Assembly (NCBI RefSeq): GCF_000981585.1 | Contig: NZ_LN831776.1 | Location: 5,811,187-5,875,186, forward strand | DNA: 64,000 nt | Source: Paenibacillus riograndensis SBR5 | GTDB lineage: Bacteria; Bacillota; Bacilli; Paenibacillales; Paenibacillaceae | Direction: 5' to 3' | Part shown: positions 1 through 64,000 of the stretch, piece by piece | Position numbering within the stretch: position 1 is the first letter of the stretch | How the letters are laid out: each line of letters opens with the position of its first letter | Notes under the pieces: model-generated | Told to the model about the DNA's origin: nothing | The model's database searches: none | Seen by the model: only the letters and a program-made list of their open reading frames with translations | Position numbers and translations under genes: made by a program

Positions 1-933
1 GCTGTGTTCCAGCAAATTACCGGAACTGACGTAGACACCTTGTGGAACGAATATCAAGTTTCCCTGGATAAAAGTCAGCCGACGGCACCGGGTGATCTTA
101 CAGCCACAAACACTACGGATACCACCGTCACATTATCCTGGTCTGCATCAACGGACAATCTAGGGGTTGCCGGATATAATATCTATTCTAATGGCATCAA
201 AATCAGTACTACACAGTCAACCAACTATAAGGTAAACGGACTTACAACCGGATCTTCATATACCTTTATGGTTAAAGCGGTGGATCATTCCGGAAATGAA
301 TCCTCAGCAAGCAACACGATAACCGTTATCGCCAAGGCCAGCAATACTGCTACAATTTATTACCGGAAAGGATTTGCTACCCCATACATTCATTATCAGC
401 CTGATGGGGAAAAGTGGACGACCGCTCCAGGCGTAGCGATGGCGGATTCCGAGTACAACGGCTACAGTAAATCCACCATCACTTTGGGCAGCGCAACCGG
501 GTTGACAGCTGCCTTTAATAACGGTTCAGGTATGTGGGATAACAACGGAGGCGCTAATTATAAGTTCTTGGCCGGCGTATCAACATTCATTAATGGTAAA
601 ATTACATCTGGCTTCCCGCATCCTGACGGTGTTACCATTGTAATCTCAGTTCCTGCTAACACACCGGCAAACGAGGATCTGTATCTCACTTCGAATCTTA
701 CGGGCTGGAATACCGCAGATGCCAATTATAAGCTGACTCGAAACGCTGACGGTACCTACAGCATCAAGTTGAACGTTGCCGCCGGTACGAATATTCAATA
801 CAAAATCACCAGAGGTTCCTGGGCAACGGTGGAAGTAAACAGCAACGGAAGCGATATCGCAAACCGTTCATTGACTACAACAGCTGGAGCTCCTACCGTT
901 TCAATCAGCGTTCAGCGCTGGAAAGACAAATAA
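1..933 (+). CDS. Secreted multidomain protein, C-terminal part (basic-secretory-protein-like end, FnIII, two starch-binding-type modules)
   Basis: The gene begins before the window; the frame is open from base 1. The first ~20 residues (FQQITGTDVDTLWNEYQ) resemble the end of a plant basic-secretory-protein/peptidase-like domain. Residues ~25-110 form a fibronectin type III domain (TAPGDLTATN..., VTLSWSAS). Residues ~118-200 look like a CBM25 starch-binding module (ATIYYRKGFATPYIHY, AAFNNGSGMWDNN). Residues ~205-309 form a CBM20/CBM48-like beta-sandwich (LYLTSNLTGWN, YKITRGSWATVEVN). The protein probably acts outside the cell, bound to alpha-glucan, and is not obviously tied to the xylan genes downstream. 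A strong terminator follows. The module calls are by family resemblance; the catalytic part is outside the window. Confidence 0.72.
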   Translation, partial: AVFQQITGTDVDTLWNEYQVSLDKSQPTAPGDLTATNTTDTTVTLSWSASTDNLGVAGYNIYSNGIKISTTQSTNYKVNGLTTGSSYTFMVKAVDHSGNESSASNTITVIAKASNTATIYYRKGFATPYIHYQPDGEKWTTAPGVAMADSEYNGYSKSTITLGSATGLTAAFNNGSGMWDNNGGANYKFLAGVSTFINGKITSGFPHPDGVTIVISVPANTPANEDLYLTSNLTGWNTADANYKLTRNADGTYSIKLNVAAGTNIQYKITRGSWATVEVNSNGSDIANRSLTTTAGAPTVSISVQRWKDK

Positions 934-954
934 GCAAGTTGCAGCAGCAAAAAT

Positions 955-980
955 GTCCAAGATCAACTTGGGCCTTTTTG
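955..980 (+). terminator. Rho-independent terminator
   Basis: A 7-bp stem (GTCCAAG at 955-961, CTTGGGC at 967-973, one G-T pair) with a 5-nt loop is followed by a run of five T at 975-979, 22 bp after the stop of the starch-binding protein. Confidence 0.8.
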
Positions 981-1060
981 TCTTTATTCTTAGATTTGGC
1001 AGGTGCAATGAACATCGGTAAGAAACAAGATGTATTGTGTCAACTCCGCAAACGGTTTTC

Positions 1061-1563
1061 ATGTTGTACAGAATCTTGTGTATTGAGCGAAACAGCCCTC
1101 TGAGGGAGATCGCTTCGTATATGGCGGATGCTCTGATTACGGATTTCAGTATACATTTGCATGCCAATTATACGTCCGATCTTCTCAAGATGATCCGCCA
1201 GGAGAGCATTTCACTGGTTCTCCTTAACATTAGAGGCGCCCATTTGCCTGGTATGAGGATCTGCGAGCAAATCCGCAGCGAAAGTTCAGTGCCGATTATT
1301 CAAAGGATCCTGTGGACCCGGAAGAACTGGCTACAAGCCTGGAAACCGTTAAATGGAAGCTTGAATCCCCCAATAGCCCCTATATTCCTGCACATACCGC
1401 CAGGCTGCTGCGGCGCATGGAGAAGGCGAAGCTGCTGCTGGAAACCACCGAAATGAAAATCTATGAGATTGCGGACGCCGTCGGTTATATGGAATTAGAC
1501 TGGTTCTACAAAAAATTCAAAGAATACACGGGAACGAGCGCCAACGAATACCGCAAGCAATGA
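1061..1563 (+). pseudogene. Decayed AraC-type response regulator
   Basis: The first frame, from ATG 1061, reads like a receiver domain (MLYRILCIERNSPLREIAS, then VLLNIRGAHLPGM where an intact receiver has a phosphorylatable Asp). Around 1300-1312 the frame shifts and most of the protein is missing. The second frame ends in the C-terminal half of an AraC helix-turn-helix (AKLLLETTEMKIYEIADAVG, FYKKFKEYTGTSANEYRKQ) and stops at 1563. Intact YesN-type regulators are 250-540 residues, so an internal deletion plus frameshift is the simplest reading. Its former kinase partner is not visible. It sits just upstream of the transporter operon at 1985, which such regulators usually control. Confidence 0.7.
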
Positions 1564-1625
1564 TTCATCACGGCCTGAACCGGAAAGCCGCTTCCATCGG
1601 CTGGTATGAATATTAAGGATCACCA

Positions 1626-1662
1626 CACGGCTGCATGGCGTTTACTGGACAATGCAGCCGTG
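1626..1662. repeat. Perfect 11-bp inverted repeat
   Basis: CACGGCTGCAT at 1626-1636 pairs with ATGCAGCCGTG at 1652-1662 around a 15-nt loop. There is no T-run, so it is only terminator-like; it lies just past the decayed regulator and upstream of the transporter promoter. Confidence 0.6.
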
Positions 1663-1713
1663 CAAAATCACATCAATAATTTGTAATTATTCAAAATATT
1701 TGAAAAAATAGAG

Positions 1714-1726
1714 GGTAACTGTTACC
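1714..1726. promoter_or_regulatory. Palindrome GGTAAC-T-GTTACC, possible operator
   Basis: A perfect 6+1+6 dyad lies 55 bp upstream of the predicted -35 of the transporter operon. The position suits an activator or repressor site; the binding protein is unknown. Confidence 0.35.
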
Positions 1727-1780
1727 TCATCGGGATTTCATCTAATAATAGATCAATAACTGGTGAGGATCGGTCATTGT

Positions 1781-1808
1781 TTGAATACAGACGATAATTT
1801 ATTATAGT
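1781..1808 (+). promoter_or_regulatory. Predicted sigma-A promoter of the transporter operon
   Basis: TTGAAT (1781-1786), a 16-bp spacer and TATAGT (1803-1808) match the -35 and -10 consensus moderately. The cre site that follows overlaps the expected transcription start, which supports the placement. Confidence 0.4.
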
Positions 1809-1818
1809 TGCATAGATA

Positions 1819-1832
1819 TGAAAGCGCTAACA
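1819..1832 (+). promoter_or_regulatory. Catabolite-responsive element (cre)
   Basis: TGAAAGCGCTAACA fits the CcpA consensus TGNAARCGNWWWCA at every position. It lies just after the predicted -10 and 152 bp before the first permease, so carbon catabolite repression of this transporter is expected. Confidence 0.65.
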
Positions 1833-1984
1833 TTCGAGGGAGATAGGGGAAATAATGTTCGGCAAAGCCCATCGGGCAAGTTGAAAATTGTTTTTCTATT
1901 GGAAGGAGGATGGCATACCGGACAGTATGTTTAAGGGTATAGCAGCTCTGCGAAAGCTTCAATTATACAAAGGGGAGTGAAACG

Positions 1985-2899
1985 ATGCGCAGCTACAGCA
2001 TGAAAACCAACTCGATCCGAAAATTTCTTTATATTTCGCCCTTTATGGTTTTACTTGCTGTCTTTGCATACTATCCGCTCTATGGATGGGTGTATGCCTT
2101 CTTCGACTATATGCCGCCGATTCCGCTGTCACAAGCGCCATTTGTCGGTCTCAAATGGTTCCGTTCCCTGGTAGAAAACCAGGTGAAGGTCGACCAGCTG
2201 CTTCAAGTCATCAAAAACACGTTCGGCATGAGCGGGCTGAGTATCCTTTTCTCTTGGCTGCCCATGATTTTTGCGATCTTCCTGACAGAGATCAAAGCGG
2301 TGCGTTTCCGCAAATTTATCCAGACCGTAACCACCCTTCCAAACTTTATCAGTTGGGTACTCGTCTATTCCCTGGCATTTTCCATGTTCTCCAGTGAAGG
2401 TGTCGTCAACGGCTTTTTGAGCCAGTTAGGTCTTACCGACTCTCCTGTACTCTTTCTTCAGAACTCGGACCATGTCTGGATTACGATGTGGATATGGGCC
2501 ACCTGGAAAACATTAGGCTGGTCGGCTATTCTCTATATCGCGGCGATTATGAGCATCGATGAATCCCTATATGAAGCGGCTTATGTAGACGGTGCGACTA
2601 GAATGCAGGTCATCCGGCATGTGGTTTTGCCAAGCATGCTGCCGACTTATTTTGTGCTGCTGATGCTCCAGATTGCCAGCTTCCTGAACAACGGATTGGA
2701 GCAGTATTTTGTTTTCCAGAATGCATTCAACAAAGACACCATACAGGTATTGGATTTATATGTATACAACCTCGCCATGGGCGGCGGCAGCTATTCCGTT
2801 TCCGTAGCGATCAGTATGCTGAAAAGCCTGATTAGCGTTGTGCTTCTCTTTTCCGTAAACGGGCTGTCTAAAATGTTAAGAGGAGAGGGCATCGTATGA
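1985..2899 (+). CDS. Sugar ABC transporter permease, LplB/YteP type
   Basis: A 304-residue integral membrane protein with about six hydrophobic segments and the binding-protein-dependent transport signature (EAAYVDGATRMQVIRHVVLPSM, here quoted in part: EAAYVDGATR at ~195). It is the first permease of an oligosaccharide importer of the LplABC class, which uses a shared ATPase encoded elsewhere; none is present here. ATG 1985 follows AAAGGGGAGTGAAACG. The stop overlaps the next permease by 4 bp (ATGA), so the two are translationally coupled. The substrate is inferred to be a plant-derived oligosaccharide from the neighbours; it cannot be read from the sequence. Confidence 0.88.
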   Translation: MRSYSMKTNSIRKFLYISPFMVLLAVFAYYPLYGWVYAFFDYMPPIPLSQAPFVGLKWFRSLVENQVKVDQLLQVIKNTFGMSGLSILFSWLPMIFAIFLTEIKAVRFRKFIQTVTTLPNFISWVLVYSLAFSMFSSEGVVNGFLSQLGLTDSPVLFLQNSDHVWITMWIWATWKTLGWSAILYIAAIMSIDESLYEAAYVDGATRMQVIRHVVLPSMLPTYFVLLMLQIASFLNNGLEQYFVFQNAFNKDTIQVLDLYVYNLAMGGGSYSVSVAISMLKSLISVVLLFSVNGLSKMLRGEGIV

Positions 2900-3864
2900 G
2901 TGACAACCTGACAGGACTGACGCCGAATGCTGCAGATCATAACAGCCGCTACTCTAAAAAAATTAAAATGCAGGTCAGTGCAACCGACAAAATGATTTCT
3001 GTTACGATTTATATCGTGTTTTCGCTCTTTGCATTTATCTGCGTATATCCGTTTTACTCGATTATTATCAATACGATCAGCGCCAATGATCTCAGCGCCA
3101 AAGGCGAAATTGTGTTTTGGCCGAAGGGGATTCATTTCCAGAATTATGTGGATGTATTTAAAATACCGGGACTGTGGAATGCGTTTGTCATTTCTATAGG
3201 GAGAACGGTAATAGGCACCATTTTGACGGTCGGGGCCTCTGCCTTTCTAGGCTTCATGTTTGCCCAGGAGGATATGTGGGGGAAAAAATTCTGGTACAGG
3301 TTTACCATTATTACGATGTTTTTTAATGCCGGCATTATCCCCTGGTATCTGACCATGAGATCCCTGCACCTGACCAACAATTTCCTGGCATACATCCTGC
3401 CGTCTATCGTAGCTCCATTTTTCATCATTCTTGTAAAGACGTTTGTAGAATCCACGCCGAAGGAACTGCAGCAGGCCGCCAGCATTGACGGCGCCGGAAC
3501 TTTCACTATCTTTTACAAGGTGATCCTGCCCATCAGCAAACCGATATTGGCTACAGTCGCCATATTCTCGGCAGTGAACCAGTGGAACTCCTTTCAGGAT
3601 ACGCTGCTGTTGGTTACGGACAGCAAATTGTATAGCTTGCAGTTTATTCTGTATAACTACATCAATCAGGCCAGCTCCTTGTCCACCATGGTCAATCTGC
3701 AAAATGCCGGATCAACCGCCATTGCCAGTCTGTCCACCAAGCAGACCACTACATCCATTCGTATGACCGTTACCATCATCGTTGTCGCACCCATTTTGCT
3801 GGTTTATCCGATTTTCCAAAGATTCTTTGTAAAAGGAATTATAATCGGTGCAGTCAAAGGTTAA
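2896..3864 (+). CDS. Sugar ABC transporter permease, LplC/YtcP type
   Basis: A 322-residue second permease of the importer. It has an N-terminal cytoplasmic stretch, a first membrane helix (VTIYIVFSLFAFICVYPF), and the EAA-type loop (ELQQAASIDGAGTFTIFYKV) that contacts the ATPase. The C-terminus FVKGIIIGAVKG is the usual LplC-type ending. It starts inside the stop of the upstream permease and is followed after 41 bp by the binding protein, the standard permease-permease-lipoprotein order. Confidence 0.88.
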   Translation: MSDNLTGLTPNAADHNSRYSKKIKMQVSATDKMISVTIYIVFSLFAFICVYPFYSIIINTISANDLSAKGEIVFWPKGIHFQNYVDVFKIPGLWNAFVISIGRTVIGTILTVGASAFLGFMFAQEDMWGKKFWYRFTIITMFFNAGIIPWYLTMRSLHLTNNFLAYILPSIVAPFFIILVKTFVESTPKELQQAASIDGAGTFTIFYKVILPISKPILATVAIFSAVNQWNSFQDTLLLVTDSKLYSLQFILYNYINQASSLSTMVNLQNAGSTAIASLSTKQTTTSIRMTVTIIVVAPILLVYPIFQRFFVKGIIIGAVKG

Positions 3865-3905
3865 TTTGCACTATTATAATACATTAATCATATGGGGGGC
3901 TGTAA

Positions 3906-5672
3906 ATGAATACACATCATAAGCTGGCAAAAAAATCCCTGCTGCTCTTTGGCACCACGCTTCTTCTGGGAGCGACGGCACTCAGCGGATGCAGCGGCAA
4001 TTCCAACAATGCGGCAGGGACAGCAGCTGAGTCAGCCGATCCGGGTGCAGGCATCGATCATAGCAAACCGCTGACCATTACCGTGTTCGACAACGCGGCA
4101 AATTACCAGGGCGAGCAGACCGGATGGTACGGAAAGCTGATTAAGGATAAGTTCAACATCACCATAAACATTCTGTCTCCGCAGGTTGCCGGCGATCAGC
4201 TATACAAGACAAGGTCGGCATCGGGAGATTTAGGAGACCTGCTCATCATTGAGAACAGCCAGTTGGAGGAATTGATTCCGGCGGGTATGATTATGGATCT
4301 CACGGACAAAATCAAGAATACGAAATACCTGTCCCAATATGTAGACAATCACTTTAAGCCTTTCAATGCTGCATTCGGGAGCCTTAATCCGGATGGCAAG
4401 ATTTATGCGCTGCCGACTTTTACATCGGACACTTCTCCGACAACCTTCTCGGAAGAACTCCCTTATTCCAGCCCGATTATGCCTTGGGACTATTACAAGG
4501 GGATTGGCTCTCCCAAGCTGAACAATCTTAAGGATCTGATGAATGCCCTGAAGCAGATGCAGGAGAAATATCCCAAGACACCGGACGGCAAACCTATTGT
4601 TCCGATTACCCTGTGGAAGGACTGGGACAACGGAAGTATGGAGAACGTTCGTTGGTTAAGCAACTGGTACGGTTATGAGCAGCCGAACGGAACCTCAACC
4701 ATTCAGTTGAATGCAAAGGGCGATATCGTTCCGCTCGTTGACGACAACAGTATGTATAAGAAAATCCTCCAATTCTATTATGACGCCAACAAAATGGGTC
4801 TGGTTGACCCTGACTCGCCATCCCAGGATTGGAACAAGGTCTCTGAAAAGCTGACCAACAAACAGGTTCTTCTCTTATGGTATTCCTGGCAAAGAGGTTT
4901 CTATAATACCATTGAAAGAGGCAATCAAGGCGACGGCAATGTAGCCATTCCAATCGCCGACACCCATATTATCCAGAATAGTGATGCCTACTTCGGCAAC
5001 GGAAGGGTGTTTGCTATCGGTTCAAAAGCGAAAAGTCCGGAAAGAATCATGGAATTCATGGATTGGATGTCCTCTCCTGAAGGTCTGCGCTACTACACCA
5101 ATGGATTCGAAGGCTTCAACTATGAAAAGACTCCCGACGGCAAGTTTAAGCTGACTGAAGTAGGGCAAACCGCCTTCCAGGAGAATACTCCAGTTCCTGA
5201 AGAGTACGGTGGCGGTGGCTATCAAGACGGGCAGAGCAAGCTCAACACGATGATTATGAGTGACTTTGTAATAGACCCGGAAACGAAGGAATTCTACAAC
5301 AGCACTTATTGGAGTTCAACCATAGAAGCGAACAAAACAGTGCTGACTACGGAGTGGCAGAAAGCGTATAACGCAACCACCCCGACAGAATACTATCAGA
5401 AAAACAATATGATCGATATCGTGCCCAATATCAATACAAGTCTCGGGTCGGATTCGTCGGATATCAAGAATAAACGCAGCCAGATCTCGGATTATGTCAA
5501 GAACACTTCCTGGAAGATGATCTTCGCCAAGGATCAGGCCGAGTTCGATCAGCTCTGGACCAAGTTGAAGAGCGATGTAGTCGGTCTCGGTTGGAATGAT
5601 GTCCTTGCCGTGGATACAGAAAGAGCTCAAAAAATCGTTAAGCTGCGTGCTGATGCAGTCGCCAATAAATAA
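3906..5672 (+). CDS. Extracellular solute-binding lipoprotein, LplA-like
   Basis: A 588-residue lipoprotein. The signal peptide carries the lipobox LSGC around residues 26-29, followed by a Ser/Asn/Ala-rich tether. The rest is a large family 1-type binding protein (e.g. PLTITVFDNAANYQGEQTG, GKIYALPTF). It captures the oligosaccharide outside the membrane and hands it to the two upstream permeases. At ~560 mature residues it is of the long LplA class that pairs with LplB/LplC permeases. A strong hairpin terminator at 5724 closes the operon. The ligand is unknown; a hemicellulose oligosaccharide is inferred from the region. Confidence 0.87.
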   Translation: MNTHHKLAKKSLLLFGTTLLLGATALSGCSGNSNNAAGTAAESADPGAGIDHSKPLTITVFDNAANYQGEQTGWYGKLIKDKFNITINILSPQVAGDQLYKTRSASGDLGDLLIIENSQLEELIPAGMIMDLTDKIKNTKYLSQYVDNHFKPFNAAFGSLNPDGKIYALPTFTSDTSPTTFSEELPYSSPIMPWDYYKGIGSPKLNNLKDLMNALKQMQEKYPKTPDGKPIVPITLWKDWDNGSMENVRWLSNWYGYEQPNGTSTIQLNAKGDIVPLVDDNSMYKKILQFYYDANKMGLVDPDSPSQDWNKVSEKLTNKQVLLLWYSWQRGFYNTIERGNQGDGNVAIPIADTHIIQNSDAYFGNGRVFAIGSKAKSPERIMEFMDWMSSPEGLRYYTNGFEGFNYEKTPDGKFKLTEVGQTAFQENTPVPEEYGGGGYQDGQSKLNTMIMSDFVIDPETKEFYNSTYWSSTIEANKTVLTTEWQKAYNATTPTEYYQKNNMIDIVPNINTSLGSDSSDIKNKRSQISDYVKNTSWKMIFAKDQAEFDQLWTKLKSDVVGLGWNDVLAVDTERAQKIVKLRADAVANK

Positions 5673-5723
5673 TACCGCCGCTGTAAAAGGCGCATGCAGA
5701 TATCCTGCTCTAATCAAAGATAA

Positions 5724-5773
5724 GGGGTTGACTCAATGCCATGAAATGGCCTGGGTCAGCCCCATTATTTTTA
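5724..5773 (+). terminator. Rho-independent terminator, long stem
   Basis: GGGGTTGACTCA (5724-5735) pairs with TGGGTCAGCCCC (5752-5763) allowing G-T pairs, with an inner CCAT/ATGG stem, followed by ATTATTTTTATA. It ends the plus-strand transporter operon. Confidence 0.8.
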
Positions 5774-5798
5774 TAGCAAGATATACGTTGTACGATTA

Positions 5799-6629
<831 letters not shown>

Positions 6630-6744
6630 TCATTCCTCTCCTGTTTATGAAGGAACCCCCGGCCTGTGTGAGCGCCAAGGGTTCAATTGCTATTTAATGT
6701 AGTCCCGGTTTGCATGGTTCAAGCCAAGGAAGCGCTCCCTCTGC

Positions 6745-7731
6745 TTAATTGGACGGATAGGGATTGATGGGCTGAATAGTGCCGTCCGGGTTATACTTCA
6801 GCTCTGTATATTTGACGCACCGCTTGTGGTTGACGCCGTCAGACAGCGAGCAGTCATGATAGAACAGATACCATTTCTCTTCAAACTGTACAATGGAGTG
6901 ATGCGTGGTCCAGCCGATCACAGGCGACAGAATTTCTCCCTTGAAGGTGAACGGGCCCATAGGCTGCTCACTGACGGCATATACCAGCGTATGTGTTGTG
7001 CCTGTTGAGTACGACAGATAGTACAGCCCGTTATATTTATGGACCCATGGCCCTTCAAAATATCTCCGGTCCTCGTCGCCGGCAAGAATTGGTTTTCCTT
7101 CCGCGTCCACAATGGAAATTTCCAACGGCTGCCCCGCAAATGAGAGCATATCTTCGCTCAGCACCGCCACACGCGGCCCGATCGCCGGCTGGTCCAAGGC
7201 AGGCCCCTCTTGTCCGGGATTGAATTCCCCGGTCTGCCACTTCTCCAGCTGCCCTCCCCAAAGACCGCCAAAATACATATAGGCCCGGTTGTCTTCATCG
7301 ACAAAGACGGCAGGGTCTATGCTGTAGCTCCCCGGAATATAATCAGGCTGTGCCTGAAACGGACCTGCCGGAGAAGGAGAAGTCGCTACGCCAATACGGA
7401 AAATGCCCTCCTTATCACGGGCCGGAAAAAATAAATAGAAGGTATTGTTCTTGTAAGCCGCATCCGGCGCCCACAACTGCTGCGAGGCCCAGGGAATGTC
7501 TCTCAGATGAAGCGCCTCCCCATGATCTACCACCGGCGAAGCCAGGTTATCCATCGATAAAATATGATAGTCTTCCATAGCATATTGATCCCCGTTGTCA
7601 TTGCTCGGTCCGTCATGATCCAGATCATGGGAAGGATAGATATAAATTTTGCCTTCAAACACATGTGCAGACGGGTCTGCGGTATAGATATGGGTGACGA
7701 GCGGTTGATTAGGTTTTGGAATTGAATTCAT
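6745..7731 (-). CDS. GH43 glycosidase (beta-xylosidase/alpha-L-arabinofuranosidase), cytoplasmic
   Basis: A 328-residue single-domain five-bladed beta-propeller enzyme without signal peptide. The three GH43 acidic residues are visible: base Asp19 in TADPSAHV, the pKa-modulating Asp in SIDPAVFVD and the acid Glu in YFEGPWVHK. It would remove xylose or arabinose from short arabinoxylo-oligosaccharides; its overall form recalls the short subfamily-1 enzymes, but subfamily is not certain. ATG 7731 has AAGGAGAGG upstream. It lies 29 bp after another GH43 and before the frameshifted esterase, probably one transcript. Confidence 0.86.
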   Translation of the reverse strand: MNSIPKPNQPLVTHIYTADPSAHVFEGKIYIYPSHDLDHDGPSNDNGDQYAMEDYHILSMDNLASPVVDHGEALHLRDIPWASQQLWAPDAAYKNNTFYLFFPARDKEGIFRIGVATSPSPAGPFQAQPDYIPGSYSIDPAVFVDEDNRAYMYFGGLWGGQLEKWQTGEFNPGQEGPALDQPAIGPRVAVLSEDMLSFAGQPLEISIVDAEGKPILAGDEDRRYFEGPWVHKYNGLYYLSYSTGTTHTLVYAVSEQPMGPFTFKGEILSPVIGWTTHHSIVQFEEKWYLFYHDCSLSDGVNHKRCVKYTELKYNPDGTIQPINPYPSN

Positions 7732-7760
7732 GTTGCCTCTCCTTTTTGTTATCGCATAAT

Positions 7761-9575
7761 TTAGCCTACGGTCACTTCGATGGATACCTTCTTCAGCTCC
7801 CGGTTCAGATCCTTATCCTCTGTCAGATCCAGGACCGGATTACCGTCAATGTCAAAATGCACGCGGCGCAGGCCGGAGCTTCTCGGTCCGTCAATGCCCG
7901 GTCTTGCGTGGTAGGCGTTCCAAATGACTCCATCCTCGTCTGTCACGTAAGAATTGTGGCCCGGCCCATATTCCCCCGGCACGCTTCTGGAGGTCAGCAG
8001 CGGATAATTCCCTTTGGTCCAGCTGCGGATATCGAGCAAATCCGCCCCTTTGCCGGCTGTCAGCAGACCCACAACATAGGTTGCATCCACCGCTGCGCTG
8101 GCAAAGGTCAAAAATAATTTATCATCGGTGTAGAGGGCGAACGGCCCTTCATCCACAAAGGTATGATTATTAGCCCAGCCATAATCGGGTCTGGTCAGAA
8201 GCACCGGATCACTGGTCAGCTTCCACGGCTCCTGCGGGTCGATTGTGGCGATATAGATCCAGGCTCCAAGATCGACAGGCACGAACTGGCGCTCCGACCA
8301 TGCGGCGTAATACTGTCCGTTCCACTGAATGACGGTCATATCGAGGGAAATGGTTTTGCCGGCTTCACACAAATATGTTCCGTCTTTCTTCACTACACGC
8401 CGGGGCATCGACCAATCTGCAGCACACATTGGATTTCCGCCTGCCTGCAGCTTCATGACCTGCGACTCTTCATACAGAAATTCCCCCGGGGTTGCCGCAT
8501 GAAAGATATACAGTTCATCCTCAATGATATGAAATTCCGGCGCCCACAGCAGTCCGCCGATCTGCTCATAGGTATTTGAATCCAGAATCAAGGCTTCCTC
8601 GGCATCCACCAGACCGGGGATGGTGTCGGCTTCCCGCATATATAATGTATGGTTTTGGTCCGCATCGTTGGTGGCAATGAAATAATACTTCCCTTTCCAT
8701 TTCGCAATGCAAGGGTCCGCACGGTCGAAAGCAACCGGAAACGGGTAATGATCCTGATGGACTTCACCGGTAATGCTGTAGGTTCCCGCCTGATTCCAAT
8801 TGATTTCGTCCGTATTCCAATCCACCCTTTTCAGCGCTTGGGTGCCGTCGCTGTACAGAGCAGTGGCCCGGATGGCTGTAACATCCTCTTCCGATGCCGC
8901 TGTCACCCGGTCCGGGACTTCAATCGCGATGTTGGTAGGAACTGTAAGCTTGCAGCAGAGCCTGCGGGCTATTTCCTTGGGTACCGGGATATAGTTGCGC
9001 GGCAGAATCCCCTCGATATCGGCAAGCACTGGTTCCAGAGTAAAAGGCCGGGCCGCTTCCGGTGCCGAGATCCCCTTCAAGCTCATAATATCGGCTATAA
9101 AATTCTGATAACCGTTCCCCAGCTCATCGGTCCAGCGGATCAGGTAGCCCTTCCGGCCGATATCGTATTCGCAGGAGACATCGCTTACATAGGTATCTGC
9201 CTTAAGCTCCAGCAATCCAACTTCGCTATACTGCAGCAAATCACCGGATGAGAACAGCAGTACTTCCCCCTTGCTCTCAGCATCGGCTTCGCCTTCTGCC
9301 TCCGTACGAACGGCGATCACCCCGAAGCTCCCTTCAGAGGTGCGGAACAGATACGGATTCTTTAAGCTTTTGGCCCGGAGTGTACCATCCTCGTTCTCCG
9401 TCGCCTTGGCAAATAGAACTCCTGAATTATGGTTCAATTCCTGAAATAGAAGCCCGTCATTGCTGTAAGCCAAATGCATGCTGTGCGCCAGCTTCGGAGC
9501 GTACACCATGTCCTCCTGCGGTAACCGGGTATAGCATAGGATATAATTCCGATCTTCGTTTCGTTGTGGTATCAT
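7761..9575 (-). CDS. GH43-family protein with long N-terminal domain and Ig-like module
   Basis: 604 residues, no signal peptide. Residues ~1-210 form a propeller-like region of unclear role (NEDRNYILCYTRLPQEDMVY). Residues ~210-280 look like a bacterial Ig-like domain (VTAIRATALYSDGTQ, WNQAGTYSITGEV). The GH43 catalytic propeller follows from ~280: RADPCIAKWKGKYYFIAT gives the base Asp, SLDMTVIQWNG a middle Asp, and DEGPFALY the acid Glu. Likely an arabinofuranosidase or xylosidase on imported oligosaccharides; the exact substrate is not inferable. Its start faces the AraC gene at 9758 across 182 bp, so that regulator probably controls it. Confidence 0.75.
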   Translation of the reverse strand: MIPQRNEDRNYILCYTRLPQEDMVYAPKLAHSMHLAYSNDGLLFQELNHNSGVLFAKATENEDGTLRAKSLKNPYLFRTSEGSFGVIAVRTEAEGEADAESKGEVLLFSSGDLLQYSEVGLLELKADTYVSDVSCEYDIGRKGYLIRWTDELGNGYQNFIADIMSLKGISAPEAARPFTLEPVLADIEGILPRNYIPVPKEIARRLCCKLTVPTNIAIEVPDRVTAASEEDVTAIRATALYSDGTQALKRVDWNTDEINWNQAGTYSITGEVHQDHYPFPVAFDRADPCIAKWKGKYYFIATNDADQNHTLYMREADTIPGLVDAEEALILDSNTYEQIGGLLWAPEFHIIEDELYIFHAATPGEFLYEESQVMKLQAGGNPMCAADWSMPRRVVKKDGTYLCEAGKTISLDMTVIQWNGQYYAAWSERQFVPVDLGAWIYIATIDPQEPWKLTSDPVLLTRPDYGWANNHTFVDEGPFALYTDDKLFLTFASAAVDATYVVGLLTAGKGADLLDIRSWTKGNYPLLTSRSVPGEYGPGHNSYVTDEDGVIWNAYHARPGIDGPRSSGLRRVHFDIDGNPVLDLTEDKDLNRELKKVSIEVTVG

Positions 9576-9757
9576 GAAACCAATGACCTTCCTTCATATT
9601 GATAATTTCTAATAACCAGAACCCTGTATCTCAGAAATTGAATTCAGGAATTTTCCCAAACACCCTTATCTCACATATAAATTATAGAAAAATACTGAAT
9701 TCCAAACAATGATATATCCTGTTCATTAATTGATGTATCCGAAGAAAGGGGAAGCCA

Positions 9758-10528
9758 ATGCCCAAGATCCGCTACGTAGAATTTGACGCTGCTCATCCTG
9801 ACGATTTTGTGTACAGTATACCCGATGGCCTGGATGCCTGGCTTCTGGTGCTCACACAGACCGCAGCGCTGTTTGAAGTTGCCGGGGAATTGAAGGAGTT
9901 TCCGGCCCACTCTGCGGTTCTATATCCGCCGAACCATGCCATCCATTACCGTGCCTGCTCCGCAAAGTATGTTAACGACTGGGTCCGTTTTGATGCGGAC
10001 GAGTCCTATATTACAGAGTCCGCCTTGCCTACCGGTGTTCCTTTCTCGCTGCCGGACCCCGGTTATTGCCACCAATTGTTTCAGCTGCTGACGTTGGAGA
10101 ACACTTTTCACAATGACTACCGGGAGCTTTCCATCGACTACTTGTTTAGAATCATATTTAATAAGCTTCACGAAGCGTCCCAGGACAAGCTGAGCCCGCA
10201 ATATTATAAACTTCTGGAATTGCGCAAGGCTCTGTATAATAACCCGGGCCATCCCTGGACCGTTTCTTCGATGGCAGAATACCTGCACATAAGTGCAGGC
10301 TATCTGCAAACGATATACAAATCAACCTTCGGTATTTCCTGCATGGAGGATGTCATTCATTGCCGGATTCGGCTGGCCAAAGAAAAGCTTGTCTTCGGCC
10401 CGCACAAAATTGCCGAGCTTGCCTCACTCTGCGGTTATGCAAATGTGGAGCATTTCTGCAGGCAGTTCCGGCAGCATACCGGCTGCTCCCCCCGGGCCTA
10501 CCGGGATAAGCATGCCTCCAGATTATAA
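9758..10528 (+). CDS. AraC-family transcriptional regulator
   Basis: 256 residues: an N-terminal cupin-like sensor (~1-150, e.g. HSAVLYPPNHAIHYR) and a C-terminal double helix-turn-helix (~165-252: WTVSSMAEYLHISAGYLQTI, IAELASLCGYANVEHFCRQF, CSPRAYRD). Such proteins bind a sugar and activate neighbouring hydrolase genes. It is divergent from the GH43 pair at 6745-9575, its likely target. GAAAGGGG precedes ATG 9758. Confidence 0.87.
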   Translation: MPKIRYVEFDAAHPDDFVYSIPDGLDAWLLVLTQTAALFEVAGELKEFPAHSAVLYPPNHAIHYRACSAKYVNDWVRFDADESYITESALPTGVPFSLPDPGYCHQLFQLLTLENTFHNDYRELSIDYLFRIIFNKLHEASQDKLSPQYYKLLELRKALYNNPGHPWTVSSMAEYLHISAGYLQTIYKSTFGISCMEDVIHCRIRLAKEKLVFGPHKIAELASLCGYANVEHFCRQFRQHTGCSPRAYRDKHASRL

Positions 10529-10547
10529 AGAGACTGGGCGGGCAGGC

Positions 10548-10625
10548 CTATTTCCGCCTAATATAATGGAAATAATCGAAATCGGCGTAACCGCCGGACG
10601 ATTGGGTCGCACAGGTGCTGATTAT
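10548..10625 (-). pseudogene. C-terminal remnant of a GH43 enzyme
   Basis: About 25 codons read CATQSSGGYADFDYFHYIRRK then stop. This matches the C-terminal signature GGYADFDYFRYHREE of the intact GH43 ending at 34714 and of the one ending at 15230. The rest of the gene is absent; the frame runs into an unrelated AraC remnant. It shows that another GH43 copy once stood here. Confidence 0.7.
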
Positions 10626-11228
10626 GAACTCTAGGGAATACGGACTCAGTGAGGGTCCAATGGTAAAAGGAAACGGGTACAGCCCCCCAATCTGCATAGA
10701 TGGGGACCCGGCGTCCAGGATGTATATGCTCTGCATTATATCGTAAGCGGCAGGGGCTACTTGAAGACCGGCCAGGCGGTACACCCTGTGGAGGCGGGCG
10801 AGAGCTTTATGATTTTTCCGCAGATGGAGGTGTATTACTATCCTGATCCGCAGGACCCGTGGGCGTATTGCTGGATTGAGTTCCCTATATCGAGAGTAAC
10901 TATTGGAAGTCTTCCTTATCGGTGTGCTGGATGTAGTGGAATATGTGACTATTGAGCGCAGTTACCTGTTCCGGCCCGGCTGTTCAAAAAAGAGACGGGC
11001 ACCTCCATCTCCGGCTACCTGACCACCGTACGCATCCGGCAGGCCTGCGAGCTGCTGGCTGAATCCCGCTTATCTATCAAGTCCTTATCCTATTCAGTCG
11101 GCTACCACGACCCGCTGTACTTCTCGAAGATATTTAAGAAGGTCACTTCTTACACGCCGTCACAGTACAGGAAGGTGTATAGGAGGGGAAGGTGTCCCTT
11201 CCTGCGGCGAATGGGGGGTGGGGGGTGA
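10624..11228 (+). pseudogene. Broken AraC-family regulator
   Basis: Pieces of an AraC protein lie in different frames. The start (MNSREYGLSEGPMVKGNGY), then after a shift near 10712 the cupin (VYALHYIVSGRGYLKTGQ, FPQMEVYYYPDPQDPWAYCW), then after a deletion near 10890-10980 the helix-turn-helix end (LFKKETGTSISGYL, CELLAESRLSIKSLSYSVGY, FSKIFKKVTSYTPSQYRKV), stopping at 11228. At least two lesions, so clearly dead. It is bounded by a GH43 scrap on one side and repeat array A on the other, pointing to rearrangement here. Confidence 0.78.
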
Positions 11229-11293
11229 GATTGGCGGGTGCCTTGGCGGGCGCGAGGATAACTTACCTGTGCGGGTGAGCGATGCTGGTGCGG

Positions 11294-12240
11294 GTGTTCG
11301 GTTTTTCTCATACATTTGGCCCTACCGCCTCGCGCCTGCCCAATGTGTTCGGTTTTTCGCATACATTTGGCCCGCACACCTCGCACCTGCCCAATGTGTT
11401 CGGTTTTTCACATACATTCGGCCCGCACACCTCGCGCCTGCCCATTGTGTTCGGTTTTTCGCATACATTTGGCCCGCACGCCCAGCGCTTGCGCATTGTG
11501 TTCGGTTTTTTGCATACATTCGGCCCGCACACCTCGCGCCTGCCCATTGTGTTCGGTTTTTCGCATACATTCGGCCCGCACACCTCGCGCCTGCCCATTG
11601 TGTTCGGTTTTTCGCATACATTCGGCCCGCACACCTCGCGCCTGCCCATTGTGTTCGGTTTTTCGCATACATTCGGCCCGCACACCTCGCGCCTGCCCAT
11701 TGTGTTCGGTTTTTCGCATACATTCGGCCCGCCCACCTCCGCACTGCCCAATGTGTTCGGTTTTTCGCATACATTCGGCCCGCACACCTCGCACCTGCCC
11801 AATGTGTTCGGTTTTTCGCATACATTCGGCCCGCACACCTCGCACCTGCCCAATGTGTTCGGTTTTTCGTATACATTCAGCCCGCACACCTCGCGCCTGC
11901 CCATTGTGTTCGATTTTTCGCATATATTCGACCCACGCGCCCCCGCAACGTCCCAATGTGTTCGGTTTTTCGCATACATTCAGCCCGCACACCTCGCGCC
12001 TGCCCAATGTGTTCGGTTTTTCGCATACATTTGTCCCTACCGCCTCGCGCCTGCCCATTGTGTTCGGTTTTTCGCATACATTTGGCCCGCACACCTCGCG
12101 CCTGCCCAATGTGTTCGGTTTTTCGCATACATTTGTCCCTACCGCCTCGCGCCTGCCCAATGTGTTCGGTTTTTCGTATACATTTGGCCTACGTGCCTCG
12201 CGCCTGCCCATTGTGTTCGGTCTTTAGCATACACTCTGGG
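11294..12240 (+). repeat. 51-bp tandem repeat array A, 19 units
   Basis: Units start at 11294, 11345, 11396, 11447 and so on every 51 bp to 12213 (two steps of 52). Each has a conserved ~22-bp core (TGTGTTCG, GTTTTT, CGCATACA) and a GC-rich linker ending in CGCGCCTGCCCA(A/T)T or near variants. The core is an imperfect dyad with a T-rich loop. Because 51 is a multiple of three and the unit has no stops, all six frames are open for hundreds of codons; I treat those as artefacts. The last unit (GTGTTCGGTCTTTAGCATAC) is degenerate. It abuts the 3' end of the nuclease-like gene at 12250. Confidence 0.95.
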
Positions 12241-12249
12241 TCGTATTCT

Positions 12250-12930
12250 TCAGACCAAATCTGGGCTTTGAATGGTACCTATATACTCGTAGTATGTAAC
12301 TCGTTGAGATTTTCCTCTGGTTACTGGGCGAAATTTCCCCTTATCCACTAACATGAGGCTGTATTTAATAACGGTCGTGGTATGTAATTCAAGCTCTCTC
12401 GCAGCATCACCGGGACGAAGAACGCGATAGTTACGGATAGCTAACCTCATCAAAGCTCGTTCAATTCGGGAATAGGATTTCTCTGTGCTTCTATTAGCAG
12501 TTCCTGCCAACAAATAAGGAGACAGAACGTTCCGCAGTGTGGAGAGGACAAAAGTCGGATTCTCTTTCATCTCATCCAGCGAGATATAGAGAACCGTGTA
12601 GTCCTGTGATTGCAGGAAGAGACCGCGATTCAGGTCCATCCGGTATTTGCTCCGGTCCGTGCCATGCGATCCGTAATCCATAATCTCAAATGCAATACGC
12701 GAGGAACCGGCCTTCCACAGTAAATCGATAAAATAGGATCTGCCGCGCCAGTCCTTAACTTCATATTCCGGATGGAGTCCGTGAAAATGTCCGGTAAGTG
12801 GCCACCACACACATTCAACGAATAAGCGGTTACCGTAGCTATGGCCCCGCTTAAGTGCATCGAGTCGCTCCCCCTTTCTACGTTTCAAATGATTGCTTAA
12901 CCATTGGTCATGTTCTTCTGTAAATCCCAC
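12250..12930 (-). CDS. Unknown protein: nuclease-like (PD-(D/E)XK-type) domain plus winged-helix/HTH, between two repeat arrays
   Basis: 226 residues from GTG 12930, which has GGGGG seven bases upstream; a TTG start at 12951 lacks a ribosome site. Residues ~1-60 are basic (NHLKRRKGERLDALKRGHSY). The middle (~70-135) looks like a restriction-fold domain: PEYEVKDWRGRSYFIDLLW, then RIAFEIMDYGSHGTDRSKYR. The Asp in YFIDLLW and Glu in FEI sit where PD-(D/E)XK enzymes have them, but the usual Lys after E-x is Met, so activity is doubtful. Residues ~155-220 look like a winged helix (RIERALMRLAIRNYRVLRPG, AARELELHTTTVIKYSLML). Arrays A and B begin within 10 and 190 bp of its ends. Function unknown; a repeat-binding or repeat-mobilising role is my inference. 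Confidence 0.7.
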   Translation of the reverse strand: MGFTEEHDQWLSNHLKRRKGERLDALKRGHSYGNRLFVECVWWPLTGHFHGLHPEYEVKDWRGRSYFIDLLWKAGSSRIAFEIMDYGSHGTDRSKYRMDLNRGLFLQSQDYTVLYISLDEMKENPTFVLSTLRNVLSPYLLAGTANRSTEKSYSRIERALMRLAIRNYRVLRPGDAARELELHTTTVIKYSLMLVDKGKFRPVTRGKSQRVTYYEYIGTIQSPDLV

Positions 12931-13117
12931 TTTAATTCCCCCGCTCTGCAATGAGATTAAACTCTAAACGCACAAAACCCCGCCTCCTTCTACAAGAGAA
13001 GGGAGCAGGGCATTCTTTGCCACGTTTATTATATCTATTACTAGTGTGCCACTTTTGGTCAGCGAACGCAAGATAAAGATCACAAGCTGCCTTACGGTCT
13101 GTATGCACAAGCACAAT

Positions 13118-13984
13118 GTATTCGGTTTTTCGCATACATTTGGCCCGCCCACCTCCGCACTGCCCAATGTGTTCGGTTTTTCGCATACATTTGGCCCTAC
13201 CGCCTCGCGCCTGCCCATTGTGTTCGGTTTTTCGCATACATTTGGCCCTACCGCCTCGCGCCTGCCCATTGTGTTCGGTTTTCTGCATACATTTGACCCT
13301 ACCGCCTCGCGCCTGCCCATTGTGTTCGGTTTTTCGCATACATTTGTCCCTACCGCCTCGCGCCTGCCCATTGTGTTCGGTTTTTCGCATACATTTGGCC
13401 CGCACACCTCGCGCCTGCCTATTGTGTTCGGTTTTTCGCATACATTCGGCCCGCACACCTCGCGCCTGCCCATTGTGTTCGGTTTTTCGCATACATTCGG
13501 CCCGCACACCTCGCGCCTGCCCATTGTGTTCGGTTTTTCGCATACATTCGGCCCGCCCACCTCCGCACTGCCCAATGTGTTCGGTTTTTCGCATACATTC
13601 GGCCCGCACACCTCGCACCTGCCCAATGTGTTCGGTTTTTCGCATACATTCGGCCCGCACACCTCGCACCTGCCCAATGTGTTCGGTTTTTCGCATACAT
13701 TCGGCCCGCACACCTCGCGCCTGCCCATTGTGTTCGGTTTTTCGCATACATTCGGCCCGCACACCTCGCGCCTGCCCATTGTGTTCGGTTTTTCGCATAC
13801 ATTCGGCCCGCCCACCTCCGCACTGCCCAATGTGTTCGGTTTTTCGCATACAATCGGCCCGCACGCCCACGCGCTTGCGCAATGTGTTCGGTTTTTCGCA
13901 TACAATCGGCCCGCACACCTCGCGCCTGCCCATTGTGTTCGGTTTTTCGCATACATTTGGCCCGCCCACCTCCGCACTGCCCAT
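13118..13984 (+). repeat. 51-bp tandem repeat array B, 17 units
   Basis: Units start at 13118, 13169 and every 51 bp to 13832, then 13884 and 13935, with the same core and linker types as array A. Six consecutive units (13424-13729) have the same order of linker variants as units 11600-11905 of array A, so the arrays share a copied block. The array ends 7 bp before the terminator of the GH10 gene. Confidence 0.95.
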
Positions 13985-13990
13985 CTCACC

Positions 13991-14037
13991 AAAAAAAGGC
14001 TGCTCCCAGCGCGTCTTACCGCACATGGGGAGCAGCC
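13991..14037 (-). terminator. Rho-independent terminator of the GH10 gene
   Basis: On the minus strand GGCTGCTCCCC and GGGAGCAGCC form a 10-bp stem followed by seven T (13997-13991), 70 bp after the GH10 stop. Confidence 0.85.
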
Positions 14038-14107
14038 ATATTCACTCATCAGAAACAGCCTTGTTCACACTTTGGCAACAGCCCTTATGCTGAAGGCCTG
14101 CTTCAGC

Positions 14108-15190
14108 TTACTCGGCCGCAACGGGTTCCAGCACCGGCTGGAGATCCGGTTGAAGGTCTGGTTGGACCACACTGTCCGGTTGGATCACACTGTCCGTGAG
14201 ATCCTGGGCATCAGTGGTTTCCATCAGGGCTGACGAGCCGCCCAGGTATTGCTTCAGCCATTTCAGGGCAGGGCGCTCTGTGCCGTTGGAATTCACCAGA
14301 TGGGTGCCCGCTGCCCAGGTCTGATTCTGGATGTAGCCCCAGAGGGTGACCCCTTTGACCGAAGGATGGTTCCAGAGCACAGGGAATTTCGCTTGGTATC
14401 TGGCAAGCTGGGTATTGTCATCTCCGGTAATATCCAGCTCGGAGACATAGATAGGCAGGCCTGTAGCAGCAAGCTTATTCAGCACGGTATTCATGGTAGA
14501 GACGCTGACGTTATCCATATTAAAGTAGTGGCACTGAATGCCGATCCCGTCAATCAGTCCTCTGGACTTCAGGTGATTAATAATGGTTACATACTTATCG
14601 GCCGCGCTGGGGTCACCGATAATGCCATATTCATTGATGAGCAGCTTGGAATTCGGGAACGCCGCCCGGGCTTGCTGGAAGGACCAGATGACCCAATCCC
14701 AGCCGGTGCTTCCGTCACCGCCGATGGCATTGCGGTACGAAGGCTTGGCATGCAGCGGTTCATTGACGACATCCACGAAGGCTGACTTTGCCGAATAACG
14801 CTGGCCTGCCTGAGTAATGAATGAGCTGATCTCCGCCTTCTGCTCCGCTGCCGACAAGCCCGCGACCCAGTTAGGCTCCTGGCTTCCCCAGACCAGGGTA
14901 TGGAACTTGAACGGGATGTTCTTGCTAATCGCATAGTTATAGATCATGTCCGCATTGCCCCAGTTCATCTGGTTGCGGTTGCCTTCAATCGCTCCCCATT
15001 TGGTGCCGTTCTCAGGGGTGACCTGATTCCAATAGGTGGTGAAGTTGCCGGGAGCACTGCCTGCAATGATATTCCCCAGGAACTTCGATCCATTGGTAAT
15101 CGCTGCGCTGGCATTGCCTGCCATCACAGAGGTGAGCAGGACACTCGCTAAGGCGAGCCCGCCCACAACCTTTTTAATTGTGTTCTTCAA
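14108..15190 (-). CDS. Secreted GH10 endo-1,4-beta-xylanase
   Basis: 360 residues with a clear signal peptide (KKVVGGLALASVLLTSVMAG, cut after NASA near residue 29). The GH10 barrel spans ~35-317; acid/base Glu144 lies in DVVNEPLH and nucleophile Glu251 in YVSELDITG. It cuts the xylan backbone outside the cell. After ~320 comes an unusual acidic, proline-rich tail (DSVIQPDSVVQPDLQPDLQP) of no known domain. The gene ends the minus-strand secreted set GH43-CBM6-CBM36, GH43, GH10. A cytoplasmic GH10 paralogue lies at 37721. Confidence 0.93.
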   Translation of the reverse strand: MKNTIKKVVGGLALASVLLTSVMAGNASAAITNGSKFLGNIIAGSAPGNFTTYWNQVTPENGTKWGAIEGNRNQMNWGNADMIYNYAISKNIPFKFHTLVWGSQEPNWVAGLSAAEQKAEISSFITQAGQRYSAKSAFVDVVNEPLHAKPSYRNAIGGDGSTGWDWVIWSFQQARAAFPNSKLLINEYGIIGDPSAADKYVTIINHLKSRGLIDGIGIQCHYFNMDNVSVSTMNTVLNKLAATGLPIYVSELDITGDDNTQLARYQAKFPVLWNHPSVKGVTLWGYIQNQTWAAGTHLVNSNGTERPALKWLKQYLGGSSALMETTDAQDLTDSVIQPDSVVQPDLQPDLQPVLEPVAAE

Positions 15191-15229
15191 CGAAATACAT
15201 CTCCTTCTTCTTATTAGACTTGAGCGCGC

Positions 15230-16812
15230 CTACTCCAGACGCAGATAATCAAAATCAGCATAGCCGCCCGCCGACTTCGTCGCATAATTGAACAGTGCAA
15301 ACCGGTAGCCCATAAAGTGAGGCAGCGTATAGGACATCTGCAGCGTATTGCCCAATGATGTCCAGTTGTTGCCGTCCAGACTATAGGAGAAGTACGCCTT
15401 ATCGGTCTGGTTGGTGAAGTCACAGACCACCTTCAGGTAGACTCTGTTCTGGCTGAGCAGCACATTGGCCACCTCGGTCGTGGACCCGGAGCTGGCATTG
15501 ACCATCACAATGGACTTGGAATTGCCGGACATCTTCACGCCGACGAAGCCGTATTTAGCCTGAAAAGCAGCCAGTCCGGCAACATCCCCGTCCTTCATCC
15601 CGCCCGTCTCCAGGGCCGTCACGCCTGTGCTCTTAGGTCCGAACGTCCGCTGGGTCAGCGTGTTCCGGGCATCCAGCAGGCTTGTGCTTACCTTGCCGGT
15701 GGTCAGCCGCATGAAGCCTTGGCGCTGGGTCAGGGACCACTTCGAGTTATCGGGATTGTGGTTCCACTGCCAGACCTTGGCTAATCCGGTTCCACCCGAG
15801 GGCGCAGTGAATTCGTCAGACGCGTACACCTTCTTCACCGGATACCCTTCAACAGGCAGGTTCAGCGTCCGCGGCGCCTTGCCCCCGCTTCCGAAGACCG
15901 GCCAGTTGCCGGACCAGGTTACGGGACCAGATACGACATCCGTCCGACCGCCCCGCTATCCCTGAAGAGCATCGCATACCAGGAGCCCGATGGCGTGTCC
16001 ACGATGCCGCCCTGGGCAATGCCCGAGTCGTTAAGCGACACCTGCCCCGAATAGCCTCCGGTTAAGCTGGTGGATCGGTAGGTCAATTGGGTGCGTCCGC
16101 TTCCCGAAGGCCAGCAGATCAGGAACACATAATAATAGCCGTTGATCTTCTGAATATGCGCGCCTTCGGCCTTCACGATGAAGCTCGAACCGGCAATATT
16201 GCTGGAATTCGGGATGATGACCTGGCTGATCCCGCCGGACTTGATGGCCTTGGCATCTGCCGTCAGCTCAATCAGGCTGATATTATCGGCCCCGTACACC
16301 AGGAAGACCCGGCCATTGTCGAACAGCAGCGACGCATCGTGATAGTAGCTGCCCAGGACCGATGAGGTCCAGGGGCCATTTTCAATATTCGTGGTCTGAT
16401 AGATATAGGTCCGGCCGGTTGAATTGGACCCGAAGGACACATAGTAGATCCCGTTATGGTATCTGAGGCTGCTGGCCCAGGAGCCCCGGCCGTACTCGTT
16501 CTGCCCGTTATTCAGGTTCTGGGCATCCCCGTTCGCATAGGTATCGTAGACGTAGTTCACGATCTCCCAGTTCACCAGATCATAGGACTTCATGACGGGG
16601 ACTCCGGGGGTCATATGCATGGTGGTGCTGGTCATGTAATACACATTGCCTACCCTGATGACGTCATTGTCCGGGGCATCGGCATAAATGAACGGATTGG
16701 TAAAGGTCGCCGCCGCAGCCGTAGAAGGATTGAACAGGATACCGAGCATGAGCGATATTGCCAGCAGGTACAGCCCTGTTTTTTTTAAAATATAAGAATT
16801 TATATGTTTCAC
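15230..16812 (-). pseudogene. Secreted GH43 beta-xylosidase/arabinofuranosidase with C-terminal sandwich domain, single-base frameshift
   Basis: Best start is GTG 16812 (AGAAGGAT upstream), giving a signal peptide (LKKTGLYLLAISLMLGILF, STAAAA). The GH43 propeller follows: FIYADAPDNDVIRVGN, YHDASLLFD, EGAHIQKINGYYY. After GRMSYLVP the frame hits TAA near 15925, but the next frame continues VTWSGNWPVFGSGGKAPRTL and then the C-terminal beta-sandwich to GGYADFDYLRLE, stop at 15230. One base is missing at the CCCGTAACC junction. The intact paralogue at 34714 (VFPLTWENNWPVIGDGGKAP) confirms the join. As read, only the propeller is secreted. Real mutation or sequencing error cannot be told apart here. 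Confidence 0.82.
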
Positions 16813-16919
16813 ACGATAACTAATCCTTCTATTTCTCGCTGAAACGGTACCGTCCTTTAAAAGGACGGCAAAGCCGTTTCCACTTGCCATCACGCTCCCC
16901 CTCCCGTCTGCTTGCCTCG

Positions 16920-18839
16920 TCACTGGCTCCATTCAATATAATCCACATAAGCATCCCAGCTTCCATTATCCGTGGTAACCACCAGCTTGACCTCCTGATT
17001 GCCGGTGGCATGCGCCACATTCGTCAACGTCTGAACAGAAGGGGTTGTGCCGCTGAAATAGAAGGAGCCAACGTTCACTCCGCCGATCAGCAGATCCACT
17101 CTGGCCGTCGCGGAATTGTTAGAAGCTCCCCGGACCGAGAAGTTATGCGTGCCGAAGGCATAATATTGATTGAACGCAGCAGCGTCATCATTCCCGTACA
17201 GCGCCACTCCGCTAAAAGGGGACGTGATCTTGCCCGCATAGGTCCCGCTGAGCGTCATGTCCTCCGCTTCCACCTTGCTCACCGGAGGAGGCGTCGTGCC
17301 GCCATCGCCGCCCGTAGAGAACTGCCAATAATCGAAGTTGAACAGATTGCCGGAGCCTGATCCGGTGAAGACCAGATAGAGTCTGTGCACCCCTGTCGCA
17401 TTGCTGACCGTAGTCTGTACCTCCTGCCAGGACTGTGCTCCTCCTGTATTAGGAACATTCAGCGTGCCGACCAGCGGGCCGGTTGCGCTGTCGAGCCGGA
17501 TTTCGATTTTACCGCCGCCTGTGGCTGAAGCCACATTCGCCTTAAAGCTGGAAGCGCCAGAGCCGAAATCGGCATTGCCCACGGCAACCCAGTCTCCATT
17601 GTTAATATTGGTCACATTCATATTGTTGACAGGACCGCCCGCAGCCTGCGTACGTTCCGTTGTAATGCCTGCATTCCAGCCGATCGTCTCGGCTTCCACC
17701 CGGGTGTACGGATTGAGATTGGCAATCTGGGCAATGCCCGCCATGTCTCCCTGAACCTCCTGGATGGTTCCGTTCGCATTATGGACCAGCTTGTTGATAT
17801 GCGGAGAACGGTAGCCTTTGCCATCACCAAGAACAGCCTTCGCCACAGTCTGGGCGTGATAGACTACGTACCATTGGTTATTGAAGTTAAATACCGCATG
17901 GTGGTTGTTGCCGCCTACCCCGAAGAAGGTGTAAGGATTCTTCAGGAAATGTCCGGTGTACGTATATGGCCCCATCGGACTGTTGCTGACCATATACCCG
18001 ATTTCACCTGCCGGATAGGCAGCCGGATGCGTGCCGGAGAAGTTGAAGCAATACGAGTAATAATATTTGCCGCCGTACTTGTGGATGCCCGAATCCTCAA
18101 ACATATAGGGAGCATCAATAGTGGAGGCGCTCCCAACAATGCTGGTCATATCCGCACCGAGTCTCAGCACGCGGGCTGTCTTGGGACTCGCAATGGATGC
18201 CGGGTCCGAAGTGTTGGGGATGCCCCCGCCCGCATACAAGTAGCCGCTGCCGTCATCATCGACCAGCACCGCCGGGTCAAACAGCCAGGTCACCCCGGAC
18301 ATTCCCGGTGTACTGCCTGTCACCAGCGCTTTGCCCAGCGGATCGGACCACGGGCCAATCGGAGAGTTGGCTGTCAGTACACCGATGCCTGACGCCCCGT
18401 TGGCGAAGTACAGGAAGAATTTATCCTGGCCGTTGATTTTTTTGACGGCTGCTGAAGGCGCCCAGGAGAGCGAGGCCCATTTGGCAATGCCCGCAGAACC
18501 GTTGACATTATTGGCTCCGGCTACCGGGATGGCGCCATGGTCTGTCCAGTTCACCATATCTGCCGAAGAGATGACATTGATTTTGTTCAGTGCGCTGAAA
18601 TCATTGTCCTTCACGGTTCCGTTACTGTTATAGACATAGGCATCACTCGACATATAGATATAGACTCTTCCGTTATACGTTAATGCGAAGGGATCGGCAC
18701 CCAGCTTGTGGTCCATCAGCGGATTGGAATTTCCCGGCTGCTTGGCTGTGGCATTCCCTGCCGCCTGAGCAGACAGCATAGGCAGACAGCCCAGCAGCAG
18801 AACAAAGGTCATCGCAAGCACCGAGAGCTTTTTGAACAT
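16920..18839 (-). CDS. xynD: Secreted GH43 arabinoxylan arabinofuranohydrolase with CBM6 and CBM36
   Basis: About 639 residues. The signal peptide (KKLSVLAMTFVLLLGCLPML) ends at AQAAG. The GH43 domain (~35-370) shows LGADPFALTYNGRVYIY, WLFDPAVLVDDDGSG and MFEDSGIHKYGGKYYYSY, holding base, modulator and acid residues. A CBM6 follows (~375-510: YTRVEAETIGWNAG, NFDYWQFS). After a GDGGTTPPP linker comes a CBM36 (VEAEDMTLSGTYAGKITSPF, SWDAYVDYIEWSQ), a calcium-dependent xylan-binding module. The arrangement matches XynD-type enzymes that take arabinose off arabinoxylan. ATG 18839 is preferred over 18845 because GGAGG lies 9 bp upstream. First gene of the secreted set; a cytoplasmic paralogue is at 36244. 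Confidence 0.92.
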   Translation of the reverse strand: MFKKLSVLAMTFVLLLGCLPMLSAQAAGNATAKQPGNSNPLMDHKLGADPFALTYNGRVYIYMSSDAYVYNSNGTVKDNDFSALNKINVISSADMVNWTDHGAIPVAGANNVNGSAGIAKWASLSWAPSAAVKKINGQDKFFLYFANGASGIGVLTANSPIGPWSDPLGKALVTGSTPGMSGVTWLFDPAVLVDDDGSGYLYAGGGIPNTSDPASIASPKTARVLRLGADMTSIVGSASTIDAPYMFEDSGIHKYGGKYYYSYCFNFSGTHPAAYPAGEIGYMVSNSPMGPYTYTGHFLKNPYTFFGVGGNNHHAVFNFNNQWYVVYHAQTVAKAVLGDGKGYRSPHINKLVHNANGTIQEVQGDMAGIAQIANLNPYTRVEAETIGWNAGITTERTQAAGGPVNNMNVTNINNGDWVAVGNADFGSGASSFKANVASATGGGKIEIRLDSATGPLVGTLNVPNTGGAQSWQEVQTTVSNATGVHRLYLVFTGSGSGNLFNFDYWQFSTGGDGGTTPPPVSKVEAEDMTLSGTYAGKITSPFSGVALYGNDDAAAFNQYYAFGTHNFSVRGASNNSATARVDLLIGGVNVGSFYFSGTTPSVQTLTNVAHATGNQEVKLVVTTDNGSWDAYVDYIEWSQ

Positions 18840-18866
18840 CGGCATTCTCCTCCATTACTAATTTTG

Positions 18867-18880
18867 TGTAAACCCTTTCA
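18867..18880 (-). promoter_or_regulatory. Weak cre-like site upstream of the secreted xylanolytic set
   Basis: TGAAAGGGTTTACA on the minus strand matches the CcpA consensus except that the central CG is GG. It lies 27 bp before the GH43-CBM6-CBM36 start. The core mismatch makes this uncertain. Confidence 0.3.
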
Positions 18881-19044
18881 ATCGGATGCGCTACTAATGC
18901 CGGAAGCTCACAATCCTCCCCTCCTATAGAATTACTTGAATGAATCTACTAATATTTGTTATTCGAGATCATCTTAATATACTTCTGCCTAATGAACAAT
19001 GTAGATTTTTGTTTGAAAAGTTGAAATTTTTTGGTGTTTTTGTC

Positions 19045-20100
19045 TTAATATTTGCGGTTGTTGATCTCTATTGCAGCCAGCTCCCGGGTGTATATATCCT
19101 CCGGTGTCACCATCCGCTTCGGCAGGGTCCGGCCGGCCATAACCTCCTTAACGGCCTGCATCAGCAGCGGCCCGAGCAGCGGATTACATTCGACCACAGC
19201 GTTGATGCTTCCCGCCACCATCTGCTCGAACGCCCGCCGCGTCCCGTCCACTGACACAATAATAATATCCTCCCCCGGCACAAGCCCGGCTTCCTTGATA
19301 GCCTCCACCGCGCCAATTGCCATATCGTCATTATGGGAATAGAGCACCTGCGGCCACTGCTCCTTAGGCTGCTGCAGGAAGATCTTCATCACCTCATGAC
19401 CGCCGCTGCGCGTGAAATCCGCCGTAGCACTTAGGGTAATCCGCAGGTTCGGCTGACCGGCAAGCATCTTGCGGAACCCGCGCCCGCGGTCGATGGACGG
19501 CGTTGAGCCAACGGTTCCCTGCAATTCTGCAATGCGGATCACTTCGCTGTGATGCCGCATCTTGTCCCTCACATACTTGGCCGCCTTCACCCCTTCTTCA
19601 TAGAAGTCAGAGCCGATGAACGTGACATAGAGCGAGCTGTCCGGTACATTCACTGAACGGTCCAGGATAATCACCGGAATTCCGGCCTGCTTAATCTCCA
19701 GCAGAATCGGCTCCCAGCCGGTCTGTACCACAGGCGCAATAGCAATAACATCGACCCCGCTGCGGATAAAAGAACGGATCGCCTCGAACTGCTTCTGCTG
19801 ATCCTGCTCGGCGTTCTTCAGCAGCAGCGTAATCCCCGCCTCCCCGGCGGCTTCGCGGATCGATGCGGTGTTCGCTTCCCGCCAGGTGCTCTCCGACCCG
19901 AGCTGGGAGAAGCCCAGCACGACCGGCTTGTCTGCGGCCATCTCTGCTGCGGAGGGCAGCAGTGTAAGCGCCGCAGGAGAAGGCTCGGGCATGGGCAGCG
20001 CCTGCGGCCCGCCGTTATTCCCGCCACCCGTGCAGCCTCCCAGCACCATCGGTGTTAGGACGAAGAACAGCAGCACCAGGCACCCTTTTACTGTTCGCAA
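19045..20100 (-). CDS. Sugar-binding lipoprotein of a YtfQ-type importer (second copy)
   Basis: About 351 residues from TTG 20100, seven bases after a GGGGGA ribosome site; a longer open frame upstream has no support. Lipobox LGGC at residues ~20-23 (LVLLFFVLTPMVLGGC). The rest is a periplasmic-binding family 4 fold: VVLGFSQLGSESTWREANTA, AIAPVVQTGWEPIL, LYSHNDDMAIGAVEAIKEAG, VECNPLLGPLLMQAV. It is close to the binding protein at 23792 and, by that family, binds a furanose or pentose. It ends the five-gene importer cluster, so the system has two receptors. The 200 bp after it, to the next start at 18839, hold no gene. Confidence 0.85.
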   Translation of the reverse strand: MRTVKGCLVLLFFVLTPMVLGGCTGGGNNGGPQALPMPEPSPAALTLLPSAAEMAADKPVVLGFSQLGSESTWREANTASIREAAGEAGITLLLKNAEQDQQKQFEAIRSFIRSGVDVIAIAPVVQTGWEPILLEIKQAGIPVIILDRSVNVPDSSLYVTFIGSDFYEEGVKAAKYVRDKMRHHSEVIRIAELQGTVGSTPSIDRGRGFRKMLAGQPNLRITLSATADFTRSGGHEVMKIFLQQPKEQWPQVLYSHNDDMAIGAVEAIKEAGLVPGEDIIIVSVDGTRRAFEQMVAGSINAVVECNPLLGPLLMQAVKEVMAGRTLPKRMVTPEDIYTRELAAIEINNRKY

Positions 20101-20189
20101 GCAGATTCCCCCTTCCGTATGATAGCGATTACAATTATATAGCAAAAAAATGGAGAGACAAGTATAATTTGTCTCTCCATCCGCAGTGC

Positions 20190-21158
20190 TTATTCTTTTA
20201 AGGTCAGCCGCCTGGAGCTTAGCACCCGCTGCAGCAGGATGAAGATGAACAGCAGCAGGCCGATGACGATCTTGGTCCACCAGGAGCTGAGCGTGCCCTC
20301 GAAGCTGATAATCGTCTGAATCACACCCTGAATCAGTACACCGAAGAAGGTGCCCAGCACATATCCGACCCCTCCGGTCAGCAGCGTGCCGCCAATGACG
20401 ACCGCCACGATGGTGTCCAGCTCGAAGCCGACGGCATGAAGCCCGTATCCCGACAGCATGTAAAAGGTGAACACCACGCCTGCCAGCGCCGAGCATAGCC
20501 CGCTAAGCGTATAGACCAGCACCTTGGTTCTCGCCACGGGCAACCCCATCAGCAGCGCCGATTGCTCACTGCCTCCAAGTGCGTACACATTGCGCCCGAA
20601 CCGGGTATAGTGGGCTGTGAAGATAGCGGCTGTTACAGCAAGCAGTGCGATGACGGCACTGATAGAGAGGAAGCTGCCGCCCGGCAGCGGAATTCGCGTC
20701 TGGGCCATGGCGGTATAGAAGGTGTTGTCAATCGTTATGGTATCGATGCTGATGACATAGCACAAGCCCCGGGCCAGGAACATTCCAGCCAGTGTGACGA
20801 TGAACGGCTGAATGGAGAAATAATGGATAATCGCCCCCATAACCGTACCAAATACAGCGCCCATCAGGAGTACAAGCGGGATGACCACGGCGGGCGGCCA
20901 GCCCTGCTGCTGTACCAGGCTCGCCGAGACCATTGTGGATAACGCAATCACCGAGCCGACCGAGAGATCGATGCCGCCTGACAGAATAACGAACGACATG
21001 CCCACAGCCGTGATTAGCAGAAAAGCATTGTCCACCAGCAGATTCATCAGCACCTGTAGGGAGAAGAAGCCCGTGTACCGGAAGGAACCGGCGGTGAACA
21101 TGACGATGAACAGCAGTATGGTAACTATAATCGGAATATACTTGCGGTTAAGAGGCAT
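20190..21158 (-). CDS. yjfF: Sugar ABC transporter permease, YjfF type
   Basis: 322 residues, about eight to ten membrane helices (PIIVTILLFIVMFTAGSF), with the family signatures GGIDLSVGSVIALSTM and VGFELDTIVAVVIGGTLLTG. One of two permeases of a monosaccharide importer related to the E. coli galactofuranose system. It overlaps the end of the second permease gene by 11 bp, implying coupling. In this setting arabinose released from arabinoxylan is a natural candidate ligand, by inference. Confidence 0.86.
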   Translation of the reverse strand: MPLNRKYIPIIVTILLFIVMFTAGSFRYTGFFSLQVLMNLLVDNAFLLITAVGMSFVILSGGIDLSVGSVIALSTMVSASLVQQQGWPPAVVIPLVLLMGAVFGTVMGAIIHYFSIQPFIVTLAGMFLARGLCYVISIDTITIDNTFYTAMAQTRIPLPGGSFLSISAVIALLAVTAAIFTAHYTRFGRNVYALGGSEQSALLMGLPVARTKVLVYTLSGLCSALAGVVFTFYMLSGYGLHAVGFELDTIVAVVIGGTLLTGGVGYVLGTFFGVLIQGVIQTIISFEGTLSSWWTKIVIGLLLFIFILLQRVLSSRRLTLKE

Positions 21159-22188
21159 GACGGCTCATCTCCTTCTCAGCGGGGTAATGCCGCGACTTCC
21201 AGCGGGTGGCAATCGCGGCGCGGAAGGTGTCCGACTGGATCAGGCAGACGGCCAGAACGACACAGGCCTTAACAACCAACGTTATCTCCGGCGGGACGCC
21301 GATCATATAGATGGTTGTGGTCAGCGTCTGGATGATCAGCGCTCCGATCACGGTGCCGGTAAGATAGAAGCGGCCGCCGTTCAGCGACGTCCCGCCGATG
21401 ACCACGGCCAGAATAGCGTCCAGCTCATACCAGAGACCGGCATTGTTGCCGTCGGCGCTGGAGACATTCGAGCTGAGCAACAGGCCGGCGATGCCGGCGC
21501 ATAGGCCGCAGAACACATAGACAGCCAGAATGACTAAGTGGGCACGGATGCCGGACATCTTGCTGGCGGCCGGATTGCAGCCCACCGATTCGATGAACAG
21601 GCCGAGAGCCGTCCCCCGGGTAAGCAGCAGGGCAATCACCAGAACCAGCGCTACGACAAAAATAGAGAAAGGCAGCGCAGCCAGTGAACCGGACCCGATG
21701 TACGCATACTTGGTGCTGGTTACCGTAATAATCTGTCCGCCGGTAATGAGCTGGGCGATGCCCCTACCCGCAACCATCAGAATCAGCGTGGCGATAATCG
21801 GCTGAATCCCGGCCCCGGAGACCAGCAGTCCGTTCCAGGCCCCCAGCAGCAGCGACAGGCCTGCCGCCAGCAGCACCGAGGTCAGGATCAGCCCCATACT
21901 GTTCTGATCCGCTCCTCTGCTGATGCTCAGGCAGGCAATAGCGCCCGAGATGGCTACTATGGAACCAACCGACAGGTCGATCCCTTTGGTAGCCACTACC
22001 AGCGTCATCCCGATAGCTACCAGAATCAGCGGGGCACCGAAGTTCAGAATGTCAATCAAGCTGCCGTATAGATGCCCGTCATGGACGGTGATGGAGAAGA
22101 AATCCGGCGAATAACACAGGTTGAACAGCAGCAGTGCAGCCAGAACGCACAGCGGCCAGAATAAATGATGCTTCATTATTGAGCTCAT
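21148..22188 (-). CDS. ytfT: Sugar ABC transporter permease, YtfT type
   Basis: About 346 residues from ATG 22188 (GGAGG 10 bp upstream, inside the end of the ATPase gene); a TTG at 22209 is possible but has no ribosome site. Hydrophobic helices throughout (FWPLCVLAALLLFNLCY) and the signatures TKGIDLSVGSIVAISGAIA and YELDAILAVVIGGTSLNGG. Partner of the YjfF-type permease; overlaps the genes on both sides. Confidence 0.86.
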   Translation of the reverse strand: MSSIMKHHLFWPLCVLAALLLFNLCYSPDFFSITVHDGHLYGSLIDILNFGAPLILVAIGMTLVVATKGIDLSVGSIVAISGAIACLSISRGADQNSMGLILTSVLLAAGLSLLLGAWNGLLVSGAGIQPIIATLILMVAGRGIAQLITGGQIITVTSTKYAYIGSGSLAALPFSIFVVALVLVIALLLTRGTALGLFIESVGCNPAASKMSGIRAHLVILAVYVFCGLCAGIAGLLLSSNVSSADGNNAGLWYELDAILAVVIGGTSLNGGRFYLTGTVIGALIIQTLTTTIYMIGVPPEITLVVKACVVLAVCLIQSDTFRAAIATRWKSRHYPAEKEMSRHAS

Positions 22189-22195
22189 GATCGGT

Positions 22196-23707
22196 TCAGC
22201 CTCCCGCAATCGCCTGCATAATCTGCTGCTGGCTCATGTCCTTCTCTGAAATTTCCTTCACCTTGCGGCGGTCGCGCAGAATGGCGATCCGGTCGCTGAC
22301 CCGCAGCACTTCCTCAAGCTCCGAGGAGATGAACAGGAACGACATCCCCTGCCGGGAGAGCGTCAGCACCAGCTTCTGAATCTCTGCTTTGGCCCCGATA
22401 TCAATGCCTCTTGTCGGCTCATCGAGGATGAACAGCTCCGGCTCCGTCAGCAGCCAGCGGGCCAGCAGCACCTTCTGCTGATTGCCGCCGCTGAGGTTCT
22501 TGATTAGCTGGTCCGGGCTGGGCGGGTTGATATTCAGCATGCGGATATATTCTCCGGCCAGCTCCTCCTGCCGCTTGCGCGGGATCGTCCTGAACATCCC
22601 GTCCTTGGCCTGGAGCGCCAGAATAATGTTCTCTCTTACTGTCAGATCGCCGATGACCCCCTCGGTCTTGCGGTTCTCCGAGCAGAAGGCGATCCGCCGT
22701 CCTATAGCTTCCCGGGGAGAGTGAACCCCGCCGCCAGATGACGGCAGTGTCACTTGCCCGAAGTCCGGCTTGTCGGCACCGAACAACAGCCGGGCCGCCT
22801 CCGTCCTTCCTGAACCCAGCAGCCCGGCCAGTCCGACGACCTCTCCCTTGCGGATCGCCAGGTCGAACGGCTCGATCCCGCCCCGGCGGCCCAGCCCTTC
22901 AGCCCTCAGCAGTTCATCTCCCAGGCTGTTCTTGTCCTGTGCCGCAAGCTCAGGCAGCTCATCCAGCAGATGAAGCTCCTTGCCGATCATCTTGAGTACG
23001 AGATCCAGGCGGCTTAGCTCCTTCGCCATGTATTCACCGACCAGCTCACCGCCGCGCAGAATGGTAACCCGGTCGGAGATCTCATACATCTGGTCCAGAA
23101 AATGCGTAACAAACAGAATCGACAGCCCCTCCTGCTGGAGCTTCCTCATGATGCGGAACAGCTGATCCACTTCGTTCTGATCCAGGCTTGAGGTCGGCTC
23201 ATCCAGAATCAGCACCTTCGCCGAGATATTCAGCGCTCTGGCAATGGCAACCAATTGCTGAACCGCTACAGAGTAGCTCTGCAGGGGAAGGGTGACGTCG
23301 ATGTGCAGATTCATCCGTTCCGAGAGCAGCTCCGCCGCCCGCAGGTTCATCTGCTTCCACTGGATACAGCCGAACCGCCGCGGCTCCCGGCCGATGAAGA
23401 TATTCTCGGCCACGGTCAGGTTGGGGCACAGATTCACCTCCTGATACACGGTGCTGATGCCCGCAGCCTGCGATTCTTGCGGGCTGCGCATGGAGATCGC
23501 TGTGCCCTCCATCTCCACAAGGCCTTCATCAATCGAATAAACGCCGGTCAGCACCTTGATCAAGGTGGACTTGCCGGCGCCATTCTCACCCATCAAGGCA
23601 TGAACCTCGCCGGGGAACAGGCGCAGACTCACATCTGTCAGAGCTTTCACCCCAGGAAACCGTTTATGGATCCGGGTCATTTGCAGTATGGGCTGCTGTG
23701 TGCTCAA
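22196..23707 (-). CDS. ytfR: Sugar ABC transporter ATPase with two nucleotide-binding domains, YtfR type
   Basis: About 503 residues, a tandem ATPase. The first domain has Walker A GENGAGKST and Walker B VLILDEPTSSL. The second has a degenerate P-loop (GLLGSGRTEAA), signature LSGGNQQKV and Walker B LFILDEPTRGID, as usual for ribose/galactofuranose-type transporters. TTG 23707 is chosen because AAGGAG lies 11 bp upstream; the GTG at 23719 would overlap that site. It powers the two downstream permeases. Confidence 0.9.
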   Translation of the reverse strand: MSTQQPILQMTRIHKRFPGVKALTDVSLRLFPGEVHALMGENGAGKSTLIKVLTGVYSIDEGLVEMEGTAISMRSPQESQAAGISTVYQEVNLCPNLTVAENIFIGREPRRFGCIQWKQMNLRAAELLSERMNLHIDVTLPLQSYSVAVQQLVAIARALNISAKVLILDEPTSSLDQNEVDQLFRIMRKLQQEGLSILFVTHFLDQMYEISDRVTILRGGELVGEYMAKELSRLDLVLKMIGKELHLLDELPELAAQDKNSLGDELLRAEGLGRRGGIEPFDLAIRKGEVVGLAGLLGSGRTEAARLLFGADKPDFGQVTLPSSGGGVHSPREAIGRRIAFCSENRKTEGVIGDLTVRENIILALQAKDGMFRTIPRKRQEELAGEYIRMLNINPPSPDQLIKNLSGGNQQKVLLARWLLTEPELFILDEPTRGIDIGAKAEIQKLVLTLSRQGMSFLFISSELEEVLRVSDRIAILRDRRKVKEISEKDMSQQQIMQAIAGG

Positions 23708-23791
23708 GGCTATATCCACTCCTTATTCTCCATAGACAACCACTCCGGCGGCTCAAGGACCGCCGGAGCAAGGTTTCTATTGGCTTGCTGA

Positions 23792-24832
23792 TTAATACTG
23801 GCGGCTAGGCAAAGCTTCCTTGGCTTGCTCAGAAGTGAAGGTTGTCTCCTCGGTCACGATCCGGGCCTCTACCTGCTTGCCATCGACCACATCCTTAACG
23901 ACCTGCATCAGCTGAGGTCCCAGCAGCGGATTGCATTCGACGATGAAGTTGATTTTGCCTTCACTGGCCGCCTGCATTCCGTCCTTCACGGCATCGACAG
24001 AGATAATCTTGATATCCTGGCCCGGCTTCAGCCCTGCCGCTTCAATCGCTTGAATAGCCCCCAGAGCCATATCGTCGTTATGGGCATACAGCACATCGAT
24101 ATCCTTATTAGCCTTCAGGAAGGCCTGCATGACTTCCTTGCCCTTGGCGCGGGTGAAGTCGCCGGTCTGTGAAGCAATGACCTTGAGGTGCGGATTGTCC
24201 TTGATGACCTCGGCGAAGCCTGCCATCCGGTCATTGGCCGGAGCAGAGCCTGTAGTTCCCTGCAGCTCCACAATGTTAACGTCTTCGGAAGCGTCCTTAT
24301 ACTGCTCGGTCAGCCACTTCCCTGCCTTGCGGCCTTCTTCCACGAAATCGGAGCCCAGGAAGGTAACATACAGCGAGGTATCCTTGGAGTCCACCGCACG
24401 GTCTGTCAGAACCACCGGGATGCCCGCCGCCTTCGCCTCCTTCAGCACAGTATCCCAGCCGGATTCGACCACCGGAGAGAAGGAGATGACATCCACCTTT
24501 TGCTGGATAAAAGAACGCAGTGCCTTGATCTGATTCTCCTGCTTCTGCTGGGCATCCGAGAATTTCAGCGTGTAGCCCGCTTCCTTGGCTGAATCCTGAA
24601 TGGATTTCGTATTCGCGCTGCGCCAGCCGCTCTCCGCCCCGACCTGTGAGAAGCCGAGCGTGATGTCCTTGGCCTCTTTGGTGGCATTTGCCGCCGGTGC
24701 CTTCGTTGCTGCACTGTCTGTCTTACCTGCATTCGCCGCCGTATTCCCGCCGTTATTACTGCTGCAAGCCCCTAACAGGGTCATGGACAGGGTCAGGGCA
24801 AGCACAGCCCCTACTTTCCCAAGCTTCTTCAT
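23792..24832 (-). CDS. ytfQ: Sugar-binding lipoprotein, YtfQ type
   Basis: 346 residues; signal peptide with lipobox LGACS (LALTLSMTLLGACSS), then an Ala/Thr/Asn tether and a periplasmic-binding family 4 fold (ITLGFSQVGAESGWRSANTK, ISFSPVVESGWDTVL, LYAHNDDMALGAIQAIEAAG). First gene of the importer cluster, 85 bp before the ATPase. RBS AAGGAG precedes ATG. It is divergent from the kinase at 25103, which with its regulator probably controls it. Confidence 0.9.
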   Translation of the reverse strand: MKKLGKVGAVLALTLSMTLLGACSSNNGGNTAANAGKTDSAATKAPAANATKEAKDITLGFSQVGAESGWRSANTKSIQDSAKEAGYTLKFSDAQQKQENQIKALRSFIQQKVDVISFSPVVESGWDTVLKEAKAAGIPVVLTDRAVDSKDTSLYVTFLGSDFVEEGRKAGKWLTEQYKDASEDVNIVELQGTTGSAPANDRMAGFAEVIKDNPHLKVIASQTGDFTRAKGKEVMQAFLKANKDIDVLYAHNDDMALGAIQAIEAAGLKPGQDIKIISVDAVKDGMQAASEGKINFIVECNPLLGPQLMQVVKDVVDGKQVEARIVTEETTFTSEQAKEALPSRQY

Positions 24833-24882
24833 ATCTCCTTATTCCTCCCCCTTGACGTTCACCTTGTTCCGGTGTTGTGCCC

Positions 24883-24899
24883 ATTATAGAACGCTTACA
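24883..24899 (-). promoter_or_regulatory. Probable -10 element with TGTAAGCG motif upstream of ytfQ-type gene
   Basis: On the minus strand TGTAAGCG (24899-24892) is followed after 3 bp by a perfect TATAAT (24888-24883), 51 bp before the start codon. No good -35 is seen, as in activator-dependent promoters. TGTAAGCG also occurs at the promoter of the binding protein at 47576. Confidence 0.4.
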
Positions 24900-25102
24900 G
24901 AAGGGTATTATATGGGCAGCCTTTGGCGTTTGCTTTCTAATTTTGGGTTTGTTCCCTCCAGTCGGGTGCTTTGGTGTACTTTTTTATTCAAAAGGTGGAT
25001 ATTTTGTTTGCGCTTTCTTTTTTTGTTTCGGTATTCCAGTATTTGTTATAAAATAGAGTTAGGAACGGCATATACTCTACTTGTGAAAGGGACTTCCCGA
25101 TA

Positions 25103-26906
25103 ATGCGGATCACACGCTGGATCTCCTCCAGTCTTAGAGCCAAACTGCTGGCTTTGTTCATAGTGCTGTCCACCATACCGCTGATTGCCGTCGGCCTCAT
25201 TTCCTACCAGAAATCCTATCAATCCATCTCCAGTCACAGCAAGGCTTCAAGCATGCTTCAGGCCGATATGCTGGGAACGAATATGGACAACCTGTTCAAG
25301 GATACCGAGCGTCTGCTGGAGCTAAGCAATAATCCTCAGGTCATCCACTTTCTGTTCTCACAGTCGGAGACCTATCAGGAGGCCAAGGACATCCTGCAGA
25401 CCTTCACCCTCTACCGGGACACCTATAAGTATGAGAATGTGCTCAACATCAGCCTCATTAACCTGTACGGCAAAGGCATCAGCGAGCGCCGGGGAATCTT
25501 TCAGTCCGCCAGCAACCCGCTGCGCAATCTGCATTTTCAGGCGTTATCCCAGAATCCCGAGCTTATCCTCCGGGTGCCCCCGCCGCTGATTACCGGCTAC
25601 GACCGGGTAGACGGATTCACCTACGGGGATCAGGGGGTGATCTCGATTATGACGGCGGTCAAGCAGCGGATTACGCATGAGGTCATCGGCTATATCATTG
25701 TGGATCTGAGCGATTCCTTCATTAAAAGAGTTCTGCGACAAGGTGACGATCGGGACTACCGGATTCTTCTACCTGCTGGACGAACAGAACAACCCCCTCT
25801 ATGTTCCTCCTGTGCAGGCGGGAGAGCTGGCTCTCGTTCAGGACAACCTGATCCCTGCAGGGGAAAAGGGCCGAAGCGGCAGCTTCGTGCTTCAGACGGG
25901 CGGCCCGCCCCGGTTCATCGTCCATACCTCCTCGCTGGCGACAGGCTGGACGATTATCGGCATAGCCCCGTTGCAGGAGATTGTGGCCGAGGCGAACCGG
26001 ATCAGACAGCTGATTATTATCAGCGTGGGGCTGAGCATTATTTTTGCGATCACGCTCCATTATCTGCTGACCCGGCGGCTAACCCGGCCCATCCAGCTGC
26101 TCCAGCACAAGATGCGCCTGACCGCAAGTGGCTATCTGGAAGCCAAAGTCAAGCCGGACGGCACCGATGAGATTGCCGATCTCGGCCAGAGCTTCAACAT
26201 CATGGTGGAGCAGATCAAAGAGCTGCTGGCCCAGAGCATCCGCAAGCAGCAGCAGCTGCAGAAGGCAGAGCTGCGGACGCTTCAGGCGCAGATTAACCCT
26301 CATTTTCTATACAATACCCTCGATTCAATTGTCTGGATGGCCGAAGCGGGGAATCACGATGGCGTAATCCGGCTGGTGAAGGCGTTATCCGCGTTCTTCC
26401 GGCTTAGCCTCAACAACGGGCGCGACTGGATACAGATCCGCTCCGAGCTTGCCCATGTGCAGAGCTATCTGATCATCCAGCAGATGCGCTACCATGACAT
26501 CCTGGAGTTCAAGCTGGAGGTGGCGGAGGAGCTGCAGGAGTATCCGATTCTGAATATGACCCTGCAGCCGCTGGTCGAGAATGCCCTGTATCACGGAATT
26601 AAAAATAAGCGGGGCATGGGATTGATCCGCATTGGCGGCTACACCGACGGGGGCTCCATTATGCTTACAGTCTCGGACAATGGCATCGGCATTCCCGCCG
26701 GGCGGCTGGAGATTCTGCGGGAGTCGATTGAGCATCCCATCCAGTCGGAGGATACCGAGGACACCGGTCAGGGCGGCTTCGGCCTGCAGAATGTGCATCA
26801 GCGACTGCGGCTGTATTTTGGGCCCGAATATGGTATCCGTCTGGACAGCTCGGAAGGCTATGGCACACAAATTACAGTTCGCATACCCAAGAACAAGGGG
26901 GTCTAG
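25103..26906 (+). pseudogene. YesM-type sensor histidine kinase, single-base frameshift
   Basis: The N-terminal frame gives a first membrane helix (LLALFIVLSTIPLIAVGLIS) and an extracytoplasmic sensor domain to SDSFIK. At the A-run 25724-25727 one extra A throws the frame; the other frame continues EFCDKVTIGTTGFFYLLDEQ, the second membrane helix (LIIISVGLSIIFAITLHYLL), HAMP, the phospho-acceptor QINPHFLYNTLDSIVW and the ATPase N-box LVENALYHGIKNKRG, to 26906. Together they make a normal ~600-residue kinase. A homopolymer indel suggests either phase variation or, more simply, a sequencing error. It pairs with the regulator that follows. Confidence 0.8.
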
Positions 26907-26908
26907 TG

Positions 26909-28507
26909 ATGAAGAAGATTATGCTGGTGGATGACGAAATCCTGATCCGTGAGAATATCCGGGAATGCATCGACTGGGAGAAGGAGGGCTTCCACTATTG
27001 CGGTGACGCTCCCGACGGTGAGCTGGCGCTCCCTATCATTGAAGCGCAGCTGCCCGACATTCTGATTACCGATATCAAAATGCCGTTCATGAACGGCCTG
27101 GAGCTTACCTCTGTCGTCCGCCAAAAATTCCCGCAGATCAAAATCATCATCCTCAGCGGCCATGATGACTTCCAGTACGCCCAGAAGGCGCTGCGCCTGG
27201 GGGTGGAGGACTACTGCCTGAAGCCGTTCAGCGCTGCCGATCTGCTGCAGCTTCTGCGCAGCGTCAGCGCCCGGATTGACGAGGAATTGCGGATCAGGCA
27301 CAAATATGCCTATACCCCCGAGAATCTGTTCGCGGATCTGTGCGGAGGCCTGATCAGCACCGCTGCTGCCTACGAATCGGCGGCACAGCTTGAGCTGCAG
27401 TTAACAGCCCCTTATTACGCCGCCGCCATATTCACTCTGCATCCGCTTAATATAGAGGAGTCGCCGGAGCCTCCCTCCGCTTCACCGGATTCAGAAGAGC
27501 TGTTAGCGGGTCTGTTGAAGGAGGCCGCCGACAGCTTCATCTACAAACGCAGCCGCACAGAGACGGTCCTGATCTATAAAGGCACTGATCCGGTCCAGAT
27601 GAACCAGGCCCTGGATGAGTTGTGCGCGGCGGCGAAGCAGCGGCTGAGGGAAGTCTGCGGGCTGGAGCTGTCCGTCAGCCGGGGCAAGGTCTGCGAACGC
27701 CTTCAGGGCATTCACCTCTCCTATCTGGAAGCCGAAAATGACCGGATGTTCAAGCAGATGTCCAGAATGCATTCCGCCGCCATGCTTGAGGTGTATTATG
27801 ACCCTAGCGCCAATGGAGTTCTGCTCGACAGAAGCCGGCTCGTCCAGTTCCTGAAGTCGGGCGACCACAGGCAGATGTCCGACTTCCTGCTGGAGCTCTC
27901 CACGGAGCTTGAACGGATGAACTGGAATTCCGGGTACGCCTGTTACCTGATGAACGACATCACCCTGGAGCTGGTGCAGACGGCGAAGAACGGGTTCCGC
28001 GCAGCCGCGGGCCACGCCGGCATACTCCAAGAATTGCAGACACAGCTGAAGCAAATCTCCAGTAGCGATGACGGCCTTCAGTATCTCAAACGGTTATACG
28101 AACGGCTATGGGAATGGCGGTCCGAGGGAGCGGACAAGCACCGTGAGCTGATCGACCGGGTGAAGCAGTATATCCGTGAGCAATACGACAAGGAGCAGCT
28201 CTCCCTGAATGACATCTCCAAAGTGGTCAGGGTCAGTCCCAGCCATCTGAGCAAGACCTTCAGCCAGGCGACTGGGCAGACCATCACGGAATTCCTGACC
28301 GCCACACGAATGGACCGGGCCAAGGAGCTGCTGAAATCAACGGGACACAAAACCTTTGAAATCGCCTATCTGGTCGGCTACAACGATCAGCATTATTTCT
28401 CCAACCTGTTCAAAAAGGTAACGGGGATGACGCCCATGGAATTCCGCAAGCAGGGCCAGACGGAGGATCAGCTTCATACGATCCGCAGAGGGGCGGGAAA
28501 TGAGTGA
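26909..28507 (+). CDS. YesN-type response regulator with AraC DNA-binding domain
   Basis: About 532 residues. Receiver ~1-120: acidic pair Asp8-Asp9 and phospho-acceptor Asp55 in LITDIKMPF. A long middle region of the YesN type follows, then the AraC double helix-turn-helix (~430-525: LSLNDISKVVRVSPSHLSKT, FEIAYLVGYNDQHYFSNLF, MTPMEFRKQ). ATG 26909 sits 7 bp after AAGGGGG. Likely activates the divergent YtfQRT-type importer. Its last codon overlaps the following binding-protein gene. Confidence 0.9.
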   Translation: MKKIMLVDDEILIRENIRECIDWEKEGFHYCGDAPDGELALPIIEAQLPDILITDIKMPFMNGLELTSVVRQKFPQIKIIILSGHDDFQYAQKALRLGVEDYCLKPFSAADLLQLLRSVSARIDEELRIRHKYAYTPENLFADLCGGLISTAAAYESAAQLELQLTAPYYAAAIFTLHPLNIEESPEPPSASPDSEELLAGLLKEAADSFIYKRSRTETVLIYKGTDPVQMNQALDELCAAAKQRLREVCGLELSVSRGKVCERLQGIHLSYLEAENDRMFKQMSRMHSAAMLEVYYDPSANGVLLDRSRLVQFLKSGDHRQMSDFLLELSTELERMNWNSGYACYLMNDITLELVQTAKNGFRAAAGHAGILQELQTQLKQISSSDDGLQYLKRLYERLWEWRSEGADKHRELIDRVKQYIREQYDKEQLSLNDISKVVRVSPSHLSKTFSQATGQTITEFLTATRMDRAKELLKSTGHKTFEIAYLVGYNDQHYFSNLFKKVTGMTPMEFRKQGQTEDQLHTIRRGAGNE

Positions 28508-29466
28508 GTATATACAGGCTTCGGGGATGGTCCGTGGTTCTCCTGCTGCTGACGGCAGGCTTCCTGCTTGGCGGCTGCCTCCAGTCAGCCGGAGCAGCGG
28601 ATACTCCTCAGAAGGGAGCGGGAGAATCCCCGTTACATGCGGACGAAGAACCTCCTCTGACCTTCGGCATTATCTACCCTATGGTAAATGCCACTTACGA
28701 GATGATCACCGGGAAGGCGGAGGCCGTAGCCCGGAAGCATAACGTGGAGCTGCTGGTGCAAGCTCCCGATGAGGCCAATCTGGAACAGCAGATCCGGATT
28801 ATGGAGATGATGATTAAGCGGGGCGTAGACGGCATTGCGATTGCACCCGTGGATTCACAGGCGCTCACCGCCATGATTAACAAGGCGGCTGCCCAAGGGA
28901 TTCCCGTGGTCTGCTTCGAATCGGATTCGCCTGCCAGCCGGAGAGCAGCCTATATCGGGGCGGATAACCGGGCAACCGGCGCAGTGATGGGACAGACGGT
29001 GGAACGTCTGCTAAGCGGCAAAGGTATGATTCTGGTCGAGTCTGGGATGTCCCGGATGCAGAGCACCCGGGAACGCCTGCTGGGACTTGAGGCTTACCTG
29101 ACTCAGCATACGGACATTGATGTACTGGAGATCCGCCACAATGACGGCAGTGAGGAGCGGGCTGCCGGGCAGCTGGAGCAGATGATCTCGGACCACCCCC
29201 ATTTCAGCGCGCTGGTCAATCTGGATTTTGTCTCCAGCACCAGCTCTGTTCTGGTCTGGAAGGCCAAGGGGCTGAAGCGTTATAATCTCGCCCTCGGTCT
29301 GACCCCTGCCTTGCAGCAAGCGGTGGAGAACGGCCAAATTACACGGGTGATCTCACAGAACGAGCAGAACTGGGGCGAGGATATCATCAACACGCTGCTC
29401 CTGCAGGCCAAAGGCTTAGATACAGCGCAATGGATCAACACGGATATTTCAATTATTGGCGAGTAG
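28504..29466 (+). CDS. Sugar-binding lipoprotein encoded with the two-component system (probable co-sensor)
   Basis: 320 residues from GTG 28504, overlapping the regulator stop by 4 bp. Signal peptide with lipobox LGGC (LLLLTAGFLLGGC). A periplasmic-binding family 4 fold (FGIIYPMVNATYEMITGKAE, GIAIAPVDSQALTAMINKAA, AAYIGADNRATGAVMGQTVE). Placed in the kinase-regulator operon and not in the transporter operon; such proteins are known to present sugar to membrane kinases, so a sensing role is likely. A long perfect hairpin ends the operon. Confidence 0.85.
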   Translation: MSIYRLRGWSVVLLLLTAGFLLGGCLQSAGAADTPQKGAGESPLHADEEPPLTFGIIYPMVNATYEMITGKAEAVARKHNVELLVQAPDEANLEQQIRIMEMMIKRGVDGIAIAPVDSQALTAMINKAAAQGIPVVCFESDSPASRRAAYIGADNRATGAVMGQTVERLLSGKGMILVESGMSRMQSTRERLLGLEAYLTQHTDIDVLEIRHNDGSEERAAGQLEQMISDHPHFSALVNLDFVSSTSSVLVWKAKGLKRYNLALGLTPALQQAVENGQITRVISQNEQNWGEDIINTLLLQAKGLDTAQWINTDISIIGE

Positions 29467-29469
29467 CTG

Positions 29470-29496
29470 CTCCCGGGAAGCAGAGCTTCCCGGGAG
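29470..29496. terminator. Bidirectional hairpin between convergent genes
   Basis: CTCCCGGGAAGC (29470-29481) and GCTTCCCGGGAG (29485-29496) form a perfect 12-bp stem with a 3-nt loop, in the 36 bp between the ends of two convergent genes. T-runs are weak on both sides. Confidence 0.65.
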
Positions 29497-29502
29497 AATC
29501 CT

Positions 29503-30876
29503 TCAATAAGCCCCCGCACTCAGCTTCAGAATCGTACCGGTGGAAGCCGGAATGACATCCGCATAACTCCCCAGTCCAAAATAGAAATCGCCATTGTGTT
29601 CCTCGAAGGAACGGGCGAACGTATCCCCGCTGAAGCGGAAGACTTCACTCCAGCCATCTCCGCCGGCTGCGAAGCCGGCAGTGTTTTTGCGGCAGACAAC
29701 ATTCGTATATTGTCCTGAGGCTTCCTTTACGTAACCGAGCACATATACCGTCTCTCCGCGCTCCAGAATATCCATAGGCACTACAGCAGAGTCAGGCAAC
29801 CGTTCCTTGCGCACATTCTGGAAGTCAGCCCCGGCCGAGAAGAGCCCCTGCGGGATCGATTGATGATCATTATAGATCACTCCGGCAATATAGAGCAGCC
29901 GGTCGTTGACCGGGGTCGTGCGCAGGAGCTTCAGCCAAGGCTGGCCGCTGACACCGGGAACATTCACTTCACCGGGTTTGGTAACGAAGCTGAGCCCCGG
30001 AAACAACTGGGTACTGGTAAAAGTCAGCTTTGACGTCTGAACCCCCCCGCTGCTGCTCTGCTTAATGGAGGTCATATACCCCTTCTCATTTGCAATCCCC
30101 TGGGTCTTCCCTGCCGTAGCGGAGGAAGCATACAGTGTGTCGCCCAGCTCGAACAGATTATACGCACGCATAATACCGTACTGGGAGACCGAGCCGAGGC
30201 GGGTCCAGGTCGCTCCCCTGTTCGAAGACACGTAAATCAAGGGCCCTTCGTTAGCGCCCAGTGCTGCGTACAGCTTGCCTTTGTAGTAGGCCATATCGTA
30301 CACATGGATGCCTCCGGGAATGTTCATGTATTGGTCCCAGTGATCCCCGTTCAGCCGATAAAAATTCCCATAAGCCCACCCGGGTACTCTGGAGTCATGC
30401 CCGGGAATATACAGCTCCCCGTTCAGCACCTTGAAGGTATCGATCTGCTCATCCATGACATAGACATTGGTAGTCACCTTGCCTGTCGCCGGGTTGGTAT
30501 ATGTAACATCCTGGACAGAGAATTTATTCTGGGCAAGATCCCAGTAATAGATTGGAACCGGCCCCGCATTGGGCGAAGGCGCATTGTTGCTGCTGTTGCC
30601 GTGACCCAGATAGATTTTGCCGCCAAAAAGCTGCATGTCCCAGACATTACGCGCGTAAGGTGCTTTCTTAAACGGGCTGCCCAGCACTGTCATGGAAGAA
30701 CTGACATCCGCAGCAGCCGCAGCCGGAGCCGCAGTCGGAGCCGCAGCCTCTGCCCCGATAACCTGCCCGCTCTGGACAGACGAAGCCAGTACCTGCCCCC
30801 CTCCCGTATAAGATACAGCACCCAGCAGCATAAGCCCTGCACACAACCGGCTTATATGATTTATTACCCCATGCAT
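29503..30876 (-). CDS. Secreted protein of unknown function, probable beta-propeller
   Basis: 457 residues. N-terminal signal peptide (ISRLCAGLMLLGAVSYTGGG), then an Ala-rich stretch (~45-60) and a repetitive beta-rich body: WDMQLFGGKIYLGHGNSSNN, DTFKVLNGELYIPGHDSR, YDMAYYKGKLYAALGAN, LFELGDTLYASSA, HNGDFYFGLGSYAD. These G(G/E)xLY-type strands recur every 50-60 residues, like propeller blades of sialidase/exo-type repeats. I do not recognise the family and see no catalytic signature. AGGAGGA precedes ATG 30876. Next to an array-scarred region and the sugar-sensing operon. Confidence 0.7.
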   Translation of the reverse strand: MHGVINHISRLCAGLMLLGAVSYTGGGQVLASSVQSGQVIGAEAAAPTAAPAAAAADVSSSMTVLGSPFKKAPYARNVWDMQLFGGKIYLGHGNSSNNAPSPNAGPVPIYYWDLAQNKFSVQDVTYTNPATGKVTTNVYVMDEQIDTFKVLNGELYIPGHDSRVPGWAYGNFYRLNGDHWDQYMNIPGGIHVYDMAYYKGKLYAALGANEGPLIYVSSNRGATWTRLGSVSQYGIMRAYNLFELGDTLYASSATAGKTQGIANEKGYMTSIKQSSSGGVQTSKLTFTSTQLFPGLSFVTKPGEVNVPGVSGQPWLKLLRTTPVNDRLLYIAGVIYNDHQSIPQGLFSAGADFQNVRKERLPDSAVVPMDILERGETVYVLGYVKEASGQYTNVVCRKNTAGFAAGGDGWSEVFRFSGDTFARSFEEHNGDFYFGLGSYADVIPASTGTILKLSAGAY

Positions 30877-30919
30877 GATGAATCCTCCTAATCTTTGGAA
30901 TGAAGCAATGATAAACTAA

Positions 30920-31160
30920 TTATTTGTAAAAAAGAAGCCGTAAAGGAAATATTAGTACTTTCGGTATAACACAGGCCGACCACAGGATAAAATAGCGGGA
31001 TTTCAGTACCTCCTTGATGATCTCCTTCTCATTGACCGTGCCGACAATCCGCCAGCCGGACAGATAGCTGGTACTGCCGTATTCCTTCTCGAAATCGATG
31101 ATATGCTCCTGCTTCAGGGAGGCATACAGCTGCCGGTCCTTCCCTTGCCAGTCTATGGCC
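30920..31160 (-). pseudogene. Remnant of a YesM-type sensor kinase beside array C
   Basis: About 80 codons read RAIDWQGKDRQLYASLKQEH, then EYGSTSYLSGWRIVGTVNEK, EIIKEVLKSRYFILWSACV, stop at 30920. SGWRIVGTVNEKEI followed by a hydrophobic segment is typical of the end of the extracytoplasmic domain and second membrane helix of these kinases. Everything upstream is replaced by repeat array C (first full unit at 31197) and everything downstream is lost. Only the sensor tail survives. Confidence 0.7.
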
Positions 31161-31196
31161 CGGTTATTCGGCCCACACACATTCGCGCCGTCCAAT

Positions 31197-31630
31197 GTGT
31201 TTAGTTTTTCGCATACATTCGGCCCAAGTACACTCGCGCCGCCCAATGTATTCGGTTTTTCGCATACATCCGGCCCACACGCACTCGCGCCCGCCCAATG
31301 TGTTCGCTTTTTCGCATACATCCGGCCCACACGCACTCGCGCCCGCCCAATGTGTTCGCTTTTTCGCATACATTTGGCCCACACGCACTCGCGCCGTCCA
31401 TTGTGTTCAGTTTTTCGCATACATTTGGCCCACACGCACTCGCGCCGTCCATTGTGTTCGCTTTTTCGCATACATTTGGCCCACACGCACTCGCGCCCGC
31501 CAATGTGTTCGGTTTTTCGCATACATTCGGCCACGCACACTCGCGCCCGCCCAATGTGTTCGGTTTTTCGCATACATTCGGCCCACACGCATTCACATCG
31601 CCCATTGTGTTCGCTTTTTCGCATACATCT
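31197..31630 (+). repeat. 51/52-bp tandem repeat array C, 9 units
   Basis: Units start at 31197, 31248, 31300, 31352, 31403, 31454, 31505, 31556 and 31607. The core is the same as in arrays A, B and D (some units have TTCGC for TTCGG). The linker is of a different type, CCCACACGCACTCGCGCC. A partial unit lies at 31164-31196. The array starts at the kinase remnant and ends 11 bp before the GH31 terminator. Confidence 0.93.
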
Positions 31631-31640
31631 CACCCAAATA

Positions 31641-31683
31641 ACAGAGCAGCGACCCTCCATAAACTGGAGAACCGCTGCTCTGT
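31641..31683 (-). terminator. Hairpin terminator downstream of GH31
   Basis: ACAGAGCAGCG (31641-31651) and CGCTGCTCTGT (31673-31683) form an 11-bp perfect stem with an inner CTCCA/TGGAG stem, 36 bp after the GH31 stop. T-run is short on both strands. Confidence 0.65.
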
Positions 31684-31718
31684 TTAACTTATGCAGTTGT
31701 GAGCATGTGAGGAATTAC

Positions 31719-33701
31719 TTACTCCTCAGCCCCGCCAAGAACCGGCAGCACGGCACCATCCCGCACAAACAGCGGAATCTGCGTGAGCGGCGCATCGATC
31801 CTAATAGCCTGTCCGCCGGCATAGGCTGTGCCGGTATAGACATGGGTCCACTCTGAGCCGGACGGCAGGTACACCTTGCGCGCACGTTCACCCTCACCCA
31901 GTACCGGGGCGACCAGCAGATCGGGACCGAACATATACTGGTCCTCGATATCCCAGGCCGCCGGGTCCTGAGGGAAATCATAGAACAATGGACGCATAGG
32001 CGGCGTGCCCTTCTCATGTGCAGCCTCCATCAGCCCGCGGATATACGGCTTCAGCCGCTCTCTCATCTGCATGAACTCCTTGAAGATGGCATACGCCTCT
32101 TCCCCGTAGCTCCACACCTCATTATCCGAGCCGCTTCCGCATACGCCTCCGCCGCGCGTTCCGGTTGGCGGAACAAAAGGCGAGCGGTCCCCGTGCAGCC
32201 TGAATACCGGAGAGAACGCGCCATACTGGAACCAGCGGACCATCAGCTCCCGGAATGAGGCATCTGCCGGATTGCCGCCGTGGAAGCCGCCGATGTCGGT
32301 GGTCCACCATGGAATCCCGGCCACCGCCATATTCAGTCCGGCCCGCACCTGAATGCCCAGCACCTTGAAGCTGGAATGAATATCGCCAGACCATACAAGC
32401 GCCCCGTAGCGCTGGCTGCCCGCCCAGGCGGTACGCACCAGATTGATAATATTCTCCTGGCCTTCAGCGACCATGCCGTCATAGAAGGTCTGGCTGTATT
32501 TCATCGGATAGATATTGCCGATCTGCTTACTGGAGCCGATATGATAACGGTAGATATCATGGTCATAGACCGTCAGCTCCGGCTCCGCCTCATCGAGCCA
32601 GAATACCTTGATCCCTTTGTCATAATAATTCTGCTTAATCAGTCCCCACAGGAACTTGCGGGCTTCCGGATTAGTCGCATCGAAGATCGCATTCTGTCCA
32701 AGGAACTGGAATTGCGTCCGCACCCCGCGGTCTGAGCGCAGCAGGTACCCTTTTTCCAGCATCTCCTTATAATTCTCACTCTCCGTCTGGACAGTCGGCC
32801 AGACCGAGACCATCAGCTCAATGCCCAGCTCCTGCAGCTCCTGCACCATTGCCTCAGGATCAGGCCAATATTCCGGGTCAAACCGCCAGTCCCCCTGATT
32901 CGTCCAGTGGAAGAAATCAATGACGATGACGTCAATCGGCAGACCCCGCCGTTTATGCTCCCTCGCCACCTCCAGCAATTCCTCCTGCGTACGGTAGCGG
33001 AGCTTGCACTGCCAGAACCCCATTCCATAATCCGGCATCATCGGCACGGTTCCCGTAGCCTTGGCATAAGCCTCCTCGATCTCGGCAGGCGAGTCACCGG
33101 CAGTAATCCAATAATCCAGCTGCTTGGAGGATGGGGCTGTCCATTCCGTCACATTCAGACTGAAATGCGCCTGTCCAATCGCCGGATTATGCCACAGGAA
33201 CCCGTAACCGGCACTGGACAGCACGAACGGAATGCTGATCTGGCTGTTGCGGTGGGTCAGCTCCAGCGAACAGCCCTTCAGATTCAGAAAGGAGTGCTGA
33301 TACTGCCCCATGCCGTACAGCTTCTCTAACGGGTCCGCTTCCAGCCGGAGCTTCACGGAGAAGTCGCTGCTGCCGGGAATGGCGCTAAGCTCTCTGCCCC
33401 CGTATTTTAACTGATAGGTATCCTCCGTCTCGTTAAGGAGCAGCTTGCCATGCTGGTTGTAGAAGAAGATCTGCCCCTTGTCCGTTATTTCCGCCCGGAT
33501 ATTCCCGTTCACAATCGTCGCGCGCTCTTTGGTAATCGATATATGACTCAGCGTCTGCACAGCAGGCAGAAGCGCCCACTGCTCATCGGTAATCTCCGCA
33601 TACGAAGCCCGGATACGCAGCGAATGCTCTCCCCAAGGCTCTATCCAGACTCTCTCATGGTCATATTCTCTGATTAGTCTGCCATTCTCTTCACGAAACA
33701 T
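31719..33701 (-). CDS. GH31 alpha-xylosidase-like glycosidase, cytoplasmic
   Basis: 660 residues, no signal peptide. N-terminal beta-sandwich ~1-215, then the barrel: VIVIDFFHWTNQGDWRFDP is the substrate-binding region typical of alpha-xylosidases, nucleophile Asp370 lies in VFWLDEAEPE and acid/base Asp440 in LVWSGDIHSS. It would remove alpha-xylose from xyloglucan or similar oligosaccharides after import. It is shorter than the other GH31 (55320), lacking the long C-terminal region. Divergent from the AraC gene at 33827, its likely regulator. Confidence 0.87.
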   Translation of the reverse strand: MFREENGRLIREYDHERVWIEPWGEHSLRIRASYAEITDEQWALLPAVQTLSHISITKERATIVNGNIRAEITDKGQIFFYNQHGKLLLNETEDTYQLKYGGRELSAIPGSSDFSVKLRLEADPLEKLYGMGQYQHSFLNLKGCSLELTHRNSQISIPFVLSSAGYGFLWHNPAIGQAHFSLNVTEWTAPSSKQLDYWITAGDSPAEIEEAYAKATGTVPMMPDYGMGFWQCKLRYRTQEELLEVAREHKRRGLPIDVIVIDFFHWTNQGDWRFDPEYWPDPEAMVQELQELGIELMVSVWPTVQTESENYKEMLEKGYLLRSDRGVRTQFQFLGQNAIFDATNPEARKFLWGLIKQNYYDKGIKVFWLDEAEPELTVYDHDIYRYHIGSSKQIGNIYPMKYSQTFYDGMVAEGQENIINLVRTAWAGSQRYGALVWSGDIHSSFKVLGIQVRAGLNMAVAGIPWWTTDIGGFHGGNPADASFRELMVRWFQYGAFSPVFRLHGDRSPFVPPTGTRGGGVCGSGSDNEVWSYGEEAYAIFKEFMQMRERLKPYIRGLMEAAHEKGTPPMRPLFYDFPQDPAAWDIEDQYMFGPDLLVAPVLGEGERARKVYLPSGSEWTHVYTGTAYAGGQAIRIDAPLTQIPLFVRDGAVLPVLGGAEE

Positions 33702-33731
33702 AGCGCGATCCCTCCAACAGTTCTATAATAA

Positions 33732-33741
33732 GGTTGCAACC
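33732..33741. promoter_or_regulatory. Palindrome GGTTGCAACC between GH31 and AraC genes
   Basis: A perfect 10-bp palindrome in the 125-bp divergent intergenic region, followed by a second TGCAAA at 33755. A possible AraC-protein binding site. Confidence 0.3.
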
Positions 33742-33826
33742 ACATTATAAAGAGTGCAAAGCCGCTATACTATACATGAAAGTACGCATCTATCATACGA
33801 TATTACGATTGTGTGGAGGGATTAAG

Positions 33827-34729
33827 ATGAGTGGAACACTCGAGGACAAGCCCTATCCATGGAAAAAAGAGCACACGGAAATTCCCGAGGGCCTGTTTCC
33901 CATCAATGTATTTCATATCTGCTTTCCGGACCGCAGTATTATTCCGCCTCACTGGCATGATCATCTCGAATGGATTCTCATTACCAAGGGCAGCTTCCGC
34001 GTGCAGGTTGGCCCCCATTCCAGAGAGCTGATGCAGGGCGAGCTTGCCTTCGTCAGCCGTCCGCAGATTCATGCGGCTTACCCGACCGAGGATGGCAGTG
34101 AGCTGTATGCGGTTGTCTACAACGAAGCGCTGCTGAACGGCATGCGGGACCTGACCGAGCTTCAGCATATCCGGCCGCTGCTCTCCGGTGAAATCCGGCT
34201 GCCCGCCTTCTATGATACGGACCAGCCGGTCACCCGGCAGATCAGAGGATGTATTGAACAGATTATCTACAGTTACCAGAGCAAGAGCCCCGGGTACGAA
34301 CTATGTATCAAAGGCGGCCTGTTCTCTTCCCTGGGTCTGGCTTATCCCCTGGCCGAGTTCACAGCACCGCCTTCAAAAAGAGACCGGCAGGAGACGGGCA
34401 TCCAGCCCCTGCTGATTCATCTCAGCAACCATTTCCATGAACCGCTGACCGTAGAGGAGGCCGCACGGATCTGCTGTGTGACCCCCAACTATTTCTGTCA
34501 TCTGTTCAAAAAGAACACCGGCAAGACCTTAATCGAATATGTGAACATGCTGCGTGTGCATGAGGCCAGCCGCCTGCTCCAGCTTCGCCGGTATTCGATT
34601 CAGGAGGTTGCCTTCAGGGTCGGGTTCACGGGCCTGACTTATTTCGGAAGGATATTCAAGCAGCATACGTCGATGACACCCAGCGAATATGCTTCCCATT
34701 TCCAGACCCGGACTTATTCTTCTCTGTGA
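33827..34729 (+). CDS. AraC-family transcriptional regulator
   Basis: 300 residues from ATG 33827 (GGAGGG upstream; the frame is open further up but has no ribosome site). N-terminal cupin (IIPPHWHDHLEWILITKGSF, MQGELAFVSRPQIHAAYP) with the HWHDHLE metal/ligand-like motif, and a C-terminal double helix-turn-helix (LTVEEAARICCVTPNYFCHL, IQEVAFRVGFTGLTYFGRIF, MTPSEYASHF). Divergent from the GH31 gene. Its last 16 bp overlap the 3' end of the convergent GH43 at 34714. Confidence 0.88.
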   Translation: MSGTLEDKPYPWKKEHTEIPEGLFPINVFHICFPDRSIIPPHWHDHLEWILITKGSFRVQVGPHSRELMQGELAFVSRPQIHAAYPTEDGSELYAVVYNEALLNGMRDLTELQHIRPLLSGEIRLPAFYDTDQPVTRQIRGCIEQIIYSYQSKSPGYELCIKGGLFSSLGLAYPLAEFTAPPSKRDRQETGIQPLLIHLSNHFHEPLTVEEAARICCVTPNYFCHLFKKNTGKTLIEYVNMLRVHEASRLLQLRRYSIQEVAFRVGFTGLTYFGRIFKQHTSMTPSEYASHFQTRTYSSL

Positions 34730-36225
34730 TAACGGAAATAATCGAAATCAGCATAGCCGCCGGGCTGGCGGGTCGCATAATTGAACAAGCCGATCCGGTA
34801 GCCCATGAAATGATCCAGTGTGTATTTCATATGCAGCGTCTGTCCGATGGGATGCCAGACCTCCCCGTCCCCTGAATAGAAGAACCGGGCCTCGTCCACG
34901 CCATCCTCGAAGTTGAAATCGATTCTGAGACCGATTCGCTCACCCGTGAACGGGACACTCTCTACCACCTCGGTGCCCTTGTCACCGTTGATACACATAT
35001 TCACATCGAGCTGCCCCTGCTCTCCGGCGGCAACCTCAACCGTGCCGTACCCGTTCTGCAGGGCCACCATACCTGCCCTGTCCCCGGCGCTCAAGCCGGA
35101 GACATGCAGCATCGTCTCGGCGCTGCTGGCTGGACCCTCCGTCCGCTGGGTCAGCGTATTTCGGGCCAGCAGAACATCGTCAGCTATCCGGCCTGTGCGC
35201 AGCCGCAGATAACCCGGCCGCTCCGTGACCGACCACAGTCCGTTGTCGGGGTTGTGGTTCCACTGCCACTGGAGCGCCAGCCGGTTCTCCGTATACTCGA
35301 ACTCATCGCTGATCACAAGCGGCTTCGGCTCCCCTGCAGGAAGCTTCGTCTCGAAGGACAGCGGAGCCTTGCCGCCATCCCCGATCACTGGCCAGTTGTT
35401 CTCCCAAGTCAGAGGGAACACGCAGGGAATGCGTCCGACAGCCCCGTGATCCTGGAACAGCACAGCATACCAGTATCCGTCCGGAGTATCCACAATCCCG
35501 CCTTGCGCCACGCCGTTATTGCGGTAGCCCAGATCATCATCCAGAACAACCCTGTGCTCATAAGGGCCCAGCAGCTCCCTGGACCGGTAGCACAGCTGGC
35601 GTCTGCGCTGATTCCCCGCTGACGGCCATTCAATGAAGAAGAGGAAGTAGTAGCCGTCCCGCTTATGGGCGTGACAGCCTTCTATCCTCAGCATGATGTC
35701 CTTCCGCTCGCCTTCCAGCAGCAGTTGATCCGTTCCGCCGGGCTTCACAGCCGTCAGATCCGCTGTCAGCTCCTGGACCCGGATATCCCCGTTCCCGTAG
35801 ATCACGTAATTGCGTCCGTCATCATCAAGCAGCAGCGCCGGGTCATGGTACAGCCCCGGAATGACCGAACGCTCCCATGGTCCGTGCTCAATATCCCGGG
35901 TCTGGTAGATATAGAACTGATCCATGTCATTGGAGGAGAAGCATACATAGAAGGTCCCATTCTTGTGACGCAATGATGCGGCCCAGGAGCCGCTGCCATA
36001 GATGCCTTCGCCGTCCTCCAGCCGGTGGGCCTCATTCTCCTCGAAGGTGTCATAGACGTAACCCACTATCTCCCAATCCTTCAGATTCACCGATTTCATA
36101 ATCGGGCAGCCCGGCATGGAGTGCATGCTGGTGCTGACCATATAGAACACAGGGCCGACCCGGATGACATCCACATCCGGGACATCTGCCCATATCACTG
36201 GATTGGTAATTTTGGCTGTATTCAA
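34714..36225 (-). CDS. GH43 beta-xylosidase/arabinofuranosidase with C-terminal beta-sandwich, cytoplasmic
   Basis: 503 residues from TTG 36225 (GGGGCGG upstream). No signal peptide. GH43 propeller ~1-300: PVIWADVPDVDVIRVGPVFY, YHDPALLLDDDGRNY, RIEGCHAHKRDGYYFLFF. The C-terminal concanavalin-like domain (~310-503) closes the active site in this class (WQWNHNPDNGLWSVTERPGY, GGYADFDYFRYHREE). It is the cytoplasmic counterpart of the frameshifted secreted enzyme at 15230. Last gene of the long minus-strand cluster, 18 bp after GH43-CBM6. Confidence 0.9.
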   Translation of the reverse strand: MNTAKITNPVIWADVPDVDVIRVGPVFYMVSTSMHSMPGCPIMKSVNLKDWEIVGYVYDTFEENEAHRLEDGEGIYGSGSWAASLRHKNGTFYVCFSSNDMDQFYIYQTRDIEHGPWERSVIPGLYHDPALLLDDDGRNYVIYGNGDIRVQELTADLTAVKPGGTDQLLLEGERKDIMLRIEGCHAHKRDGYYFLFFIEWPSAGNQRRRQLCYRSRELLGPYEHRVVLDDDLGYRNNGVAQGGIVDTPDGYWYAVLFQDHGAVGRIPCVFPLTWENNWPVIGDGGKAPLSFETKLPAGEPKPLVISDEFEYTENRLALQWQWNHNPDNGLWSVTERPGYLRLRTGRIADDVLLARNTLTQRTEGPASSAETMLHVSGLSAGDRAGMVALQNGYGTVEVAAGEQGQLDVNMCINGDKGTEVVESVPFTGERIGLRIDFNFEDGVDEARFFYSGDGEVWHPIGQTLHMKYTLDHFMGYRIGLFNYATRQPGGYADFDYFRYHREE

Positions 36226-36243
36226 TGTTCCGCCCCCCTGAAG

Positions 36244-37677
36244 TTAGTGCTCTTGCTCTGTGAATTGCCAAGCGGCCAGCTTGAACAGGCTCTTATCGCT
36301 CTCTCCTGTGAATACCAGATAGAGGTTGTGCACTCCCTCCGCTCCCTGGACCTCCGTCTTCAATTCTACCCATTCCTGCGTGCCGTCCGCCGCCGGAACA
36401 GCCAGTCTGCCGATGATTGGACCTGCCGGGTCATCCAGATGCAGCTCCAGCATGCCGCCCGCTTCCAGACTCAGGACCGAGGCCTGGAATGACTCCGCTC
36501 CGCTGCCGAAGTCTAACCCGGAGAGTCCGATCCAGCCGCCGCGCTCAATATCCGTAACCGCCTGCCCGCCTCCGGCAGTAAGGAATTCCGTCTTCACTCC
36601 CGCGCTCCAGCCCATCGTTGCCGCCGGGATACGTTCATACGGATTCAACGCGGCAAGCTGTTGCACACCTTCGTAATCCGCATGAATCTCCTGAATAGAC
36701 CCATCCTCATTATGAGTCAGGCGGTTAAGATGTGTAGAGCGGTAACCGTTCGCAATCCCTTGGGCCTTGGACAAGGTCTGGGCGTGATAAGCAATATACC
36801 AGCTGTCATGGAACTGGAAGACCGCATGATGGTTGTTCCCGGATACGCCGAAGAAATGTCCCGGATTCTTCAGGATCGTGCGGTGATACGTCCAGGGACC
36901 CATCGGATGATCACTGGTCATATAGGCGATCTCTCCCGCAGGAGGGCTGCCTTCCGGCCGCTCTCCGTCATAGAAGTTCGAGCAGTAGGTATAATAGTAG
37001 ACTCCGTTCCACTTATGGATTCCGGCATCCTCGAACATGAACGGGGCTGGAATCACTTTCGCTGTACCCACCACGCTGGTCATGTCCTCACCCAGCGGCA
37101 TCACCCGTGCTGTGCCAGGCTCCGCAAACTGTCCTTCCGGGACGCCGCCTCCGAAGTAGATATACCCCTTGCCGTCGTCATCCACCAGCACCGCCGGGTC
37201 GAACAGCCAGGTAACATCCTCTACCCCAGGTGTGGAGCGCAGAATCAGCGCCTCCCCGATCGGGTCCACCCATGGTCCCACAGGACTATCACTCGACAGA
37301 ACGCCGATGCCGCTGGCATTATTAGCGAAGTAGAGGAAGAACTTATCCTGGCCGTTAATCACGGTATGAACCGCTGCCGGTGCCCACGACTGGGTAGCCC
37401 ACTTCGCTGCACCCTCCGGTCCGGCTACGGCTATCGGACCATGATCGGTCCAGTTCACCAGGTCAGCGGACGAGATTACAGTAATCGTATTAATGCTGCT
37501 GTAGGAGTTCTCCTTCACCACACCGTTCTCATCATACTCCAGTGCATCATTGGTCATGTACAGATAGACTCTGTCCCCGAATACCAGAGCATAAGGATCG
37601 GCTCCGTATCTGTGCGCCACCAGCGGATTGCCATTGGGCTGTACCTTGCCGGCAGCCTGCATCAGTTGAGTTGTCAT
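36244..37677 (-). CDS. GH43 arabinofuranohydrolase with CBM6, cytoplasmic
   Basis: 477 residues, no signal peptide. GH43 domain ~10-345: YGADPYALVFGDRVYLYM, WLFDPAVLVDDDGKGYIY, MFEDAGIHKWNGVYYYTY, FFGVSGNNHHAVFQF. CBM6-like domain ~350-475 (YERIPAATMGWSAGVKTE, SLFKLAAWQF). Clearly a paralogue of the secreted XynD-like enzyme at 16920 but lacking the signal peptide and the CBM36. It should strip arabinose from imported arabinoxylo-oligosaccharides. GGAGGG precedes ATG. A carbohydrate-binding module on a cytoplasmic enzyme is somewhat odd and suggests recent loss of secretion. Confidence 0.9.
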   Translation of the reverse strand: MTTQLMQAAGKVQPNGNPLVAHRYGADPYALVFGDRVYLYMTNDALEYDENGVVKENSYSSINTITVISSADLVNWTDHGPIAVAGPEGAAKWATQSWAPAAVHTVINGQDKFFLYFANNASGIGVLSSDSPVGPWVDPIGEALILRSTPGVEDVTWLFDPAVLVDDDGKGYIYFGGGVPEGQFAEPGTARVMPLGEDMTSVVGTAKVIPAPFMFEDAGIHKWNGVYYYTYCSNFYDGERPEGSPPAGEIAYMTSDHPMGPWTYHRTILKNPGHFFGVSGNNHHAVFQFHDSWYIAYHAQTLSKAQGIANGYRSTHLNRLTHNEDGSIQEIHADYEGVQQLAALNPYERIPAATMGWSAGVKTEFLTAGGGQAVTDIERGGWIGLSGLDFGSGAESFQASVLSLEAGGMLELHLDDPAGPIIGRLAVPAADGTQEWVELKTEVQGAEGVHNLYLVFTGESDKSLFKLAAWQFTEQEH

Positions 37678-37720
37678 TTGATTCCCTCCAGATATAATAA
37701 GGTGTCCAGCTTAAAATAAA

Positions 37721-38740
37721 TTAGGATTGCGGTGCGGCCAGCTCGGCCAGCCGGGCGAATGAAGCCTTCGGCTGCTTCTGCTCATCGAAGAGGAACGGCC
37801 AGTTCTTGCGTCCCCGGACGGGGAAGCCGTCCAGCCAGGTATAATCATCGGCCACGCCCCAGAAGGTCACCGAATCAATGGAGTCTCTGAATTCCAGCAG
37901 GAGGGCAAAAATCTCCGCATAACGCTCCTCTTGGAGCTTCAGCATCTCATCTGTTGGCGCTTTCAAATCCGTACGTTTGTCGTCATGACGGAACACGGAG
38001 AGATCCAGCTCGGTAACGTGGATCTTGAGCCCCAGCGACGCATAGAGCTTAAGCGCATTGCGGATTTCCTCAATGGAAGGGCCGTAGATATTCCAATGTC
38101 CCTGCATTCCAATGCCGTGAATCGGCGTATTCTGGTCGAGCAGGCTGCGCACCAGCTTGTAGATTTTGCCGCTCTTGACAGGATCGGTCTCATTATAGTC
38201 GTTGTAGAACAGCAGAGCGTCAGGGTCAGCCTGGTGCGCCATTTCAAAGGCCTGGCGGAGATAATCCTCGCCGATGATCTCAAGCCACCGGGTATCCCGC
38301 AGGTACTGGTCTGTTTTATCCTCAATCGCTTCATTCACTACATCCCAGGCATACCCCCGTCCCCGGTAACGGCCCACTACCGTGTTGATATGGGTCTGCA
38401 GGCGGGCAAGCAATTGCTCTCTGCTGCAGGTTCCGCCTTCCGCTTCCCGGAACATCCAGTCTCCGGTCTGGTTATGCCACAGAAGCGTATGCCCCCGGAC
38501 GCCGATCCCGTGCGACTCTGCGAATTCGAAGATACCGTCCGCAGCCTCGAAGGTGAATTCGCCTTCCTCCGGCTGAACCAGAGCCGGCTTCATCTCATTC
38601 TCGGCTGTGATGCTGTTGTAATGCCTCGCGATGAAAGGACCCTGGGCAGCTATAATGCCAGTACTGACGGCAGCCCCTATTTTAAAGGCCTCCCGGAACA
38701 TTTCATGTAATGCAGGAATTTCGCTGTTGGCTTGCTTCAT
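37721..38740 (-). CDS. Cytoplasmic GH10 xylanase
   Basis: 339 residues from ATG 38740, which has AGGAGG upstream; a longer frame to 38824 lacks a ribosome site. No signal peptide. Full GH10 barrel: FTAENEM-type motif (SITAENEMKPALVQP), HTLLWHNQTGDWMF, acid/base Glu137 in WDVVNEAIED, nucleophile Glu244 in IHVTELDLSV, and FWGVADDYTWLDGFP. Such intracellular GH10 enzymes trim short imported xylo-oligosaccharides. First of three glycosidases after the two-component genes. Confidence 0.92.
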   Translation of the reverse strand: MKQANSEIPALHEMFREAFKIGAAVSTGIIAAQGPFIARHYNSITAENEMKPALVQPEEGEFTFEAADGIFEFAESHGIGVRGHTLLWHNQTGDWMFREAEGGTCSREQLLARLQTHINTVVGRYRGRGYAWDVVNEAIEDKTDQYLRDTRWLEIIGEDYLRQAFEMAHQADPDALLFYNDYNETDPVKSGKIYKLVRSLLDQNTPIHGIGMQGHWNIYGPSIEEIRNALKLYASLGLKIHVTELDLSVFRHDDKRTDLKAPTDEMLKLQEERYAEIFALLLEFRDSIDSVTFWGVADDYTWLDGFPVRGRKNWPFLFDEQKQPKASFARLAELAAPQS

Positions 38741-38802
38741 TTTTGCTAACCTCCTGTATTTGACAACATTTTTTGGGACAACTCTCTCTATCATAATGCA
38801 TT

Positions 38803-38816
38803 TGTATGCGTTTACC
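38803..38816 (+). promoter_or_regulatory. Weak cre-like site upstream of cytoplasmic GH10
   Basis: TGTATGCGTTTACC matches the CcpA consensus with two mismatches. It lies in the 126-bp gap between the regulator at 38867 and the GH10 start, where the minus strand also has a TATGAT. It could mark an internal promoter. Confidence 0.25.
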
Positions 38817-38866
38817 ATCACCAAAGTAAATAGATGGACCCCAAATAAATAATTGCACCCTATTTC

Positions 38867-40381
38867 TTATCTGCCCTGAGCCTGTGCCCGGAACTGAACA
38901 GGCTTCAGCGCCGTCCGTTTCTCGAACTCTCTTAAGAAATGATGATAGTGTACATAACCGACACTCTCCACAATGCTTCTGACTGTATCATGAGTGTCGA
39001 TCAGCCGCTTCTTGGCTGCTTCGATCCGCAAATTATGAATGTACTCAAGAATGCTGATGCCGTGCTTTTTGATAAAGGCCTGGCCCAGATACACCGGATT
39101 GATATAGAAATGCTCCGCAATCTCTTTTACCGTCAGATGCTCTGAATAATGTTCTCTTAAGAAGCATTCAACGCGGATCAGCGGATGCTCGGAGTTACGC
39201 TCCTTGTGCTGCCGGATATAATTCATACTGGTTCCCAGCGCCGTCTCCAGAGTGATCTGCAGGTCTTCCAGGGATTTGGGCTCTGTTCTGAAAAAATCAA
39301 GCATGCCGATCCACTGATCGTCCGCACCTCCGAATTCCTTCAGCAGCTCCATGCTCCGTAGCATGATATCCATTCCCGTCATCTGGACGACTCCCGGATC
39401 GGTCCGGTTCTCCCTGAACACGCTGAACAACTCGCCCAGCTTCTCCGCGGCCTTCTGCTCATGCAGCCGCTCCACTGCGCTGATGATCTCTTCAATCAGC
39501 TCTGCGGATGGGAGCGTGTAGTTCACCTGGCCCTCGGCTTCACTGGCTGAATCGACCGGACCGCACCCGTCCGAATAGAAGTAATGGCGGGCCGCAGCGC
39601 CTGCCGCTTCGCGGTAGGAGACCGGCAGCTCGCGGAGGGACCGCACACTTGGCCCAATGCTGACCGAACCCTTTACTCCGCTGCGGGTCAGCCTGGCGTA
39701 CAGCTCCTCCGCCAGCCCCGCCGCTGGTGACGAGCTCTCCACGACCAGCCCGGCCTGATCTCCGGGCAGATCAATGAACATGGCGCCTGCCGGTCCGGCC
39801 AGCTCCCGGCAGAGCTCCGTAATATTGCTGCTGTGGCCTTCCACATGCACATACGTCCAGCCAGCGGCCTCCTCATCCAGGCGGTCCATCTGCTCGGCAG
39901 TCTCTTCATCCGGCTCCGCCCAGTGCCCCTCAAGCATGCGCGCAATGGCGAGCGGCAGCAGCCGGCTGGCCAGCATACTCTGCTGCATGGTCTGCTTAAG
40001 GCGCAGCTCCAGTTCGTCCGTAATATCGGTAAGCACCTTATCCCATTCCGCATCGACGACCGGCTTCAGCAGATAATGTCTCACCCCGTAACGAATGGCT
40101 GTTCTGGCGTATTCAAATTCGCCGTAGCCGCTGAGCACGATGAAGATCGGCTGCTCCATGTCAAGGCTGCGTACGCGCCGGATCAGCTCAAGTCCGTCAA
40201 TCTCGGGCATGCGGATATCCGTAATCACAAGATCGGGCGAGCTGCGGATAATGGCGGCCAGCGCCTCCTCCCCGTTCTCGCAGGCGCCGCATACCTCGAA
40301 GCCCAGCTCCTCCCAGTCGGTCAGCGTCCGCAGCCCCTCTAATGCAAAGGTCTCATCATCTGCGAGCACTACTTTATACAT
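38867..40381 (-). CDS. YesN-type response regulator (second of two flanking one kinase)
   Basis: 504 residues. Receiver ~1-120 with Asp8-Asp9 and phospho-acceptor Asp55 in LVITDIRMPE. YesN-type middle, then AraC helix-turn-helix (~405-500: LTVKEIAEHFYINPVYLGQA, VRSIVESVGYVHYHHFLREF, LKPVQFRAQ). It overlaps the kinase gene stop by 8 bp; GGAGGG precedes ATG. Together with the regulator at 42207 it gives two regulators for one kinase. Confidence 0.9.
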   Translation of the reverse strand: MYKVVLADDETFALEGLRTLTDWEELGFEVCGACENGEEALAAIIRSSPDLVITDIRMPEIDGLELIRRVRSLDMEQPIFIVLSGYGEFEYARTAIRYGVRHYLLKPVVDAEWDKVLTDITDELELRLKQTMQQSMLASRLLPLAIARMLEGHWAEPDEETAEQMDRLDEEAAGWTYVHVEGHSSNITELCRELAGPAGAMFIDLPGDQAGLVVESSSPAAGLAEELYARLTRSGVKGSVSIGPSVRSLRELPVSYREAAGAAARHYFYSDGCGPVDSASEAEGQVNYTLPSAELIEEIISAVERLHEQKAAEKLGELFSVFRENRTDPGVVQMTGMDIMLRSMELLKEFGGADDQWIGMLDFFRTEPKSLEDLQITLETALGTSMNYIRQHKERNSEHPLIRVECFLREHYSEHLTVKEIAEHFYINPVYLGQAFIKKHGISILEYIHNLRIEAAKKRLIDTHDTVRSIVESVGYVHYHHFLREFEKRTALKPVQFRAQAQGR

Positions 40382-42182
40382 GAGATCCCTCCTCTACCGG
40401 AACCAGACTCAATTCCCCCGGAATCTGGATGGTAATGACCGTCCGTTCGTACTCGGTGCTCTCAATGCTGAATGTAGCTTTGCCGTTGTAATACAGCATC
40501 AGGCGTTTATACACATTGCGGAGCCCGACATTCTGACCCGTATCCTCCTCTGTTTCCAGATGGGACTTGATCCATTCCAGCTTCTCCTTCTCAATTCCTT
40601 TGCCATTGTCGGTCACCATAATCAGCAGCCCCGTCCCATTCCGCGAAGCGGACACGTGGACTTCCCTTGCCCATTTGACCGACTGCAGGCCATGCTTGCA
40701 GGAATTCTCCACCAGCGCCTGAATACTCATCTTGGGAATCCGGCAGTTCAGCACCTCAGGCTCGATATCCAGCACATAAGAGAACCGGTTCTGAAAGCGG
40801 AACTTCTCAATCTGCAGATACATCTCAATGAAGGATACTTCCTCCTCCAACGTAATCAGATCATCCTTCCAGCTCAGCAGCCTGCGCATTATCAGGGCCA
40901 GATTCCGGATGACATCGGTAACTTGTTCATATTTATACTTCTTACAGATGACCAGGATCGCATTCAGCGTATTGAACAGAAAATGAGGGTCCACCTGGCT
41001 CTCCAGATATTTCAGCTCCGCCCGCACCCGTTCCAGCTCCAGATCCTTCTTCTGGATCTCCAGCTTATAGACATCATTGATCAGATTGCGGATTTTGCCG
41101 GTCATCAGATTGAAGCTGCGGATCAGACCGCCGATCTCATCCTTCCCTTCATACATATCAATGCTCTCGAATTGTTCGTATTTGACAAGCTTCATATGCT
41201 TGTAGAGCAGCCTTACCCGCAGATTGTAGGAGCGAATAATAACAATCATAAGCAGGGTGGGAATGATGATCGTCAGCAGGACCAGAATCAGCGAGTTCCT
41301 GAGTGCGCGGTCCATCTCATGGTTGATCTTACGCCCTTCCGGAGTTCCGACCAGCCGCCAGCCCGTAGTGTAAGCTGCACTGCTGAGCGCCCGGACAATC
41401 TGCTTGGGCGGCTGGTCAAGGCTGGTGTCCACATTCAGCAAGGCACTCGCATCCAGCGAGGAGAAGGAACGGTCCGAGGCCAGCACGACCCGGTTCTTCT
41501 CATCCAGCAGCTTGAAATCCAGATAGTCACGCTCCTTCTGGAACACCTCCTGCATATTGTTCAGCCGCAGATCGATCCTCAGATATTTCGTGTAGGGCTG
41601 GCCTGTGAAGTTATCCAGTTTCCGGATCAGGCTGACCAGCACCTCCTGCTGCGGCGGATTCAGCGGGTTGGTTCCCTGATAAGAAGTCAACAGCACTTTG
41701 TCTGTGCTGCTTGAGATTTTGCGGTACCATTCACTTCTCTTATCCGCGTCCGACAGAATGAAGTAGCTGTTGCCGTTCTGGATCGTCGGATTAGAGGTGT
41801 ATATGCCCATCCAGGAAATATAGGAGTGAAGATTGCTGTACTGCCGCAGCTTATCCTTCAGAGAATCATTATAGGCATCATAATAAGCCTCATTATCCGG
41901 GTAGGCGTAATCCATCATCTCCATATAGGGCCGGTCCGCAGCCACCGTGTTGCTGATCGCCACGCATTCGTTCACGATCTGCATCAGGTCATAGACCACC
42001 CGGTCTACCGATATCTCCAGATTCTCCCTCTCCCGTGCCTCCACATTGCGGCTGATCTGTACATAAAAGAGGGCATTGATGCTAAGTATGGGGACGAGCA
42101 CACACAGTAAGTAGATAAACAAAAACTTGTATTTGAGCGGAATATCATTGATGAAGGCAGATGGCTTCCGGTTATCCTTCAT
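40374..42182 (-). CDS. YesM-type sensor histidine kinase
   Basis: 602 residues, intact. Membrane helix 1 (YKFLFIYLLCVLVPILSIN), extracytoplasmic sensor ~40-280, helix 2 (LILVLLTIIIPTLLMIVIII-like, ~290-310), HAMP, phospho-acceptor in SQVDPHFLFNTLNAILV, ATPase N-box ALVENSCKHGLQ and G-box VTDNGKGI. The sensor ends TTGWRLVGTPEGRKI. Likely senses xylo-oligosaccharides and controls the transporter and glycosidase genes around it. Confidence 0.92.
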   Translation of the reverse strand: MKDNRKPSAFINDIPLKYKFLFIYLLCVLVPILSINALFYVQISRNVEARERENLEISVDRVVYDLMQIVNECVAISNTVAADRPYMEMMDYAYPDNEAYYDAYNDSLKDKLRQYSNLHSYISWMGIYTSNPTIQNGNSYFILSDADKRSEWYRKISSSTDKVLLTSYQGTNPLNPPQQEVLVSLIRKLDNFTGQPYTKYLRIDLRLNNMQEVFQKERDYLDFKLLDEKNRVVLASDRSFSSLDASALLNVDTSLDQPPKQIVRALSSAAYTTGWRLVGTPEGRKINHEMDRALRNSLILVLLTIIIPTLLMIVIIRSYNLRVRLLYKHMKLVKYEQFESIDMYEGKDEIGGLIRSFNLMTGKIRNLINDVYKLEIQKKDLELERVRAELKYLESQVDPHFLFNTLNAILVICKKYKYEQVTDVIRNLALIMRRLLSWKDDLITLEEEVSFIEMYLQIEKFRFQNRFSYVLDIEPEVLNCRIPKMSIQALVENSCKHGLQSVKWAREVHVSASRNGTGLLIMVTDNGKGIEKEKLEWIKSHLETEEDTGQNVGLRNVYKRLMLYYNGKATFSIESTEYERTVITIQIPGELSLVPVEEGSHV

Positions 42183-42206
42183 GCAGGCCCCCTCCTCCCT
42201 GTTGAA

Positions 42207-43739
42207 TTAACTCTTCTTGTATACAGAAGGCGTCACTCCGTTAAGCGCCTTGAACTTGGCGGCGAACACATCGGCGTCTGAATAGCCCACTCTGCTTGCA
42301 ATATCTGATATTCCCATATCGGTCCGGCGCAGCAGCTTCTTCGCTTCTTCAATACGGAATTCATGGAGATAATCGTTGAAGGAGCTGCCGTAATATTTCT
42401 TGAACCGTTGTCCCAGGTAGGCGGAATTTACATGCAGGTGCTTGGCAATATCCTGCAGCTTCAGCTTCTCCTGATAATGCCCGCGGACATACTCGATCGC
42501 TGCGGCCACGATCTGATCCTCCGCCCTGCCGTCCGCAGCCGCTGCGAACCACTCTGCTGCCTCGCACAGCTCCTCCTCTATCTGACGCTCAAGCAGCGGA
42601 AGACAGCTGGCCGTATGCCGGGACGGGAACCATTTCTGCACCCACTGCGCATAGTCTCCCCCTCTGGCGGTAATTTCACGTAGCAGCTCAGCTTTGACGT
42701 TGGCCAGAAAAGCGTCGATCCAGGAGCTGGAAGCCACCTCCGCCGAGAAAATCTTGAACACCTCGCCAAGCTGATCCGTGAGGTGATCGACCTTCCCTTC
42801 GGTGACGGATTGCAGCAACGACCGTCTCAGCTCTGCCGGAAGCATGGCCATCTGCGTCTTATCCTGCTTCTCGAAGAAGCCGGCCACCCCGCCCCCCGGG
42901 CCATCCGGCCTGCACAGCTCAGCTGCCAGCGCCTCATGGTATGCCGTATTCAGAGTCTCCGGGCCCTGATGCTGAAGGCTTGCCGAGAAAAAGACCGGCG
43001 TGCTGTACAGCGGCCGCATCTCCTCCATCCACCGGGTAAGCAATGCCCGGTCAAGCGCCGGCCCTTCCTGCGGGGACACCAGCAGATACCCGTGCTTCCC
43101 GCTGCCTGCGGTGAACGGATAGACCGTAATGCTGCGCAGCGGCTCCTTGCCGCTCATGGCAGCGACCTGCTCACGCATATGCAGGCTGTCCGGAGCTGCT
43201 CCTTGGACCAGAACACAGCATAGCCGCGAGGCGGGGGAGATCCCCAGCGTCTTCAGCCCCTTCTCCCGCTCCTCCTCCGTATTCTCCCGCATCAGGAGCC
43301 GGGATACCATATCCTCCTGCATCAGAGCCGAGAGCGCATCACGCCGTGAGGACGCCTTACGTTCTTTGAAGATCTGTTCCGTTACCGTCTGCAGCGCCTC
43401 CGTCAGCTCCGTTTCATCCAGAGGCTTGGTCAAATAATTGGATACTCCGTATTTAAGGGCCCGCTTGGCATACTCAAAGTCAGCATAGCCGCTAAAAATA
43501 ATAAATTTCGGCTGGAAATCGCTTTCAGAGGTTCTTCGGATGAGCTCAAGGCCGTCGATGACCGGCATACGCACATCGGTGATAACCAGGTCAGGGCGGG
43601 TGCTGCCGATCAGCTCAAGCGCATCCTCCCCGTCCAGCGCCTCGCCGCATACTTCATAATTTAGTGCCTCCCAGTCGACCAGGAAGCGGAGTCCTTCCAG
43701 CATAATCGGCTCATCGTCGGCAAACAGTACCTTAAGCAT
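42207..43739 (-). CDS. YesN-type response regulator
   Basis: 510 residues from ATG 43739 (weak GGTGAT site). Receiver with phospho-acceptor Asp55 in LVITDVRMPV. C-terminal AraC helix-turn-helix (LKLQDIAKHLHVNSAYLGQR, ISDIASRVGYSDADVFAAKF, VTPSVYKKS). Directly upstream of the kinase (24 bp). The middle region is Pro/Gly-rich around 225-300 and of unknown role. Confidence 0.9.
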   Translation of the reverse strand: MLKVLFADDEPIMLEGLRFLVDWEALNYEVCGEALDGEDALELIGSTRPDLVITDVRMPVIDGLELIRRTSESDFQPKFIIFSGYADFEYAKRALKYGVSNYLTKPLDETELTEALQTVTEQIFKERKASSRRDALSALMQEDMVSRLLMRENTEEEREKGLKTLGISPASRLCCVLVQGAAPDSLHMREQVAAMSGKEPLRSITVYPFTAGSGKHGYLLVSPQEGPALDRALLTRWMEEMRPLYSTPVFFSASLQHQGPETLNTAYHEALAAELCRPDGPGGGVAGFFEKQDKTQMAMLPAELRRSLLQSVTEGKVDHLTDQLGEVFKIFSAEVASSSWIDAFLANVKAELLREITARGGDYAQWVQKWFPSRHTASCLPLLERQIEEELCEAAEWFAAAADGRAEDQIVAAAIEYVRGHYQEKLKLQDIAKHLHVNSAYLGQRFKKYYGSSFNDYLHEFRIEEAKKLLRRTDMGISDIASRVGYSDADVFAAKFKALNGVTPSVYKKS

Positions 43740-43802
43740 GGGATCACCATCTTTATATAAGTAGTTGGAGCCCGCCAGGACTCCCCATGATTGAACAGGA
43801 GA

Positions 43803-43830
43803 AACCGCTTCGGCCGCACCCGAAACGGTT
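43803..43830. other. Hairpin between transporter and regulator genes
   Basis: AACCGCTTCGG (43803-43813) pairs with CCGAAACGGTT (43820-43830) with one mismatch. On the minus strand it is followed by TTTCTCC. It may attenuate transcription from the transporter genes into the two-component genes. Confidence 0.45.
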
Positions 43831-43869
43831 ATAGTATACATATTTTCCTTATATAATACATAGTGACAA

Positions 43870-44781
43870 TTACTCTTTCACGCTTCCCAGGTTCAATCCT
43901 ACCACGAAATACTTCTGCAAAAAAGGATAGACGAACAGAATCGGAACCGCTGTAACGATCGTAATTGCTGAACGCATGGAGGCTGGCGTAACCAGTGACT
44001 GGACCTGATTGTTCTGGTTTCCGGCAAGCATCGAAGGATCATTGTTCGCACTCATGATAGAGCCCAGCATCTTCATCATTTCATATTGCAGGGTGCTAAG
44101 CTTGAGATCCGAGGAGGCATAGAGGAACGTATCGAACCAGGCATTCCAGGAACCTACCGCGATGAACAGGGCAACGGTTGCCAGTACAGGCGTACAGAGC
44201 GGGAAGATGATTTTCCAGAAAATTCTGAATTCTCCCGCCCCGTCAATCTTCGCCGATTCGGTAAGACTGAACGGAAGCCCGCGGATATACGTCCGCATGA
44301 TAATCAGGTTGAACGCGCTGACCAGACTCGGCAGGATATAGACCATGAAGTTATGCAGCAGGCCCATATTCTTGATCAGGAAGTAGTTCGGAATCAGCCC
44401 GGCATTGAAATACATCGTCAGGATGAACAGCAGGCTGATCTTTTTGCGAAAAATATATTGCGGCTGCGCCAGTGCATACGCCAGCATCGTAGTAAGGAAT
44501 ACACCCAGCACCGTTGAGATGATCGTACGGGATACCGAGATAAATGCGGCATGATAGATCGTGCCTGATATAAAGACCGCCCGGTAATTCTCCAGCGTCC
44601 ATGCGCGGGGCCAGAGATAGATCCCCCCGGCCAGCGTGTCGCTGCCGTCATTGAAGGATACCGCCAGCGTCTGGAGGAACGGATAGAGCGTGACAGTAAC
44701 CACAAAGAGCATAAATATCGTGTTGATCGTATGAAATACAACCGGCTCAATCCGGCTTGAACCTTTGGTCCCGGCTTTCAT
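43870..44781 (-). CDS. Sugar ABC transporter permease, LplC/YtcP type
   Basis: 303 residues, about six membrane helices (INTIFMLFVVTVTLYPFLQT), EAA-type loop SLTESAKIDGAGEFRIFWKI, and the usual ending FVVGLNLGSVKE. Pairs with the LplB-type permease 14 bp upstream. Part of the importer encoded at 43870-47576, which lacks its own ATPase. RBS GAGGAGGAAG. Confidence 0.9.
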   Translation of the reverse strand: MKAGTKGSSRIEPVVFHTINTIFMLFVVTVTLYPFLQTLAVSFNDGSDTLAGGIYLWPRAWTLENYRAVFISGTIYHAAFISVSRTIISTVLGVFLTTMLAYALAQPQYIFRKKISLLFILTMYFNAGLIPNYFLIKNMGLLHNFMVYILPSLVSAFNLIIMRTYIRGLPFSLTESAKIDGAGEFRIFWKIIFPLCTPVLATVALFIAVGSWNAWFDTFLYASSDLKLSTLQYEMMKMLGSIMSANNDPSMLAGNQNNQVQSLVTPASMRSAITIVTAVPILFVYPFLQKYFVVGLNLGSVKE

Positions 44782-44795
44782 ATGGGCTTCCTCCT

Positions 44796-45782
44796 CTATA
44801 GTAATCGCTCTTCGCCGAGGCGTTTTGCGACATTGTTTGCGATGAATACGAGAATGACACTGACAATCGTTTTGAAGATCCCTGCCGCCGTAGCCAGCGA
44901 GTAGTTCCCCATAGCCAGACCATACTTCACTACAAAGATATCAATGGTTTGCGAATAGTCCACAGTAAGTCCGTTGCCCAGCAGATATTGAAGCTCGAAG
45001 CCGGCATCCAGAATATGTCCAATGTTCATAATCAGCAAAATAACGAATGTAGCCTTGATTCCCGGAAGCGTAATATAACGCATCTTTTGAAAACGTTTCG
45101 CGCCGTCAATGGAAGCTGCCTCGTACAGGGAAGGATCGATGGAGGTAATGGCCGCCAGATAGATGATCGTACCCCAGCCCACCTCTTTCCACACGTTCGA
45201 AGCCCCGATAATGCCCCAGAAGTATTTCCCTTCACTGAGCCACATAATCGGATCTTTAATCAGGTGAAGCTTCATTAGAACGACATTGACAATCCCGCCA
45301 TCGATGGAGAGTGAAGTGGACACAATCCCCGCAGCGATAACCATGGACAGAAAGTGCGGCAAATAGGAAATCGACTGAACTGCACGCTTGAAGAACTTGA
45401 GCTTGATCTCATTCAGCAGCAGAGCCAGACCGATAGCCGTAACCGTACCCAGTACCAGGTTAATAAAACTCATGGCAATGGTGTTGCGCAGTACCAGCAT
45501 AAAGGTATCATCGGAGAATAAAAACTTGAACTGCTGCAGGCCTACCCATTCCTGCTGGCCAAAGGACACCGCCGGGCGGTAATTCTGAAAGGCCATAAGC
45601 CAGCCCCAAATGGGAACATAGTTGAAGATAATCAGATATAGTGCAATGGGCACAGACATAAAAATAAGCTGTTTCTGTGCTTTCAGTGTTTTCCAGCTGA
45701 GACTCACACCGATTTCCGGATCGATTTTGCTTTTTCGGGTCTTCTGTTTTTTGACCTGTTTGTCCAGTACGGCATCAGACAT
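44796..45782 (-). CDS. Sugar ABC transporter permease, LplB type
   Basis: 328 residues; cytoplasmic N-terminus rich in Lys (KQVKKQKTRKSKID), about six helices (LIFMSVPIALYLIIFNYVPI), EAA loop LYEAASIDGAKRFQKMRYIT. First permease of the importer, after the binding protein. CAGGAGGG precedes ATG. Confidence 0.9.
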   Translation of the reverse strand: MSDAVLDKQVKKQKTRKSKIDPEIGVSLSWKTLKAQKQLIFMSVPIALYLIIFNYVPIWGWLMAFQNYRPAVSFGQQEWVGLQQFKFLFSDDTFMLVLRNTIAMSFINLVLGTVTAIGLALLLNEIKLKFFKRAVQSISYLPHFLSMVIAAGIVSTSLSIDGGIVNVVLMKLHLIKDPIMWLSEGKYFWGIIGASNVWKEVGWGTIIYLAAITSIDPSLYEAASIDGAKRFQKMRYITLPGIKATFVILLIMNIGHILDAGFELQYLLGNGLTVDYSQTIDIFVVKYGLAMGNYSLATAAGIFKTIVSVILVFIANNVAKRLGEERLL

Positions 45783-45814
45783 GTTGTATTCCCTCCTGTA
45801 AAAATCATTCTCTC

Positions 45815-45842
45815 CACGCAGTCCTATTCACGCAGTCCTATT
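45815..45842. repeat. Perfect 14-bp tandem duplication
   Basis: CACGCAGTCCTATT occurs twice in direct contact (45815-45828, 45829-45842), between the binding protein and permease genes, next to a strong hairpin. Confidence 0.8.
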
Positions 45843-45848
45843 TAGGAA

Positions 45849-45873
45849 GAGCGGGAAATAGCATTTCCCGCTC
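45849..45873. terminator. Hairpin after the binding-protein gene, probable attenuator or mRNA stabiliser
   Basis: GAGCGGGAAAT and ATTTCCCGCTC form a perfect 11-bp stem with a 3-nt loop, 21 bp after the lipoprotein stop. On the minus strand it is followed by TTCCTAAAT, so termination is probably partial; this is common where binding protein is needed in excess over permeases. Confidence 0.6.
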
Positions 45874-45893
45874 CTTTTTCTGTACTGAATGTC

Positions 45894-47576
45894 TTACTTG
45901 ACACTCCATTTTTCGATACGCTGCTGAATGCCTTCATTCATCCGGTCTTCATAGGCCTTAATGTCCAGCTTGTGGATTCTGTCCACATAATCCTGCCACA
46001 CGCTGTCGAACTCTGCAGGGCTGGCCATAATGGCTTTCGGCAAATATTTGATCTGGAGGTCATTCAGTTTGGACTGTGCGAGCTGGGCTGGTGAACCATC
46101 CTTAAGCACGATGGAATACGCAGGGAAGTAGATATTGTTCTCTTTTGGTTCCTTGAAGAATTCAGACCAGGATTTCTTGTTGTACGCCTTCAGAATCTTC
46201 TGGTCGTAAGGCTTCAGGCTGTCGAAGAATTCCTGAGGCTGTGTACCGGCATCTGCTGCGTTACCGTCGCTGTACGTACCTTGAATCTTGGGCATGTAAC
46301 CGAACATCCCTGAGATTTTGTTGGCAACCTGCCAGCTAGTCTGATCCGCATTCGCCCGTTGCTCAGGCGTACGGTAGAAGGAGCCGTCTGCGTTCACTTC
46401 ATAATCTTCGCCTTTCACGCCCCATTGAAGCGTCTTCTGCCAATCCTCGGTAATCATCTTATCCCAGAATTTGATAATGCGGACAGGGTCCTTGGCATTG
46501 ATCGAAATTCCGAATCCGCGGTTAGTGCCGACCGCTCCGCGGTCACGGTACCATTCTTCTGCGCCCGGATAGAGCAGAGGGAAGCCGATATACGTATTTT
46601 CCAGCTTGCCTTGGGAGATCAGGGATTTCTCGCCGTCCTGGAAGTTCCAGTGCTGGTCGAACATCCCGATTACCTTGCCGCTTGCAACCTTGGCCAGATA
46701 CTGGTCATAGTTCTGAACGAAGGCTTCTTTATCCATCAAGCCTTGAGCGTTAATCTCATTTAGCTTCTTGTAATAGGTCTTGGAGATATCCTTGTCGGCA
46801 AAAATCTGTGCTACATTGTTATCTACAATAACGGCCCCGTCATTCGGATGCCCCGACAGATGCTCTGGGGGATTCTGCAGCGGGAACACGCGCCAGTCGA
46901 AGTTGAGTGATTCGAACCCGATCATGTCCGGGTGTTTTTCTTTATATTTGGCAATGATATCGAAATACTCATCCAGGGTCTTGGGAGTAGGGTAGCCCAT
47001 TTCCTCAAGCACGCCCTTTTGCAGCCAGAAGCCTGGTCCCTGGTAAGTAGGCTCGGTAATTTTACCTTGATAGACGCCATAGCTTGGCAGTACGTAAATG
47101 TGCCCGTCACTCTCATCCTTGATCTGGTTCCAGACAGCACCATAATGCTTCTTCAGGTTGGGAGCATATTTCTCAATCAGATCCTCAAGCGGAATGTACG
47201 CCTTGGCGTTGATTAATTTGTCGTCGCCCGACAGGATGTCCGGGTAGTCGCCTCCGGCAATCATGACACCCAGCTTCTGCTGCAGGTCGCCGACCAGGAA
47301 TTCCATGTTGAAGCTGATCCCGGTCTCGTCCTTAATCAGTTTCAGAATCTTATTGTCAGGCGTTGGCTGTTGTCCGGGACCGTTCATGAATACCGAGAAG
47401 GTTACCGGAGCCGTGTCGTCTCCGGCTGCTGCCGGGCTGGCATTTCCTCCAGTAGCGGTATCCTTGGTGCCGGTGTTGCTGGTGTTATTGCTTGATCCAC
47501 AGCCTGTCAGTGCCAGTGTGAGTGCTAATACACCGGCTGCAGCGGCTGCTGCTGAACGTTTTGCCGTTTTGTGCAT
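45894..47576 (-). CDS. Extracellular solute-binding lipoprotein, LplA-like
   Basis: 560 residues. Signal peptide with lipobox LTGCG (AAGVLALTLALTGCGSS), a Thr/Asn/Gly tether, then a large family 1-type binding protein (VTFSVFMNGPGQQPTPDNKI, MIAGGDYPDILSGDDKL, YVLPSYGVYQGKI). It should capture xylo-oligosaccharides for the following permeases, as inferred from the GH10 and GH43 genes in the same cluster. First gene of a cluster of nine minus-strand genes. RBS GGGGAGG. Confidence 0.9.
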   Translation of the reverse strand: MHKTAKRSAAAAAAGVLALTLALTGCGSSNNTSNTGTKDTATGGNASPAAAGDDTAPVTFSVFMNGPGQQPTPDNKILKLIKDETGISFNMEFLVGDLQQKLGVMIAGGDYPDILSGDDKLINAKAYIPLEDLIEKYAPNLKKHYGAVWNQIKDESDGHIYVLPSYGVYQGKITEPTYQGPGFWLQKGVLEEMGYPTPKTLDEYFDIIAKYKEKHPDMIGFESLNFDWRVFPLQNPPEHLSGHPNDGAVIVDNNVAQIFADKDISKTYYKKLNEINAQGLMDKEAFVQNYDQYLAKVASGKVIGMFDQHWNFQDGEKSLISQGKLENTYIGFPLLYPGAEEWYRDRGAVGTNRGFGISINAKDPVRIIKFWDKMITEDWQKTLQWGVKGEDYEVNADGSFYRTPEQRANADQTSWQVANKISGMFGYMPKIQGTYSDGNAADAGTQPQEFFDSLKPYDQKILKAYNKKSWSEFFKEPKENNIYFPAYSIVLKDGSPAQLAQSKLNDLQIKYLPKAIMASPAEFDSVWQDYVDRIHKLDIKAYEDRMNEGIQQRIEKWSVK

Positions 47577-47640
47577 GTTGTTATGCCTCCCCTTTTTGGC
47601 TAATCGCTTATGCTTCTAATTTCTCCTGGTGACAACTTTA

Positions 47641-47668
47641 ATTATACGTTTTCAGAATGCGCTTACAA
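47641..47668 (-). promoter_or_regulatory. Promoter with overlapping cre-like site for the xylo-oligosaccharide cluster
   Basis: On the minus strand TTGTAA (47668-47663), a 16-bp spacer and a perfect TATAAT (47646-47641). The -35 overlaps TGTAAGCGCATTCT (47667-47654), which matches the CcpA consensus except at the last base. It lies 65 bp before the binding-protein start. Confidence 0.55.
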
Positions 47669-47881
47669 TTCATAGAATATAGGTCTTCCCCCCTGAAAAT
47701 TCATAAAAAGAAAACGGTTGCTTGCAGCGCGGCAGCGGAATTGCCGTTCTTCCTGAGCTGGCTGCGCCTGGCGCCTGAGCCTGCTTGCGGCCTCCTCGGG
47801 TTGGCCGGATTTTGACAAATTCAGGCGAATTCAGGGGCACTAATGCTCTTCATTTGGCCACGTGCCGTCCCCCAGCAAATT

Positions 47882-48850
47882 CTGTTCGGTTTTTCGCATA
47901 CATTCGGCCCACGTGCCCCCTACCCAGCAAATTGTGTTCGGTTTTTCGCATACATTCGGCCAACGCGCTTTCCCCCAGAACAATGTGTTCGGTTTTCCGC
48001 ATACATTCGGTCCATGCGCCGTCCCCCAGCAAATTGTGTTCGGTTTTTCGCATACATTCGGCCCACGTGCCGCCTCCCAGCAAATTGTGTTCGGTTTTTC
48101 GCATACATTCGGCCCACGTGCCGCCACCTCAGCAAATTGTGTTCGGTTTTTCGCATACATTCGGCCCACGTGCCGTTCCCCACCACATTGTGTTCGGTTT
48201 TTCGCATACATTCGGCCCACGTGCCGTCCCCCAGCAAATTGTGTTCGGTTTTTCGCATACATTCGGCCCACGTGCCGCCTCCCAGCAAATTGTGTTCGGT
48301 TTTTCGCATACATTCGGCCCACGTGCCGCCTACCCAGCAAATTGTGTTCGGTTTTTCGCATACATTCGGCCAACACGCCCCCTCCCAGCAAATTGTGTTC
48401 GGTTTTTCGCATACATTCGGCCCACGCGCTTTCCCCCAACAAATTCTGTTCGGTTTTCCGCATACATTCGCCCACGTGCCGCCTCCCAGCAAATTGTGTT
48501 CGGTTTTTCGCATACATTCGGCCCACGCGCCGCTACCTCAGCAAATTGTGTTCGGTTTTTCGCATACATTCGGCCCACGTGCCGCCTCCCAGCAAATTGT
48601 GTTCGATTTTTTGCATACATTCGGCCAACGCGCCCCCTCCCAGCAAATTGTGTTCGGTTTTTCGCATACATTCGGCCCACGTGCCGCCTCCCAGCAAATT
48701 GTGTTCGGTTTTTCGCATACATTCGTCCCACGTGCCGCCTCCCAGCAAATTGTGTTCGGTTTTTCGCATACATTCGGCCCATGCGCCGTCCCCTCAGCAA
48801 ATTGTGTTCGGTTTTTCGCATACATTCGGCCCACGTGCCGCCACCTCAGC
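47882..48850 (+). repeat. 51-bp tandem repeat array D, 19 units
   Basis: Units start at 47882, 47934, 47985, 48036, 48087, 48139 and so on to 48804, with steps of 50-52 bp. Core as in the other arrays (three units have CCGCATAC or CTGTTCGG). The linker is a third type, CCCACGTGCCGCCTCCCAGC followed by AAATT. It lies between the promoter region at 47669-47880, where I see no gene, and the GH95 terminator. Confidence 0.95.
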
Positions 48851-48881
48851 ACATTGGCTTTCTAGCCCACCACAGCAGAAA

Positions 48882-48907
48882 GGGATTGACGCAAATGCGC
48901 CAATCCC
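48882..48907 (-). terminator. Hairpin terminator of GH95 gene
   Basis: GGGATTGGCGC and GCGTCAATCCC on the minus strand form an 11-bp stem with one mismatch and a 4-nt loop, followed by TTTCTG, 50 bp after the GH95 stop. Confidence 0.65.
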
Positions 48908-48956
48908 AGTGTACTATCTTATAGTATTCGTCAATCCGGCAGCCTGCTGACCGGCT

Positions 48957-51203
48957 TCAGCGGGTGAATGTATACGTGCTTCCCGCTTCTCCTGTGAACG
49001 ATACGGAATCAAGTCCCGGACCTTCGAGCCGGCAAGGGCCGGATACGGTACATGTTACCACTGCTTCCGCAACGAGTCCACCGCTCCAGGTGAAATCGAG
49101 GGTATAACCGCCTCTTGCCCGCAGACCCTTGACACTGCCCTCGCTCCAGTCCGCAGGCAATGCAGGCAGTAGTCTGATACTTTCTGTATGACTCTGCAAT
49201 AGCATCTCCGCGATGCCCGCTGTTCCTCCGAAATTCCCGTCAATCTGGAACGGCGGATGATTGTCGAACAGATTAGGCAGGGTCGAATGCTCCAGCAACG
49301 CCCGCACATTGGTATAGGCCTTGCCCTCATCCTGGAGCCGCGCCCAGAAGTTAATGATCCAAGCCCGGCTCCAGCCAGTGTGTCCGCCGCCGCTGGCCAG
49401 TCTGCGCTCTAGCGTTGTCCGGGCGGCTGCTGCCAGTTCAGGCGTCCCCTGGACCGTGAAGGCGTCCCCGGGATACAAGGCGAAGAGATGGGAGATATGG
49501 CGGTGACCCGGCTCGATCTCCTCATAATCCTCCATCCACTCCTGAATCTGCCCATATTTGCCGATCTGCGGTCCCGGCAGCCGGTCCAGCGCCGCGCGAA
49601 GCTCTTCGCGGAATACCTCATCCCGCCCGATAATCTCCGAGCTCTGGACACAGGCCTTGAACAGCGCCTCAATAATCTGGAAGTCCATCGAGGCTCCGGC
49701 GCACAGCACACCCGATTCTCCGCCGGGAAGCTGGTACGTGTTCTCCGGCGAGACGGACGGGCAGGTAATCAGCCGGCCCGACTCATCCTCTATCAGGTAA
49801 TCCAGCAGGAATTGCGCAGATTCCTTCATGGTATCGTAGGCATTCGCCAGATAATGGCGGTTCTGGCTGAACCGGTAATGCTCCCACATGTGCAGGCATA
49901 GCCAAGCTGCGCCCAGCGGCCAGAACGATGCGGGCAGGTACGTATCCTGCGGAGCAGTATCTGCCCAGATGTCCGTATTGTGGTGTGCCGTGAAGCCGCC
50001 GCAGCCATACATCACCCTGGCGGTCACCCGTCCCGGCTCACGCATCCGTTCGATCAGATCGAACAGCGGCTCATGACATTCCGCCAGATTGCAGATTTCA
50101 GCCGGCCAGTAATTCATTTGCGCGTTAATGTTGATCGTGAATTTGCTGTCCCAGGCCGGGGTGAAGCTGTCATTCCAGATGCCCTGCAGATTCGCAGGCA
50201 AGGAGCCTGGGCGGCTGGAGGCGATCAGCAAATACCGGCCATATTGGAAGTAGGTTGTGATTAGCCCGTGATCCTCTTCCCCCTGCCGGAAGCGGTTCAG
50301 CCGTTCGCCGGTGGGCAATGCGTTCAGCTCGGTGTTCTCCGGGAGCGTGAGCGTAACCCGGCCATACAGGCTGCGGTAATCCGCGACATGACGGGCAAGC
50401 AGCTTGTCATAAGGAACCCTACTCAGCTCTTCAAGCTGCCGCTTGGCATGAAGTGCCGGATCGGGATGGCGGAACGTGGTTCCTGCGGCAAGCAGCAGCG
50501 TGACAAAGCTTGCCCCTTCCACCAGTACATATTCGCCGATGTTGCGGCAGGTGCCGTCTTCTGTGACGGCCTTCAATACGGCAGCGAAGGAGCTGCCCCC
50601 GCGCCCGCCGCATTCTCCGCCCATCACCAGTCCGCTGTCATTCCATTTCTCGGTCTTCTCCAGCATTCTCCAGTTCTGGCGGTTGAACCTGGCCTTCAGG
50701 GAGATTGCGTTCTTCTGATCAGAGGTAATCCGCACCACGATGGCCTGATCCGGGTAGCTGGCAAACAGTTCACGGGTATATCGTACCCCGCCGGTCACAT
50801 AGCTCACCCGCGATACGCCGCGTTCCAGATCCAGCTCCCGGCTATAATCTTCCACTGGCTGCTCATGTCCGCCGAACGACAGCAGCAGGTCGCCAAGCGG
50901 CAGATAATGGCGCTGCGCTTCCGGCAGACCCACCATCGTCATGGCCGCCAGCTCCTCCGCCTCCCGCAGCTTGCCTTCAAGAATCAGCTGGCGGAGCTTC
51001 GGCAGGTTGGGCAACGCATCTTCATTGTTGCGGTCACGCGGACCTCCGTACCAGACGGAATCCTCATTGAGCTGGAGCTTCTCCTCGGCCGCCCGGCCGA
51101 AGATCATGGCTCCAAGCCGCCCGTTGCCGATCGGCAGCGCCTCATTCCAATTCTGTGCCGGTTCACTGTACCATAAACGCTGGCTGTGTTCCTTGCTTGT
51201 CAT
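48957..51203 (-). CDS. GH95 alpha-L-fucosidase/alpha-L-galactosidase, cytoplasmic
   Basis: 748 residues, no signal peptide. Family features: LWYSEPAQNWNEALPIGNGR and LQLNEDSVWYGGPRD at the N-terminus, the (alpha/alpha)6 barrel with NLQGIWNDSFTPAWDSKFTI, NAQMNYWPAEICNLAECHEP, and PPFQIDGNFGGTAGIAEML near the C-terminus. It removes terminal alpha-1,2-linked L-fucose or L-galactose, for example from xyloglucan side chains. Follows the dehydrogenase and aldo-keto reductase genes in one operon, so the released sugar is probably oxidised by them. Confidence 0.92.
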   Translation of the reverse strand: MTSKEHSQRLWYSEPAQNWNEALPIGNGRLGAMIFGRAAEEKLQLNEDSVWYGGPRDRNNEDALPNLPKLRQLILEGKLREAEELAAMTMVGLPEAQRHYLPLGDLLLSFGGHEQPVEDYSRELDLERGVSRVSYVTGGVRYTRELFASYPDQAIVVRITSDQKNAISLKARFNRQNWRMLEKTEKWNDSGLVMGGECGGRGGSSFAAVLKAVTEDGTCRNIGEYVLVEGASFVTLLLAAGTTFRHPDPALHAKRQLEELSRVPYDKLLARHVADYRSLYGRVTLTLPENTELNALPTGERLNRFRQGEEDHGLITTYFQYGRYLLIASSRPGSLPANLQGIWNDSFTPAWDSKFTININAQMNYWPAEICNLAECHEPLFDLIERMREPGRVTARVMYGCGGFTAHHNTDIWADTAPQDTYLPASFWPLGAAWLCLHMWEHYRFSQNRHYLANAYDTMKESAQFLLDYLIEDESGRLITCPSVSPENTYQLPGGESGVLCAGASMDFQIIEALFKACVQSSEIIGRDEVFREELRAALDRLPGPQIGKYGQIQEWMEDYEEIEPGHRHISHLFALYPGDAFTVQGTPELAAAARTTLERRLASGGGHTGWSRAWIINFWARLQDEGKAYTNVRALLEHSTLPNLFDNHPPFQIDGNFGGTAGIAEMLLQSHTESIRLLPALPADWSEGSVKGLRARGGYTLDFTWSGGLVAEAVVTCTVSGPCRLEGPGLDSVSFTGEAGSTYTFTR

Positions 51204-51224
51204 CGCTTTTCCGCTCCTTCGCAG

Positions 51225-52244
51225 TTAATTCAGCTCAACCAGGGCCTTGATTACCTTGGATTCAGGCTTCAGCCAGCTCTCGAACTGCCCAATCATCTCC
51301 CCGAATGAGCAGCGGTGGGAAATATAGCTGTCCACATCAATGTAACCGTCCCTAATGGCGCTGATTACCCGCTCGAAATCCTCACGGGTCGCATTTCTGC
51401 TGCCCTGCACCGTCATCTCGCGGGCATGAAAATCGGGATCACTAAAGGTAATATTGCCTTTGACCAGACCGACATAGGTTAATGTTCCTCCATGACCGAC
51501 CAGTCCGAAGGCGCCTTCCATAGAAGAGATGTTGCCGGTGGAATCAATGACATGCGGCAGGAAATTGCCGTCCGTCAGCGCCGATAGCTGTTCCTTCGGC
51601 TCTTTCAAAGCGCTTACCGTATGTTCCGCCTGCGCCCAGCCCTTGCAGAAGACCAGACGTTCATCGTTGACATCCATCGCAATGACCTTCCCCCCGGCGT
51701 ACCGGGCCATTGCCATCACGCCTAGCCCGATCGGGCCTGCTCCGATCACCAGCACCTGATCCCCGGCGCTGATGCCGGAGCGCCGCACCGCATGGGCACC
51801 GATCGCCAGTGGCTCCAGCATGGCAGCCTGATCCAGCGTCAGCCCGTCTGTCTTCAGCAGATTGCGGACAGGCAAGGATACCCGCTCCCGCATCCCGCCG
51901 TCCAGATGAACACCGAATACTCTCATTTTCTGGCAGCAATTCGTTTTGCCGCTCAGACAGGCCCGGCACTCTCCGCAATGCAGATAGGGAATGACACTGA
52001 CCTGATCCCCGGCCCGCAGCCCTTGCGGATTGTCGCCAATGCGCTCAATGATCCCGGACACCTCATGCCCCAGCACACGCGGATAAGTGAAATAAGGCTG
52101 GTTGCCCCGGTAGGCGTGCAGGTCTGTTCCACAGATCCCGATGCGGCGGATGCTGATAATGGCTTCCCCGTCCCGCAGCTCCGGCTCCGGCAGATCCTCG
52201 CGGAATACGAACTTTCCGACTTCCTCACAAATAATTCCCTTCAT
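51225..52244 (-). CDS. Zinc-dependent alcohol/sugar dehydrogenase
   Basis: 339 residues from ATG 52244, overlapping the stop of the aldo-keto reductase by one base (TAATG). Medium-chain dehydrogenase: catalytic zinc ligands in GICGTDLHAYRG and GHEVSGIIE, structural-zinc cysteines in CGECRACLSGKTNCC, NAD-binding VIGAGPIGLGVMAM. Likely oxidises a sugar acid or alditol in the L-fucose/L-galactose pathway set by its neighbours; exact substrate uncertain (threonine- or sorbitol-dehydrogenase-like relatives exist). Confidence 0.85.
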   Translation of the reverse strand: MKGIICEEVGKFVFREDLPEPELRDGEAIISIRRIGICGTDLHAYRGNQPYFTYPRVLGHEVSGIIERIGDNPQGLRAGDQVSVIPYLHCGECRACLSGKTNCCQKMRVFGVHLDGGMRERVSLPVRNLLKTDGLTLDQAAMLEPLAIGAHAVRRSGISAGDQVLVIGAGPIGLGVMAMARYAGGKVIAMDVNDERLVFCKGWAQAEHTVSALKEPKEQLSALTDGNFLPHVIDSTGNISSMEGAFGLVGHGGTLTYVGLVKGNITFSDPDFHAREMTVQGSRNATREDFERVISAIRDGYIDVDSYISHRCSFGEMIGQFESWLKPESKVIKALVELN

Positions 52245-53203
52245 TATAAGCGCTCCCCGTTCCGGCCTGGTGCTTCGTTCCATTCTGCCCGGCCGCTCGG
52301 CCAGGTCGCCCCGTCAATCGGCTTCAGAATGTCGCGCACTTCAGTCAGTAATTGTTCGTCCATTGGCTCTTCGGTCCACTTAATATTGTTGCGGATATTA
52401 GCCGGTGTTGCCGTGCTGACCAAGGTGGTTGGAATCTGCTCGTTCGCGGTGGAGAACTGGACCGCCAGCTTGGCAATGTCTTCTCCCTTGTCTCTGCAGT
52501 ATTCAGCAGCGCGCTGACACGCAGCCTGAATCTCTGCTCCCGCCGGATGCCAGTCCGGCACCTTGCGGTTGCTGAGCAGCCCCATCGAGATGGGCGACGC
52601 ATTCATCAGCCCTGTGCCGCTCTTCTCCAGCAGCGGAAGGAGCCTGAGCAGCGTGGTATCGTTGAGCGAATAATGGCAATAGGACAGAATGACATCCAGC
52701 CTGGTCTGCGGCAGCACCTTCTCGAACACGCTCAAAGGCAGGCCGCTGACGCCGTAGTAACGGATTTTGCCCGCCTGCTTCAGCTCTTCCAGCGCCGGAA
52801 TTCCCTCCTCCATCACCTGCTCTACCGGGCCGAATTCAACATCATGCAGCAGCAGAATATCCAGATAATCCGTGCCCAGGCGGCCCATACTCTCTTCCGC
52901 GCTGCGGATGATCCGCTCCCTGGAGAAATCGAATTCCCCCTCGCCGTAACGCCCGGCCTTCGTGCTCAGGATATACTTGTCGCGCGGTACCGTCTGCAGC
53001 GCCTCGCCCAGCACCGTTTCCGCCTTCATCAGACCGTAATACGGGGAAACGTCAATGAGGTTAATCCCCAGATCAATCGCCGTATGAACCGTAAGGATGG
53101 CCTCATCCCTCGGAACCTCCCGGAACACGCTGCCCAGCGAAGAGGCCCCGAAGCTTAATGCCGATACCTCCAGTCCCGTATTGCCCAGCTTTCTGTATTT
53201 CAT
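52244..53203 (-). CDS. Aldo-keto reductase, L-galactose/L-fucose 1-dehydrogenase-like
   Basis: 319 residues. Aldo-keto reductase barrel: LGNTGLEVSALSFGASSLGS, catalytic Asp and Tyr in NLIDVSPYYGLMKAETVLGE, Lys in KYILSTKAGRYG, His in DILLLHDVEFG. The pattern SPYYG...AETVLGEAL and the ending DGATWPSGR are like L-galactose dehydrogenases, which oxidise the sugar to its lactone with NAD(P). With the lactonase-like amidohydrolase at 53437 this gives the first two steps of an oxidative L-sugar route. Confidence 0.82.
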   Translation of the reverse strand: MKYRKLGNTGLEVSALSFGASSLGSVFREVPRDEAILTVHTAIDLGINLIDVSPYYGLMKAETVLGEALQTVPRDKYILSTKAGRYGEGEFDFSRERIIRSAEESMGRLGTDYLDILLLHDVEFGPVEQVMEEGIPALEELKQAGKIRYYGVSGLPLSVFEKVLPQTRLDVILSYCHYSLNDTTLLRLLPLLEKSGTGLMNASPISMGLLSNRKVPDWHPAGAEIQAACQRAAEYCRDKGEDIAKLAVQFSTANEQIPTTLVSTATPANIRNNIKWTEEPMDEQLLTEVRDILKPIDGATWPSGRAEWNEAPGRNGERL

Positions 53204-53232
53204 ATTGCACTACCTCCCATGGTTTATGAATC

Positions 53233-53447
53233 TATATAAGCCGCACTTAAGATTGGAACTGGAGGCGTAATCGTCACTGCGGTGAACATTTGGACTTCCG
53301 GTCGCTGTTGTCCCCAGATTTCTCAATTTAACTCGCTATTCGCAGTAGAAATCCGGTGACAATGGCGAACGCTACCGCTCCCCCAGTTCCAAATTTCCCC
53401 TCCGTTTCTTTTCCCTTCTCGTTACTGACTTAAGTGCTACTTATCTA
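53233..53447. mobile_element. Palindromic MITE-like element, copy 1
   Basis: About 215 bp with imperfect 19-bp terminal inverted repeats (TATATAAGCCGCACTTAAG at 53233-53251; the complement of TAGATAAGTAGCACTTAAG at 53429-53447). Inside are nested pairs ATTTGGA/TCCAAAT (53288, 53388) and TTGTCCCCAGATTTC/GAAATCCGGTGACAA (53308-53322, 53348-53362). No coding capacity. A related copy is at 61642. The right end overlaps the last codons and stop of the amidohydrolase. Mobile origin is inferred from structure and copy number. Confidence 0.65.
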
Positions 53448-54273
53448 ACTTGTAAAATCCCGCCGCATTCGCTCCAAACACCGGCTCCATCTCTTCCGCT
53501 GACAAACGGCCCTGTAGTGCGCTGCGCAGAACCTCCACAACCTCGTCATAGGTTGCCGCCATCAGGCACACGGGCCAGTCGCTGCCGAACATCACCCGCT
53601 CCGGTCCGAACAGCTCCAGCACGGCATGAACATAAGCAGTGAAATCCTCCTGCGTCCAGCCCTGGGGATCGGCTTCGGTGACCATCCCGGACAGCTTGCA
53701 ATAAATCCCCGGGTGCTTCGCAATCTGCGCCATCCGGCTTCGCCACGGCTCTAATTGACCCGAAGCAATCGGCGGCTTAGCCAGATGGTCAATGACCCCC
53801 CGCAGTCCCGGAACCCGTTCCAGCATCTCAATCAGCTGCGGAAGCTGGTCCGCCAGAACCAGCAGGTCAACGGGCAGATCCTCGTCCGCAAGATATGAGA
53901 GCGCTTCTATATATGGCCGGGTCAAAAGCAGGCCGGGGTCCTCCATCTCCTGAATCATGACGCGAAGCCCGGTGAACTTCCGGTGCCCGCGAAGCTGCCG
54001 GAGCTGCTCCTTGAAGGTCGGGCTTGCCAGGTCCAGCCAGCCGATCACGCCGGCGATGGACTCCGCTTGCCCGCTGAGTCCCAAAATGTATTCCGTCTCC
54101 TCCACGGTCGGTGCAGCCTGTACCACAATCGTGCGGCTGATGCCGTGCCTGTGCAAATGCGGTTCCAGGTCTGAAGGCAGATAATCCCGGAACAGCACCG
54201 GAATCTCCGGCGTAATCCATCCATAATCATCCCTGTCTATCTTCCAGTAATGCTGATGAGCATCAATATACAT
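53437..54273 (-). CDS. Amidohydrolase-2 family lactonase (L-fuconolactone hydrolase-like)
   Basis: 278 residues from ATG 54273 (GGAGGC upstream). Metal-dependent TIM barrel of the COG3618 type: YIDAHQHYWKIDRDDYGWIT at the N-terminus, GVIGWLDLASP, LRGVIDHLAKPP, and VMFGSDWPVCLMAATY with the late Asp. Relatives open L-fuconolactone or similar sugar lactones. Divergent from the AraC gene at 54405. The last codons (Leu-Asp-Lys-stop) lie inside the terminal repeat of the small element at 53233. Confidence 0.85.
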   Translation of the reverse strand: MYIDAHQHYWKIDRDDYGWITPEIPVLFRDYLPSDLEPHLHRHGISRTIVVQAAPTVEETEYILGLSGQAESIAGVIGWLDLASPTFKEQLRQLRGHRKFTGLRVMIQEMEDPGLLLTRPYIEALSYLADEDLPVDLLVLADQLPQLIEMLERVPGLRGVIDHLAKPPIASGQLEPWRSRMAQIAKHPGIYCKLSGMVTEADPQGWTQEDFTAYVHAVLELFGPERVMFGSDWPVCLMAATYDEVVEVLRSALQGRLSAEEMEPVFGANAAGFYKLDK

Positions 54274-54404
54274 GATAACGCCTCCATTCCACCTTATTGT
54301 AAACATCCGATAAAGGAATAAAAATAGCTAAAACAAACAAATCTATACCTTATTTTGATATGATGTGGGTAAGAATCTTCAGATTTGACTCAGGGGGCGA
54401 CGTC

Positions 54405-55274
54405 ATGGAACCGATCCGCAGGCATTTTGACCATCAATTGCCGTTTACGCTGCTGCTGGACTATAAGGAAACGAAAAGCCCGCAGCGCGAGCTGCCCGAC
54501 CACCAGCATGACTGGTATGAATTCATCTACGTATATGGCGGCAAAGGAAGCTTTTTCATCGATCAGACCTTTTATGAGATGCATCCGGGCGACATAATTG
54601 TCGTTCCCGGGAACACGGTGCACCGGGGATTTCCCGACAATGAGGAGCCGGTGACTTCCTCCGCCCTTTTTTTCAGCCCGGCTCTGATTCATAACCATAC
54701 CTACAGTGAGTCTTATCCCTATCTGAAGCTGTTCGACGCTGCCAAGACAAACAAGCAGTATAAGTATACCCTGTCTCCTGAACATGCTGAAATTCTGCAA
54801 AATGATATCGAGGAGATCCACCGGGAGCGCGAGCAGAATCAACAGGATGGCGGGCAGGCGCTTACGCTGCTGCTTCATCTTACACTGCTGCATCTGAACC
54901 GCTACTGCCTGCCGCAAACCGCCGAGCCTGTTGCTTCAAGTCCCTTGCTGCCGGAGTGGTTCCGTGAGGCGCTCAGCTATATCAACGATCATCTGGATCA
55001 GCCGCTGGAGCTAGGCACCCTGGCCGGACGGGCGGCGATCTCACCAGCCCATTTCAGCCGGGTCTTCAAGCAGCGTCTGGGCATGAATGTGACGGATTAT
55101 ATTGCGACCAAGCGGATCTTTGCCGCCAAGGACAGCCTGCTGCAATCAAGCTATACCATCGAGCAGATTGCCATGGCCTGCGGCTTCGAGAGCCTGCCCC
55201 ATTTTTACCGTACGTTCAAAAGAATCACCAGCATGACACCCGCCGCCTACCGCAAGAGTAACAGAGCTTACTAA
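54405..55274 (+). CDS. AraC-family transcriptional regulator
   Basis: 289 residues from ATG 54405 (AGGGGGCGAC upstream). N-terminal cupin (LPDHQHDWYEFIYVYGGKGS, GDIIVVPGNTVHRGFPDN), C-terminal helix-turn-helix (LELGTLAGRAAISPAHFSRV, IEQIAMACGFESLPHFYRTF, MTPAAYRKS). Divergent from the L-fucose/L-galactose operon, its probable target. A TAATTGG/CCAATTA hairpin separates it from the convergent GH31. Confidence 0.88.
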   Translation: MEPIRRHFDHQLPFTLLLDYKETKSPQRELPDHQHDWYEFIYVYGGKGSFFIDQTFYEMHPGDIIVVPGNTVHRGFPDNEEPVTSSALFFSPALIHNHTYSESYPYLKLFDAAKTNKQYKYTLSPEHAEILQNDIEEIHREREQNQQDGGQALTLLLHLTLLHLNRYCLPQTAEPVASSPLLPEWFREALSYINDHLDQPLELGTLAGRAAISPAHFSRVFKQRLGMNVTDYIATKRIFAAKDSLLQSSYTIEQIAMACGFESLPHFYRTFKRITSMTPAAYRKSNRAY

Positions 55275-55293
55275 AGCTTTTCTATCCAGCGTA

Positions 55294-55315
55294 TAATTGG
55301 TCAAAAATCCAATTA
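55294..55315. terminator. Short hairpin between convergent AraC and GH31 genes
   Basis: TAATTGG (55294-55300) and CCAATTA (55309-55315) form a 7-bp stem; no T-run follows, so termination is uncertain. Confidence 0.4.
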
Positions 55316-55319
55316 GGCC

Positions 55320-57746
55320 TCAGCAGTGCAAGTCCTCTTCGCGGACGGTAACAGCTTCCCCTTCATAAGTAACAATACAGCTTCCGGCATGACCGGCCAG
55401 CTCTACGGCAAATTGTCTTACCGCCTGCATTCCGGCATATTCTCCCGTCCGCTTCCCGATAGTCAGGCTGCGGTCCGCTTCACACCAGCTCAGCTCAATC
55501 ATCGAATACGATCCGGTCTCATAATTATAATTATCGCCTTCATCTTCATACAGAGTGAAGGCTGCATCCTTGCCTCCGTATACCTTGAGCCGGGTCACAG
55601 CTTCCGGCTGTTCATCCGTATATTGAACATCGGGTCCGAGCGGAACAATGGACCCGGCACGGACATACAGGGGAAGCGTCTCCAGATCCGCCTTGGCTTC
55701 AATCGTCACGCTGCCCTCCAGCCGTTCATCGCTCCAGTAATCATACCATTCCCCTTCAGGAAGGTAGACCCTGCGCTGCTTAAGAATACCCTCAAGCTCA
55801 CGGGAGCCGGGACCGTAATACATAGCCTCTGTCACGGGAGCCACCATGAAGGCCGGACCGAACATGAACTGGTCGCCGATGGCATGAACCCGCACATCCT
55901 CCCGGTAGTCGAAGGCCAGCGCGCGGAACATAGTATAGCTTCGGTGTGCCACAGCTCCCGCCAGGGAGTAGATATATGGCATCAGCCTGTAACGGAGCTT
56001 CAGATAGTTCACCAGCGTATCATACATCAGCTCGCCCTTTTCACCGAACTGCCATATCTCTCTTGGTGTATCCGTGCCATGCGAACGGAACATCGGCAGG
56101 AAGGCTCCGAGCTGGAACCAGCGGACGTACAGCTCCCGGTAGCCCAGATCGGCAACACCATCGTCATAATCCCCGCTCCAGAACCACTGCTCCTTGTGAT
56201 TCTTCACGAAGAAGGCCCCGATATCCAGCGTCCAGTAAGGCGAGCCGGTCACACAGAAGTTGAGACCGTCGGCAATCTGCCTGCGCAGCGTCTCCCAGTT
56301 GGCGGCGGTGTCACCGGACCAGGTGATCGTGGCATACCGGTGCTGCCCGGCATAAGCGGAGCGTGTCAGATTGATCACCCGCTTCGCTGAGGTCTCTGCG
56401 CGCTGGCCTTCATAGATCCCTTTGGAGTGCTGCATGGAATAGGCATTAATCATGCCCGGATCGAGATACCGCTTCGACTCTGCCGTATTAATCAGCAGCC
56501 GCTGCTCCGGCTCCGGCTTCACCGGACCCTTCCAGTCCGCTTCGAACGGCTCGGTGCAATCGCACCACCAGGCATCGACTCCATGCGCGAACAGTCCTTC
56601 ATTGGCCTGCTTCCAGTACAATTCTCGCGCTTCCTCCCGGAAGGCATCATAGGTAGCCTGATTACCTAGCAGGAAGCCGCGTTCGTTCATCTCCTCATGA
56701 TTAGCCCCGCCTGCGCCCATAATCGGCCAGATCGATACCATCAGCTTGGCGTTCATGGCGTGGAGGCTGTTCATCATTTGCGAGGGATCAGGGAAGCGTT
56801 CAGGATCGAAGGTCTTTTGCCCCCACAGATTGCCCGTCCAGGACTGCCAGTCAAGCACGATACAGTCGAGGGGAAGCGAACGTTCACGATACTCTTGCAC
56901 GATGGCAATCAATTCCGCCTGGGAGACGTACCTTTCCTTGGACTGTACATACCCGAAGGACCACTTCGGCAGCATCGGAGCTTCTCCGGTCAGATAGCGG
57001 ATGCCCGCTGTAATCTGGTCGAATTCCGGTCCGTGAATGAAGTAGTAATCCATCTCCTCATCCGCATCGGTCCAGAGATACGAGCCGAAGGCATCATCGT
57101 GGAAGGTCATGTACGAACCCGAATCAACGAGAATCCCGTAACCGCGCGTAGAGACCAGGACCGGGACAACCGCTTTCATATTCTGCTGATACAGGTACTG
57201 ATGCTTGCCCCGGAGGTTCATCATTCCCTCTTCATGGGAGCCCAGCCCATACAGGGCTTCACCCTCCTGCCATTCAAATTCCAGCTTCGTATGAAAAGCC
57301 TCCCGCTCCAGCCTCCGGTTCACTCCTTCCGCTCTTGCACGCAACCCATCAGCACCCTGTCCAGTCTCTATCGTGTCTGCTGAAGCATCGAAAACCGTAT
57401 GATAGACCTCTGTGCGCTCCAGGGTTTTGCCGCCTCTGGCCGGCTCCCGTGTGAGCAGTGTGCCGTCCGCAGCTCTGTAGCTGAAGGCACAGGTCGCTTT
57501 GTCCACCTGGATGGTTAGCTCTGCGGTTGCGATTTCCAGATGGCCCGGAAGGTCCGTCACCTTATATTCAACCGCCTCCGCTTCCGGGCAGCTCACTACC
57601 ATCAGGCTCTCTTTGCCACTTAGCTCCGCATTTAATGTATACCGGATTCTGGCAATGTCCGGCGTACACCAGTCAATCTGCATAAGCCCCTCTGTCGTTT
57701 CCAGCCTGATCCCGTCCTTGCCGGAATGTACATGCTTCAATTCCAC
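55320..57746 (-). CDS. GH31 alpha-xylosidase/alpha-glucosidase-like enzyme with C-terminal domain, cytoplasmic
   Basis: About 808 residues. GTG 57746 is favoured by AAAGGTGG upstream; ATG 57764 is possible. No signal peptide. N-terminal beta-sandwich, then the barrel: CIVLDWQSWTGNLWGQKTFD, nucleophile Asp in WWCDCTEPFE, acid/base Asp in TITWSGDTAANWE, SPYWTLDIGAFF. A C-terminal DUF5110-type domain follows (LKVYGGKDAAFTLYEDEGDN). Probably acts on alpha-xylosyl oligosaccharides; members of this group also cleave other alpha-glycosides. Divergent from the AraC gene at 57866. Confidence 0.87.
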   Translation of the reverse strand: MELKHVHSGKDGIRLETTEGLMQIDWCTPDIARIRYTLNAELSGKESLMVVSCPEAEAVEYKVTDLPGHLEIATAELTIQVDKATCAFSYRAADGTLLTREPARGGKTLERTEVYHTVFDASADTIETGQGADGLRARAEGVNRRLEREAFHTKLEFEWQEGEALYGLGSHEEGMMNLRGKHQYLYQQNMKAVVPVLVSTRGYGILVDSGSYMTFHDDAFGSYLWTDADEEMDYYFIHGPEFDQITAGIRYLTGEAPMLPKWSFGYVQSKERYVSQAELIAIVQEYRERSLPLDCIVLDWQSWTGNLWGQKTFDPERFPDPSQMMNSLHAMNAKLMVSIWPIMGAGGANHEEMNERGFLLGNQATYDAFREEARELYWKQANEGLFAHGVDAWWCDCTEPFEADWKGPVKPEPEQRLLINTAESKRYLDPGMINAYSMQHSKGIYEGQRAETSAKRVINLTRSAYAGQHRYATITWSGDTAANWETLRRQIADGLNFCVTGSPYWTLDIGAFFVKNHKEQWFWSGDYDDGVADLGYRELYVRWFQLGAFLPMFRSHGTDTPREIWQFGEKGELMYDTLVNYLKLRYRLMPYIYSLAGAVAHRSYTMFRALAFDYREDVRVHAIGDQFMFGPAFMVAPVTEAMYYGPGSRELEGILKQRRVYLPEGEWYDYWSDERLEGSVTIEAKADLETLPLYVRAGSIVPLGPDVQYTDEQPEAVTRLKVYGGKDAAFTLYEDEGDNYNYETGSYSMIELSWCEADRSLTIGKRTGEYAGMQAVRQFAVELAGHAGSCIVTYEGEAVTVREEDLHC

Positions 57747-57865
57747 AATGCATCCACCTTTCATTATGACTTCCCATAACTATAATGATATTATTATTGA
57801 TAGCGGATTCTCTAGCAGATATTTGCGGTTCATCAGCACAATATTTCGATTCACAGGAGGGCAAC

Positions 57866-58759
57866 ATGTACGAACACCGTTACCGGGAGCATAAGCTGCA
57901 TGGCCAGCCGGAATTCCCGCTGCATATCTACAAGGTGGAGCATCCGGCCGGCGTGCATACCATCCTTCCGGTGCATTGGCATAATGAGATGGAGATTATC
58001 ACTCTGGCTTCCGGCCAGGCTATGTTCTATATCGAGGGCCGCGAATACGCCCTTCATGCCGGAGATGCCCTGATCGTCCATCCCGGGGAGCTCCATTCCG
58101 GCATGGACACCGGCTCCGGGGGCACCTGCTACTATTCGATTGTCTTCCGCATCTCCTGGCTGTCCTCGCCCCATCCCGACCGGGTACAGGTGCAGTACCT
58201 GGACCCGCTCCTGCAGGAGACGGCCCGGCTGCCGGTCCTATTATCTGCGGCGGATAGCGCCCACCTACCGTTGCTCCGGCTGGTCAGAGAGTTGCTGGAA
58301 CGTTATGACCAGAAGGCTGCGGCCTATGAGATGAGTCTGAAGGCGCTCCTGCTGCTGTTCATTGCCGACAGTTACCCGCTCGCACAGACGGGGATGGAGC
58401 CTGATCCTGGAGCCCGCCGCGCGCGCGAGGACAACCGGCAGATCCGGCAGGTTCTGAGCTATATGGAGGAGCATTCGCGCGAGAAGCTGGAGCTGGACCA
58501 GCTCGCTGCGGTGGTGTCGCTGAGCCGCTCGCATTTCTGCAAGTTTTTCAAGGACCGGACCGGCATGAGGCCAATGGAATATCTCAACTATATTCGCATC
58601 AGCCAGGCGGCCAGCCTGCTGCGCAGCGGCGCTTACAATGTGCTGGAGGCTGCTCTGGAGTCCGGGTTCCAGCATGTCAGCTACTTCACCAAATGGTTCA
58701 AGCATTATATGGACATGACGCCCTCAGAGTATAAGGCCCGGTACGCCTCCGGCCTGTGA
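57866..58759 (+). CDS. AraC-family transcriptional regulator
   Basis: 297 residues from ATG 57866 (ACAGGAGGGCAAC). Cupin with VHWHNEMEIITLASGQAMFY and GDALIVHPGELHSGMDT; helix-turn-helix LELDQLAAVVSLSRSHFCKF, VLEAALESGFQHVSYFTKWF, MTPSEYKARY. Probably controls the divergent GH31. A long hairpin terminator follows. Confidence 0.88.
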   Translation: MYEHRYREHKLHGQPEFPLHIYKVEHPAGVHTILPVHWHNEMEIITLASGQAMFYIEGREYALHAGDALIVHPGELHSGMDTGSGGTCYYSIVFRISWLSSPHPDRVQVQYLDPLLQETARLPVLLSAADSAHLPLLRLVRELLERYDQKAAAYEMSLKALLLLFIADSYPLAQTGMEPDPGARRAREDNRQIRQVLSYMEEHSREKLELDQLAAVVSLSRSHFCKFFKDRTGMRPMEYLNYIRISQAASLLRSGAYNVLEAALESGFQHVSYFTKWFKHYMDMTPSEYKARYASGL

Positions 58760-58775
58760 TGGCCTCTAAACAGCA

Positions 58776-58825
58776 AGACAGCAGCACCGTCAGCGAATGC
58801 TGCGGTCCTGCTGTCTATATTTTTC
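58776..58825. terminator. Terminator between convergent AraC and GH43 genes
   Basis: AGACAGCAG-C-ACC (58776-58788) pairs with GGT-C-CTGCTGTCT (58804-58816), followed on the plus strand by ATATTTTTC. On the minus strand it follows the GH43 stop region by overlap-free spacing of 18 bp. Confidence 0.75.
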
Positions 58826-58833
58826 AACCAGGC

Positions 58834-60261
58834 TTATGCCAGTGTAAAGGAACCCAGTTGCGCTCCGCCGCCGCCCGTATAAGTGAAGTACAAGGACTGT
58901 ACCCCGTCAGGAATAGCCACGTCTGTTGTATATTCGGTCCACACATTGGTGAAGCCTACCGGGATTGAGGCCAACACCGGTCCATCCCAGGCGGTCTTTA
59001 CCTGGAATTCTCCATGGCAGTAACCGCGCACCTTGATGGAGACCCGGGTAACCCCTTGACAATCGAAGTACTTGAATCCGGCTGTGGCTGAGTCGGTCAT
59101 ATTGGCGATATAACCAATCTCATCATCGCCATCCCTGCCGTCCTGGGTAATCTTCGGAAACCGGCTGTCCATCCAGGCTCCCATCGGGCCGAAGCCTCCG
59201 GTGTACATCTCCTGGTCCTTGGTGAACAGATGGCAGGCCAGATAGGCCGGATATTCCCCGCGTCCTGCAAGCGGTCCGCCGTTCGGGCCGGAGGTTGTAA
59301 TCTCCACCTGCGGAATCGTGCCGTCTTCACGGAACGTAATCGGCTCGATGCAGCCCTGGCGTGAGAACGCGGTCCCGTTGGTATGACGGTGATAGAAAAT
59401 ATACCACTCTCCATTGACCTCAACGATGCTGCCGTGGTTATTGCCGCCGTAATACATCGGCTGATCCGCCGGCTTGTACGTATCTATATGAAGATCGCAA
59501 TTGCTGACAATGACTCCCTGATAGGTGAAGCCTCTGGTCGGATGCTTGCTGGTCGCATAACACAGCTCATGCATGGAGATGGAGGAGTAGATCAGGTAGT
59601 AGATATCCCCTCTTTTGCGAATCGAAGGGGCCTCGAAGAACTCAAAACCCTCAAATCCGCTCCCCTTGCTGTAGGGCTGGCTCGGTGCAACGAACACAGA
59701 CTCCTCAATAATCGTAAGCATATCGGGACCGAGTACGGTAGCCATCGCCCCGTGTCTGGACTTGTCGCCGTATCCGCAGAAGCCGGTGTACAGGTAGGTG
59801 GTGTCTCCTTCGGTCAATACCCCCGGGTCAAACTGCGGCTCGTCGCCTTCCCGCTCGCCAAGCCGTGTTCCATCGGCATATCTGACATAACCGTAGAACT
59901 TATACTTGCCGCCCGGCTTGTCGCAGACCGCCACCGAAACGACGGAAACCTTGTCCAGCACATAGTAGAGATAATACCGACCGTCCGGTCCCACGGTGAC
60001 ATCGGGAGCATACAGGCACATGCTGCCTTCAGGATTCAACGGGTCATCCGTAGTCCGGTAGATTACACCCTCATACCGCCAATCGGCCAGATTGTCCTCC
60101 GGTGCCGACCAGCAGACATAGTCATTCAAGCAAAAAGCGTGCCCGTTAAAACGGTCATGCGAGCCATACACATATACTCTGCCTTCAAAAACATACGGCT
60201 CGCCGTCAGGGATATATTCCCAGGACGGGAGATACGGATTGAAGCCTTGTTTTTTTGCCAT
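58834..60261 (-). CDS. GH43 glycosidase with C-terminal CBM6-like domain, cytoplasmic
   Basis: 475 residues from ATG 60261 (AAGGGTGAAATT upstream). No signal peptide. GH43 propeller: FNPYLPSWEYIPDGEPYVFE (here Pro-Asp-Gly-Glu replaces the usual ADP motif, as in some subfamilies), CLYAPDVTVGPDGRYYLYYV, PQFDPGVLTEGDTTYLYTG, GFEFFEAPSIRKRGDIYYLI with the acid Glu. The C-terminal ~130 residues form a CBM6-like sandwich (YFDCQGVTRVSIKVRGYCHG). Xylosidase or arabinofuranosidase on oligosaccharides. Divergent from the GH8 gene with a cre-like site between them. Confidence 0.85.
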   Translation of the reverse strand: MAKKQGFNPYLPSWEYIPDGEPYVFEGRVYVYGSHDRFNGHAFCLNDYVCWSAPEDNLADWRYEGVIYRTTDDPLNPEGSMCLYAPDVTVGPDGRYYLYYVLDKVSVVSVAVCDKPGGKYKFYGYVRYADGTRLGEREGDEPQFDPGVLTEGDTTYLYTGFCGYGDKSRHGAMATVLGPDMLTIIEESVFVAPSQPYSKGSGFEGFEFFEAPSIRKRGDIYYLIYSSISMHELCYATSKHPTRGFTYQGVIVSNCDLHIDTYKPADQPMYYGGNNHGSIVEVNGEWYIFYHRHTNGTAFSRQGCIEPITFREDGTIPQVEITTSGPNGGPLAGRGEYPAYLACHLFTKDQEMYTGGFGPMGAWMDSRFPKITQDGRDGDDEIGYIANMTDSATAGFKYFDCQGVTRVSIKVRGYCHGEFQVKTAWDGPVLASIPVGFTNVWTEYTTDVAIPDGVQSLYFTYTGGGGAQLGSFTLA

Positions 60262-60431
60262 CGTAATTTCACCCTTGTTGCGCATAACCATCACCCTTAT
60301 ATTTTTTTGGCATCACGGTTTGTCCCTTACAGTATAGGGATGCGCCTTGACCGAAGTCCATGACATATAGCCACTTAACATTGATCTATTCTAAGATTAT
60401 AGGCTCAGCCCGGATCACCTATAAATTTTAA

Positions 60432-60445
60432 GGAAAACGCTTTAA
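60432..60445. promoter_or_regulatory. cre-like site between divergent GH43 and GH8 genes
   Basis: GGAAAACGCTTTAA keeps the AAACGCTTT core of the CcpA consensus with a mismatch at each end. It lies 60 bp before the GH8 start in a 243-bp divergent region. Confidence 0.4.
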
Positions 60446-60504
60446 TTTCTATAGTTCCGCCTATGTTATACTTTGGGCAAAACTCTATCCATTGGAGGAT
60501 TGTT

Positions 60505-61653
60505 ATGAATATCTTCACAGAAGGCTCCTTCTATACGGGAAAATACAGAAACCTGTTTCGCGAAAACGGAATATCGGAAGAGGCCGTCCGGCACAAGCTT
60601 GACGACACCTGGAACGAATTATTCTACGGCGCGCCCGATGTCCGAATCTACCATCCCATGGGTGATGATAAGGGCTATATCGTGGATACCGGCAATACCG
60701 ATGTGCGGACAGAGGGCATGTCCTACGGAATGATGATGGCTGTTCAAATGAACAAGCAGGAGGAATTCGACCGGCTCTGGAAGTTCGCCAAAGTATATAT
60801 GCAGCATACGGAAGGCCGTTACAAGGATTATTTCGCCTGGCACTGCAAGCCGGACGGAACACGGCTGTCGCCCGGTCCGGCGCCGGACGGGGAAGAATTT
60901 TTTGCCATGGCGCTGTTCTTTGCCTCCAAGCGCTGGGGCGACGGCGCCGAACCGTTCAACTATTCCGAGCAGGCCAGAATCATTCTCCGCGCCTGTGTGC
61001 ATAAAGGGGAAAATGAAGATGGCGATCCGATGTGGGACCCGGCGACCAAGCTGATTAAATTTGTTCCTGAGACCCCTTTCAGCGATCCCTCCTACCATCT
61101 GCCCCATTTCTATGAATTATTTGCCCTGCAGGCAGATGAACAGGACAGGGCTTTCTGGAAAGAGGCCGCTGCCAGAAGCAGAGCCTATCTGCACAAGGCT
61201 TGTCATCCGGTAACCGGCCTTTCCCCCGAATATGCCAACTATGACGGAACCCCGGCCGAGCCCCAGCCGCATGGAGACTTCCGCCACTTCTTCAGTGATG
61301 CTTACCGGGTCGCGGCCAACATCGGGCTGGACTATGAATGGTTCCGCTGCGACCCTTGGCAGACAGGGCAGTCCAACCGGATTCAGGCCTTTTTCCGCGA
61401 CATCGATGCCGCCGATTACCGGCGCTACACCATTGACGGCCAGCCGTTTGAGGAGCCGTCCCTGCATCCGGTCGGCCTTCTGGCAACCCTGGCTATGGCC
61501 TCGCTCGCTGCCGATGGGCCGGATGCCGGACATTACGTCAAGCTGTTCTGGAATACCCCGCTGCGCACCGGTGTCCGCCGGTATTACGATAACTGCCTAT
61601 ACTTCTTCAGCTTGCTGGCCCTAAGCGGAAACTACCGCATTTATATAAGTTGA
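60505..61653 (+). CDS. GH8 reducing-end xylose-releasing exo-oligoxylanase
   Basis: 382 residues from ATG 60505 (TTGGAGGATTGTT). No signal peptide. (alpha/alpha)6-barrel enzyme like the Rex family: acid Glu in DVRTEGMSYGMMMAV, DYFAWHCKPDG, APDGEEFFAMALFFAS, and base Asp in FFSDAYRVAANIGLD. It removes xylose from the reducing end of imported xylo-oligosaccharides, complementing the cytoplasmic GH10 and GH43. Its final codons Tyr-Ile-Ser-stop fall in the terminal repeat of the small palindromic element at 61642. Confidence 0.92.
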   Translation: MNIFTEGSFYTGKYRNLFRENGISEEAVRHKLDDTWNELFYGAPDVRIYHPMGDDKGYIVDTGNTDVRTEGMSYGMMMAVQMNKQEEFDRLWKFAKVYMQHTEGRYKDYFAWHCKPDGTRLSPGPAPDGEEFFAMALFFASKRWGDGAEPFNYSEQARIILRACVHKGENEDGDPMWDPATKLIKFVPETPFSDPSYHLPHFYELFALQADEQDRAFWKEAAARSRAYLHKACHPVTGLSPEYANYDGTPAEPQPHGDFRHFFSDAYRVAANIGLDYEWFRCDPWQTGQSNRIQAFFRDIDAADYRRYTIDGQPFEEPSLHPVGLLATLAMASLAADGPDAGHYVKLFWNTPLRTGVRRYYDNCLYFFSLLALSGNYRIYIS

Positions 61654-61855
61654 ACTTAAGTTTCACATTGTGGGTATGATCGTCACTGCGGGGAATGTTT
61701 GGACTTCCAGCCGCTGTTGTCCCCAGATTTCTTGATTAGAACCGCCTTTCGCGGTTGAAATCCGGTGACAAAGGCGGACGCATTCGCTCTTCCAGTTCCA
61801 AACTTCCCCTCCGCACTTCTACCCTTTTATGAAATTTTTAAGTTCATCTTTTATA
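61642..61855. mobile_element. Palindromic MITE-like element, copy 2
   Basis: About 214 bp, related to the copy at 53233. Terminal repeats TATATAAGTTGAACTTAAG (61642-61660) and the complement of TATAAAAGATGAACTTAAA (61837-61855). Inner pairs GTTTGGA/TCCAAAC (61697, 61797), TTGTCCCCAGATTTC/GAAATCCGGTGACAA (61717-61731, 61757-61771) and AACCGC/GCGGTT (61740-61745, 61751-61756). Differences from copy 1 are compensatory at the outer pair. Non-coding. Confidence 0.65.
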
Positions 61856-61874
61856 TTCATAAACAGACACCAAA

Positions 61875-61929
61875 AATCGCTCTTTTGGATACAATGGAGG
61901 CTCCGCCATCCATCCCCAAAGGAGCGATT
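61875..61929. terminator. Hairpin between convergent GH8 and response-regulator genes
   Basis: AATCGCTC (61875-61882) pairs with GAGCGATT (61922-61929), with TTTTGG/CCAAAG and ATGG/CCAT pairs inside. T-rich flanks on both strands (TTTTTGG on the minus side) suit a bidirectional terminator. Confidence 0.5.
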
Positions 61930-61991
61930 GTCTTTGATCTGTTCCCGGCAGCAGCAAGCGGTCTTGCGCCGCCGCGAGCAGAAATTTAGTA

Positions 61992-62090
61992 TTACCCGCT
62001 GAGCGCATCCGCCAAACGGACCAGCGACAGATCCTGGGTGAGATTTTTTTCGATATACGAGCATATCTTGTCGATCGCACTGGCCGCTCT
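61992..62090 (-). pseudogene. Remnant of an AraC-type DNA-binding domain
   Basis: About 30 codons read KRAASAIDKICSYIEKNLTQ, DLSLVRLADALSG, then stop. This is the start of an AraC helix-turn-helix of the response-regulator type. It lies directly after the stop of the intact regulator at 62098 in another frame, so it is either debris of a neighbouring regulator or of a former longer gene. Confidence 0.5.
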
Positions 62091-62097
62091 CTTTTGT

Positions 62098-62850
62098 TCA
62101 CTTCCCGACGGAAACTTCCCCGCCATCGTCATTCCATTCCGCTTCGCCCTCTTCCCGGTAGGCGCCCGGCGTAATGCCCGTATACTTTTTGAACACTTTG
62201 GTGAAATAATGCTTATTCTCAAAACCGACCTTTTTCCCGATGGCGTTCACGGACAGCTGCCGCTGGGATCTGAGCAGCTTTTGGGCCTCCTTGATCCGGA
62301 ATGCATTCAAATAACTGACAAACGTGTCGCCCGTCACTTTTTTAAACAGGCTGCTGATGTAGTTCGGATGAAGCTTCATCAATTCGGCAAGATGGTCCAG
62401 TGACAGATCGTTCATATAATGGGTTTTGGTATAAGCCAGAATGCGTTTCGCATGCCCTGAGCACTCCGGGTCGGCTTCGGAAGGAAGCTCCTGGTCAATA
62501 CGCGCCAATAGTAAGGCAATCTCATTTTTGTCGATCGGCTTCAGCAGATAATCCACCACTCCCGTGCGGAGCGCCTTCCGTACATATTCGAATTCATCGT
62601 AGCCCGTAAGGATAATAAAACGGTCGCATAGCCCGCTGTCCCTGGCTGCCTCGATCAGCTCGAATCCGTTTTTCTCCGGCATATGAAGATCCGTAACGGT
62701 CACATCCGGCATGTAGTCTTTCATGAGATCCAGTGCCTCAAAAGCGTTGTTCGCCTTGAATACCTCTGTCCCGAGCGGTGCCGCTTCACCGATGATCTTA
62801 ACCAATCCGTTAAGGATAAGCGGCTCATCGTCTACAATCAATACTCTCAT
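62098..62850 (-). CDS. Response regulator, receiver plus AraC DNA-binding domain
   Basis: 250 residues from ATG 62850, overlapping the kinase stop (ATGA), with GGAGGG upstream. Receiver ~1-118: Asp7-Asp8 and phospho-acceptor Asp54 in VTVTDLHMPEK. AraC helix-turn-helix ~145-240 (LSLDHLAELMKLHPNYISSL, VNAIGKKVGFENKHYFTKVF, ITPGAYREE). Much shorter than the YesN-type regulators elsewhere in the window: it lacks their middle region. Partner of the adjoining kinase. Confidence 0.9.
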   Translation of the reverse strand: MRVLIVDDEPLILNGLVKIIGEAAPLGTEVFKANNAFEALDLMKDYMPDVTVTDLHMPEKNGFELIEAARDSGLCDRFIILTGYDEFEYVRKALRTGVVDYLLKPIDKNEIALLLARIDQELPSEADPECSGHAKRILAYTKTHYMNDLSLDHLAELMKLHPNYISSLFKKVTGDTFVSYLNAFRIKEAQKLLRSQRQLSVNAIGKKVGFENKHYFTKVFKKYTGITPGAYREEGEAEWNDDGGEVSVGK

Positions 62851-64000
62851 GTCGGACCCGTCCCTCCTTTTGAGATGATGATGCTTAGGCATGTCCCCCG
62901 GTCCTGCTCACTGTCAATAACCAGCTGCGAGGAGCCGCCGAAAAACGATTTGATCCGTTCGCTGACATTGAACAGCCCCACGCCTCCCCCGTTCTCTGCG
63001 GCGGCTCTGTTGTCGTCTCCCCTTGCCAGCTGGGAGCGTATCGCCAGCAGCTTGTCCTCCTGGATGCCTGTTCCGTTGTCCGTAATGGAGATGCGGATTT
63101 CATCTCCGGTTTCCCGGACCTGGAGCTTAATATGGACGGGCCTGAGTATCGCGGACGCCCCGTGAACGATGCTGTTCTCGACCAGAGGCTGGAGCATGAA
63201 TCTTGGACAGTCCAGCTGCTCCGCATCCATGGCGACGTCAATCTCGTAGGTCAGTCTGTGCTGAAGCCGCATCTTGTGAATATTCAGATAGAAGACGACC
63301 GTTTCGATTTCTCTGGCCAGAACGGTCCGGTCCCCTTCCGAGGACAGGCTGTAACGCATCAGCTTGCCGAACCAGAACGAAATATCCGCTACTTCCTTGT
63401 CATTATTGGACTCAGCCAGCATCCGGATCGTCTCAAGGGTATTATAGAGAAAATGCGGTTTGATCTGGGCCTGAAGCACTTTATAAGCCGCTTCTTTATT
63501 CCGCAGCTCGGACCGGTGGACGTTGTTGATCAGCTCGTCCATGCGCCGGATCATCGAATTGTAGGTCGAGGTCAGAAATCCGATCTCATCCAGGTGGTTC
63601 GGTTTATCGTGCTTGCTGATGAACTGCTTCATATTATCGTCGTCCAGATTGCGCATATGTCTGGCAAGGAGCAGAATGCGTTTGGTAATTGTCGATGCGA
63701 GCGCATAATAAACAAATGACAAGACCGCCAGAAGCGCGATGATCGTAAAGACCAGAATAATCTCCTTGCGCTTGATTGTGCGGAACACATCGTCAACCTT
63801 ACCGGTCACGACGACCCGGACGTCCAGTTCCTCAATGTATAACTGATTCACAATAGTTTTATTGTTGATAAAATAAGGCCGGGCATCCTTGGAACCGAGC
63901 AGCTTCCAGGTTGCTTTGTCAATGCCTGCCGGGGCGCCTTCCGCCGGCGGCACCCCCTGCTCGGGAAGCAGGAAGGCTTGCCAATTGTCTCTTCCCCCGG
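62847..64000 (-). CDS. YesM-type sensor histidine kinase, N-terminus beyond the window
   Basis: The frame stays open to the window end, so the start is missing. Visible: end of an extracytoplasmic domain (YFINNKTIVNQLYIEELDVR), a membrane helix (IILVFTIIALLAVLSFVYYA), HAMP, phospho-acceptor in LQAQIKPHFLYNTLETIRML, N-box LVENSIVHGASAI, ATP lid ITDNGTGI and GGVGLFNVSERI. Coupled to the following regulator. The signal it senses is not inferable; a plant sugar is likely from context. Confidence 0.9.
   Translation of the reverse strand, partial: GGRDNWQAFLLPEQGVPPAEGAPAGIDKATWKLLGSKDARPYFINNKTIVNQLYIEELDVRVVVTGKVDDVFRTIKRKEIILVFTIIALLAVLSFVYYALASTITKRILLLARHMRNLDDDNMKQFISKHDKPNHLDEIGFLTSTYNSMIRRMDELINNVHRSELRNKEAAYKVLQAQIKPHFLYNTLETIRMLAESNNDKEVADISFWFGKLMRYSLSSEGDRTVLAREIETVVFYLNIHKMRLQHRLTYEIDVAMDAEQLDCPRFMLQPLVENSIVHGASAILRPVHIKLQVRETGDEIRISITDNGTGIQEDKLLAIRSQLARGDDNRAAAENGGGVGLFNVSERIKSFFGGSSQLVIDSEQDRGTCLSIIISKGGTGPT

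Follow-up and report, generated by a model that had tools for sequence, protein, structure and literature searches.

The window analysed here, a stretch of 64,000 nucleotides of the Paenibacillus riograndensis SBR5 genome, contains a small gene set between two arrays of dyad repeats. This raises the question of whether gene and repeats form one system and, if so, how the protein might act on the repeats. The arrangement itself is real: the ORF at 12250–12930 is the only gene between TRF arrays A and B, and two solo arrays share their core (Table 1).

Table 1. Features of the window, with positions counted from its first nucleotide.
Feature	Coordinates	Strand	Description	Evidence
Array A	11294–12233		18.4 units of 51 bp; core T-run on the plus strand, A-run on the gene strand	TRF
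Gene	12250–12930	minus	Vsr/EDxHD-like nuclease and winged helix	ORF, alignments, structure model, fold matches, dN/dS
Conserved leader	12966–13024	minus	stem-loop GGCAAAGAATGCC, then terminator-like hairpin	
Array B	13117–13984		17.0 units of 51 bp; orientation and unit variants as in array A	TRF
Array C	31166–31628		solo array of the array A/B core, 9.0 units	TRF
Array D	47851–48856		solo array of the array A/B core, 19.6 units	TRF

The window gene encodes a nuclease-like protein with a winged helix

The gene encodes 226 amino acids from a GTG start codon, with an alternative TTG at 12951. Alignments and a structure model place a Vsr/EDxHD-like nuclease domain before a C-terminal winged helix. 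The model has a restriction-type fold, a structure-model fold search matched it to a homing-endonuclease catalytic domain, and the EDxHD catalytic-domain fold was found to be present. The original prediction had read a restriction-fold-like domain and a winged-helix-like end from the letters. Within the family alignment, D69, E82, and H89 are invariant and D92 is nearly so, making them candidate counterparts of the EDxHD catalytic residues. The K of an E-x-K motif is M in the subfamily of the window protein, which makes the predicted nuclease activity uncertain. At E ≤ 10, Pfam returned only DUF559, AbiEi_4, and MTES_1575, and no transposase domain; neither Pfam nor the structure model gave an HUH/Y1 tyrosine transposase, in keeping with the earlier view that the protein is unrelated to RAYTs. 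NCBIfam had no match for the protein, PHROGs nothing below E 0.1, and a sequence search of solved structures with the single protein no match. With the family profile, solved structures came up only as weak rows (E ≥ 0.02), for the most part winged-helix regulators along with ribosomal protein S25, and a viral fold library gave DUF559-type and homing-endonuclease-like rows and no better lead.

With dN/dS values of 0.09–0.16 against four orthologues, the gene is under purifying selection (dN/dS about 0.1). In 9/9 relatives checked that carry a gene of this type (type 1), its neighbour is the xylanase gene that also stands beside it in the window, and it therefore looks vertically inherited there; movement of the system, as initially proposed, was not borne out. 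Genes of the type of its paralogue L082 occupy a locus in G049, G046, and G084 that differs from the one in the window's own genome (G000). An origin from phages or plasmids was considered and set aside, as we found 0 phage records, one record from a plasmid (45% identity, on a Paenibacillus replicon of 2.7 Mb), and one locus on a viral contig (30%). Membership in a known defence family was likewise rejected: in PADLOC the window protein went unmatched, and L082 drew only a weak 'homing endonuclease' row (E 0.0077).

The core repeat is linked to the gene within and across genomes

Searching G000 (7.92 Mb) at ≤1 mismatch yielded 64 matches to the core, against 0 for a reversed-letter control, all confined to the window (5.82–5.86 Mb) and one 5-unit array at 5.31 Mb. 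Spacers are alike within one array and related between arrays at different sites; the unique spacers of a CRISPR-Cas layout were not found in these arrays. In a set of 74 distinct type-1 words, Watson-Crick pairing at the three inner positions of the arms had frequencies of 0.54, 0.64, and 0.34, against shuffle means of 0.55, 0.50, and 0.27 (maxima 0.69, 0.64, and 0.35). Since two of the three positions lie near the shuffle maximum, a hairpin or RNA structure is possible; we prefer recognition of the double-stranded dyad as the probable reading. Two further observations concern individual arrays. Array C (31166–31628) abuts a truncated gene, and G000 is about 5.3 kb shorter here than G084 and G046. 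The 5-unit type-1 array at 5.31 Mb (L086 7557–7781, compared with L256) begins inside a dyad and splits a gene that is intact in G052; the best G052 match of its right flank lies 5.3 kb away at 84% identity, and the array is an orientation exception.

Co-occurrence was scored in 100 genomes of the same genus, including G000, with homologues listed at ≥70% identity, fragments counted, and the core sought at ≤1 mismatch. Gene and core occurred together in 25 genomes, the protein alone in 1, the repeat alone in 4, and neither in 70 (Fisher p = 2.4 × 10⁻¹⁸, a value that ignores the relatedness of the genomes). The protein-only genome, G014, holds a fragment, and the repeat-only genomes carry 2 (G052), 29 (G066), 1 (G068), and 1 (G077) core matches; G066, with so many matches and no listed close homologue, counts against a dependence of the arrays on the gene. 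Numbers also differ widely among gene-bearing genomes (64 in G000, 80 in G008, and 307 in G082). Physical linkage holds in other species, as 32 of the 35 stretches around homologues of 56–94% identity (L047–L081) have an array of period 51/52 beside the gene; the exceptions are the broken or partial genes L060 and L070, and L069, which has spaced single dyads. Together with the different arrays owned by other family members, these data support the earlier supposition that gene and core belong together. The family extends to 300 of 394 genomes and 18 of 19 genera of the same family-level group, which was the scope of this search. With the core in 29/100 genomes, some listed family member in 82/100, and none in 18/100, homologues do seem common without the repeat, which would speak against a joint system; this is so only superficially, as those more distant members that we examined carry different words, or none that was found.

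Family members carry different words at a constant pitch

We compared 79 named loci, the best 79 of 346 relatives, from Paenibacillus, Cohnella, Thermobacillus, and one Paenibacillaceae bacterium (42–93% identity). TRF arrays of period 51/52 were present ≤700 bp from the gene at 39/79 loci, and 12 of the other 40 had recurrent dyads 51–53 or 102–104 bp apart, so that tandem or recurrent dyads accompany the gene at 51/79 loci and neither was found at 28/79. By identity to the window protein, such loci make up 11/12 (75% and above), 11/26 (64–74%), 11/19 (57–63%), and 18/22 (below 57%). As controls, 475 kb of DNA lying >2.5 kb away from the genes held 0 arrays of period 40–60, and 1/215 segments had recurrent dyads. 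About 20 different words were identified, dyads of ~16–26 bp such as TTTGTACGAAAAATCGTACAAA, TCTATATGAAAAATCATATAGA, GTAGGTGCATTTTTGCACCTAC, and AGGGGCACAAGTGCCCCT, all at period 51 or 52, i.e., about five helical turns; the word varies among members and the pitch is constant. The paralogue L082 in G000, 44% identical to the window protein, is followed by nine 51-bp units of a different dyad, AGAGGTAAAAATACCTCT.

At the level of sequence comparison, words follow protein relatedness. Word distance correlated with nuclease-domain distance (0.75) and with recognition-helix distance (0.70), and words of the TTGTA[CT]GA type were paired with the helix motif HKQT in 8/8 cases. Given the nuclease domain, the partial r between word and recognition helix was 0.22 (reached by 5/2000 permutations within two groups), against a partial value of 0.43 for the nuclease domain; among the nine members farthest from the window protein, helix and word correlated at 0.59 given nuclease-domain distance. 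As the nuclease domain tracks the word at least as strongly as the recognition helix does, common descent explains much of the pairing. The proposal that the HTH reads the core thus gains indirect support, in that words track the protein and, as described below, exchanges of the HTH-coding end accompany word changes.

Some members deviate in layout. Behind a 30%-identical member on a viral contig come four AATAAGAGTC..GACTCTTATT-like dyads (L286 2250–2442), whose centres lie 52, 63, and 52 bp apart, i.e., five or six turns. Two loci of the 60–63% subfamily have, besides an upstream 51/52 array, a second array downstream with a 41-bp period of ~four helical turns (L068 8096–8501 and L125 48–508 bp after the gene). 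A further dispersed element, composed of TTTTCCACTTAG and ACTTTTTCCACCTAAC, occurs downstream of L084, in the flank of L237, and at several places in G052; it may be the word of the L084-type paralogue, a gene without a tandem array.

A conserved leader precedes most family genes

Of the 79 family genes examined (the window gene and 78 loci), 64 are preceded by a leader in which a covarying stem-loop (GNCRAAGNAYGNC) is joined to a terminator-like hairpin. The pattern, refined on these same sequences, matched 11 of 2591 control segments; the first pattern matched 36/79, against 54/1943 controls. Across an alignment of 32 leaders, pairing holds in 99.1% of cells, and four of seven pairs show changes on both sides. 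The covariation score was reached by 0/500 shuffles, and further pair types were not in excess (435/500). The 3' side of the stem-loop overlaps the terminator-like hairpin, and the leader is possibly an attenuator. Rfam had no match at the window leader and a single sub-threshold row elsewhere.

Arrays in trans mostly follow the direction of replication

Orientation was recorded in a subset of all places, comprising 18 stretches with arrays in G008, 21 loci in G000, and 10 in G052. In G008, the 60 core matches before 3.96 Mb all lie on one strand and the 20 after 4.78 Mb all on the opposite strand, and the A-run is on the G-rich strand, judged by GC skew, in 19/19 fetched arrays. The word of L082 (word 2) is arranged likewise in G000, with 20/22 arrays conforming to the replication orientation, as do 11/11 arrays of word 3, CAACGGCAGAAATGCCGTTG, which stands beside an L083-type gene in G052, and 4/5 type-1 arrays (word 1) of G000. 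Pooled, 54/57 arrays are oriented alike relative to replication (binomial p = 4 × 10⁻¹³ if independent, which the arrays are not fully). In G082, the matches listed (the first 100 of 154 exact) stay on one strand over long blocks, apart from an exception at 1.65 Mb.

The trans arrays are intergenic, and 1/52 typed arrays lies between divergent genes. We rejected the idea that transcription sets the orientation because arrays whose neighbour genes both run against replication still follow the replichore in 6/6 cases, with gene calls that are mechanical longest-ORF picks and not annotation. Strand composition could account for part of the bias, since the A-run strand of the units has the higher A and G content. 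The two word-2 exceptions in G000, L240 5872–6704 (17 units) and L253 5808–6334 (11 units), are located between convergent genes and mostly have TCAT, not TGAT, after the dyad.

Small arrays accompany gene loss

The relative G052 is 94–99% identical to the window where aligned and lacks 10611–34729 (24 kb with the gene and arrays A–C). At the junction, two similar end sequences are fused into a hybrid, which is the trace that a deletion between them should leave. Core matches number 2 in G052 against 64 in G000, and site D has ~2 units against 19.6. L082 is absent as well: 1367 bp including gene and array are missing, and the right half-dyad and spacer left behind make the loss most likely derived.

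Word-2 matches number 84 in G000, 11 in G052, and 0 in nine other relatives. Twenty flanks were queried in G052, of which ten were usable, and word-2 units were counted at ≤3 mismatches at nine orthologous sites; site L242/L275 (6 units in G000, 0 in G052) was left out for its 41-bp flank match. Unit numbers at these nine sites were 6, 2, 11, 8, 8, 5, 2, 9, and 8 in G000 (59 in total) and 1, 1, 1, 0, 1, 1, 2, 1, and 1 in G052 (9 in total). The single G052 units are degenerate at L267 and L274, a second unit remains at one site with its dyad deleted, and another site carries ten near-identical word-3 units instead. At most sites the single units of G052 may be seeds rather than collapsed arrays. 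Site D is present in six relatives with differing unit numbers, and with other words in four of the six. Gene-bearing relatives have ~9 (G084), ~1 (G046), ~1 (G083), ~3 (G086), and ~6 (G085) units; G046 and G083 are thus no larger than gene-less G052, which argues against a strict gene dependence of array size. The small arrays that accompany gene loss suggest, as had been proposed, that the nuclease drives array expansion, with cutting as its presumed activity.

The word changed together with the HTH-coding end

L082-type genes of three sister species differ abruptly along their length. Between G049 and G046, identity is 96.3% in the first 480 nt and 63.6% thereafter; between G049 and G084, it is 95% up to 540 nt and 67% beyond. 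Between G084 and both G049 and G046, dS is 0.14 in the nuclease part and 0.8–0.9 in the HTH part, a jump expected of replacement by recombination. The adjoining words are AGGGGCACAAGTGCCCCT in G049, AGAGGGATAAATCCCTCT in G084, and AAAGGGATATATCCCATT, in a proximal array, in G046, where a distal array with almost the word of G049 comes directly after it (L291 13333–13610). By all appearances, the new-word/old-word pair of G046 is a fossil of a specificity switch, and in this one sister-species group the word evidently changed where the HTH-coding end changed. As the array directly follows the HTH-coding end, a single exchange could replace HTH and word together.

Discussion

A one-gene system of a nuclease and its cognate arrays, in which the HTH would read the word and the nuclease would keep arrays amplified in trans, has in our judgement an even chance of being correct. 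We infer binding, nicking or cutting, fork-coupled duplication, and any selfish or host purpose from patterns in the DNA. A protein dimer would bind the dyad via its winged helices, the Vsr/EDxHD-like domain would nick or cut the bound dyads or the DNA close to them, and repair linked to a passing replication fork would duplicate the 51-bp unit; under this proposal, arrays would grow only in the orientation that yields duplication. Where the protein is absent, arrays would shrink by slippage and dyad deletion, and joint exchange of HTH and adjoining array would reset the word. A bolder form is a bacterial 'array drive'. In it, an HTH-programmed nuclease, working in trans and linked to the replication fork, would multiply its own word in one replicative polarity at dozens of sites, and would renew its specificity by exchange of the HTH along with the adjoining array. 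We offer this form tentatively and would sooner expect it to need revision than to hold in full.

One rival is the chance proximity of unrelated minisatellites, given that tandem repeats occur in many genomes; unless the controls are faulty, 51/79 loci against 0 arrays in 475 kb and 1/215 control segments refute it, and we grant it practically no probability. A host system deserves more weight, though we consider it rather unlikely. The arrays would then be phased binding platforms marking the direction of replication, for example as polar fork barriers or chromosome organisers, and the protein would bind and perhaps trim DNA there; arrays would grow as a side effect of stalled forks or because more sites are selected for. 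The polarity of 54/57 arrays, the vertical type-1 gene with its constant xylanase neighbour (9/9), the purifying selection (dN/dS about 0.1), and the intergenic placement (1/52 between divergent genes) would all fit, but core matches vary widely among gene holders (64, 80, and 307 in G000, G008, and G082), sister species can have different words at one and the same site, and 18/100 genomes are without a listed family member.

REPIN-like mobility, in which this protein or an unseen transposase would copy arrays or units to new places as small non-autonomous elements, seems improbable. It would explain the related spacers at different sites and the 5-unit array at 5.31 Mb that interrupts a gene intact in G052; that case, however, is accompanied by ~5 kb missing and is no clean insertion, a transposase domain is absent, and those examined sites that have other copies in relatives are shared, not new. 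Still less credit goes to defence or self-recognition, with a nuclease attacking incoming DNA and chromosomal dyads serving as decoys or self marks. A nuclease joined to an HTH, several diverging members per genome, and fast specificity change speak for such a role, whereas decoys would need neither a fixed 51-bp pitch nor replication polarity, and PADLOC returned no match for the window protein and, for L082, only the weak 'homing endonuclease' row (E 0.0077).

Among known systems, RTP-Ter of Bacillus replication termination combines a winged helix with asymmetric dyads whose orientation is tied to the direction of replication. These traits recur here, the link to replication taking the form of orientation statistics; the nuclease domain, the tandem arrays, and the sites over both replichores set the present system apart. 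REP-RAYT pairs are similar in that a lone gene lies beside its own palindromic repeats, which are also scattered in extragenic DNA, a feature found here too, and in that a genome holds several gene–repeat pairs with distinct repeats. They differ in the enzyme, as a RAYT is an HUH/Y1 tyrosine transposase and the window protein a Vsr/EDxHD-like nuclease with a winged helix, and in layout, as REPs are GTAG-tagged and mostly singlets or inverted doublets, whereas the units described here are direct tandem repeats at 51/52 bp and GTAG is absent from the type-1 core word. The shared logic, as set out in PMC3116915 and PMC3733652, does not make our system a member of REPIN-RAYT, since enzyme and repeat layout differ. 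EDxHD (Vsr-like) homing endonucleases such as I-Bth0305I lack the C-terminal winged helix added in this family; the putative target here, the dyad, occurs many times per genome and in tandem, with no intron or intein known and no homing seen. I-Bth0305I is reported (PMC3943268) to dimerise on nearly 60 bp, which is of the order of the 51–52 bp pitch, and a guess by analogy would be that one protein dimer spans neighbouring dyads. Relative to the DUF559, MTES_1575, and Vsr families, the window protein scores below gathering thresholds and adds an HTH and cognate arrays. No earlier description of these arrays or of the gene–array pairing was found in the open-licence literature, and within that scope this looks like a new kind of protein-and-repeat system.

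The findings join a widespread small nuclease family to an apparent helix-to-word code. If confirmed, the nuclease-and-array system would be a tractable model for a protein that creates and maintains tandem DNA, for replication-polarised genome marks, and for the fast turnover of protein–DNA specificity. The natural HTH exchanges and gene losses would serve as ready-made experiments, and some 20 helix–word pairs are available for predicting and testing specificity. Should the array drive prove true, words would turn over genome-wide by a logic comparable to that of PRDM9 and its hotspots.
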